NCBI GenBank assembly: GCA_015490295.1
Contig: WFYC01000043.1
Location: 1-35,549 of the forward strand
Reading direction: 5' to 3'
Origin: Hydrogenimonas sp.
GTDB taxonomy: Bacteria; Campylobacterota; Campylobacteria; Campylobacterales; Hydrogenimonadaceae
Length of the DNA stretch: 35,549 nucleotides
Positions 1-35,549 of the stretch are shown here, piece by piece. The position numbers and the translations under genes were made by a program. Every line of letters starts with the position of its first letter. Position 1 is the stretch's first letter. The notes beneath the pieces are model-generated. The model searched no databases. It was given only the letters and a program-made list of their open reading frames with translations, and was not told the DNA's origin.

Positions 1-2
1 AG

Positions 3-443
3 AGGGCGAGAGAGATGTTCGAAGAGCACTACAGCCGCCAATGCCTGCAAAACGCAAGGAGTTTCGAGGGTATACCGGAACTTCTTCAAATTTTGGATGA
101 GAACGGTATAGAAATGTTTGTCGCCACGAACGCTCCCACCGTAACTTCAAAAATAATACTTCAAAACTGCGGAATCGGTAAATATTTTACTGATGTAGTG
201 GGTGCAGACAGGGTTTCAAACCCGAAGCCGCACCCGCAGATGATAAAGATGATAACAAAAAGCCGAAACAGAGGCTGGTGCTGGATGGTGGGTGACAGCT
301 TGAAAGATATTATGGCCGCCCGTGGTGCAGGGATAACCCCGATCTTGGCGCAATGGGGTTTTTGCGATGATACTACGGTCGAAGAGGAGGTCGAAATAGA
401 GGTTAGGAGGCCGATGGATATCTTGAGAGTAGTCGGCATTTAA
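3..443 (+). CDS. HAD-family phosphatase, C-terminal part (5' end outside window)
   Basis: This is the C-terminal two-thirds of a haloacid-dehalogenase hydrolase of the phosphoglycolate-phosphatase type, a cytosolic enzyme that removes phosphate from a small metabolite. Motif II is seen as VATNAP, the motif III lysine as NPKPHP, and motif IV as MVGDSLKDIMAA. The N-terminal DxD nucleophile motif is absent. The frame is open to the window edge through the codons before the first ATG at 15, so the gene almost certainly starts upstream and is not a 142-residue protein. It ends at a TAA followed by about 200 bp without a gene. The substrate cannot be told from this fragment. Confidence 0.85.
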   Translation, partial: RAREMFEEHYSRQCLQNARSFEGIPELLQILDENGIEMFVATNAPTVTSKIILQNCGIGKYFTDVVGADRVSNPKPHPQMIKMITKSRNRGWCWMVGDSLKDIMAARGAGITPILAQWGFCDDTTVEEEVEIEVRRPMDILRVVGI

Positions 444-476
444 TCGTAATTAAACATGTTGGGAATATAATAAAAA

Positions 477-617
477 AGTTACTGACTGATTTTATGCAAA
501 ATGCGTAAAATCATCTCGAAATCTGTGATTTCGAAGCTTCAGGGGGGGGTTGTAGGGCCGCACATGCCCTGCCAAATTACGGGCTTAGCCCGTAATTTGC
601 GTAACATCAGTTACTGA
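477..617. repeat. Palindromic intergenic element with G8 tract, MITE/REP-like
   Basis: The gap between the HAD gene and ppk2 holds a compact structured element. A 9-bp direct repeat, agttactga, lies at 477-485 and 609-617. Between the copies are three perfect stem-loops: GATTTTA/TAAAATC (488-494/506-512), TCGAAATC/GATTTCGA (516-523/527-534) and CAAATTACGGGC/GCCCGTAATTTG (573-584/588-599, loop TTA). A run of eight G lies at 542-549. The flanking direct repeats fit a target-site duplication or the ends of a small non-autonomous element. Alternatively the unit is a transcription terminator or structured leader. No coding potential was seen. Confidence 0.55.
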
Positions 618-642
618 AACTTGAGTAAGGGTAGAAGATACA

Positions 643-1542
643 ATGAACAGGGATTTGGAATATATAAAAAAACATGTCAAGGACAAAGAGGTTTTAAAGC
701 GAGTCGAGTCGCTTCAGAAAAAGATAGATGCGCTTTCGCATAAATCGGGCCTTAGGCTTCTTGCGAAAGGCAAGAGCGCTCAGAAAGCATTGCGAACGGT
801 CATGTATGAAGAGGATCTGGTAAAGCTGCAGGTCGAGCTTATAAAGCTGCAAAACTGGGTTTTCGAAAACAGAAAAAGGGTGCTGATCATATTTGAAGGG
901 CGGGATGCCGCCGGCAAGGGCGGGGCGATAAAGAGGTTTACCGAGCGGCTTAATCCGCGCCGCTACCGGGTGGTGGCCCTTCCTAAACCGAGCGACGTGG
1001 AGGCCGGTCAGTTCTATTTTCAGCGATACTTTGCACATCTGCCCAATCCGGGCGAGATAGTCTTTTTTGACCGCAGCTGGTACAACCGTGCGATTGTGGA
1101 GCCCGCTTTCAGCTTCTGTACCGACGAGCAGTACGAAAAGTTCATGCAGGAGGTTCCGGAGATCGAGCACGCCCTCATAGACGACGGCATTATAATCATC
1201 AAGTTCTGGTTCTCGATCTCGAAGGAGGAGCAGCAAAAGAGGTTTAAGGAGCGTGAACTAAACCCGCTCAAACAGTGGAAGCTGAGCCCCGTGGACAAAG
1301 AGGCACAGAAGATGTGGGACAGGATAACCTACTTCAAAGAGGAGATGTTCAGCCGTACCCATACAACATTTTCGCCCTGGATCATCGTAAAGAGCAACGA
1401 CAAGAAGTCCGCGCGCCTAGAGTCGATACGCTACGTGCTATCACTCATTCCATATGAAGGGAAGGAGAAGGCGGAAACCAACCTTCACCCGGACCCGGAT
1501 ATAGTCCAAAGGTACCACAGAAAGAGCAAGCAGATAGATTAG
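643..1542 (+). CDS. ppk2: Polyphosphate kinase 2 family protein
   Basis: Cytosolic PPK2 enzyme that moves phosphate between polyphosphate and nucleotides. The 299-residue length fits a single-domain PPK2. Walker A is GRDAAGKGG (about residues 86-94), the lid/substrate segment includes PKPSDVEAGQFYFQRY, and Walker B is FFDRSWYNR (about 141-149). The C-terminal segment with NPLKQWKLSP and the TTFSPW motif is also family-typical. The short spacing between motifs resembles class I enzymes, which act on nucleoside diphosphates; this class call is inference. The ATG start lies just after the palindromic element at 477-617, so that element may lie in the promoter or leader. The gene stands alone, with a convergent methyltransferase gene 14 bp downstream. 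Confidence 0.93.
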   Translation: MNRDLEYIKKHVKDKEVLKRVESLQKKIDALSHKSGLRLLAKGKSAQKALRTVMYEEDLVKLQVELIKLQNWVFENRKRVLIIFEGRDAAGKGGAIKRFTERLNPRRYRVVALPKPSDVEAGQFYFQRYFAHLPNPGEIVFFDRSWYNRAIVEPAFSFCTDEQYEKFMQEVPEIEHALIDDGIIIIKFWFSISKEEQQKRFKERELNPLKQWKLSPVDKEAQKMWDRITYFKEEMFSRTHTTFSPWIIVKSNDKKSARLESIRYVLSLIPYEGKEKAETNLHPDPDIVQRYHRKSKQID

Positions 1543-1556
1543 TCGATGCGGTAATA

Positions 1557-2165
1557 TTACCGGGCCTCTTCGGCTGGATCTCTGTTTTTGGCGGTAATGA
1601 GGAAGATCGGGTAATATCTACCGTTTTTCTCCATGGTATAGATGTTTTCTATTTTTATATTTACAAAAGCTGCCTCAAAAGCGAGTTTTCTCAAATTCGC
1701 TTCATCGAAACCGAAATGGTAGACACCGCTGTTACCATGGTCGTGGAACGAGCCGTCTTCAGGTGCCAGATCGGCGAGGGCTATGAAGCCGCCCGGCTTT
1801 AGAAGAGAGTGCAGTTTGTGAAACAGGGCCTCAGTATCTTCGATATGATGTATAGTCATGGAAGAGATGATTCCGTCGAACTTTCGGTCCGTTTCATATG
1901 AGAGTATGTCGCATAAAACTCCCTCCGCTTTCGCCCCGAGTCTGCTAAACTTTTCGAGCATACCTTTAGATGTATCTACACCTGTTATCGAGGAGACATA
2001 AGGAAGCAGGCGGCGCGAAAGCATACCGGTGCCTGCACCTACATCGAGCAGTTCGAACCGCTTTTGCAGCTCGAACTCGTTCACTATAGCCTTTGCTACG
2101 GCATCTGCAAGCTTCTGCCTTCTTTCGGAAGAGTCCCAAACTTCAGCACGTTCATCGAAACTCAT
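1557..2165 (-). CDS. Class I SAM-dependent methyltransferase
   Basis: A 202-residue Rossmann-fold methyltransferase of the Methyltransf_11/25 type, probably cytosolic. The SAM-binding motif I is LLDVGAGTGML (residues 39-49), followed by the acidic post-I strand ITGVDTS and the motif IHHIEDTEALFHKL. The open frame extends 27 codons further upstream, but the ATG at 2165 is preceded by a good ribosome site (AAAGGAT), so the shorter start is chosen. It is divergent from the phosphomannomutase gene with about 118 bp between them, and convergent with ppk2. The substrate (small molecule or quinone-like) cannot be deduced. Confidence 0.85.
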   Translation of the reverse strand: MSFDERAEVWDSSERRQKLADAVAKAIVNEFELQKRFELLDVGAGTGMLSRRLLPYVSSITGVDTSKGMLEKFSRLGAKAEGVLCDILSYETDRKFDGIISSMTIHHIEDTEALFHKLHSLLKPGGFIALADLAPEDGSFHDHGNSGVYHFGFDEANLRKLAFEAAFVNIKIENIYTMEKNGRYYPIFLITAKNRDPAEEAR

Positions 2166-2283
2166 AAAATATCCTTTATTGCCACACAGTGTAATATCTC
2201 TTTTGTATTTTATCATTGTATTGGCGCTTCGTCGCGTAAACAGCACCGATTTTTGATAGAATAGCGTCTAAAAAAGAGAGTAT

Positions 2284-3663
2284 ATGCAGCATATCTTTAG
2301 AGAGTACGATATTCGTGGTGTATTCGGTGAGGATCTGACCGAGAAGAGGGTAAAGCTAATCGGATATTTTTTGGGAAAAAAGATCAAGGCAATCGGCGAC
2401 TACGCGGTTGTTACCTACGATGCGCGCACACATTCGCCGCAGCTTAGCGAGTGGCTGGTGAGCGGTCTCAATGCCGCTGAAGTTATAGTTTTGCACGGAG
2501 GGATGGTTCCTACACCCGTTAACTACTTCTGCAACTTCAACACGTTCAGAGTAGGCGGCAAGGATGTGACGCCCGCCGGCGGTATACAGATTACAGGGTC
2601 TCACAATCCGCCTGAGTACAACGGTTTCAAGATAACGATAGGAAAAGAGCCCTTTTTCGGCGAGCAGATATACGCCCTTGGACGGGAGGTCGAGAAGAAC
2701 GGATCGATGGCCATTCCTACCGAGAGCGACGCCATAGAGATAGATGCCCTCGGAAGCTACGTGGATTATCTTGAAAAAGAGTTTTCACACCTGAAGGGGT
2801 TCGATCCGAAAATGGCCATAGACTGCGGCAACGGAGCGGCCGGGGTTGCGATCGGCCCGCTTCTTGAGAAACTGGAGATTCCAGCGTACAGGCTCTATTT
2901 CGAGCCCGACGGCACATTTCCGAACCACCATCCGGACCCCAGCGAAGAGGAGAATCTTAAAGATCTCAAAAAGCTGCTTAAAAACGGGGCGGATTACGGA
3001 TTCGCATTTGACGGTGATGGAGACAGAATCGCCTTTTTGAGCCGAAAAAATAACTTCAAGGGGGATATTCTGGCACTCTTTTTCGCAAAGACGATGAAAA
3101 ACCCTACAGTCATCGGCGAAGTGAAGTGCTCCCAGATCATGTACGACGGCATAAACGAGATAGGCAAGGCGATAATGTACAAGACCGGACACTCGAACCT
3201 GAAGGTAAAGCTCAAAGAGACGGGCGCCGACCTGGCGGCTGAAGTAAGCGGACATATCTTCTTCAACGACCGTTACTTCGGCTACGACGATGCGATCTAC
3301 GCGATGCTGAGAATACTCGAGATGTTAAAAAACGGCTTCGACTTCGATGCAGAGTATGAAAAACTGCCAAGGCTCTACAGTACCGACGAGATCAAGATCG
3401 AGACGACTGACAGCGCAAAATTCACCATTATAAAGGAACTTGAAAAGATACTGAACAGCCGCAGGGATGAGCTGGGAATCAGAGATATAGTCACGATAGA
3501 CGGCGTCAGGGTGATTTTCGACGACGGATGGGGTCTTGTGAGAGCGAGCAACACCACACCGATTCTCGTGACCCGTTTCGAGGCCAAGTCTCCGGAGTCT
3601 CTGGAACGCATACGAAATCTTATGAATACCCTTGTCGATGAGGCGAAAAAAGCTGTCCGCTGA
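2284..3663 (+). CDS. manB: Phosphomannomutase/phosphoglucomutase
   Basis: A 459-residue alpha-D-phosphohexomutase (AlgC/ManB-like) that interconverts hexose 1- and 6-phosphates for nucleotide-sugar and surface-polysaccharide synthesis in the cytosol. The four domains show their landmarks: the phosphoserine loop TGSHNPP (Ser106), the Mg-binding loop DGDGDR (243-248), the sugar-specificity stretch GHIFFNDRYFGYDDA, and the C-terminal phosphate-binding RASNTTP. The protein looks full length and intact. It overlaps the next gene by 26-32 bp, so it likely heads a three-gene operon with a YgjP-type peptidase and a RecD2-like helicase. manB/algC specificity cannot be separated by eye. Confidence 0.93.
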   Translation: MQHIFREYDIRGVFGEDLTEKRVKLIGYFLGKKIKAIGDYAVVTYDARTHSPQLSEWLVSGLNAAEVIVLHGGMVPTPVNYFCNFNTFRVGGKDVTPAGGIQITGSHNPPEYNGFKITIGKEPFFGEQIYALGREVEKNGSMAIPTESDAIEIDALGSYVDYLEKEFSHLKGFDPKMAIDCGNGAAGVAIGPLLEKLEIPAYRLYFEPDGTFPNHHPDPSEEENLKDLKKLLKNGADYGFAFDGDGDRIAFLSRKNNFKGDILALFFAKTMKNPTVIGEVKCSQIMYDGINEIGKAIMYKTGHSNLKVKLKETGADLAAEVSGHIFFNDRYFGYDDAIYAMLRILEMLKNGFDFDAEYEKLPRLYSTDEIKIETTDSAKFTIIKELEKILNSRRDELGIRDIVTIDGVRVIFDDGWGLVRASNTTPILVTRFEAKSPESLERIRNLMNTLVDEAKKAVR

Positions 3664-4342
3664 AGAGAGTTTCGAACATCTCTGCCGCAGTGGCAGGATA
3701 GTGAAGTGTAGACACATTCGCAAAAAGGGGCAGAAAAACCACTATCTGCGCCTGCAAAGAGACGGTACGGTGCGTATCTCCACACCGTGGCGAATATCCG
3801 AGGAAGCGGCCAGGGAATTCCTGGAGACGAAAGAGAGATGGATAGAAGAGAAGCTGGAGCAGACTGCCGCTTTTTGCAAAAGGGACCCGACCGGTTACGA
3901 AGAGGGGTGCCGAATATGGTATCTGGGAAAAGAGTACCCTCTTCGATACGAAAAAGCCCTCTTCTGCAGTATGGAGTTCGAAGAGTCGGCGGCGGTTTTC
4001 AGGGCTCCAGACATCAGCAAATTTTCAAAAGCTTTGAACAGTTTCTATCTGCAGGGTGCAAAAGCGGTACTGGCCGAACGTGTGCAGCTCTGGTCGAAGC
4101 GGATGGAGCTCTACCCGAAAGAGCTTAGGTTCCGGCGCTACAAAAGCCGCTGGGGGTGCTGCAGCGCACAGAACGTCATAACACTCAACACGGCACTTCT
4201 AAAATACGAAATATTCCTGATCGACTATGTAATTATCCATGAACTCGCGCATATCCGCCATAAACATCACAAAAGAGAGTTTTGGGAGCTGGTGGAGCGT
4301 TACGCCCCAGACTATAGATCTCTTAGAAGAGAGCTTGTATGA
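3638..4342 (+). CDS. YgjP-like metallopeptidase domain protein (DUF45)
   Basis: About 234 residues of the YgjP/DUF45 family (SprT/M48-like zinc-peptidase fold). The zinc motif HELAHIRHKHH followed by FWELVERYAPDYR is near the C-terminus, and the preceding RWGCCS segment is also family-typical. The start is uncertain: a TTG at 3632 and an ATG at 3638 are in frame, and neither has a strong ribosome site. Both lie inside the end of the mutase gene, which points to translational coupling. The stop overlaps the next start as ATGA. The physiological substrate of this family is not established, and a role in the same process as the helicase is only a positional guess. Confidence 0.85.
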   Translation: MRRKKLSAEESFEHLCRSGRIVKCRHIRKKGQKNHYLRLQRDGTVRISTPWRISEEAAREFLETKERWIEEKLEQTAAFCKRDPTGYEEGCRIWYLGKEYPLRYEKALFCSMEFEESAAVFRAPDISKFSKALNSFYLQGAKAVLAERVQLWSKRMELYPKELRFRRYKSRWGCCSAQNVITLNTALLKYEIFLIDYVIIHELAHIRHKHHKREFWELVERYAPDYRSLRRELV

Positions 4343-6609
4343 AGCTTTCGGGTAAGATAGAGCGGATACTCTTCGAAAAAGAGGGCTTTTTCGTCGCCAG
4401 ACTCGAGGGAGGTACAAAGATTTCCGGTACGTCGTCCGTCGCGCAGAGCGAAGCGCTGCAGGGCCAGGAGGTAGAGCTGACCGGTGAGTGGCAGGAGCAC
4501 CCAAGGTTCGGACCGCAGTTCGTTTTCGACAATCTTGAGATAAAGGGGAGCGAACTCTACTTCTACCTTACGAAAGTAGTAAAAGGTGTGGGCTCCAAAC
4601 TTGTAAAGAGACTCATCTCCCACTACGGAGAGGAGGAGCTGCTTCGGATTCTCGACGAAGAGCCCCAAAAGCTTCTGGAGTTCAAGGGGATAAAAGAGAA
4701 AAAGCTGTCGCAGATAACGAAAAGCTGGCAGCAGTACAAAGATATGCGCGATCTGGCGATGTTTCTGGCTCCATACAGGCTGGGCCAGTCTATAGTTGCT
4801 GAGATATACAGAACCTTTGTCGATAAAGAGAATCTGATAGATGCGATAAGAGAGAACCCCTATATAATAACGCGGGTCAAGGGTGTCGGATTCAAAAGAG
4901 CCGACGAGATGGCCCGCTCAATGGGGATCGACCCGAAGTCGCCGTTCAGAATAGAGGCGGCGATCAACTACTTGATGCGTGAAATAAGCGAAAGGCAGGG
5001 AAGCAGCGCGATAGAGCGGGAGCCGTTCTTGGATGCCGTATGCGAAGAGCTTGGTTTTACCGATGAGAGAGGCGCGGTGGAAGGTGTCATAGAGGGTCTG
5101 ATCGAACGGCAGATGCTCTACAGGGTAGGCGGAGATCTTGCGCATGCATACTACTTTGGCGCTGAAAAGGCGATATTCGATTTTTTCATAGAAAAGAGCG
5201 CTTTGGCAGGTGAACAGATTGTGGAAGATATAGAACGGTTTATCGCCGAAGAGGAGAAGAAAGCGGGTTTCATACTCGGAGAGCAGCAGAGGGAGGCGGT
5301 CAGGCTTCTAAACGGCGGTGTGCGCGCAATGGCTCTGGTAGGTTACGCCGGAACGGGAAAGAGTACAACCGCAAAAATGATGCTGAAGCTTCTGGAGCGT
5401 AGGTACGGCTATGACTCCATCATAACGACAGCGCTTAGCGGAATAGCTTCACAGCGGATACATGAGACTACAGGATACAGATCGGCAACCATTCAGAGTC
5501 TTCTTGTAGCGCATAAAGACAGAGATTTCTTCCCTTACGACGTAGTGCTTCTGGACGAGGCGTCGATGGTGAATTCACCCATCTTTTTCCAACTGGTTTC
5601 GAAACTGAAAGAGGATGCTACGCTGCTCGTTATCGGTGACGACGGGCAACTTCCGCCGATAGGAGCGGGCAACGTTCTGGCTGATATTGTTAAATATGAA
5701 CTGATCCCCCTCGTCAAGCTGACTACGATATACAGGCAGAACGAGGAGCAGGCACTTACGGTCATAGCCGACTCCATAAGGAGGGCGAAGCTGCCAGAAT
5801 ACAGAAGAAGCTATGCCGATTTCAGATTTGTCGATTTGAGTATTCCAAACTACTTCTCCAAGAGAAATTCGCTCTCGCAAAACGAAAAGAAAGAGCTTAG
5901 GGAAGATCATAACAGGCAGATACTTGAAACGGTCAAAAAGGAAGCGGTGTCGTATATCATGGAAGCAAGAAAACGCCTCGAAACCAAAGATATAAGAGGG
6001 TATCTTACACATATCCAGGTTATAACTCCTATGAAAGGGGGAATTTTGGGGAGCGAAGAGCTAAATAGACGGCTGCAGGCTCTTTTCAACCCGAACCCGA
6101 AACAGTGCGTCGATAGGGGGCTTTACAGCTTCGGTCTCTACGACAAGGTGGTTCATACGAAAAACGAAAATATGCCCTCATACTCTCCGGAGGCTTTCAA
6201 AAAGGGACTCGACCCGGTAGAGCAGAGAATTTTCAACGGGATGATAGGGCTGATTTTCAGGATGGAGCGTGAAGAGGAGGAGTGCTATGTATACTACCCG
6301 AATGAAGAGGTGGTTGTAAGGTACGGTTTCGATATGCTGGGAGAGTACCTGAACCTCGCTTATGCGCTTACGATTCACAAGACGCAGGGAATGGAGTATG
6401 AGACGGTCATTATTCCGATGAGCTACAGCCACTATATCATGCACAATACGAAGCTGCTCTATACGGCCGTAACCAGAGCGAAAAAGATGTGCATAGTGGT
6501 TGGCGAAGAGTCAGCATTCAAAAGCGCTTGCCAAAGAGTGGATACGACCGTCAGAAGAACCGTGCTCGCTCAACTTGCCATGGATGCACCCGTTGGAGCG
6601 GAGTCATAA
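4339..6609 (+). CDS. RecD2-like ATP-dependent DNA helicase (SF1B)
   Basis: A 756-residue RecD2-type 5'-3' helicase acting on DNA in repair or recombination without RecB and RecC. An N-terminal OB-like region (1-75) is followed by helix-hairpin-helix segments around KGIKEKK (116-122) and VKGVGFKRADE (180-190). Motif I is VGYAGTGKSTTA (334-345), motif II LLDEASM (404-410), and near the C-terminus motif VI-type IHKTQGMEYE and TAVTRAKK. All core motifs look intact and the length fits RecD2. It starts within the ATGA overlap with the YgjP gene. The following 195 bp up to the OmpA gene is AT-rich with no clear terminator. Confidence 0.92.
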   Translation: MKLSGKIERILFEKEGFFVARLEGGTKISGTSSVAQSEALQGQEVELTGEWQEHPRFGPQFVFDNLEIKGSELYFYLTKVVKGVGSKLVKRLISHYGEEELLRILDEEPQKLLEFKGIKEKKLSQITKSWQQYKDMRDLAMFLAPYRLGQSIVAEIYRTFVDKENLIDAIRENPYIITRVKGVGFKRADEMARSMGIDPKSPFRIEAAINYLMREISERQGSSAIEREPFLDAVCEELGFTDERGAVEGVIEGLIERQMLYRVGGDLAHAYYFGAEKAIFDFFIEKSALAGEQIVEDIERFIAEEEKKAGFILGEQQREAVRLLNGGVRAMALVGYAGTGKSTTAKMMLKLLERRYGYDSIITTALSGIASQRIHETTGYRSATIQSLLVAHKDRDFFPYDVVLLDEASMVNSPIFFQLVSKLKEDATLLVIGDDGQLPPIGAGNVLADIVKYELIPLVKLTTIYRQNEEQALTVIADSIRRAKLPEYRRSYADFRFVDLSIPNYFSKRNSLSQNEKKELREDHNRQILETVKKEAVSYIMEARKRLETKDIRGYLTHIQVITPMKGGILGSEELNRRLQALFNPNPKQCVDRGLYSFGLYDKVVHTKNENMPSYSPEAFKKGLDPVEQRIFNGMIGLIFRMEREEEECYVYYPNEEVVVRYGFDMLGEYLNLAYALTIHKTQGMEYETVIIPMSYSHYIMHNTKLLYTAVTRAKKMCIVVGEESAFKSACQRVDTTVRRTVLAQLAMDAPVGAES

Positions 6610-6804
6610 AAGAGCGCGGTATTGGAAAAAAAGTTTACCTCTCTACTGCTGTTTGAATTTACGATAAATTATACAGAATAGGTTCAAAAGCCCACTATTT
6701 AGGATCTTTTTCCAAAAGTTCCACTCTTTTTACAGGATATTTTTTTGATTCAGATGGTACAATGTCAAAATAATATTTTTTAAAGAATTGTAGGGACTGA
6801 AGGG

Positions 6805-8463
6805 GTGAAATTGAGAAGGGTGCTGCTACTGTTTTTCTGCTTGCTGACTCCTTTGATATCAGTTGCCGAGCAGAAACGGTTTACGGTCGGGCCCATGGTG
6901 AACAGGCTGGAATCGCTGGGAAAAGGGCTGCTCGATGACGGAGTGAGTTACGGGTTTAGGATGGGATACAACCTGGATGAACATATGGCTGTCGAACTCG
7001 GTTACGACTATCTTAATAACTTTACCCAACTGACGGTACCTGGAAAACCCGCCACCAACGGGCATCAGCTCATGGCGAACTTTCTGTATAACGTAAAAGA
7101 CGACAGAGGCTTCATACCCTACATGATGTTCGGGGCGGGAGTGGAAAAATATGACAACAGCAGAGGCGGACTTAAAAACGGTGGTATTGCAAGTATCGGC
7201 CTCGGGGCTCACTTTTTGATACATGAGCCTATATCTTTGCGGTTGGAGTTCAAAGATATCGTCCGTTTTTCCGATGCGGGTCATACATTCTCCTGGACAT
7301 TCGGGCTAGAGTATTCGTTCGGGAAGATGGAGAGGTATGTGGAAGAGGATGTCTTCTCTTTTGCCTACTACAAAATAAGAGAGAAAGAAGATGAAACCAA
7401 AATTGCATCGAGAGTGACTACAGAACCGAAAAAGAGAGAAGAGTATCGCTCCTACCGCTCCGAAAGAGGGGTTGCGAGTAGAGCCGACAGCGCTCTGAAA
7501 GTCGCAAAAAAGAGCAACCGTTTCGTTGCTTCATTGCCAAACGCCGCTACAAAAATGCCCGCTGCCGCCGCCGTACCCCTCTCTGCTTCTTCGAAGCCGA
7601 TGCGAAAAATATCGGTAAATGTCGACGGCTTACGTTCTGGAGTGAAAAAAGCAGCTCTTGAAACGGAGCGAAAACCTGTGTCGAAACAGTATAAAAGAGC
7701 CGAAAACGTAATATATGACATCGATATCGACAATACGGCGGAGGGCATTGCCGAAAATGAGCGTTACACTATTGAAAGAGAGGATCGTTCCGTCTCTGCC
7801 GCCGTAGAGGAGAAAGAGGTGATAGTATCTAAAGTGGGCGGCGAGGGGGCTTCCAAAGAGAGCCCGATAGAAAAAACAGCATTGAGTCACACCGAGACGC
7901 TCTCCGCTGCCGCTGCTGTAGGAGATACAGGCAACGGTAAAGCATCGGTAAAAGAGGGGAGCGAGACTATCTTTAAAACCGAATCCCCCATGCGGAAAGA
8001 GGAGGCTTTGGATGAATTACCGTGTACTTGGGATTCAGACGCAGACTCGATCCCCGACTGCAAGGATCTATGTAAAGGGACTCCGAAAGGGTGGATAGTC
8101 GATTATAACGGATGTGCATCGGCGATCTCAATGCTGGTCAATTTCGAGTTCGACTCGACCGCTTTGAATGAGAGGGCGGGAAAGCGAGTAGGCGAACTTG
8201 CGGAGTACCTACGTCGAAACCGGAATATAAAAGTCACTATCGAAGGCCATACGGACAGCATAGGGACATGTCAGTATAACTTTGCACTATCCAAAAGACG
8301 TGCTCTGAAAGTCAAAAGAGCGTTGGTCGATCTGGGTATATCTCCCGACAGGATCGATATAAGGGCATATGGAGAGAGCAGGCCGATAGCTTCGAACAAA
8401 ACGGCTGCCGGCCGTGCCGAAAACAGGCGGGCGGATGCTCTTATAGTACATCTTTCTATATGA
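6805..8463 (+). CDS. OmpA-family outer-membrane protein with long linker and Ca-type repeat
   Basis: A 552-residue envelope protein. It starts with GTG and a signal peptide (hydrophobic 5-19, cleavage near VAEQ). Residues about 22-175 alternate like an eight-strand OmpA barrel (GYNLDEHMAVELGYDY, FGAGVEKYDN, SLRLEFKDIVRFSD, WTFGLEYSFG). A low-complexity, Lys/Glu/Ala/Ser-rich linker fills about 185-405. A thrombospondin type 3-like acidic repeat follows (DSDADSIPDCKDLCKGTP, about 412-429). The C-terminal OmpA peptidoglycan-binding domain includes NFEFDSTALN, IEGHTDSIGT and AYGESRP. It is monocistronic and convergent with a PAS gene. It probably anchors outer membrane to peptidoglycan. The barrel length is an estimate by eye. 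Confidence 0.88.
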   Translation: MKLRRVLLLFFCLLTPLISVAEQKRFTVGPMVNRLESLGKGLLDDGVSYGFRMGYNLDEHMAVELGYDYLNNFTQLTVPGKPATNGHQLMANFLYNVKDDRGFIPYMMFGAGVEKYDNSRGGLKNGGIASIGLGAHFLIHEPISLRLEFKDIVRFSDAGHTFSWTFGLEYSFGKMERYVEEDVFSFAYYKIREKEDETKIASRVTTEPKKREEYRSYRSERGVASRADSALKVAKKSNRFVASLPNAATKMPAAAAVPLSASSKPMRKISVNVDGLRSGVKKAALETERKPVSKQYKRAENVIYDIDIDNTAEGIAENERYTIEREDRSVSAAVEEKEVIVSKVGGEGASKESPIEKTALSHTETLSAAAAVGDTGNGKASVKEGSETIFKTESPMRKEEALDELPCTWDSDADSIPDCKDLCKGTPKGWIVDYNGCASAISMLVNFEFDSTALNERAGKRVGELAEYLRRNRNIKVTIEGHTDSIGTCQYNFALSKRRALKVKRALVDLGISPDRIDIRAYGESRPIASNKTAAGRAENRRADALIVHLSI

Positions 8464-8475
8464 ACGGAAGCTGCA

Positions 8476-8490
8476 GGCCGACGTTCGGCC
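8476..8490. other. Short GC-rich hairpin between convergent genes
   Basis: GGCCGA (8476-8481), loop CGT, TCGGCC (8485-8490). It lies in the 42-bp gap between the convergent OmpA and PAS genes, a usual place for a shared terminator. Neither side has a clear T-run, so intrinsic termination is doubtful. Confidence 0.35.
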
Positions 8491-8505
8491 GAAGAAACCG
8501 GATTC

Positions 8506-9024
8506 TTAAATCTCTCCGTGTTGAAGAGAGATAACAAAATTGTTGTAAGTCGTCTTCTTCGACTGCAGGAGATTTTCAAGATACTCTCCGGAAGCTTCCA
8601 TGCCGCCTCTTCTCTCCTCTTTTAGAAGATCGGAGTAGATCGACTCGATTGTCTTGAGCGCATCACGGTTCGGCTTTCTTCGCACCGAGTGGAAATCTCG
8701 AATATTTCCCTCTGAGTCGAGTGTCGCCGTTACATTCGCGAAAACCCAGTAAAACCCGCCATCTTTACAAAGGTTTTTAACGAAGGCGAAAATATCCCGT
8801 TTCTGCTCTATTCTATCCCATAGTAGTTTGAAAACTATTTTCGGCATATCCGGGTGTCTGATTATTGAGTGCGGCTTACCCAAAAGCTCACTTTCGCTGT
8901 AACCCGATATTTCGACGAAAATTTTGTTGCAATAGATTATCCGTCCTTTAAGATCGGTCTTTGAGACGATGTAGTCTTCATCTTTCAACATACGCTCATA
9001 ATCGGTCGGCTGTGGTTTTCCCAA
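8506..9024 (-). CDS. Stand-alone Aer/CetB-type PAS protein
   Basis: About 172 residues holding a single PAS domain (about 15-125) of the Aer/CetB kind, as judged from ISGYSESELLGKPHS, the hallmark IRHPDMP (56-61) and YWVFANVTAT, followed by a short helical tail. In Aer and Campylobacter CetB this domain carries FAD and reports redox state to a chemoreceptor partner. No CetA-like transducer is nearby. The frame is open to 9090, but a strong ribosome site (AAGGGGAG) precedes an in-frame TTG at 9024, so the TTG start is preferred over one that adds 22 hydrophobic residues. FAD binding and the CetB role are inferred from family resemblance. Confidence 0.82.
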   Translation of the reverse strand: MGKPQPTDYERMLKDEDYIVSKTDLKGRIIYCNKIFVEISGYSESELLGKPHSIIRHPDMPKIVFKLLWDRIEQKRDIFAFVKNLCKDGGFYWVFANVTATLDSEGNIRDFHSVRRKPNRDALKTIESIYSDLLKEERRGGMEASGEYLENLLQSKKTTYNNFVISLQHGEI

Positions 9025-9234
9025 GGCTTTACTCCCCTTCTGGATTTTACAGAAAAAAACAAAACTAATCAGAATCGTAATTTTAAACAATTAAACTAAT
9101 AGTAGTAAATTATAGAGATCTTATCATTGACAAAGGTCAACTCCAAAACGGCTCTAAAAATCGATCTTTTTAGTCTTGGATATCGATTCTTGAGATTGAT
9201 CGGTTCTCTAAAGAGAGTGTCAACAAAATTCGAG

Positions 9235-9240
9235 TATAAT
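9235..9240 (+). promoter_or_regulatory. Candidate -10 element for dapD
   Basis: A perfect TATAAT sits 34 bp before the dapD ATG. The -35 region is weak, as is usual for sigma70 promoters in Campylobacterota. The 249-bp gap between the PAS gene and dapD holds no other gene; the open frame from 9127 into dapD is an unlikely N-terminal extension. Confidence 0.4.
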
Positions 9241-9273
9241 CGCGCAATTATTCTTTTTCAGGTAGGAGTGACG

Positions 9274-10482
9274 ATGGCAATCGAAAAGATAGAGTCAAAA
9301 GAGGTGTTCAAGAGTTTTGTAGAGAAGGCCGAAGCCCAGGAGGGATACAGAAAGCCCGTAGCTTTCGGAATATGCAGGGTTGATCGCGGACAGAAGAGCC
9401 GTGACAAAATTCTGCAGGCGGTATATCCGTTGATTAACTGGAGTGAAAACTACGGATCCGCCGCCGTGTTCATAGCGGCTTTGCAAGAGAGCGGAGAGAG
9501 AGTCGATTTCAGCGCTTCTGAACAGATCTTTGACGTAACCGACTCTTTTTTGATAAACGCCATAGCCGCTTTCAACCCCTATATCGACGAGGCAAAGGGG
9601 GAAGCTCACAAAAACGTACAGGTAATCAAAGAGCTTGTAAAGATCGTGGAGTGTGAAGAGCTTGACGACAACTTCCGCATAGTCTTCCTTTTCGAAGACG
9701 ATGCTCCGCAGAGTGTAGAGTCCGTCTATATCAAACTATACGCGCTTTCACTGGGCAAGGCCGAGCTGCGCAGCGTAAATCTGAACGGTGCTTTCGGAAT
9801 TTTGCACAACGTAGCATGGTTCGGAAACGAGCCTTTCGAACTGGATTGGCTTCGCGAGAATGAGATCGAACTGAAGCTGAACGGTGCATATCCGGAGATC
9901 GAGAGTGTGGATAAATTCCCGCGTTACCTGCAGCATATAATTCCTGCCGATAATACCAGAATACTCGACAGCGCCAAAGTACGCATGGGTGCGCAGCTGC
10001 ATCCGGGCACTACGGTAATGCCCGGTGCCAGCTACATAAACTTCAATGCCGGAACCACCGGAGCCGTGATGGTAGAGGGGCGAATCTCCAGCTCCGCGAT
10101 AGTCGGCGCAGGCTCGGATGTGGGCGGCGGAGCGTCGATTCTCGGTGTACTGAGCGGTACGAACGGCAATCCCGTCACTATAGGCGAAAACGTTCTTTTG
10201 GGCGCCAACAGCGTTACGGGGATACCTCTGGGCGACGGCTGTATAGTAGATGCCGGAATCGCGATACTTGAAGGTACAAAAGTGGCTGTCAGCAGGGCGG
10301 AGCTAGAAAAGATAAAAGAGGTAAACCCTCTTTGGGATGTGAAGATAGAGGATGAAAACATATTCAAAGGCGTGGATCTTGCAGGTAAAAACGGAATCCA
10401 CTTCCGCCAGAACTCAATGACGGGTCAGATAGTCGCCATGAGAAGCCGAAGGGAGGTGAAGCTCAACGTAGAGCTTCATTGA
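9274..10482 (+). CDS. dapD: 2,3,4,5-tetrahydropyridine-2,6-dicarboxylate N-succinyltransferase
   Basis: A 402-residue DapD of the long form found in Campylobacterota. It transfers succinyl from succinyl-CoA to tetrahydrodipicolinate in the cytosolic lysine/meso-diaminopimelate pathway. The C-terminal half shows the left-handed beta-helix hexapeptide pattern, for example GAQLHPGTTVMPGASYI, SSAIVGAGSDVGGGASI and VTIGENVLLGANSVTGI. The ATG at 9274 has a TAGGAG ribosome site and a TATAAT box just upstream. The frame is open for 49 further codons upstream, but those lack family resemblance and span the promoter. Its 3' end overlaps the convergent small membrane protein gene by 20 bp. Confidence 0.93.
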   Translation: MAIEKIESKEVFKSFVEKAEAQEGYRKPVAFGICRVDRGQKSRDKILQAVYPLINWSENYGSAAVFIAALQESGERVDFSASEQIFDVTDSFLINAIAAFNPYIDEAKGEAHKNVQVIKELVKIVECEELDDNFRIVFLFEDDAPQSVESVYIKLYALSLGKAELRSVNLNGAFGILHNVAWFGNEPFELDWLRENEIELKLNGAYPEIESVDKFPRYLQHIIPADNTRILDSAKVRMGAQLHPGTTVMPGASYINFNAGTTGAVMVEGRISSSAIVGAGSDVGGGASILGVLSGTNGNPVTIGENVLLGANSVTGIPLGDGCIVDAGIAILEGTKVAVSRAELEKIKEVNPLWDVKIEDENIFKGVDLAGKNGIHFRQNSMTGQIVAMRSRREVKLNVELH

Positions 10483-10810
10483 TATTTGGACTCTCCGGCT
10501 GGCTATGCGGCTCTTTTGGGCCACAAATCTCTTTTGCTGCATACCACTTGAGTATGGCGGTCGCAGAGTGTGAGAGTTCATGCTGGCTCAAAGGAACGTA
10601 GGCGATTTTGAGCTTACTCAGTATTATAAGGCCGGCAAAAACAGCTGCCGTCCACACAAGCAGCCCATAGAGCCAGCCGTATTCGGCCCATATGATAGCC
10701 CCGAGACCAATAGGCACCAGCGAAAACGCCGCGCGTAAAAGTGCTACGGTTATCTTGCACTTTTTATCGAGCGGAGGAAGAAGTTCTATGATCGGTTTTC
10801 CTTCATTCAT
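10463..10810 (-). CDS. Small two-TM membrane protein of unknown function
   Basis: 115 residues that I do not recognise. Two adjacent hydrophobic segments are clear: LLRAAFSLVPIGLGAIIW and a second around YGLLVWTAAVFAGLIIL, joined by a short loop. The C-terminal tail is soluble and Pro/Glu-rich. The frame continues 20 codons upstream, but the ATG at 10810 is favoured because the extension would run into the ribosome-site region of the divergent arsC-like gene. The gene overlaps the end of dapD tail to tail by 20 bp. An inner-membrane location is inferred. Confidence 0.65.
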   Translation of the reverse strand: MNEGKPIIELLPPLDKKCKITVALLRAAFSLVPIGLGAIIWAEYGWLYGLLVWTAAVFAGLIILSKLKIAYVPLSQHELSHSATAILKWYAAKEICGPKEPHSQPESPNINEALR

Positions 10811-10840
10811 AACACAAACTTTATCATAAAGGATCTGACA

Positions 10841-11203
10841 ATGGCAAATGAAGAGATTGTAATCTGGCACAACCCCAGATGCTCAAAATCCAGAGAGGCT
10901 CTAAAACTGCTTGAAGCGGAGGGGCTGGAGCCGAAGATTTTCCGTTATCTCGACGAAAAACCGACGAAAGAGCAGATAGAAGAGGTTCTCAGGATGACGG
11001 GTTTGAGAGCGAGAGATATCATGAGAACCAAAGAAGCTAAATATAAAGAGCTCGGGCTCAAAGATGTCGATGACGAGCGGAAGCTTATCGAAGCAATGGC
11101 GGAGCATCCCAAACTAATTGAGAGGCCCATAGTCGTAAAAGATGGCAGAGCGGTATTGGGCAGACCGCCGGAAAAAGTTCTGGAACTGGTAAAGGGTAGA
11201 TAG
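10841..11203 (+). CDS. arsC: ArsC-family (glutaredoxin-type) reductase
   Basis: A 120-residue thioredoxin-fold protein of the ArsC/Spx-like family. The active Cys14 lies in NPRCSKSREAL, and the conserved ERPIVV (Arg95) and GRPPE segments follow. Members use glutathione/glutaredoxin to reduce arsenate, although YfgD-type paralogues have unproven substrates. No arsB, arsR or acr3 gene is near, so a general redox role is equally possible. The start has a good ribosome site (AAAGGA) 7 bp before the ATG. The ABC-F gene starts 3 bp after its stop, suggesting co-transcription. Confidence 0.85.
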   Translation: MANEEIVIWHNPRCSKSREALKLLEAEGLEPKIFRYLDEKPTKEQIEEVLRMTGLRARDIMRTKEAKYKELGLKDVDDERKLIEAMAEHPKLIERPIVVKDGRAVLGRPPEKVLELVKGR

Positions 11204-11206
11204 AAA

Positions 11207-12811
11207 ATGCTTCAAACAGTCAATCTTACCAAACGATTCGGCGGAAGAGTGCTTTTCGAGAATGTCAATATAAAGCTGGATGCAGGCAAGAGGTATGGTC
11301 TCATAGGTGCAAACGGTGCGGGCAAGAGTACCTTTCTGAAAATAGTGGCAGGGGAAGAGGAGGCGACTTCCGGCGAGATAATCGTGGGCAGCGGCCTTAA
11401 AATCGGCGTGCTTGGCCAAAATCAATACGCTTTCGAAGATTTCACCATAGCCGATGCAGTTTTGTATGGAAACAGACGTCTTTATGATGCGATAAAAGAG
11501 AAAGAGAGGCTCTATGCCGAGGGAAACTTCGACGATGAGAGCGTTAACGAACGCCTCGGAGAGCTGGAGATGGTTTGCGTCGAAGAGGACCCTATGTACG
11601 AGTACGATGTCAGGATAAAGAAGATTCTCGAAGAGCTCGGTTTCCCGGAGTCGCGGCATAACGACCCGATGAGTTCGCTTCCGAGTGCGGACAAGTTCAA
11701 GGTTCTGCTGGCACAGGTGCTTTTCCCGAAACCCGATATCCTCTTTCTCGACGAGCCCACGAACAATCTGGACATACATGCCATCTCATGGCTCGAAGAG
11801 CAGCTCAAAAGACATGAAGGGACTATGATAGTCATCTCTCACGACCGACACTTTCTAAACAGCGTCGTTACACACATTCTCGATCTCGATTTCAAAACCG
11901 TAAGAGAGTTTGCAGGAAATTACGACGACTGGTATATAGCGAGCAATCTGCTCCAGAAACAGCGTGAGATGGAGAGAGCGAAAAAGCTGAAAGAGAAAGA
12001 GCAGCTCGAAAACTTCATACGCCGCTTCAGTGCGAACGCTTCGAAGGCAAAACAGGCCACAAGCCGTCAAAAACAGCTCGAAAAACTCGACCTCGAGGCG
12101 CTTCAGGTCTCCAGCCGAAGAGATCCCAGCATAGTTTTCAAAAAAAAGCGTGATATAGGGAAAGAGGCCCTGGAACTTGTGAATGTGAGCAAAAAGTTTG
12201 ACGATAAAGTGATCTTTTCAAACCTGACTATCAAGTTCGATCCTGGTGAGAAGGTGGCGCTCATAGGTCCAAACGGCGTCGGAAAAACAACACTTTGCAA
12301 AATGGTGATGGATGACGGTCTGAAACCGGACAGCGGCGAAATAAGATGGGGAGCCACCGTGGAACCAAGCTATTTCCCGCAGGATACCACAGATCGCATA
12401 AAGGGAAGTGAAACACTTTACGAGTGGTTAAGAAACCACGATCGGGAAGCGGATATCTCCGAAATCAGAAATTGTCTCGGGCGAATGCTCTTCAGCGGGG
12501 AGGAGCAGGAGAAGAGCATCGAGAAGATAAGCGGAGGGGAGAAACACCGTATGATGCTTAGTAAAATGATGCTTGAACAGGGGAATTTTCTTATTCTTGA
12601 CGAACCGACCAACCACCTAGATCTTGAAGCGATCATAGCACTCGGTGAGGCTCTATACAATTTCGACGGGAATGTCATATGCGTAACTCACGACCGTGAG
12701 CTCATAGATGCATTTGCAAACCGTATCATAGAGATAAAACCGAATGGCGAAATAGTAGATTTCAAGGGCAACTACGAAGAGTATGCTGAAAGTATCGGAG
12801 AGACCGTCTGA
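11207..12811 (+). CDS. ABC-F family ATPase, YbiT type
   Basis: A 534-residue soluble tandem ABC ATPase of the ABC-F class, whose members bind the ribosome E site and modulate translation. NBD1 has Walker A GANGAGKST (34-42) and Walker B ILFLDEPTNNLD (about 178-189). NBD2 has GPNGVGKTT (about 355), the signature ISGGEKH and Walker B LILDEPTNHLD. The inter-domain linker with FSANASKAKQATSRQKQ is typical of E. coli YbiT. The NBD1 signature is degenerate (LPSADKF in place of LSGGQ), which also seems to be a YbiT trait. There is no transmembrane domain. It is coupled to the next gene by a TGATG overlap. Confidence 0.92.
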   Translation: MLQTVNLTKRFGGRVLFENVNIKLDAGKRYGLIGANGAGKSTFLKIVAGEEEATSGEIIVGSGLKIGVLGQNQYAFEDFTIADAVLYGNRRLYDAIKEKERLYAEGNFDDESVNERLGELEMVCVEEDPMYEYDVRIKKILEELGFPESRHNDPMSSLPSADKFKVLLAQVLFPKPDILFLDEPTNNLDIHAISWLEEQLKRHEGTMIVISHDRHFLNSVVTHILDLDFKTVREFAGNYDDWYIASNLLQKQREMERAKKLKEKEQLENFIRRFSANASKAKQATSRQKQLEKLDLEALQVSSRRDPSIVFKKKRDIGKEALELVNVSKKFDDKVIFSNLTIKFDPGEKVALIGPNGVGKTTLCKMVMDDGLKPDSGEIRWGATVEPSYFPQDTTDRIKGSETLYEWLRNHDREADISEIRNCLGRMLFSGEEQEKSIEKISGGEKHRMMLSKMMLEQGNFLILDEPTNHLDLEAIIALGEALYNFDGNVICVTHDRELIDAFANRIIEIKPNGEIVDFKGNYEEYAESIGETV

Positions 12812-13167
12812 TGCGTGACTCAAACAGGACTGAACTCTCTTTCGACTCCATAGCCGAAGGATGGGAAGTCGACCCCGTTTGCAAAAAGTGTGGAGAAAAC
12901 GTAAGCGGGTGTATCTGCAGCGACAGCGCAGAGCCGATGACTCCTGAGGAGCATAGGCTCGAATACAGGGTTCAGATGAGGCGCGGAAAGCCCGTAACTG
13001 TAGCGGGAGAGTTTAATATAGACAAATATGAAGCCAGGGAGCTTCTCTCTTATGTCAAGAAGAGTCTCGGCTGTGGAGGCAGCTTCAAATCGGGACGGTT
13101 GGAGATTCAGGGAAAGAAGGTCGAAGAGCTAAAGAGAGTTCTACATAAAAGAGGGTTCAAGCAGTAG
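12811..13167 (+). CDS. yciH: SUI1/eIF1-like translation factor (YciH family)
   Basis: A 118-residue protein with a C-terminal SUI1 domain (about 50-118), including VTVAGEFNIDKYEARELLSY, LGCGGSFKSGRLEIQG and a VLHKRGF ending. It is homologous to eIF1 and E. coli YciH, which influences start-codon fidelity. The N-terminus has four cysteines (Cys24, Cys27, Cys34, Cys36) spaced like a small zinc knuckle. Its ATG overlaps the stop of the YbiT-type ABC-F gene by one base, so two ribosome-acting factors are probably made from one message. The zinc site is an inference from spacing only. Confidence 0.9.
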   Translation: MRDSNRTELSFDSIAEGWEVDPVCKKCGENVSGCICSDSAEPMTPEEHRLEYRVQMRRGKPVTVAGEFNIDKYEARELLSYVKKSLGCGGSFKSGRLEIQGKKVEELKRVLHKRGFKQ

Positions 13168-13177
13168 TCGAACACTC

Positions 13178-14812
13178 CTATGCACTGAACGTGTAACGGT
13201 TTCCGCCCTCCTTCTTCGCTTCATACATGGCTGAATCGGCATCCAGTATGAGTCGGTTCAGGTCTCTCTCCGATGAGTTGAAAAGGGTGATACCGATACT
13301 GGCACCTATCGTTACGCTCTTCTTCTCTATCTGATAGGGGGCCTTTATAGTTCGAAGAATCTTTTCGGCTATCATAGAAATACGCTTTTTAGCATCTTCG
13401 ATATCTGTCGTTTCGGTAGCAATGAGGGCCAGAAACTCGTCGCCGCCGAAACGTGAGATGAGATCGCTCTTTCTAAGGCTCGACTGCAGTCTCTGAGCCA
13501 CAAGCTGAAGAAGCTGGTCGCCTATATTGTGTCCCATGCTATCATTTATAGGTTTGAATCTGTCGAGGTCTATAAATAGAAGACCTTTGTAGAGGCGATC
13601 GCGATCGGCCTTATTGAGTACCGATTCGAAAATGCGGAAAAAGTGACGGCGGTTTATCAGGTTTGTGAGGGGATCGTGTTCGGCTTGGAACGTAATTGCT
13701 CTCTCCTTCTCTTTAAGCGGGGAGATATCCACTATGGCCCACACCTTCACCTTTTTGCCTTCAAGTTTCATAAATTTGCCGCGTACGAGCGCCCAGAATG
13801 CGGTTCCATCTTTTCTCTTGAGTAAAACTTCATATGGGGTTTGATCGCTCTTGTCGAATTTCTCAGTGACAAGATCTTTGGATGAGTCCATCGCAAAGGA
13901 GAGGGCATCTTTCTGCCACAGTTCATCGTCCGTGTATCCGAAAATCTCTTTTACCGGCCGATTGTAGTGTATACATCTTTTGTTCTCGTCAAAGATCAGC
14001 AATCCCTCTATAGTGGAGTTCAGAAGCGATTCGAAAAGTTCCGTCTTTTTCATCTGCTCCTCTTCCACCTTGGCTTCGAACTCTTTTTGCAGAGTGATGT
14101 CGCGTCCGATGCCGACAGTGCCTATCAGCACACCGTCACAGTTGTACAAGGGTGCTTTGTGTACATCGAGATATATCTCTTTGCCTCTGACCCTGCCATG
14201 CTCCTCGAAATGCATTGGTGTCAGGTGCTTGATGACTGTCTCATCGGAGTTTTGCCGCATCTCACCCATCGTATACCAGCCGGGATTGTCGGGGTGTGAC
14301 GCCATCTCTTTCAGAGCGAAAAAAATATCGGTTTTGCCTATGGCTTCGCGAACGTCGTCTACCCCCAGCAGCTTTTCGCACAAGGCTTTATTGGTGAAGA
14401 GGTAGCGCCCCTGCAGATCTTTCGCCCAGAACATATCCGGAGCGTAGTCTATGATCATATCCAGAAGTCTTCTTCTTTGAATCGGAAGTACCGGAGGCTT
14501 GTTTTTCTTCATCCATATCTCTATGTATGAATGGCGTCTGGAGATCAGATAGTTGTCGAGACGTACGACCTCGCCGTTTTTGCAGTTGTGGTCGGCGGTA
14601 ATCATAGCTTTGGTGCCGGCTATCACGTCATCCAGCACTTCGAGAAACATAATGGTGTTTTCGACCGCAATACGCTCCAGCACAGCCTGTTCACAAATCT
14701 CTTTTTTTGTGTAGCCTACAAGTTTCGCGTAAGAGTCGTTACAGTTTATGATTTTACCGTCTTCAGGATGAATGACAATCTGATATTCGCAATCTTTTAA
14801 AAAATATTCCAT
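13178..14812 (-). CDS. Triple-PAS diguanylate cyclase (GGDEF)
   Basis: A 544-residue signalling protein with no clear transmembrane helix. Three PAS-like domains are seen at about 1-105, 115-255 (APDMFWAKDLQGRYLFTN, GRDITLQKEFE) and 265-385 (FESLLNSTIEGLLIFDENK). They are followed by a GGDEF domain with an intact active site, RFGGDEF (GGDEF 456-460), and an inhibitory I-site RKSD (447-450) five residues before it. It should make cyclic di-GMP in response to a cytosolic or redox cue. The ATG at 14812 has a strong ribosome site (AAGGAC); the upstream 20-codon extension is rejected. No EAL domain is present. The 138-bp gap upstream holds small palindromes ATCAATTGAT (14868-14877) and TAATCGATTA (14906-14915). 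Confidence 0.93.
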   Translation of the reverse strand: MEYFLKDCEYQIVIHPEDGKIINCNDSYAKLVGYTKKEICEQAVLERIAVENTIMFLEVLDDVIAGTKAMITADHNCKNGEVVRLDNYLISRRHSYIEIWMKKNKPPVLPIQRRRLLDMIIDYAPDMFWAKDLQGRYLFTNKALCEKLLGVDDVREAIGKTDIFFALKEMASHPDNPGWYTMGEMRQNSDETVIKHLTPMHFEEHGRVRGKEIYLDVHKAPLYNCDGVLIGTVGIGRDITLQKEFEAKVEEEQMKKTELFESLLNSTIEGLLIFDENKRCIHYNRPVKEIFGYTDDELWQKDALSFAMDSSKDLVTEKFDKSDQTPYEVLLKRKDGTAFWALVRGKFMKLEGKKVKVWAIVDISPLKEKERAITFQAEHDPLTNLINRRHFFRIFESVLNKADRDRLYKGLLFIDLDRFKPINDSMGHNIGDQLLQLVAQRLQSSLRKSDLISRFGGDEFLALIATETTDIEDAKKRISMIAEKILRTIKAPYQIEKKSVTIGASIGITLFNSSERDLNRLILDADSAMYEAKKEGGNRYTFSA

Positions 14813-14950
14813 CTCTGTCCTTCTATAACCGCTATTATAACATTTTGGATATTTGGAAAGAAATATTATCAATTGATAGTAGTATCGGTTATTGTCTACA
14901 GAGATTAATCGATTAGGGTACGAAACAGGGTTTTTGAACTATTTTCAGAC

Positions 14951-16261
14951 TCATTCACTCTTTATCCCTGCCAAAAACCTGCTTTTGAAAGGCTCTATTC
15001 CGGCCATGAGCCAAATGAGGGCTTTCTGGTTGAATATGCGGCTTTCGAGTACATAGACCTTTGCCTTGGAGGCAAAAAGTTCGGCTATGGACCGGCTCAG
15101 CTCGTCCGCGTCGGCAAGCTGATTCTCGAAACGACCTCTCGTCAGATCGCAGTATGCCTTTCTGGCTTTCAACTCCATTCTGGCACTTTGAAGCCTGGAA
15201 TTTAGGGCGAGAAGATCCAGAAAAGCGTTTTTCAGTTCGGTTTTCACCCGGTTTTTATAGTCGTTCAATGCCGCTTTCGATGCCAGCTGTTTGTAGCGCG
15301 CCGCCTCGACACTCTTGCTGTCTGCAAAACCGCTGAAGAGATTCCATGTGGCAGAGGCGCCGATATAGCTTTGATCCGGGTTGGTGAAACCGTCTCCATT
15401 CAGTCTCGGTGTGTTACCTTTGCGTTTCAGTTCGGCCGCAAGGGCTATGATTGGGTAGAAGCGGCTTTTGGCAAGATCTACCAGGTCGCGATCGATCATC
15501 AAAACATTCCGAAGGGCCTTTATATCTTCACGTGAAAGCAGGGCCTCTTTTATTATGAAATCTTCGTCGATATCGATAGTGGAGATATCAAACGACAGTT
15601 CTACCGAGCTCAATTTCCTGTTTAGAATATAGCCCAGGCGGTTGAGGATCTTACGTTTTTCGGTTTTAGCTTCGACTATTTCCGCTTCAACCACATAGCG
15701 TTTTGCCTCTATGTTGTATAGATCAGCCGGTGGGAGGAGCCCGTTATCATATAGACCCTTTGCCTTTTTATAGGCTTCGTCCATAGCTATTTTCGCCTCG
15801 ATCCTGGCCGCGATAGTTTTGTCGGCGGCATAGCAGGCGCTCGCAAGCTCCGTCGCCATGATATATAGGTTTCTTTTAAGATCCAGCAGCTTTAGCTCAG
15901 CTCTTTTGTGCTCCAGTTTCGCCTTGTCGATTTGGGCAGAGAGAGCGAAGCCTGTGAAGAGTGGGTAAGCCAGCCGCAAGGAGCCGCTGAAGTTTCGTTT
16001 CGTTCCCACAGGCGTTTCGAGTACGGGGAAGCCAGGTATTCTGAATGTCGCTGTAGGTGTATCTTTGAGCCATGCCGTATCGAAATAGATATCGATAGTA
16101 GGCATACTTCTTCCTTTCGCTGCTTCGGCAGCCGAACCGGCGGCCATATAGAGCTCTTTTGCACTTTGAAGTGTCGGAGAGTTGTCGATATCTTCCATGA
16201 TTTTGCTATATGTCTGCGCAAAAAGAGTACCTTGTATCGCGATAATAAGCAGCCATCTCAT
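14951..16261 (-). CDS. TolC-family outer-membrane efflux protein
   Basis: A 436-residue TolC-type outer-membrane channel component. A short signal peptide (LLIIAIQGTLFAQ) is followed by the usual two-repeat pattern of long coiled helices (LKRNLYIMATELASACYAAD, EARYKQLASKAALNDYKN type) and barrel strands such as PTIDIYFDTAWLKD and YIGASATWNLFSGF. Its start overlaps the end of the EmrB-like gene by 4 bp, so it is the third gene of an emrA-emrB-tolC operon and supplies the outer-membrane exit for that pump. It may also serve the divergent HlyD/ABC system, which lacks its own TolC; that sharing is inference. Confidence 0.9.
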   Translation of the reverse strand: MRWLLIIAIQGTLFAQTYSKIMEDIDNSPTLQSAKELYMAAGSAAEAAKGRSMPTIDIYFDTAWLKDTPTATFRIPGFPVLETPVGTKRNFSGSLRLAYPLFTGFALSAQIDKAKLEHKRAELKLLDLKRNLYIMATELASACYAADKTIAARIEAKIAMDEAYKKAKGLYDNGLLPPADLYNIEAKRYVVEAEIVEAKTEKRKILNRLGYILNRKLSSVELSFDISTIDIDEDFIIKEALLSREDIKALRNVLMIDRDLVDLAKSRFYPIIALAAELKRKGNTPRLNGDGFTNPDQSYIGASATWNLFSGFADSKSVEAARYKQLASKAALNDYKNRVKTELKNAFLDLLALNSRLQSARMELKARKAYCDLTRGRFENQLADADELSRSIAELFASKAKVYVLESRIFNQKALIWLMAGIEPFKSRFLAGIKSE

Positions 16262-17820
16262 TTTGTCTCCTTTTTTGGTCCGAATCTTACAAAAAGCAGC
16301 ACTACGAACAGAGACCCCAAAACTCCCCAGTAGCCTGCATGTACAAAGGTATTGTAAAAGCCGTAGTTGTAGCTCATAAATGTTTCATAATCTGCGAATA
16401 TCACTTTTGCCCTATCAATGGAGATCGATAATGTAGAAGCTGTTTCGTTCAAAAACCTCTCTATATAATTACGGTTTTGAAGCTCCTCCATGCGCAGAAA
16501 ATGCATGTTTTTGAAATATTCCATATTGTTTGTAGCCAGAGCCGTACCGAAACTTCCGCCGACAAAACGAAAATAGTCCATCAGAACGATCGCAAGCTCA
16601 CCCTTGTGTTGAGGCGCATTTTGCAAAACCATGACCGTAACAGGGGCGAAAAAGAGCCCCATGCCGATCCCGAAAGGTATCGTCAGCAGCATTGCCCGGT
16701 TTAGAGGGGTATAGTAGTTGAGTGTCGGCAGAAACACCAAAGATGTGGCGACATAGAAGAAAGAAGCGATCAATACAGTCTTTTTGGCCCCAATTTTATC
16801 GGACAGGATGCCGGCAAGCGGGGAGAATATACCTATGAAAACGGCAAAAGCGAAAACGGCAATTCCGGCATCCAGAGTCGGGAGCATTTTGATATGCTCA
16901 TAATATATAGGAAGAAGATAGAAGTACTGGTACATGGAAAAACCGAGAATGAAAAAGTAGATCATCATTCCGTTGGCAAATGCAGGGTTTTTAAAGAGTG
17001 AAAAATCTATAAGAGGGTGCTTTGACCAGATTTCGCTGAGTGCATAGAGTAGAAAACCTATTATTGAACAGAGCAGCAGCAGGCCTATTAAGGAGTCGTT
17101 CAGCCATCCAAGCTGCTGCCCCTTGCTCAGCATAATTAGAAGTGAAACCGTGGCGAATGATATAAGTACGAAACTGACGAAATTGAACCTGAGCTTTTGG
17201 AACATGCGCTCTTTGGGGAGAAACACAAAACCGGAGACGATTAGAAGTAGGCCGACAGGTACATTTATCAAAAAGACCATTCTCCAGCTGTAATACTCCG
17301 TAAGATATCCTCCGATTGTGGGACCGAGCGCCGGTGCGAAACTTACACCTAGTCCAAACAGTCCCATTGCCAAACCCTGTTTGTTTGGAGGAAAATAGCT
17401 GAAGATCATAATATGGCTCGTTACCATTATAAGTGCTTCTCCGACACCCTGTACGACCCTGAAAATTATCATATGCTCCAGAGTGTCGGCCATTCCGCAA
17501 AAGAGAGATGCGGCCGTAAAGAGAAGAACGCCGAATATGAAGATAGATTTCGCGCCGAAACGCTTTATAAGATACTCCGTGATCAATAGGGCGATGGCCG
17601 CCGCCACCATATAGCTCGTTATGATCCACTGCACCCCGTACATATCGCTTGCCAGCGGGCCTGTCAGCTTGGGCACTATCACATCGACCACGGTTGTATC
17701 CAGAATGGCCATAAAGGCTCCTGTCATGACGATGATACTGAAAATCGCGCGCTCTTTGGGGGTTATATCCCACGGCTTTTTTGCGTTTTCACTCTCTACG
17801 TCTTCTGCAGGAAGTGCCAA
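16258..17820 (-). CDS. emrB: DHA2-family MFS drug transporter (EmrB/QacA type)
   Basis: A 520-residue inner-membrane proton-driven antiporter with about 14 hydrophobic segments. Family features include AILDTTVVDVIVPKL in TM1, the motif A-like ITEYLIKRFGAKS and the antiporter motif C (GLGVSFAPALGPTIGGYLTE) in TM5, followed by WRMVFLINVPVG. The start lies 1 bp after the stop of the adaptor gene, and the end overlaps the TolC gene by 4 bp. Together they would form a tripartite EmrAB-TolC pump that expels hydrophobic toxicants across both membranes. The true substrate is unknown. Confidence 0.93.
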   Translation of the reverse strand: MALPAEDVESENAKKPWDITPKERAIFSIIVMTGAFMAILDTTVVDVIVPKLTGPLASDMYGVQWIITSYMVAAAIALLITEYLIKRFGAKSIFIFGVLLFTAASLFCGMADTLEHMIIFRVVQGVGEALIMVTSHIMIFSYFPPNKQGLAMGLFGLGVSFAPALGPTIGGYLTEYYSWRMVFLINVPVGLLLIVSGFVFLPKERMFQKLRFNFVSFVLISFATVSLLIMLSKGQQLGWLNDSLIGLLLLCSIIGFLLYALSEIWSKHPLIDFSLFKNPAFANGMMIYFFILGFSMYQYFYLLPIYYEHIKMLPTLDAGIAVFAFAVFIGIFSPLAGILSDKIGAKKTVLIASFFYVATSLVFLPTLNYYTPLNRAMLLTIPFGIGMGLFFAPVTVMVLQNAPQHKGELAIVLMDYFRFVGGSFGTALATNNMEYFKNMHFLRMEELQNRNYIERFLNETASTLSISIDRAKVIFADYETFMSYNYGFYNTFVHAGYWGVLGSLFVVLLFVRFGPKKETK

Positions 17821-17821
17821 C

Positions 17822-18937
17822 CTATCTCCTTTCGATAGCCACAGATGCGCTCATGCCCGCTCGAAGCTCTTTTATATCGTCAAGCGATATCCGAATCTTA
17901 AAGCGCTGATCGAGCTTTGTAAACTCTCCGCTCGCTATGTCTCTGGGTACAAGAGAAAAGGTGGAAGCGGAAGTGGGAGCAATAGACTCGACCTTGCCCT
18001 CGATTTTCCTGCCTCCTGCGGCATCAACGGTGACAGTTGCCGAATTGCCCGGTTCTACCCCTTTCATCTTCTTCTCGGAAAGAAGCACTTCACAATAGAG
18101 TGCGGATGTATCTACAAGTGCATAAACCGGTGAACCTCTCTTTACGACATGCGGTGCTTCTATGAACTTTTTGGCGATCACTCCATCGAAGGGGGCATAA
18201 AGGTACGTATATCCGATTTTTTTATCTATCTCCAGCAGCGCCTGTCTCTTTGACTTTAACGCCTGGGTTTTAGCCTCTATTCCTTTTTGAAGTTCGGCAA
18301 TCAGACGCTGTTCGACCTTCGTGAGTCTGAATGCATCAAGAGAGCCTTTTTGGGCCGCCTGCAGGGAGCGATACTCTCTTTTCATCCCCTCTATCTCATC
18401 TGAAAGAGCGTCTCTTTGGGTACGGATCGTTTCAAAATCGGATGAGGCGATAAGTCTCTTTTCCATCATCTTTTTATAACGGAGTGTATCTTTATTGAGT
18501 TTTTCCAGTTTGGTTTGCGCCGCTTTTATCCTGTATTCAAGAGACTGCAGCTTCATGGCTACAGATTCCATATCGCTGCCGGCTATCGAAGTTTTCAGAG
18601 ATAGCGACTCTTTCAGGCGTATCTTTTTCAGCTTCATAGCATCCAGTGACTTTTCAAGGCTCTCAATCGTGTGAAGCAGCTCTTTTTTGGCGATTTCGAG
18701 GTCTGTCGGGTCGATTACCGCAAGAAGTTCACCTTTTTTGACCGGTTCATTTTCTCTCTTCACCATTTTTGTAACTTTGCCACCGACTTTAAATGCAAGG
18801 TTTGCCAGTCTGTCGCTTTTGATGAAGGCAGCTTCGCTTACCGCATTGGCGGAACGAAATCCGAAATATCTGTAACCGATGTATGCAAATACCACTACCA
18901 GGATAAGAATAACCAACGTTCCCAATTTCCTGCCCAT
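17822..18937 (-). CDS. emrA: HlyD-family periplasmic adaptor (EmrA-like)
   Basis: A 371-residue membrane-fusion protein. One N-terminal membrane anchor (LGTLVILILVVVFAYIGYRYF) is followed by a lipoyl half-motif (KVGGKVTKMVKRENEPVKKGE), a long alpha-helical hairpin to about residue 225, the second lipoyl half (LYAPFDGVIAKKFIEAPHVV) and a beta-barrel domain. It would link the EmrB carrier to TolC in the periplasm. The frame is open to 18961, but the ATG at 18937 has a strong AAGGAG ribosome site and is preferred. As first gene of its operon it is divergent from tetR, and the dyad sites at 18980-19008 lie in its promoter region. Confidence 0.9.
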   Translation of the reverse strand: MGRKLGTLVILILVVVFAYIGYRYFGFRSANAVSEAAFIKSDRLANLAFKVGGKVTKMVKRENEPVKKGELLAVIDPTDLEIAKKELLHTIESLEKSLDAMKLKKIRLKESLSLKTSIAGSDMESVAMKLQSLEYRIKAAQTKLEKLNKDTLRYKKMMEKRLIASSDFETIRTQRDALSDEIEGMKREYRSLQAAQKGSLDAFRLTKVEQRLIAELQKGIEAKTQALKSKRQALLEIDKKIGYTYLYAPFDGVIAKKFIEAPHVVKRGSPVYALVDTSALYCEVLLSEKKMKGVEPGNSATVTVDAAGGRKIEGKVESIAPTSASTFSLVPRDIASGEFTKLDQRFKIRISLDDIKELRAGMSASVAIERR

Positions 18938-18979
18938 ACCGCTCCTTTTTATGCACCGCAAAAACGAAATGAGTTATTG

Positions 18980-19008
18980 GTGAATTATATTCACAAAATT
19001 ATTAATTT
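18980..19008. promoter_or_regulatory. Candidate TetR operator: two adjacent dyads
   Basis: The 131-bp gap between emrA and tetR contains GTGAAT-TAT-ATTCAC (18980-18994), a perfect 6-bp dyad, followed at once by AAATTA-T-TAATTT (18996-19008). Size and location suit binding of a TetR dimer controlling both divergent operons. This is inferred from symmetry and position only. Confidence 0.5.
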
Positions 19009-19068
19009 ATTCTGATTTAAGAAGATCATTTATAAAATAGATTTAACATTTTTTGTTGAAGGTTTGAC

Positions 19069-19668
19069 GTGAAAGAGTTGATCAAAGAGAAGGTCTTGGA
19101 GACCAAAAAAAACCTTGTATTGGAAAAAGTGTCGGAATATTTCGAAAAAGTGGGTTTCGAGAGTATCAAGATGCAAGAGATTGCAGCCCATACCGGCCTC
19201 TCGGTGGGTGCACTCTACAAACTGTTTCCCTCAAAAGAGCGGCTCTTTTTCGAATATATAGAGTATCAGATCAAAAAGTTTCACGAAGAGCTGATTGCTG
19301 CATCCGTCGGAATAACCGATCCGAGAGATCTTCTTAAAAAGTTTGTAGAGTTGAAATTCAGCGCTTTCATTTCGAAAAAAGAGGCGATGCAGCATCCGGT
19401 AATCGGCGATCCACTCTTCTTCGTAAAGATGAATACCCGAAAAAGTGAACCGGCAGGTCCTATTTACGACTTCCTGGCCGCTGTTTTCGAAATGCTCAGT
19501 GAAACGGAACCAATGAGAGAGGAGAGTCATAGAAAAACTGCCTACATTTTTAACGCATATACGACCGGATTTGTCGAATACTGGCTCAATCAGGGCGGAG
19601 AGTTGGATGATGACGTCTCGGAAGTTGTAGATATGTTCATATCCGGAATGAGAAGAGCAGATGGCTAA
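19069..19668 (+). CDS. TetR/AcrR-family transcriptional regulator
   Basis: 199 residues with an N-terminal TetR helix-turn-helix (about 15-60): FEKVGFESIKMQEIAAHTGL followed by SVGALYKLFPSKERLF. The C-terminal ligand and dimer domain is divergent, as is normal in the family. The start is GTG with a GAAGG ribosome site. It is the first gene of the plus-strand operon and overlaps the patatin gene by 8 bp. The position resembles E. coli cecR, which precedes ybhGFSR. It probably represses both this operon and the divergent emrAB-tolC operon, with a transported or hydrolysed compound as inducer; the ligand is unknown. Confidence 0.9.
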   Translation: MKELIKEKVLETKKNLVLEKVSEYFEKVGFESIKMQEIAAHTGLSVGALYKLFPSKERLFFEYIEYQIKKFHEELIAASVGITDPRDLLKKFVELKFSAFISKKEAMQHPVIGDPLFFVKMNTRKSEPAGPIYDFLAAVFEMLSETEPMREESHRKTAYIFNAYTTGFVEYWLNQGGELDDDVSEVVDMFISGMRRADG

Positions 19669-20527
19669 AAAAAGAGTATCCTTGGTGCTTGGAAGCGGCG
19701 GTGCGAGAGGGTATGCCCATATAGGGGTGATCGATATTTTGCAGAAGAGGGGATATGAGATCGCTTCCATAAGCGGTGCCTCGATGGGAGCATTGATCGG
19801 CGGACTTTATGCCTGCGGGAAACTCGACGAATATAGAGATTGGGTGCTTGGGCTGGATACTTTGGATGTGGCATATCTGCTCGACATCTCCTTCTCCCGC
19901 GGCGGCATAATTGAAGGTGAGAAGGTCTTTGATAAGCTCTCTACCATGATCGGCGATGCGAATATCGAAGATCTGCCTATAAAATATACCGCTGTATCTA
20001 CGGATATAGTGCGGAAAAAAGAGGTCTGGTTCCAGCAGGGCAACCTGCTCGAAGCGATACGTGCTTCAATAGCCATTCCCTCGGTATTTACGCCGGTAAC
20101 CAGAGAGAATATGGTACTTGTAGACGGAGGAGCGCTCAACCCGCTTCCGGTCGCACCGACCCAGTCCGATCTTACCGACATGATCATTGGAGTCAACCTC
20201 TATGCCGAAACTCCGAAGCCGAATCTCAAAACAGAAAAGAGTGAGGATGAGAGAAAACGGAAGATAGAAACGGCTGTAAAAGATCTTTTCCTGAGGGCCA
20301 AGGAGGAGAGAAAATTCACGATGTTCGATATACTCGACAAAACATTCGATACAATGCAGGATGCACTGACAAGGTACAGGATAGCCGGCTACCCTCCGGA
20401 TATCATGGTCAATATCTCCATGCATGTATGCAGCACTTTCGATTTCCACAAAGCGGCCGAAGTTATCGAAGCGGGCAGGCTGGCGGCGGCCGACGTCATT
20501 GAAGATCTGAATTCCACACCCTCGTAA
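19661..20527 (+). CDS. Patatin-like phospholipase (RssA type)
   Basis: A 288-residue bacterial patatin, a serine lipid acyl hydrolase with a Ser-Asp dyad. The oxyanion loop is GSGGARG (11-17), the nucleophile elbow GASMG (Ser41) and the catalytic aspartate is in VDGGALNP (Asp155). All key residues are intact. No signal peptide is seen, so it should act in the cytosol or on the inner face of the membrane. The ATG overlaps the end of tetR by 8 bp, so it is translated with the regulator. A patatin between a TetR regulator and an export system suggests processing of an acyl lipid or fatty-acid-like inducer; this is inference. Confidence 0.9.
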   Translation: MAKKRVSLVLGSGGARGYAHIGVIDILQKRGYEIASISGASMGALIGGLYACGKLDEYRDWVLGLDTLDVAYLLDISFSRGGIIEGEKVFDKLSTMIGDANIEDLPIKYTAVSTDIVRKKEVWFQQGNLLEAIRASIAIPSVFTPVTRENMVLVDGGALNPLPVAPTQSDLTDMIIGVNLYAETPKPNLKTEKSEDERKRKIETAVKDLFLRAKEERKFTMFDILDKTFDTMQDALTRYRIAGYPPDIMVNISMHVCSTFDFHKAAEVIEAGRLAAADVIEDLNSTPS

Positions 20528-20537
20528 AGGAGATATC

Positions 20538-21197
20538 ATGAGACTCGAGGAGTTCCGTTCACTTCAGCATGAGGTGAGAATGGAGTGCGGCAATGTCAGC
20601 GTAGGCGGTTTCCTGGCTATTCCCGAAGGTGCATCGTCCATCGTCCTGTTTGCACATGGAAGCGGCAGCAGCCGCTTCAGTTCCAGAAACAACTATGTAG
20701 CGTCCGTACTTCATGAAGCCGGAATGGCCACTCTTCTTTTCGATCTTCTGATGGAGGATAAGGAGGCAGACAGAAGAAACGTTTTCGATATAGACCTTCT
20801 TGCGTCCCGCCTTGTACTCGCTACCGAATGGATCAAATCGAGAGAGGATACCTCTGATCTGCATCTGGGATATTTCGGAGCGAGCACCGGATCCGCCGCC
20901 GCACTGAAAGCTTCGGTCATTACGGAGCACAGAGTCTGTGCAATAGTTTCAAGGGGAGGGCGGCCCGATATGGCGCTCGATGTCATAGAGCGAGTAAAGG
21001 CGCCGACGCTACTGATAGTCGGTGGAGACGATTTCGGTGTCATCGATCTGAACGAAGCGGCCTATGAGCGTCTGAGGTGTGAAAAACGGCTCGTTCTCAT
21101 ACCTGGCGCCACACACCTTTTCGATGAGCCGGGTGCACTCGAAAAGGTCTCACTTATCGCAAAAGAGTGGTTTTTGCAACACTTTGAAAGAGGATAG
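20538..21197 (+). CDS. Dienelactone-hydrolase-like alpha/beta hydrolase
   Basis: 219 residues with the alpha/beta-hydrolase fold. The oxyanion segment is LFAHGSGSSRFSS (38-49), the nucleophile elbow GASTG (Ser116), the acid is in VGGDD (about Asp164/165) and the catalytic histidine in PGATHLFDE (His193). It resembles the DLH-type hydrolases seen beside phosphoribosyltransferases in other bacteria. There is no signal peptide, so it is probably cytosolic. A strong AAGGAG ribosome site precedes the ATG. It lies 10 bp after the patatin and 1 bp before the HlyD adaptor gene. Two hydrolases in a row before an exporter suggest stepwise ester processing. Confidence 0.88.
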   Translation: MRLEEFRSLQHEVRMECGNVSVGGFLAIPEGASSIVLFAHGSGSSRFSSRNNYVASVLHEAGMATLLFDLLMEDKEADRRNVFDIDLLASRLVLATEWIKSREDTSDLHLGYFGASTGSAAALKASVITEHRVCAIVSRGGRPDMALDVIERVKAPTLLIVGGDDFGVIDLNEAAYERLRCEKRLVLIPGATHLFDEPGALEKVSLIAKEWFLQHFERG

Positions 21198-21198
21198 C

Positions 21199-22356
21199 AT
21201 GCAGCTGTTGAAAAAATATTGGCTCGGCATCTTTGCCGTAGCGCTGCTCTCTCTTGCCGCCGTCATGATTTACGAGAAGCTCAACCCGAAAGAGCTGCCG
21301 CCCGGTCTCATTCAGGGAGTAGGGCATATTGACGGTGATCTGACGACACTAAACGTCAAGTATCCGGGAAGATTGTCGAAGATTCTTGTGCAGGAGGGCG
21401 ATGCGATAAAAAGGGGCCAGGTTATAGCGGTGCTGAAAAGTGACGAACTAAAAGCCAGACTCTCCCGTATGAGTGCCGAGGAGTCCGCAAAAAAAGATGA
21501 ACTCTCCGCAAAAAGAACCGAGCTCAAGATATCGAAAAAGAGCACTCCTCTTCTGCTTGAAAAGGCGAATGCGGCTCTGCGCAGCGCAAAGTCGAAAAAG
21601 GAACAGCTGAAAGCTGAGATTTCGGCTGCTAAAGAGGTTGTGGAACAGGACAGACGCGACTATGGCCGGACCAAGGATCTTTATGAAAAGAGCTTAATTC
21701 AAAAAGAGATGCTTGAAAAAGCCGAATTGAAGCTGAATACAGATGAACAGAAACTCAAAGCGCTTATGCACAAAAAAGAGGAGGTCGCCGCGGTGATAAA
21801 TCTATCGAAAGCGGACCTGAAGCAGGCTCGGGCCATGCAGAAAAAGATCGAAGCTCTCGAACAGGTCATAAGTGCACTTAAAGAGGGCATCAAAGCGGTT
21901 GCAGCGGCGAAATTGGAAGTCGAGTCCATGATAGAAGAGATGACCCTGCGCTCTCCGATAGACGGCTTTGTGGTGGAGAAGATCGCAAACCCGGGAGAGG
22001 TTCTCGGGAGTGGAATGGCCGTTGCCACACTGATTGACCCGAATTCGCTCTATCTTAAAATATTTGTGGACACGATAGAAAACGGAAAGATTAAAATAGG
22101 GGATAGGGCGGTCATTTTTCTCGACTCGTATCCGAACCGTCCTATTGAAGCCAAAGTTGTCCGAATAGCACAGCGGGCCGAATTTACGCCGAAAGAGGTG
22201 AATGTAAGAAGCGACCGGATACAGCGTGTTTTCGCGGTACATATAAAACCTCTTAAAGTCGATCCGCTTTTGAAACTCGGAATTCCGGCAACAGGCGTGA
22301 TAGCACTGAAAAAGAGCCCTTTGCCGAAATCTCTCGACGATCTGCCCAAACTATGA
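21199..22356 (+). CDS. HlyD-family adaptor (YbhG-like)
   Basis: A 385-residue periplasmic membrane-fusion protein. One N-terminal anchor (WLGIFAVALLSLAAVMIYE) is followed by a lipoyl half (LSKILVQEGDAIKRGQVIAV), a very long Lys/Glu/Ala-rich coiled-coil hairpin (about 85-245), the second lipoyl half (LRSPIDGFVVEKIANPGEVL) and a barrel domain. The ATG at 21199 has an AGAGGA ribosome site; the frame is open 40 codons upstream inside the hydrolase gene and that extension is rejected. Its stop overlaps the MFS gene start (ATGA). By analogy with ybhG it would couple the downstream ABC transporter, or the MFS protein, to an outer-membrane channel. Confidence 0.9.
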   Translation: MQLLKKYWLGIFAVALLSLAAVMIYEKLNPKELPPGLIQGVGHIDGDLTTLNVKYPGRLSKILVQEGDAIKRGQVIAVLKSDELKARLSRMSAEESAKKDELSAKRTELKISKKSTPLLLEKANAALRSAKSKKEQLKAEISAAKEVVEQDRRDYGRTKDLYEKSLIQKEMLEKAELKLNTDEQKLKALMHKKEEVAAVINLSKADLKQARAMQKKIEALEQVISALKEGIKAVAAAKLEVESMIEEMTLRSPIDGFVVEKIANPGEVLGSGMAVATLIDPNSLYLKIFVDTIENGKIKIGDRAVIFLDSYPNRPIEAKVVRIAQRAEFTPKEVNVRSDRIQRVFAVHIKPLKVDPLLKLGIPATGVIALKKSPLPKSLDDLPKL

Positions 22357-23510
22357 AAACGATAGACAAAAATGTTGTGATGCTCGGATGGGTAAGTTTT
22401 TTTACCGACATGGCAACGGCCATGATAAATCCTATTCTTCCCATTTTTGTCGTAACGGTACTCCATGAAGGTATGGACAAGCTTGGTATCATAGTGGCGA
22501 TCGCTACGTTCGTATCGTACGTATTGCGTCTCCTTTCAGGCTACATAAGCGACCGATACGGCATAGTGAAACCGCTTGTAGTCGGAGGGTACGCACTCTC
22601 TGCCATAAGCAAACCTCTAATCGGTTTTACCCACGGTTACAAGAGTATCGCGGGGCTTAAAGCTCTTGAGCGGCTCGGAAAAGGGCTTCGCTCGGCACCG
22701 AAGGATCTTATGATAGCCCACTACAGCAAAGAGCGAAGCTCCGGCAGAACCTTTGGCTTTCACAAAACATTGGATATAGGCGGCGAGTTGAGCGGCACTC
22801 TTCTTCTGCTTGGGCTGCTCTATTTTCTGGGTGAGAGCGAAAATATGATACGCAATATCTTTTTTGCGACTCTCATCCCCGGGCTCATAGGACTTTTCAT
22901 AATAGTATTCTTTGTAAAAGATGTTCCCCGAAAAAAGGTTCAAAAGAGCAAACGTTTTATGCTGACAAAGAGGGACAGATCGACGATCCGGTCGCTCTTT
23001 TTCTACTTCTTTTTCCTTCTCTTCATCTTCAGTGACGCATTTTTCACAATGCAGGCGAAAGATGTAGGAATCGCAACCGTTGCTGTTCCCCTTCTTTTTG
23101 TAGTTTCGACCGGGGTACAGACCCTGACGAGCTATCTATTCGGAGTCTGGATAGACAGAGTAGGGGCCGAAAAGATACTCGCTTTCGCCTATCTCTGCGG
23201 CGCGGCGGCACAGGTGCTTCTTTATCTTCAAAAGCCGCTATTTACATGGTTCTCTTACGCATTTTTGGGTCTATTTACCGTAGCCTCACTAAATGCCAAC
23301 CGCTCCCTCATTGCCCAAAGAGCCGACAACCGAGGCTCCGTTTATGGGGTGTTCTACGCTTCAATCGCATTCTTCGGGGCGGCAGGAGCCTATATATCGG
23401 GTATGATCTGGGAGCATTTAGGTATCCATTCGGCTCTTCTTTTCGGACTTGCGGGTACCTCTTTAATGGCGCTTCTCTATCTCGTTTCGGGAAGCCATCG
23501 AAATGAGTAG
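22353..23510 (+). CDS. MFS transporter inserted in the ABC-exporter operon
   Basis: A 385-residue carrier with about 12 hydrophobic segments. Recognisable parts are VSFFTDMATAMINPILPIF in TM1, the motif A region LLSGYISDRYG and the subfamily motif ERLGKGLRSAPKDLMIA after TM4. This MFS_1 group has no firmly assigned substrate. It starts in an ATGA overlap with the HlyD adaptor gene and ends 38 bp before the ABC ATPase start. No MFS gene occurs in the E. coli ybhGFSR model, so this operon may run two energy sources (proton gradient and ATP) for related cargo. That idea is inference. Confidence 0.88.
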   Translation: MKTIDKNVVMLGWVSFFTDMATAMINPILPIFVVTVLHEGMDKLGIIVAIATFVSYVLRLLSGYISDRYGIVKPLVVGGYALSAISKPLIGFTHGYKSIAGLKALERLGKGLRSAPKDLMIAHYSKERSSGRTFGFHKTLDIGGELSGTLLLLGLLYFLGESENMIRNIFFATLIPGLIGLFIIVFFVKDVPRKKVQKSKRFMLTKRDRSTIRSLFFYFFFLLFIFSDAFFTMQAKDVGIATVAVPLLFVVSTGVQTLTSYLFGVWIDRVGAEKILAFAYLCGAAAQVLLYLQKPLFTWFSYAFLGLFTVASLNANRSLIAQRADNRGSVYGVFYASIAFFGAAGAYISGMIWEHLGIHSALLFGLAGTSLMALLYLVSGSHRNE

Positions 23511-23548
23511 TGCACTACTCGGCCATACAAAAAGTATCAGGGTTTGCA

Positions 23549-25174
23549 ATGGCTAAACTCGAGATAAGAGATGTAACTGTAAAACACCGTAACGTAACGG
23601 TGATAAAAGATGCCCGCCTTTATGCCGAAAAAGGTGAGATCATCGGTCTCATAGGTGCGGACGGCGCCGGAAAAAGCTCTTTGATGCACGCGGTAGCCGG
23701 AGTGATTCGTTTTGAAGGCGAAATCGCGTTTGGAGGCAGAAGGTTCGGTTCGCCCCGGGAGGCGGAAAAGCTGAAACCGATGATTGGCCTGATGCCGCAG
23801 GGAATCGGGCTGGTACTCTACAAAAACCTTACGGTATCGGAACATCTGTCATTCTTCTCCAAAATAAGAAATCTGAAAGAGGATGCGTCTCTCGATAGAT
23901 ATAGAAAAAGGCTTTTGAAAATGGCCGGGCTCGAGCGTTTCACAGATCGCCCCGCAGGCAAGCTGAGCGGCGGAATGATGCAGAAACTCTCACTCATATG
24001 CACCCTGATCCACCGCCCAAGCCTTCTTGTACTTGACGAACCTACCACAGGTGTAGACCCGCTGAGCAGGCGCGAACTATGGAAGATACTGGAAGAGATA
24101 AGAGAGAGCGAGGGGACAATTACACTGATGAGCACCGCATACATGCAGGAGGCTGCAAAAATGGACAGAGTCTATCTTTTCGACTCTGGCACTATAATTG
24201 CATCCGGGACGGCCGAAGAGCTGACCGAAACTGTAAAAGAGTATGTATACGATCCGGTTCCGTGCAAAAGCGAACGGTGTCTATCCACTAGCCACTATAC
24301 ATATTCACTCGATCCGCTGGAGGCTTTGCACAAAAAACCAACTCTGGAGGCCCTCTTTTTTATAAATGCTCTGAAACGCGGAGTCGAAATACCTCAAATA
24401 GAGGTCAGCGAACGGGAGAGCGAAGAGCCGATTGCGCAGGTTGTAATGGAGGCGAAAGGGCTTACGAAAAGATTTGGAGACTTTGTTGCCGACGACCATA
24501 TAGATATGGAACTCAAAAGCGGCGAGATTCTCGGTCTTCTTGGGGCGAACGGCGCCGGAAAAACGACATTTATAAAGATGCTTCTCGGGCTCTATCCGAT
24601 AGACGAGGGCGAGCTTACATTGCTGGGCAAGCCGATAAGGAGCGCAAAAGACAGGCAGGGTCTCAAGGCTAGAATAGGTTATGTGAGTCAGCACTTCTCT
24701 CTCTACAAAGATATGACAGTCAGAGAGAATCTTCTCTACTTCGCCAGTATGCACCGGATAGATGCGGCAAAGGCCTCCTCACGCATTGAGAGATATGCAA
24801 AAGAGCTCGGCTTCGAGTCCTATATGGACTCTCTTCCGACCGAGCTGCCACTGGGCATAAACCAGCGTTTTTCGGTTGCCGCGGCTCTGCTGCATGAGCC
24901 TGTGGTTCTCTTTTTGGATGAGCCTACATCGGGAGTGGATGCGATCGCAAGGAGTCAGTTTTGGCAGATGCTTAAACTTTTGAAGCAGAAGTGGGGTATA
25001 GCCATACTGATTACTACACACTATATGAGCGAGGCGGAGTACTGCGACAGGGTGGTGCTTCTCAAAGAGGGCAAAAAGGTCGCGGACGACAGTGTGGAGA
25101 ACCTCTACAGAAAACATCCAGGTGCCAGGAGTTTTGAAGAGATATTTTTGCACTATTATGAGGATGGAAGATGA
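23549..25174 (+). CDS. ybhF: Tandem-domain ABC exporter ATPase (YbhF-like)
   Basis: A 541-residue protein with two ABC ATPase domains and no membrane domain, like E. coli YbhF. NBD1 has Walker A GADGAGKSS (36-44), signature KLSGGMMQK (138-146) and Walker B VLDEPTTGVD. NBD2 has GANGAGKTT (about 332-340), a variant signature LPLGINQR (about 433-440) and Walker B FLDEPTSGVD. The LPLG form is usual in the second NBD of this family. The first ATG with good family fit is 23549; a GTG at 23510 would add 13 residues. Its stop overlaps the first permease gene (ATGA). It would power the two ABC-2 permeases that follow. Confidence 0.92.
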   Translation: MAKLEIRDVTVKHRNVTVIKDARLYAEKGEIIGLIGADGAGKSSLMHAVAGVIRFEGEIAFGGRRFGSPREAEKLKPMIGLMPQGIGLVLYKNLTVSEHLSFFSKIRNLKEDASLDRYRKRLLKMAGLERFTDRPAGKLSGGMMQKLSLICTLIHRPSLLVLDEPTTGVDPLSRRELWKILEEIRESEGTITLMSTAYMQEAAKMDRVYLFDSGTIIASGTAEELTETVKEYVYDPVPCKSERCLSTSHYTYSLDPLEALHKKPTLEALFFINALKRGVEIPQIEVSERESEEPIAQVVMEAKGLTKRFGDFVADDHIDMELKSGEILGLLGANGAGKTTFIKMLLGLYPIDEGELTLLGKPIRSAKDRQGLKARIGYVSQHFSLYKDMTVRENLLYFASMHRIDAAKASSRIERYAKELGFESYMDSLPTELPLGINQRFSVAAALLHEPVVLFLDEPTSGVDAIARSQFWQMLKLLKQKWGIAILITTHYMSEAEYCDRVVLLKEGKKVADDSVENLYRKHPGARSFEEIFLHYYEDGR

Positions 25175-26286
25175 ATCCGGGTGTGATAAAAGCCTATATT
25201 CTAAAAGAGTTTAAAGAGCTCGTTCGTTCACGTCTCATTCTTATTGTCTACATCCTGCCTACAATGATAATCATACTTTTCGGCTACGGCATACGCATGG
25301 AAGTTACCGATGCCAGAACGCTTATAATAGACAACGACAACAGCAGGATTTCACGTGACCTTTCCGCGAGATTCGATCACTCCAAATATTTCGACACCCG
25401 TGTCACAAGCGGAATGAGTGAGCAGAAGGCACTCAAACGGATAAAGCAGGCAAGAGTGGATATACTTATCATAATTCCAAACGGGTTTGAAAAACGGCTT
25501 TTGCACGGGGAAAAAACCGAGATAGGGGTATTTATAGACGGGGCTTTTCCTGTTCGCGCAACAACGATGCAAAACTATGTAAAAGGTGTGATCTACAATG
25601 CGGCTCAGAGTTTAATGAGAAAAAAACCGGAAAATCTCATCACTATAAACAGCCGCAACCTGTTCAATCAGGCGATGCGGGACGAAGATGCGATCGTTCC
25701 GGGTCTCATAGGGTTGATCCTGCTCGTTGCTCCCGCAATACTTTCGGCTCTTCTTATTGTCAAAGAGAAAGAGGAAGGCACCATCTTCAACTTCTACTCA
25801 TCCCCGATTAAAAAGAGCGAATTCATAGTCGCCAAGCTGGTCCCTCCGCTGATTCTGCACTCCCTGAATATATTCATACTCTTTTTGTGGGCAACATGGC
25901 TTTTCGAGGTCCCTTTCAGGGGGAGTTTTCTGCTTTACTGGGGAGCCGCACAGATATATATACTCATCAGTCTGGGAGTCGGCCTACTAGTCTCGATAAT
26001 TACCCGCACCCAGATTGTAGCTATCGTTTTGACAATCATCATTACAATTATTCCCGGTTTCCTCTACTCAGGAATGCTGATGCCTATTTCATCTATGAGC
26101 GGCGAATCGAAGATAGAGGCTCATATATACCCGGTAATGTATTTCAACCATATAATATACGATACCTTTTTGATAGGACAAGGGCTCGATTCCCCCAAAA
26201 ACCAGCTATATCTCGCTATTCTCGTATTCTATGCGCTTTTTCTCATACTCCTGGGCTCATGGCTCATGAAAAAGGAGATAGCGTGA
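25171..26286 (+). CDS. ybhS: ABC-2 type permease (YbhS-like)
   Basis: A 371-residue inner-membrane permease. One N-terminal helix (LILIVYILPTMIIILFGYGI) is followed by a large periplasmic domain (about 45-175, including DARTLIIDNDNSRISRDLS), then five C-terminal hydrophobic segments starting at GLIGLILLVAPAILSALLIV with the conserved KEKEEGTI. This is the DrrB/YhhJ/YbhS architecture. It overlaps the ATPase gene by 4 bp (ATGA) and the next permease by 4 bp (GTGA). It pairs with that permease to form the membrane part of the exporter. Confidence 0.92.
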   Translation: MNPGVIKAYILKEFKELVRSRLILIVYILPTMIIILFGYGIRMEVTDARTLIIDNDNSRISRDLSARFDHSKYFDTRVTSGMSEQKALKRIKQARVDILIIIPNGFEKRLLHGEKTEIGVFIDGAFPVRATTMQNYVKGVIYNAAQSLMRKKPENLITINSRNLFNQAMRDEDAIVPGLIGLILLVAPAILSALLIVKEKEEGTIFNFYSSPIKKSEFIVAKLVPPLILHSLNIFILFLWATWLFEVPFRGSFLLYWGAAQIYILISLGVGLLVSIITRTQIVAIVLTIIITIIPGFLYSGMLMPISSMSGESKIEAHIYPVMYFNHIIYDTFLIGQGLDSPKNQLYLAILVFYALFLILLGSWLMKKEIA

Positions 26287-27365
26287 TTGGAACCTTTTTT
26301 GCACTTGTGGCAAAAGAGCTAATCGGCTTTTTCCGTTCGTGGGGGCTCGTCGCCATAGTGCTCTACTCATTTACGCTCGACATCTATATAACCGGTGCCG
26401 GAATCGAGATGCAGGCTAAAAACATAGCTGTAGGCTATGTAGATGAGACAGGGGGCGGGATGAGCCGGAAAATACTCAGCCGCCTTCATATGCCCGAGTT
26501 TCAAAAACCGGTTATGTTTACATCGCAGGAAGCTTTGAGTCAAAGTATATACAACAGAGAGATTATGGTTGGCCTGATATTCGAATCCGACTTCGAAAAG
26601 AGTCTCAAAAAATACGGCAGATCGAGCATCGACCTGCTGCTCGATTCCATCGCCGCCACACAGAGTTTTCAGGCGCTTCAGTACCTGCAGAACATTCTGC
26701 TCGATTATGCCGACATAGGTATCCCCGTGGAGCTTAAAATACACAAACTTTTCAATCCGAATGCAACCACATCCCAATTCATGGCTATGGCCGAGATGCT
26801 TTCGGTAATCACACTGCTTGGTGTCATACTGACCGCAGCGGTATTCGTAAGAGAGAAAGAGAATGGAACGTGGGATATAATGCTGCTTATGCCGATAGAT
26901 CCGAAGCTCATCATACTGGCCAAAAGTTTTTCTCAGGTTCTGATCATAATGGGCGGTGTGGTAATAGCTACCGGAATAGTACTTTTTGGAATATTCGATG
27001 TACCGATCAACGGCTCGATCTCGGCCTTTTTTCTGCTCTCCTTCTTTTACGCATTTACGAGTGCCGGAATCGGCCTATTCGTAGCCGCGGTCTCGAAGAG
27101 TATGCTGCAGGTCGCCCAGATTTCGATTCTCATCATGATGCCCCTCATCTTTTTGAGCGGAGCATGGACCCCGATACACGCGATGCACCCTCTGCTTCAG
27201 GAGCTATCGCTTATCTCGCCTTTGCGATATTACATAGAAGGGAGTGAAAGCATCTTTTTCAGGGGAACCGATGTTGCGGATCTATGGAGTTACTTTGCGG
27301 GGGTAATTATTTTGGGAAGTGTGTTATACTTCTACGGATTTCGAAAGATAGGAAGGCTTTTTTAA
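26283..27365 (+). CDS. ybhR: ABC-2 type permease (YbhR-like)
   Basis: A 360-residue paralogue of the previous permease with the same layout: one N-terminal helix (WGLVAIVLYSFTLDIYITGA), a periplasmic domain to about 170, and a C-terminal block of hydrophobic segments with VREKENGTWD. The GTG at 26283 overlaps the previous stop (GTGA) and has an AAGGAG ribosome site. The much longer open frame from 25887 runs antiparallel in sense to nothing useful and is rejected. It completes a YbhFSR-type transporter whose E. coli relative is linked to efflux of several drugs and cations; the cargo here is unknown. Confidence 0.92.
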   Translation: MIGTFFALVAKELIGFFRSWGLVAIVLYSFTLDIYITGAGIEMQAKNIAVGYVDETGGGMSRKILSRLHMPEFQKPVMFTSQEALSQSIYNREIMVGLIFESDFEKSLKKYGRSSIDLLLDSIAATQSFQALQYLQNILLDYADIGIPVELKIHKLFNPNATTSQFMAMAEMLSVITLLGVILTAAVFVREKENGTWDIMLLMPIDPKLIILAKSFSQVLIIMGGVVIATGIVLFGIFDVPINGSISAFFLLSFFYAFTSAGIGLFVAAVSKSMLQVAQISILIMMPLIFLSGAWTPIHAMHPLLQELSLISPLRYYIEGSESIFFRGTDVADLWSYFAGVIILGSVLYFYGFRKIGRLF

Positions 27366-27589
27366 TGACAACGGAAGAGAAAGTTTTACTTCTGGCCATG
27401 TTGAAAAAAGAGGAGAACGAGACACTTCGAGACATTCTCACAATACTGGAAAACAGTCGGGTTTTTACCATCAAAGAGGGCAAACGCCTTGTAAAAGGGC
27501 TCAAAAAAGAGGGCTATATAGAGGAGAACGAGCTTACACTGAAAGGAAGCGTCACGGCCAGGGCCGCCGAAGAGGAGTTCAGATTATAA
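27365..27589 (+). CDS. 74-residue protein, winged-helix-like, last gene of efflux operon
   Basis: A small hydrophilic protein I cannot name. It runs as two or three short helices followed by a likely wing: EKVLLLAMLKKEENETLRD, FTIKEGKRLVKGLKKEGY and IEENELTLKGSVTARA. This order (helices, then a KGLKKEGYI-type turn and TLKG) looks like a MarR/PadR-type winged helix. It starts in a TAATG overlap with the ybhR stop, so it is translationally coupled and part of the efflux operon. Its 3' end overlaps the convergent 63-residue gene by 11 bp. A DNA-binding role is a guess from pattern only. Confidence 0.6.
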   Translation: MTTEEKVLLLAMLKKEENETLRDILTILENSRVFTIKEGKRLVKGLKKEGYIEENELTLKGSVTARAAEEEFRL

Positions 27590-27770
27590 ATACCCATGAA
27601 GAGAGATCCTCTTCACTCTTTTTCTTCTCCTCCTCCGCGATTTCACGCAAAGCCAGTCCACGCATCCATCCGGAAAAGTTCAAACCTCTTTCGCGGCAGA
27701 ATTCACCGATCATTTTCATCTCTTCTACACTGACCTTCACTTCGAGGTCGATCTTTTTCTCATTCTCCAT
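27579..27770 (-). CDS. 63-residue ribbon-helix-helix-like protein
   Basis: A short charged protein with a pattern of one beta strand then two helices: IDLEVKVSVEEMKMIGEFC followed by RERGLNFSGWMRGLALREI, as in Arc/CopG-type ribbon-helix-helix proteins. No partner toxin gene is adjacent. It starts 1 bp after the stop of the BFD-like gene, so it is the last member of an msrA-bfd run, and it ends 11 bp inside the convergent 74-residue gene. The function is unknown; the fold is suggested from pattern alone. Confidence 0.6.
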   Translation of the reverse strand: MENEKKIDLEVKVSVEEMKMIGEFCRERGLNFSGWMRGLALREIAEEEKKKSEEDLSSWVFII

Positions 27771-27771
27771 C

Positions 27772-28005
27772 TCAAACCCTTCCCGATTTCACCATCGATA
27801 ATACCATAGGCAGATTGTACCCGTCATTCTCGTACCCTTCGTCGCGGCACGCTTCGCACTTGTCGCCCATCGGGCATATATCCTGCTCCAACAGCTCCTC
27901 GAGGGTCTGAAAACCGTTCTCTTTGATAACTTTGGCGATATCTGCTATCGTCAGATCGTTGCAGTGGCAGATAAGAAGGTCTGGATCCGGTTTCACTTTA
28001 CCCAC
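27772..28005 (-). CDS. BFD-like [2Fe-2S]-binding protein
   Basis: 77 residues of the bacterioferritin-associated-ferredoxin (Fer2_BFD) type. The first cysteine pair is ICHCND (Cys13, Cys15), and a later set lies in [10 protein letters not shown] (Cys44, Cys50, Cys53). The extra Cys and wider spacing differ slightly from classic Bfd (CxC and CxxC). Its start overlaps the end of msrA by 13 bp. Such domains pass electrons or sense iron. No bacterioferritin gene is nearby, so the partner may be a reductase elsewhere or MsrA-linked redox chemistry; the latter is speculation. Confidence 0.82.
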
Positions 28006-28589
28006 CCTTTATGGATCTTTTTGAACTTCTCCACCTTTGGTGCGACTACGGCTTGGCAGTACCCCTGGTAGGGGTTTTTTCTAAAGTAGTCCTGGTGGTA
28101 CTCCTCTGCCGGCCAGAATTTTACCAGCGGAGATATTTCGGTGACTATCGGGTCGTAGAAACGCTTCTGAGCCTCTTTTTTGGACGCTTCGGCGATCTTT
28201 TTCTGCTCTTCGTCACTGTAGAAAATTACGGAACGGTACTGAGTTCCCACATCGGCACCCTGCCTGTTCAGAGTAGTGGGGTCGTGTATGCTCCAGAAGA
28301 TTTCAAGAAGATCCCTAAACGCTACAACACTCGGATCGAACGTAATCTGCACCACCTCTGCATGGCCGGTCGCTCCGCTGCATACAGCGTCATAACTCGG
28401 ATTCTCGATACTGCCGCCGGCATAGCCGCTGACTACATCTTTTACCCCTTTAACCTCTTCGAATACCGCTTCGAGACACCAGAAACACCCTCCGCCAAGT
28501 ACCGCTTTTTCAGTTGACCCGGACATCTTCACTCCATTCCCTGCAAAAAGTGCGGCCGCAACGGCAGTTATAAGAATTTTTTTTATCAT
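27993..28589 (-). CDS. msrA: Peptide methionine sulfoxide reductase A
   Basis: Up to 198 residues. MsrA reduces methionine-S-sulfoxide in oxidised proteins. The catalytic motif GGCFWC (Cys35 nucleophile, Cys38) is intact, followed by [27 protein letters not shown] and the C-terminal [16 protein letters not shown]. The longest ATG start gives a signal-peptide-like N-terminus ([17 protein letters not shown]), hence periplasmic export. An internal ATG at 28526 has a better ribosome site (GGAGTG) and would give a cytosolic 177-residue enzyme. The upstream start is kept because the hydrophobic stretch looks functional. It overlaps the BFD-like gene. Confidence 0.93.
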
Positions 28590-28631
28590 ATTGCTATTGT
28601 ATTGTAGTTAGATTAATTTATAATAAAGTGA

Positions 28632-29453
28632 TCAAGAGCCCAAAAACAGATATGCACCTGCTCCTATCGCGATGGCCGCAACAATGCGTTTTGCCATTGA
28701 GCCCAGCATATTGCCGATTTGGCAGCTAGTACAGCTGCTATATTTTTTTGCCTCCCAGCGGCCGAAGATAAAGTAGCCGAACATTAAGATGATTACGACT
28801 ACGACACCGATTTTGTCGAATCTGTACAAAGACGAGAGTGTCTGCTCGGATATGTTGAAGAGTTTTGCGAAGAGGGTGAGGAACATAAAGAACAGTATCT
28901 TGTCGCTTACACTTAGAAAGTAGACCCTCTTTGATGTTGGAGGGCACAGCTCCATTTCCGGGACGAGCCCGTTTTTCGCCAGTGCCTTTTCGACGGCCTC
29001 CCTCTGTTCTTTGGAGACTTTCGACAAAAAAGTTCCGCCGAAAGTGTAGTCGATCTTTCTCTGTATTATGCGTGCCAGATCGCCGGAAGCCTCCATATGG
29101 TGCTGTTTACCGTGTCTGTCCTCATAGACCAGCTTGATAGTCTCGTACCTGGGGATCTCTATCTCTATATCGGGATAGTACAGAGTCTTCTCCTTTTTGG
29201 AAACCGAGCCTTCGGAGTTGAGTATCCTGGGGTTTATAAGCTCCAGTATCGATCCGTTAGAATCTTTTACGAGTACGATATTGTAGGGGTAGCCCGTCTG
29301 TATAGCGGCGAGACCTTCAGCACCGTTCTCTTCCATGATCTCCTTCATCATATCGATCACTTCAAAAAGGGTTTCATCGAACTTTCTAACATCGGTAGAT
29401 GGTATCGTTATGCGATCATCCGGATAAACTACGAGCTCTTTTTTTACGGACAT
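28632..29453 (-). CDS. Membrane-anchored, catalytically dead peptide-deformylase homologue
   Basis: 273 residues. The N-terminal ~165 residues follow the peptide deformylase fold: motif 1 is well kept (AEGLAAIQTGYP, 46-57), but motif 2 is EGSVS (81-85) in place of EGCLS, and motif 3 is IQRKIDYTFGGTF (130-142) in place of QHExDHLxGxLF. So the metal-binding Cys and both His, plus the catalytic Glu, are all replaced. The C-terminal ~100 residues hold about three hydrophobic segments (about 183-199, 214-231, 256-271) with a CTSC motif (241-244) between the last two. The ATG at 29453 has an AGAGG ribosome site. It lies downstream of sqr and a 54-residue gene. An enzymatic deformylase role is unlikely; the true role is unknown. 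Confidence 0.8.
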   Translation of the reverse strand: MSVKKELVVYPDDRITIPSTDVRKFDETLFEVIDMMKEIMEENGAEGLAAIQTGYPYNIVLVKDSNGSILELINPRILNSEGSVSKKEKTLYYPDIEIEIPRYETIKLVYEDRHGKQHHMEASGDLARIIQRKIDYTFGGTFLSKVSKEQREAVEKALAKNGLVPEMELCPPTSKRVYFLSVSDKILFFMFLTLFAKLFNISEQTLSSLYRFDKIGVVVVIILMFGYFIFGRWEAKKYSSCTSCQIGNMLGSMAKRIVAAIAIGAGAYLFLGS

Positions 29454-29498
29454 TTTCAAACCTCTTTTGGAAATGATTTAAATGAAGAGTAGGGTGGT

Positions 29499-29520
29499 GG
29501 TCCGCGCAAAAGCGCGGGCC
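29499..29520. other. Strong hairpin between small ORF and pseudo-deformylase gene
   Basis: CCGCGC (29502-29507), loop AAAA, GCGCGG (29512-29517), extended by a wobble pair and two G-C pairs to about 9 bp. It lies in the 72-bp gap between two minus-strand genes. The minus-strand side is followed by mixed sequence and no T-run, so processing or mRNA stabilisation of the sqr message is as likely as termination. Confidence 0.5.
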
Positions 29521-29525
29521 GATTT

Positions 29526-29690
29526 TCAGTGGTGACTTTTTTTGACGACCGCAAGCATCTTGATATTTATAACGATGAAGCGGATAAACTGCCAAATAAT
29601 ACAGGTTCTCATGAAGCGGACGAAGCCCGTGGGAACCATTGTGGTAAAGCTCGGTTCGTAGGGCTTTATATTCTTTTCGATATGTTCCAT
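29526..29690 (-). CDS. 54-residue basic amphipathic small protein after sqr
   Basis: A small open frame with a strong ribosome site (AGGAGAAAGA before the ATG) 21 bp after the sqr stop. It begins MEHIEKNIKPYEPSFTTM and ends with an Arg/Lys-spaced hydrophobic stretch (RFMRTCIIWQFIRF, then IVINIKMLAVVKKSHH). The pattern suggests a membrane-surface or single-span helix. It is absent from ordinary length-filtered gene calls. Position and ribosome site make it a good candidate for a real partner of the sulfide:quinone oxidoreductase, perhaps aiding membrane attachment or regulation. The function is not known to me. Confidence 0.75.
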   Translation of the reverse strand: MEHIEKNIKPYEPSFTTMVPTGFVRFMRTCIIWQFIRFIVINIKMLAVVKKSHH

Positions 29691-29711
29691 TCTTTCTCCT
29701 TTTTTGTTCTC

Positions 29712-31172
29712 TTATTCCGGTATCAGTGTCCAGCCAGGCTTAAGTTTGGCTTTGTAGAGGAACATATGGTGCAGTATATGCTTGATCCAGTGTCCCGCAA
29801 GGCCGATTTCGCCGAATGTATAGTCGATATCTCGCCCTATTCCGGGGTACTTTTCGAAATCGGGTACGACCGGGTAGACAGTCAAAGATGCAGCCATACC
29901 GTCAGTCAGACCCTTGCCGGCAGAGGCGACACAGGCCGCTCCCATCTCCGCCATAGATGCGTGATGAGTCGGTTTGTCACTATTCTTTTCGATCATGTCG
30001 CGAATGGACATCGCGACGGTTTTACCGATGATTCCTGAAGGCATTCCTGTTCTTGGAGGGGTAGGATTGATAGGAGTGCCGTTGGGGCTTTTCATCGGTT
30101 TGGATATACCGTGAGGCGGCGCAAAAGCGATTCCTACGGCGAAGATATTGGGATAGTCCGGATTTTGATAGGTTCTCGGCCAGTCACTGGCTTTCCACTC
30201 CTCGTAAGGCTTGCCGCTATAGTCGGCATCTACCTTTAAAAAGCCATTCGGAGCGAACAGTTTGTCGGTCATATCGCTTCCGTCCTTTGCGTAAGCTTTG
30301 AGACCGACACCCGAAAACGGCGGAATCAGCATCGAAAAATCGAACTCCAGCTCGCCCGTGGAGCCGTCGAGCTGCTCATAGTGAATCTTTCCCTCTTCCA
30401 CCTTGTTTACGTGAGCGCCGATGATCCACGGAATTCCTCTTTCTGTATACAATGACTCGGCGAAGAGGCGGGAGCTTGCCGCATAACCGCCGCGCTTCAT
30501 ATGCAAGCCGCCGATTCCGAAGTCACCGAGAAATGATTCGTTTGAGATCCATGTTATTTCCGCCAGATCACGTACTCCGGCTTTTCTGAGTTCATGGTCG
30601 ACATTGAAAATGTACTCGAATGCAGCTCCCTGGCATGTACACATGCCGTGACCTGTACCGATTACGATTTTCTGACGCTCGCCGCCTTTCATTTTTGCTA
30701 TCAGCTTCTGGAGCTCTTCGTTGGCATGCGTCGCGTGGTCTGCAGTACATACCGAAACCGTATAACCGTTGTCGGGACCGAGACCTTCGGTCGCTCCAAA
30801 ATTGAGTTTCGGTCCCGTCGCATTGATCAGATAGTCGTACGAGACAAGCTCTTTTTCACCCTCTTTGCCCTGTCCTGTATACTCTATTGTTACATAAGGC
30901 ACATCTTCCGCCTCTCCGCCGTCGGGATGAATTGAGACCGCTTTTGCCTGGCGGTAATCTATACCCACTTTTTCATAAACAGGGGCGAGGTCGAACACGA
31001 CATCATCTTTTGTCATCTGGCCGACACCGACCCAGATATTTGAAGGAATCCAGTTCCATTTGCTGTTTGGCGTAACGACTACCACCTCGTGCTGTGGTCC
31101 AAGCCAGTCACGCAAAAAAGTGGCTGCTGTATGTCCAGAGACACCGGCACCCAATACAACGACTCTAGCCAT
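29712..31172 (-). CDS. sqr: Sulfide:quinone oxidoreductase
   Basis: A 486-residue FAD-dependent SQR that oxidises sulfide and reduces the membrane quinone pool at the inner membrane. The N-terminal dinucleotide motif is VVVLGAGVSGHTAA (GAGVSG 8-13), a second NATG-type motif is INATGPKLNFG, and the FAD-binding C-terminal site is FAVGIAFAPP. Candidate redox cysteines are Cys142, Cys178, Cys180 (GMCTCQG) and Cys414 (GAACVAS). The C-terminus (HWIKHILHHMFLYKAK) is amphipathic, as expected for a monotopic membrane anchor. The ATG has an AAAGGAG ribosome site. The SQR subtype (I-VI) cannot be assigned by eye. It probably heads an operon with the small ORF and pseudo-deformylase gene. Confidence 0.93.
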   Translation of the reverse strand: MARVVVLGAGVSGHTAATFLRDWLGPQHEVVVVTPNSKWNWIPSNIWVGVGQMTKDDVVFDLAPVYEKVGIDYRQAKAVSIHPDGGEAEDVPYVTIEYTGQGKEGEKELVSYDYLINATGPKLNFGATEGLGPDNGYTVSVCTADHATHANEELQKLIAKMKGGERQKIVIGTGHGMCTCQGAAFEYIFNVDHELRKAGVRDLAEITWISNESFLGDFGIGGLHMKRGGYAASSRLFAESLYTERGIPWIIGAHVNKVEEGKIHYEQLDGSTGELEFDFSMLIPPFSGVGLKAYAKDGSDMTDKLFAPNGFLKVDADYSGKPYEEWKASDWPRTYQNPDYPNIFAVGIAFAPPHGISKPMKSPNGTPINPTPPRTGMPSGIIGKTVAMSIRDMIEKNSDKPTHHASMAEMGAACVASAGKGLTDGMAASLTVYPVVPDFEKYPGIGRDIDYTFGEIGLAGHWIKHILHHMFLYKAKLKPGWTLIPE

Positions 31173-31203
31173 CTCTACTCCTTTAAAATTGGCAATCAGA
31201 TTG

Positions 31204-31252
31204 ATTATAGTCCTACTTGTTTAAATCTAATCTTAAATCAAGATTATACAAG
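31204..31252 (-). promoter_or_regulatory. Candidate sqr promoter and dyad
   Basis: On the minus strand, TATAAT boxes occur at 31204-31209 and 31243-31248. Around the second lies a dyad TAATCTT (31228-31234)/AAGATTA (31240-31246), with outer CTTGT (31216-31220)/ACAAG (31248-31252). The rest of the 258-bp gap up to exbD is very AT-rich with no gene. A regulator of sulfide oxidation could bind here; this is inferred from symmetry and position. Confidence 0.4.
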
Positions 31253-31430
31253 CAAATGAACTGATTAAATCGAGAATTTTCGATAAATCATTTAAATTAT
31301 TGAAAGTTATAATATAAATAATTTATCTATAATATTCCTAATATTTAGTCGAATCAATCCCGTTTAAGTATCGGCATTTGAAATAAAATTGTTAGCAGAT
31401 ATTGCAGAGTGGATCGTCGGATAGAGAGTA

Positions 31431-31817
31431 TCACCCTTCGGCCTCTTCGACCAGAACCAGATTGTTGAGTTCATATCTTTTAAGGATATTTAAAAGCTTT
31501 ATGATGCGCTCATACCGAACATGTTTGTCTATGCGCAAAACAACCGGCCTCTTTTTCTCTTTGACTTTTGCAAGTTCACTCTCCAGTTCAGCCATCTTCA
31601 GCTTGATACCGTTTAGTGCGACACTCTTTTCGGAGAGCTCTATTGAGATCTCTTTTTTCTCCAGGACCTTTTCACCTTTTTGTGCGCTCGGAAGGTTAAG
31701 AAGCAGTGCCAGTTCCTCCTTTTTGAAAACTGAGGTGACAAGAAAAAATATAAGAAGCAGAAAGACAACATCGACAAGCGGCGTCATATCCAAAAGCAGC
31801 GATTTGCGCCGTCTCAT
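31431..31817 (-). CDS. exbD: ExbD/TolR-type biopolymer transport protein
   Basis: 128 residues with one N-terminal membrane helix carrying the essential aspartate (MTPLVDVVFLLLIFFLVTS, Asp16) and a periplasmic C-terminal domain. It forms the proton-harvesting complex with ExbB that energises TonB. Its ATG overlaps the exbB stop (ATGA), and it is the third gene of tonB-exbB-exbD. The gap that follows, to sqr, is AT-rich and lacks a clear terminator. Confidence 0.92.
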   Translation of the reverse strand: MRRRKSLLLDMTPLVDVVFLLLIFFLVTSVFKKEELALLLNLPSAQKGEKVLEKKEISIELSEKSVALNGIKLKMAELESELAKVKEKKRPVVLRIDKHVRYERIIKLLNILKRYELNNLVLVEEAEG

Positions 31818-32341
31818 CTTTTAGACCCGTAAAAACGTACCAGCAGCTCCTCTTCAAGCTGCGATTCGATATTGTCCAGATAGGCTATAAGGTAGTTGTA
31901 TCCTATAGTATGTATGATAGCCACGACAAGCCCCCCGACGGTTGTGACAAGAGCCATCGATATCCCTTTTGCAAATACGCTTGGGTCACCCATCCCCACT
32001 TTTCCTATCGCTTCGAATGCCATCAAGACACCTACAACCGTTCCCAGGAGGCCGAAAAGAGTGGCAGTGGTGGCTATTATCTTTATCGTAGGCATCCCTT
32101 TTTCCATTTTCCTCAGCCTGCTTTGTAGAAGCTCTTTTACAATCAGCAGTACAGCTCTTTTGTCTCCGGACGCTATGGAGGAGAACTCGTCGGCTATCTC
32201 ATCCGCGTAATCTCTCTTTTTTCTGTTAAATATAATGTATTGAACCCATTTGGTAATCATCAGAGCGATGCCGACGGTATTCATGGCTATCAGAATCTCC
32301 ATGATAACTCCGCCCGCTTTTATATATTCAATAATTCCCAT
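31814..32341 (-). CDS. exbB: ExbB/TolQ-type proton channel protein
   Basis: 175 residues with three membrane segments: about 11-36, 88-112 (ATLFGLLGTVVGVLMAFEA, the conserved channel helix) and 125-148 (ISMALVTTVGGLVVAIIHT). It partners ExbD to drive TonB with the proton gradient. A strong AAGGAAAG ribosome site precedes the ATG, 19 bp after the tonB stop. The size fits the shorter ExbB group common in Campylobacterota. Confidence 0.92.
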   Translation of the reverse strand: MGIIEYIKAGGVIMEILIAMNTVGIALMITKWVQYIIFNRKKRDYADEIADEFSSIASGDKRAVLLIVKELLQSRLRKMEKGMPTIKIIATTATLFGLLGTVVGVLMAFEAIGKVGMGDPSVFAKGISMALVTTVGGLVVAIIHTIGYNYLIAYLDNIESQLEEELLVRFYGSKR

Positions 32342-32360
32342 ACTCTTTCCTTATTATTTG

Positions 32361-33122
32361 TTATCTCTTCTTCAGCATATAGTTTATAGGTACTTTTAAC
32401 GTCAATTCTCCGGTATCGAACGCATCCGGAAGAGGAGCGAACTTTCCGATTCTCTCCAGAGTCTTTACAGCAGCCCTGTTCAGCCTGCTGTGACGGCAGG
32501 CTGAAACGACCTCGACACTCTTTATCGAGCCATCTTTCAAGATGGTAAACTTCAGTTCCACCTTACCTGTCTGATGGAGTTTTTTTGCACTTCTGGGATA
32601 GTATTTGTTTCTTTCAATCTTCTCCCTTACCGCTGTAAGATAGGCCGCTTTGATCTTCTCTATCTTCTCACTGTCGGTTTTTTGGGCTGAAACTGCCGGC
32701 CTGGATGCAGGCTGCGGCAGAATGCGTTTCGGCGGCTCTTTGGGAGGTGCGGCGGGCACGGCAGAAGGAGGTACAGGTTTTGGAGGCTTGACTATCTCTT
32801 TTTTCAAAGGTTTCGGCTTTGGTGCAGGCTTCGGTTTATGGACGGGTTTATGTTTCGGAACCGGCTTCGGCTTATCGATTTGTTTTGGTTTCGGTTTTGG
32901 TTCAGGTTTTGGTTCAGGTTTTGGTTCAGGTTCGACCTTCTCCTGACACCTGCAGACACGCTCCGGTGGGGCAGGCTTTACGGAAGCCAGGTTGATATAT
33001 ATTTTTCTCTCTTGCACAGCAGGCTTCAAAGAGGGAGTATCTATGCGGGTGTAGTAGAAAACAAGAGTCTCGGCAGCGAAAACAGAAACCAAAATCGATA
33101 TAAATAGATAGGGTTTTTTCAT
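32361..33122 (-). CDS. tonB: TonB energy transducer
   Basis: 253 residues. One N-terminal anchor helix (4-24) is followed by a Pro/Lys-rich periplasmic spacer (about 63-130, PEPK and KPKP repeats) and a C-terminal TonB domain (about 158-253; YYPRSAKKLHQTGKVELKF, LKDGSIKSVEVV). It transmits ExbBD energy to outer-membrane receptors. Two oddities are seen: the anchor helix reads LFISILVSVFAAETLVFYY and lacks the histidine of the usual SxxxH motif, and a CRC pair (Cys57, Cys59) lies just before the spacer. The ATG at 33122 is preferred to a TTG 15 bp upstream. No TonB-dependent receptor is in the window, so the cargo is unknown. Confidence 0.9.
   Translation of the reverse strand: MKKPYLFISILVSVFAAETLVFYYTRIDTPSLKPAVQERKIYINLASVKPAPPERVCRCQEKVEPEPKPEPKPEPKPKPKQIDKPKPVPKHKPVHKPKPAPKPKPLKKEIVKPPKPVPPSAVPAAPPKEPPKRILPQPASRPAVSAQKTDSEKIEKIKAAYLTAVREKIERNKYYPRSAKKLHQTGKVELKFTILKDGSIKSVEVVSACRHSRLNRAAVKTLERIGKFAPLPDAFDTGELTLKVPINYMLKKR
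32893..32928. repeat. Three perfect 12-bp tandem repeats in tonB
   Basis: The unit ggttttggttca occurs three times head to tail with degenerate copies on both sides. It encodes PEPK-type repeats of the TonB spacer. Copy-number change would stay in frame and vary the spacer length. Confidence 0.85.
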
Positions 33123-33242
33123 CTGTTCATCAAGCAATGTTCACCTGCCGGAATATTAAAGATTAAATAGTAGGTATTATATTGAAGTTATGTTATATAT
33201 TTGTTAATTTTCAGCCTGCAGCAGCGTAATTAGGCCGATTCT

Positions 33243-33274
33243 ACTCTTGCGAAATAGACCATATGGTCAAGAGT
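33243..33274. promoter_or_regulatory. Nested inverted repeat between tonB and lplA
   Basis: ACTCTTG (33243-33249) pairs with CAAGAGT (33268-33274), and inside lies the perfect 12-bp palindrome GACCATATGGTC (33257-33268). It sits in the 251-bp divergent gap between tonB and the lipoate-ligase gene, which otherwise holds only AT-rich sequence and a TATAAT for each side (33176-33181 on the minus strand, 33337-33342 on the plus strand). It does not look like a standard Fur box. Confidence 0.45.
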
Positions 33275-33336
33275 GTCGACTTTGCCGCAATTCTATTCGG
33301 GTACTTTTCGTTTATTATCCATGCATCTATAAGTAG

Positions 33337-33342
33337 TATAAT
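33337..33342 (+). promoter_or_regulatory. Candidate -10 element for the lplA-lipA operon
   Basis: A perfect TATAAT lies 32 bp before the lplA-like start codon. No convincing -35 element is visible. Confidence 0.35.
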
Positions 33343-33373
33343 GATAGATGAGTAATCGTAGTTTTTACGAAGG

Positions 33374-34159
33374 ATGGTTTTGATACACAACTGGCGGCTC
33401 ATCGACACCGGCCACGCAACGGCACCCTGGAATATGGCTGTGGACGAGGCGCTTCTGGGTGAATTTTGCGAAAATGATCTGCCGATATTCAGACTCTACG
33501 GCTGGAAGCCTTCACTAAGTTTCGGACGCTTCTCAAAACCGGCACAGAGCGTAGACCTCTCTCTGGCCGAAAAGAGAGGAGTCTCATGTGTGCGCCGAAT
33601 TACAGGCGGCGGCATCCTCGTACACGGCGGCGATCTCTCCTATTCCATCATTCTACCTTCATCTTTCGCAAAAGAGAGAGGAATCAAAGGAAGCTACAGC
33701 TTTTTGTGCCGTTTCCTGATTCGTCTCTATGAAAAACTGGGCCTCGATGCCGGCTTCGTCACCCAATTTGAAAAAGAGGAGAAAGAGTCGAATATCTGCC
33801 TTGCCGGGAGCGAAGCGTACGATATTCTTATCGACGGTATAAAAATGGGGGGCAACGCACAGCGCCATATAAAAAAGGCGATGCTCCAGCACGGCTCGAT
33901 CCCCATCTATTTCGATCGTCAGTTGCTGGAGCCTCTATTTCTCGAAGATTCGGGTCTAAAAGAGGCGGCATCGTTGCACGATCTTGGTATAGAGACAGAT
34001 TACGACACACTTTCCGCTCTTGTCGTTGATACATTTTGTGAAACATTCGATGCGAGAGCGATGCCGGATGTTTTAAACAACGACGAGGTAAAAAGAGCTA
34101 AAGAGCTTCTGAAAAAAAGGTATATGAGCGAAAGGTGGACCCTCGATGGCCAAGAGTAG
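33374..34159 (+). CDS. Lipoate-protein ligase A / LipM-type octanoyltransferase
   Basis: 261 residues of the BPL_LplA_LipB family, cytosolic. The substrate loop is RRITGGGILVHGGDLSYS (74-91), with a conserved Cys142 (NICLAGSEAYDIL) and the acyl-lysine site IKMGGNAQ (Lys157). The cysteine and direct coupling to lipA suggest a LipM-like transfer of octanoyl from acyl carrier protein, which LipA then converts to lipoyl; an LplA-type ligase is the alternative. The ATG at 33374 is used, but a TTG at 33380 has better ribosome-site spacing. Its 3' end overlaps lipA by 14 bp. Confidence 0.87.
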   Translation: MVLIHNWRLIDTGHATAPWNMAVDEALLGEFCENDLPIFRLYGWKPSLSFGRFSKPAQSVDLSLAEKRGVSCVRRITGGGILVHGGDLSYSIILPSSFAKERGIKGSYSFLCRFLIRLYEKLGLDAGFVTQFEKEEKESNICLAGSEAYDILIDGIKMGGNAQRHIKKAMLQHGSIPIYFDRQLLEPLFLEDSGLKEAASLHDLGIETDYDTLSALVVDTFCETFDARAMPDVLNNDEVKRAKELLKKRYMSERWTLDGQE

Positions 34160-35003
34160 ATGGAGCAGGCCGGAGTGGCTCAGAAAAAGAATCTCTCTTG
34201 CCGAACTTACCAAAATGAGGGAGAGACTGGCAAAAGGTCGAATAAACACGATCTGCGAAGAGGCGCTCTGCCCCAATATCGGAGAGTGCTTTTCGAAAAA
34301 CCAGGCGACTTTTCTCATTTTGGGAAATATCTGCACCAGAGCCTGTGCTTTCTGCAACGTCACAAAAGGTGCACCTCTCATGCCCGATCCGGACGAACCT
34401 TCAAACATAGCCGAAACGGTAAAAACGTTGGGCCTGAGGCATGTCGTCATCACGAGCCCGACGCGTGACGATCTGCCCGACAGCGGAGCCGAGCAGTTTT
34501 GCAAAACTGTAGACGCCATCAAATCCTTCGACGACTCCATCCGTGTAGAACTACTGATACCTGACCTGCATGAAAAAGAGGAGGCTCTGGCCCTGGTTGC
34601 CGGAAGCGGAGCTGAAATCGTCGGACACAATCTTGAAACCGTGCCGCGCCTTTATCATATCCGAAAGGGAGCGAAGTATGAGCGCTCGCTTCGGGTACTC
34701 GAAAAACTCCATGCGATCAATCCGGGCATTGCAACGAAAAGCGGCATCATGCTCGGTCTTGGCGAGCGGGAAGAGGAGGTTTTGAAATTGATGCAAGATC
34801 TTCTCGATACGGGCTGCCGGCTGCTCAGCATAGGGCAGTATCTCGCACCGTCCGACTCCCACGTGCCAATCGTCGAGTTTGTCGAGCCGGAGCGTTTTGA
34901 ATTTTTCCGCGAAGAGGGTATGAAAATGGGGTTTCGCTACATCAAAAGCTCACCCTATACACGCAGCAGCTATATGGCGTACGAGTACCTGGCAGATAAC
35001 TAA
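34146..35003 (+). CDS. lipA: Lipoyl synthase
   Basis: A 285-residue radical-SAM enzyme that inserts two sulfur atoms into the octanoyl chain of lipoyl-dependent enzymes. The auxiliary-cluster cysteines are Cys37, Cys42 and Cys48 (CEEALCPNIGEC), the radical-SAM cluster cysteines Cys63, Cys67 and Cys70 (CTRACAFC), and the C-terminal RSSY (273-276), whose serine ligates the auxiliary cluster, is present. It therefore looks complete and active. It overlaps the upstream octanoyltransferase-like gene by 14 bp. An IS30-type element begins shortly after its stop and has not disrupted it. Confidence 0.95.
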   Translation: MAKSRWSRPEWLRKRISLAELTKMRERLAKGRINTICEEALCPNIGECFSKNQATFLILGNICTRACAFCNVTKGAPLMPDPDEPSNIAETVKTLGLRHVVITSPTRDDLPDSGAEQFCKTVDAIKSFDDSIRVELLIPDLHEKEEALALVAGSGAEIVGHNLETVPRLYHIRKGAKYERSLRVLEKLHAINPGIATKSGIMLGLGEREEEVLKLMQDLLDTGCRLLSIGQYLAPSDSHVPIVEFVEPERFEFFREEGMKMGFRYIKSSPYTRSSYMAYEYLADN

Positions 35004-35029
35004 TGCTGTTTCGCTCTTTGAGGCCGCCA

Positions 35030-35549
35030 ATTCAAAAGATAAGTGCAATTTTTCAGAAGGGTCGTAAGAGAGGGTTAACCAGGGCTCGGCTATCCTTTTC
35101 TCGACCAAAAGTAAAGGAAGATTGCATGAGCTACCGCAGTTAACCCTCAAAGAACGATACCATATTTCAACTTTGTACAAGCAAGGGGTGACGCAAAAAG
35201 AGATTGCCAGAGAGGTGGGCGTTTCTCCTTCTACGATCAGCCGTGAACTGCGCCGTAACGGTGATGAAAAAGGCTACGATGCCGAGCGTGCCCAGACCAG
35301 GGCGTTTCTGCGTCACAGGGACAAGCATAAATATACGGTATGGACCTCTTCTGTGGAGCGGTATGTGCGCCAGAAGCTCAAACAGGAGTGGAGTCCCAAG
35401 CAGATCAGCGGACGGATGAAACAGGAAAGAGAAGATGGCGTGAGCCATGAAACGATTTACCGTTTCATCTATGATAACAAAGCAGGCGGCGGAAGACTCT
35501 ACAAACATCTGCGTCACAAGAATCGAAAGTATCACAAACGGGGCCGGAC
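35030..35549 (+). mobile_element. IS30-family insertion sequence, left part (boundary approximate)
   Basis: The DNA after lipA carries an IS30-type transposase frame that runs off the right edge, so only the left part of the element is here. The left end must lie between the lipA stop at 35003 and the transposase start at about 35126. An A/T-rich stretch near 35030-35057 is a possible terminal inverted repeat, but the matching right end is outside the window, so the boundary is a guess. Confidence 0.6.
35126..35549 (+). pseudogene. IS30-family transposase, N-terminal part with apparent frameshift
   Basis: An IS30 N-terminal region: helix-turn-helix LTLKERYHISTLYKQGVTQK and EIAREVGVSPSTISRELRRN, then EWSPKQISGRMKQE and SHETIYRFIYDNK. 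The best start (ATG at 35126 with SD AAGGAAG, 5 bp spacing) reads M-S-Y-R-S then TAA at 35141. Restoring one base after CGC would give M-S-Y-R-Q-L-T-L-K-E-R, the usual IS30 opening, so a single-base deletion at about 35137 is likely. The alternative is a TTG start at 35122 already in frame, with poor ribosome-site spacing. The 3' end is missing. A sequencing error cannot be excluded. Confidence 0.7.

Follow-up and report, generated by a model that had tools for sequence, protein, structure and literature searches.

The window, by which we mean the whole analysed stretch of 35,549 nucleotides from Hydrogenimonas sp., carries a gene for a peptide deformylase (PDF) homologue fused to a CxxC membrane domain, which we call pseudo-peptide-deformylase (pPDF). 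Judged from sequence, its membership of the peptide deformylase superfamily is beyond doubt. Throughout the family the catalytic residues are lost and the sequence appears to be held under selection, and we therefore regard pPDF as a conserved pseudoenzyme. On balance we lean towards the reading that in pPDF a PDF fold without metal has come to serve, on the cytoplasmic side of the membrane, as an accessory to a sulfide:quinone oxidoreductase (SQR) unit. If this is true, it is a clear example of energy metabolism taking over a translation enzyme. An earlier note on this DNA had proposed that a dead deformylase fold is reused at the membrane; the fold, the family-wide loss and the linkage to SQR speak for it, and its placement of motif 2 has to be corrected. 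The features are listed in Table 1.

Table 1. Coordinates of the features in the window (residue numbers refer to the encoded protein)
Feature	Position	Strand	Remarks
pPDF, pseudo-peptide-deformylase fused to a CxxC membrane domain	28632..29453	-	273 aa
PDF-fold domain, residues 1-160, predicted cytoplasmic	28974..29453	-	PF01327 match at 5-151, structure model, Foldseek
Motif 1, AEGLAAIQTG, residues 45-54	29292..29321	-	alignment with canonical PDFs
True motif 2, EKTLYYP, residues 88-94, replacing EGCLSVP	29172..29192	-	metal Cys replaced by Thr90
Motif 3, QRKIDY, residues 131-136, replacing QHExDH	29046..29063	-	both His and the Glu lost
Membrane domain, residues 166-273	28635..28958	-	three helices in the model
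Cys170 of a CP motif before TM1	28944..28946	-	59/63 members
CTSC, Cys241 and Cys244, TM2-TM3 loop, predicted cytoplasmic	28722..28733	-	each Cys in 63/63 members
G+C-rich stem-loop, before pPDF	29499..29520	-	5 nt after the stop of the small gene
SQR partner gene, 54 aa, conserved, unannotated	29526..29690	-	stop included; protein ends ...RTCIIWQFIRFIVINIKMLAVVKKSHH
sqr, sulfide:quinone oxidoreductase	29712..31172	-	486 aa; PF07992; Cys142, Cys178, Cys180, Cys414
msrA, methionine sulfoxide reductase A	27993..28589	-	behind pPDF, same strand

The earlier note had the position, frame and length of the gene right: the ORF runs on the minus strand from an ATG at 29453 to a stop at 28632. The protein matches PF01327 with 116.8 bits (E 8.8e-34, cut-off 22.8), which places it in the Pfam PDF family, and it matches solved PDFs with E 4e-18. 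The score with the equivalog model TIGR00079 is 87 bits, below the cut-off of 103.95, and this model matches 31 of the 31 pPDF family members scanned at E <= 0.001. The nearest named relatives of the gene come from a Campylobacterales metagenome bin (90% identity) and from two Hydrogenimonas sp. bins (76% identity in one, 66% over a fragment in the other).

A structure model of pPDF was built from 48 rows, including 45 deformylases from viral contigs. It has a mean pLDDT of 81, with 90-98 per ten-residue block over residues 11-140; a model from three sequences (pLDDT 36) was left uninterpreted. In a Foldseek search of the PDB the top match is the H. pylori PDF (E 8.3e-17, target TM 0.88, rmsd 1.9), and the best 50 of 162 matches with E <= 0.001 are all PDFs. 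A model unlike PDF would have spoken against the original claim; the one obtained does match PDF. Because the added rows are deformylases, the PDF part of the model leans on them. The sequence matches are independent of the model, and together with Foldseek they put the claimed homology far above chance.

pPDF shares its fold with peptide deformylase (def; PF01327, TIGR00079; H. pylori 2EW5, E. coli 1BS4) and is 34% identical to the H. pylori enzyme in the Foldseek alignment. The two have in common GLAAIQ and the Glu88, Arg102, Gln131 and Asp135 positions. Unlike PDF, pPDF lacks the EGCLS Cys, the HExxH Glu and the second HExxH His in 63/63 aligned members and the first His in 61/63, bears an extra membrane domain of about 110 aa, and is an extra paralogue beside the canonical enzyme.

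Motif 1 is present as it had been described, AEGLAAIQTG, in which Ala stands for the first Gly of GxGLAAxQ; its Gln52 is retained in 60 of the 63 full-length members. Motif 2 had been read as EGSVS in place of EGCLS. This was a misplacement: in the alignment with canonical PDFs of the same genus EGSVS (residues 81-85) stands opposite RGSTT and starts seven residues upstream of the true motif 2. The reading of motif 3 is borne out by the alignment, in which the canonical PDFs of the genus have QHEMDH opposite QRKIDY. Thus the loss of all metal ligands and of the catalytic Glu holds despite the shift of motif 2.

The comparison of motifs 2 and 3 across homologues, which the earlier note had suggested, gives the same picture. 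Position 90 (the PDF Cys) is occupied among the 63 members by T in 38, S in 13, D in 11 and N in one, and by C in none. At position 132 (the first His) there are 54 R, seven Q and two H; at position 133 (the catalytic Glu) 52 K, six Q, four M, one T and no Glu; and His is found at position 136 (the second His) in 0/63. Homologues of the same neighbourhood that keep both Cys and HExxH do not occur among them, the 50 SQR-linked members included. Arg or Lys mostly occupies the former metal site across the family, and to judge by these residues the deformylase mode of metal binding is closed to all 63 members.

To find the family, the membrane domain by itself was used as a query against 398 genomes of the order. 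It was detected in at least 120 genomes and in 24 of 87 genera. The number of 120 is a lower bound, since one locus fetched from a genome without a match (L118) does have a pPDF that the search missed. In the genus of the window the fusion is found in 7 of 18 genomes, one copy being a contig-end fragment. We fetched 60 of the matches from the 120 genomes, hand-picked across the score range and the families, as well as six further loci from the window's genus. The alignment of 63 full-length members, which comprises 57 of these 60, the window's own copy and five others of its genus, spans eight families of one order. P11, R23, N74, E88, R102, D135, C241 and C244 are invariant in all 63, and Q131 is kept in 62. 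In the closest pair (the window and G012) dN/dS is 0.042 for the PDF part and 0.046 for the membrane part. Selection was measured on this one unsaturated pair and is elsewhere read from conservation; for most other pairs only the low pN is informative, because synonymous sites are saturated.

In a tree of PDF parts the 63 pPDFs separate from 30 canonical PDFs with support 1.0 and a branch length of 0.99. Among 328 genomes of the phylum, a profile search had matches in 62, two of them weak, all within the order, in a set for which the number of genomes from outside the order is not given. One scan of viral contigs with the alignment of dead PDFs found no relative. Two scans of viral contigs with canonical-PDF alignments gave no match, yet a DNA pattern gave at least 120 deformylase-motif stretches. 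The scans are therefore insensitive, and the absence of pPDF from viral contigs is weakly supported.

The deformylase function itself appears to be provided by another gene. A second, uninterrupted PDF of canonical score is encoded in 47 of 50 pPDF genomes. Among these 50, a canonical PDF was not found in G370 and G154. In G154 clpP is cut by the contig start, and in G370 the contig, to judge from the locus length, ends close to the point at which def is expected to begin after clpP and a GGDEF-type gene, by comparison with G274; both misses fit contig ends beside clpP. In G003 (L025), a single-contig genome, the only canonical-type deformylase found appears disrupted by a stop and by shifts. 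The 20 additional canonical PDFs fetched from the order all have EGCLS and all have HExxH, and motif 3 reads QHExDH in 19 of the 20 and QHEMEH in G057. In the window's genome, which is 82% complete, fmt is present, and neither clpP nor a canonical def was found. As the 82% holds fmt without clpP or def, def probably lies in the missing part.

The C-terminal part of pPDF had been described as a three-helix membrane domain. The model has helices at residues 182-198, 203-210, 214-237 and 243-272, and the first, third and fourth of them agree with that description; a hydropathy scan (19 residues, threshold 1.6) flags only the first two membrane segments. The pLDDT is below 50 at residues 167-179 and 239-248, the stretches that hold Cys170 and the CxxC. 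The CTSC motif is where it had been reported, at residues 241-244. Four members lack Cys170; three of these have CTGC and one has CTNC in place of CTSC. The segment before TM1 contains 2.29 K+R on average, the TM1-TM2 loop 0.90 and the TM2-TM3 loop 3.38, a distribution that by the positive-inside rule would place both the PDF domain and the CxxC at the cytoplasmic face. Profile searches of Pfam, NCBIfam and the PDB with the membrane domain gave nothing significant. The FeoB-associated Cys-rich membrane protein family (PF12669) is matched weakly by 3 of 17 pPDF membrane-domain sequences (best E 0.0087). This match is too weak to count and is probably due to chance: the likeness is one of name, a small Cys-rich membrane protein, and no link to iron transport is seen among the clustered neighbours of pPDF.

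Neighbouring genes were clustered for 67 loci, i.e., the 60 fetched, the window and the six others of its genus. In 50 loci, which come from eight families, an sqr gene precedes pPDF on the same strand; the next neighbour cluster covers 19 loci. The linked loci are all full-length, so that the survey of sqr linkage proposed earlier yields 50 of 63 full-length loci, a figure for hand-picked loci and not for a random draw. The remaining 13 have no sqr nearby, though their genomes hold sqr, and four partial loci are located at contig ends.

The claim that the gene lies beside sulfide oxidation genes proved sound: the upstream protein has the FAD-binding fold (PF07992) and, in the alignment to 3HYV and 3SZ0, the three conserved cysteines of SQR. 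These features (Cys142, Cys180 and Cys414) are common to known SQRs, from which the protein differs by its 486 aa, by an extra invariant Cys178 (CTC) and by a partner gene of about 54 aa directly behind. Cys142, Cys178, Cys180 and Cys414 are each present in 70/70 sequences. SQR together with the named relatives suggests that the hosts oxidise sulfur. The ORFs upstream of sqr (31431-33137 of the window, minus strand) look like ExbD, ExbB and a Pro/Lys-rich TonB. The closest solved structure is that of Aquifex aeolicus SQR (3HYV, E 6.7e-44). According to the review PMC4584964, most Epsilonproteobacteria possess SQR types II, IV and VI, of which type IV clusters with type I, the type of the Aquifex enzyme. 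From the Aquifex match and these statements, the SQR here is probably type IV of the Pham/Marcia scheme.

The 54-aa gene between sqr and pPDF was absent from the earlier note. It was found by simple reading in 47 of the 50 linked loci and by profile search in the other three (G093, G257, G154). The pattern R.C..WQ..RF..IN.KM..VV.KSH is present in most copies, and the protein, which looks membrane-active, has no match in Pfam, NCBIfam or the PDB. Its Cys is conserved in the order and missing in one of 18 loci without pPDF. The tail of the small protein has Thr after K/R-M in 1/47 pPDF-linked loci versus 11/18 loci without pPDF (Fisher 3.8e-7, kinship ignored). We left this correlation out of the evidence because it may be a matter of shared ancestry.

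Genome counts relate the three genes to each other. With a threshold of E <= 1e-100 for SQR, the 398 genomes of the order include 194 with SQR, 195 with the small protein and 190 with both. Among the pPDF genomes 116/120 have SQR (Fisher 1.7e-41, kinship ignored). The four without an SQR match are G004 and G038, where pPDF stands at a contig start, G258, which is 57% complete, and G360, in which the small gene adjoins pPDF. Conversely, 78 of the 194 SQR genomes have no pPDF match, some of them, e.g., G222, being misses. These counts, which ignore kinship, make sqr and the small gene a near-obligatory pair with pPDF as an optional third, and since 78 of 194 SQR genomes show no pPDF, SQR works without it. 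We fetched 20 sqr loci from genomes without a pPDF match, L118 among them; in 18, sqr and the small gene are followed by neither pPDF nor a lone membrane domain. In L123 (G148) a stand-alone membrane domain of 98 aa with CTGC (5051-5347, plus strand) follows sqr and the small gene; it has no PDF domain and no Cys170.

The sqr-small pair extends beyond the phylum. On a plasmid of Candidatus Thiodictyon syntrophicum (L275, Gammaproteobacteria) SQR is 64% identical without gaps, and the small gene was detected by tblastn. On a plasmid of Marivivens sp. JLT3646 (L281, Alphaproteobacteria) SQR is 60% identical and is followed by a 52-aa gene that is alike by eye and gave no tblastn match. In these two small genes the conserved Cys is replaced by Ser or Phe. 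No pPDF was found beside SQR on either plasmid.

The stem-loop in the window has counterparts behind the stop of the small gene in most sqr-small loci, 0-19 nt away (median 6-7). Its sequence varies between loci and its structure recurs. Of 52 loci that have pPDF or the lone membrane domain, 50 show a stem-loop below -6 kcal/mol, as do 14 of 18 that have neither; this count had no shuffle control. Compared with mononucleotide shuffles, 43-44 of 47 gaps between the small gene and pPDF fold more stably (z < -2). A T-rich tail follows in only seven of those 52 loci and four of those 18, and the stem-loop is perhaps an mRNA 3'-end stabiliser with read-through. We rejected the hairpin as a feature of the pPDF locus: since it is also present in 14/18 loci without pPDF, it belongs to the sqr-small unit.

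The gene msrA follows pPDF in 7/7 loci of the window's genus (L103 being a fragment). In pPDF-less loci of the same genus it comes directly after the small gene in three of four (L105-L107), and L104 has no msrA in its contig. Outside the genus msrA was seen in one locus, six genes from pPDF.

Under the reading that we favour, a duplicated peptide deformylase would have lost its metal site and kept its fold, the dead deformylase would have gained a membrane domain with CxxC, and pPDF would have joined the SQR unit as an accessory, in the order sqr, partner of about 54 aa, pPDF. Its partner in function would be the membrane-bound SQR. The CxxC domain would sit at the membrane by SQR and the small partner, which has its own Cys, conserved in the order. 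There it may take up or pass on the sulfane sulfur of SQR, or keep the thiols of SQR in the right state; the handling of sulfane sulfur is suggested by position and chemistry only. The metal-free PDF fold would serve as a docking or ligand-binding module. That L123 has, after sqr and the small gene, the CxxC membrane domain and nothing else of pPDF suggests that this domain is the part working with SQR. Apart from a few residues of the fold, only the CxxC never changes, and it persists in L123 in the absence of a PDF domain. A membrane thiol module working with SQR is the most economical reading. A more specific version, possible and rather doubtful, is a three-part membrane complex of SQR, the small partner with a Cys at the membrane interface, and pPDF, whose CxxC would take sulfane sulfur from SQR and pass it to the cytoplasm. 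If true, a translation-maturation enzyme fold has been turned into a sulfur-relay subunit, and the SQR type here is not a one-protein enzyme.

Other readings explain parts of these data. PDF binds fMet peptides through the motif 1 region, so the dead domain might bind the N-formyl-Met of nascent SQR or small protein and aid their insertion without deformylating them. The retention of Gln52 in 60/63 members, the fold left intact in the model and the place of pPDF behind two proteins thought to be membrane-associated agree with such an assembly factor. We nevertheless consider it unlikely, as 78 of 194 SQR genomes have no pPDF match, the first Gly of motif 1 is lost in the window's copy, and both the invariant CxxC and the stand-alone CxxC domain behind sqr-small would be left unexplained. 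It is distinctly unlikely that pPDF is a membrane protein of some other function that shares a transcription unit with SQR and has no working link to it. The 13 of 63 unlinked loci and the same 78 genomes are what one would expect of a mere neighbour, but strand and order are the same in 50 of 63 loci from eight families and 116 of 120 carriers have SQR, the four exceptions being two contig ends, a genome 57% complete and G360 with the small gene beside pPDF.

A sensor of sulfide or redox state, whose CxxC (with Cys170) would be modified by polysulfide or metal and whose PDF domain would signal onward, seems very unlikely to us: invariant cysteines at the predicted cytoplasmic membrane face beside sqr would suit it, but no regulator recurs beside pPDF across families, and the only neighbours that most loci have in common are sqr and the small gene. 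The replacements in the former active site follow a theme (QRK.D in most members), and E88 and D135 are kept in 63/63 and Q131 in 62/63, as if a Thr/Arg/Lys/Tyr set had been rebuilt for other hydrolysis or transfer without the usual metal. A catalytic set is expected to be fixed, however, and the positions vary (T/S/D/N at 90, R/Q/H at 132, K/Q/M/T at 133), which makes a rebuilt site highly improbable. Finally, the loss of all catalytic residues and the broken copy in Sulfurovum mangrovi could point to a decaying deformylase gene or a sequencing artefact. For the lineage at hand this is practically ruled out by the open frame and conserved replacements in 63 members, a dN/dS of about 0.04 in the closest pair, the invariant CxxC and the canonical PDF encoded elsewhere in the genomes.

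Dead-PDF paralogues also occur away from sqr, in two groups (L049, L050, L055, L059-L062, L065, L066; and L072, L076, L078, L083). Members of one group have a YPTTPSLEFGANVRHF-type start. One group lies in part near genes that we take to be recR- and trpE-like. Two genomes, G133 and G388, each have both a linked and an unlinked dead-PDF copy.

In the open-licence literature that we searched there was no report of an inactive peptide deformylase, none that ties peptide deformylase to SQR in Sulfurimonas, to pseudoenzymes or to Sulfurovum, and none on a small membrane protein partnering sqr. The locus also shows a near-obligatory tiny partner of a common SQR, one that Pfam and NCBIfam both lack. 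This partner bears on the open questions of quinone binding and products in the different SQR types (PMC4584964). The E. coli PDF entries with hydrosulfide, 4AZ4 and 4AL2, are among the listed Foldseek matches of the pPDF model; they are a lead that the canonical PDF site may bind sulfide, and say nothing on pPDF.

Scored by profile, an entire family of one order passes for peptide deformylase, and the one annotated record examined gives its member that name. In this record, Sulfurovum mangrovi NZ_CP087125.1 (L274), the pPDF copy is broken by stops and annotated as two pieces of 'peptide deformylase'; SQR is named 'FAD-dependent oxidoreductase' and the small gene 'hypothetical protein'. The 395-kb record is labelled a plasmid and holds rpsI and rplM together with the sqr/small/pPDF gene group.
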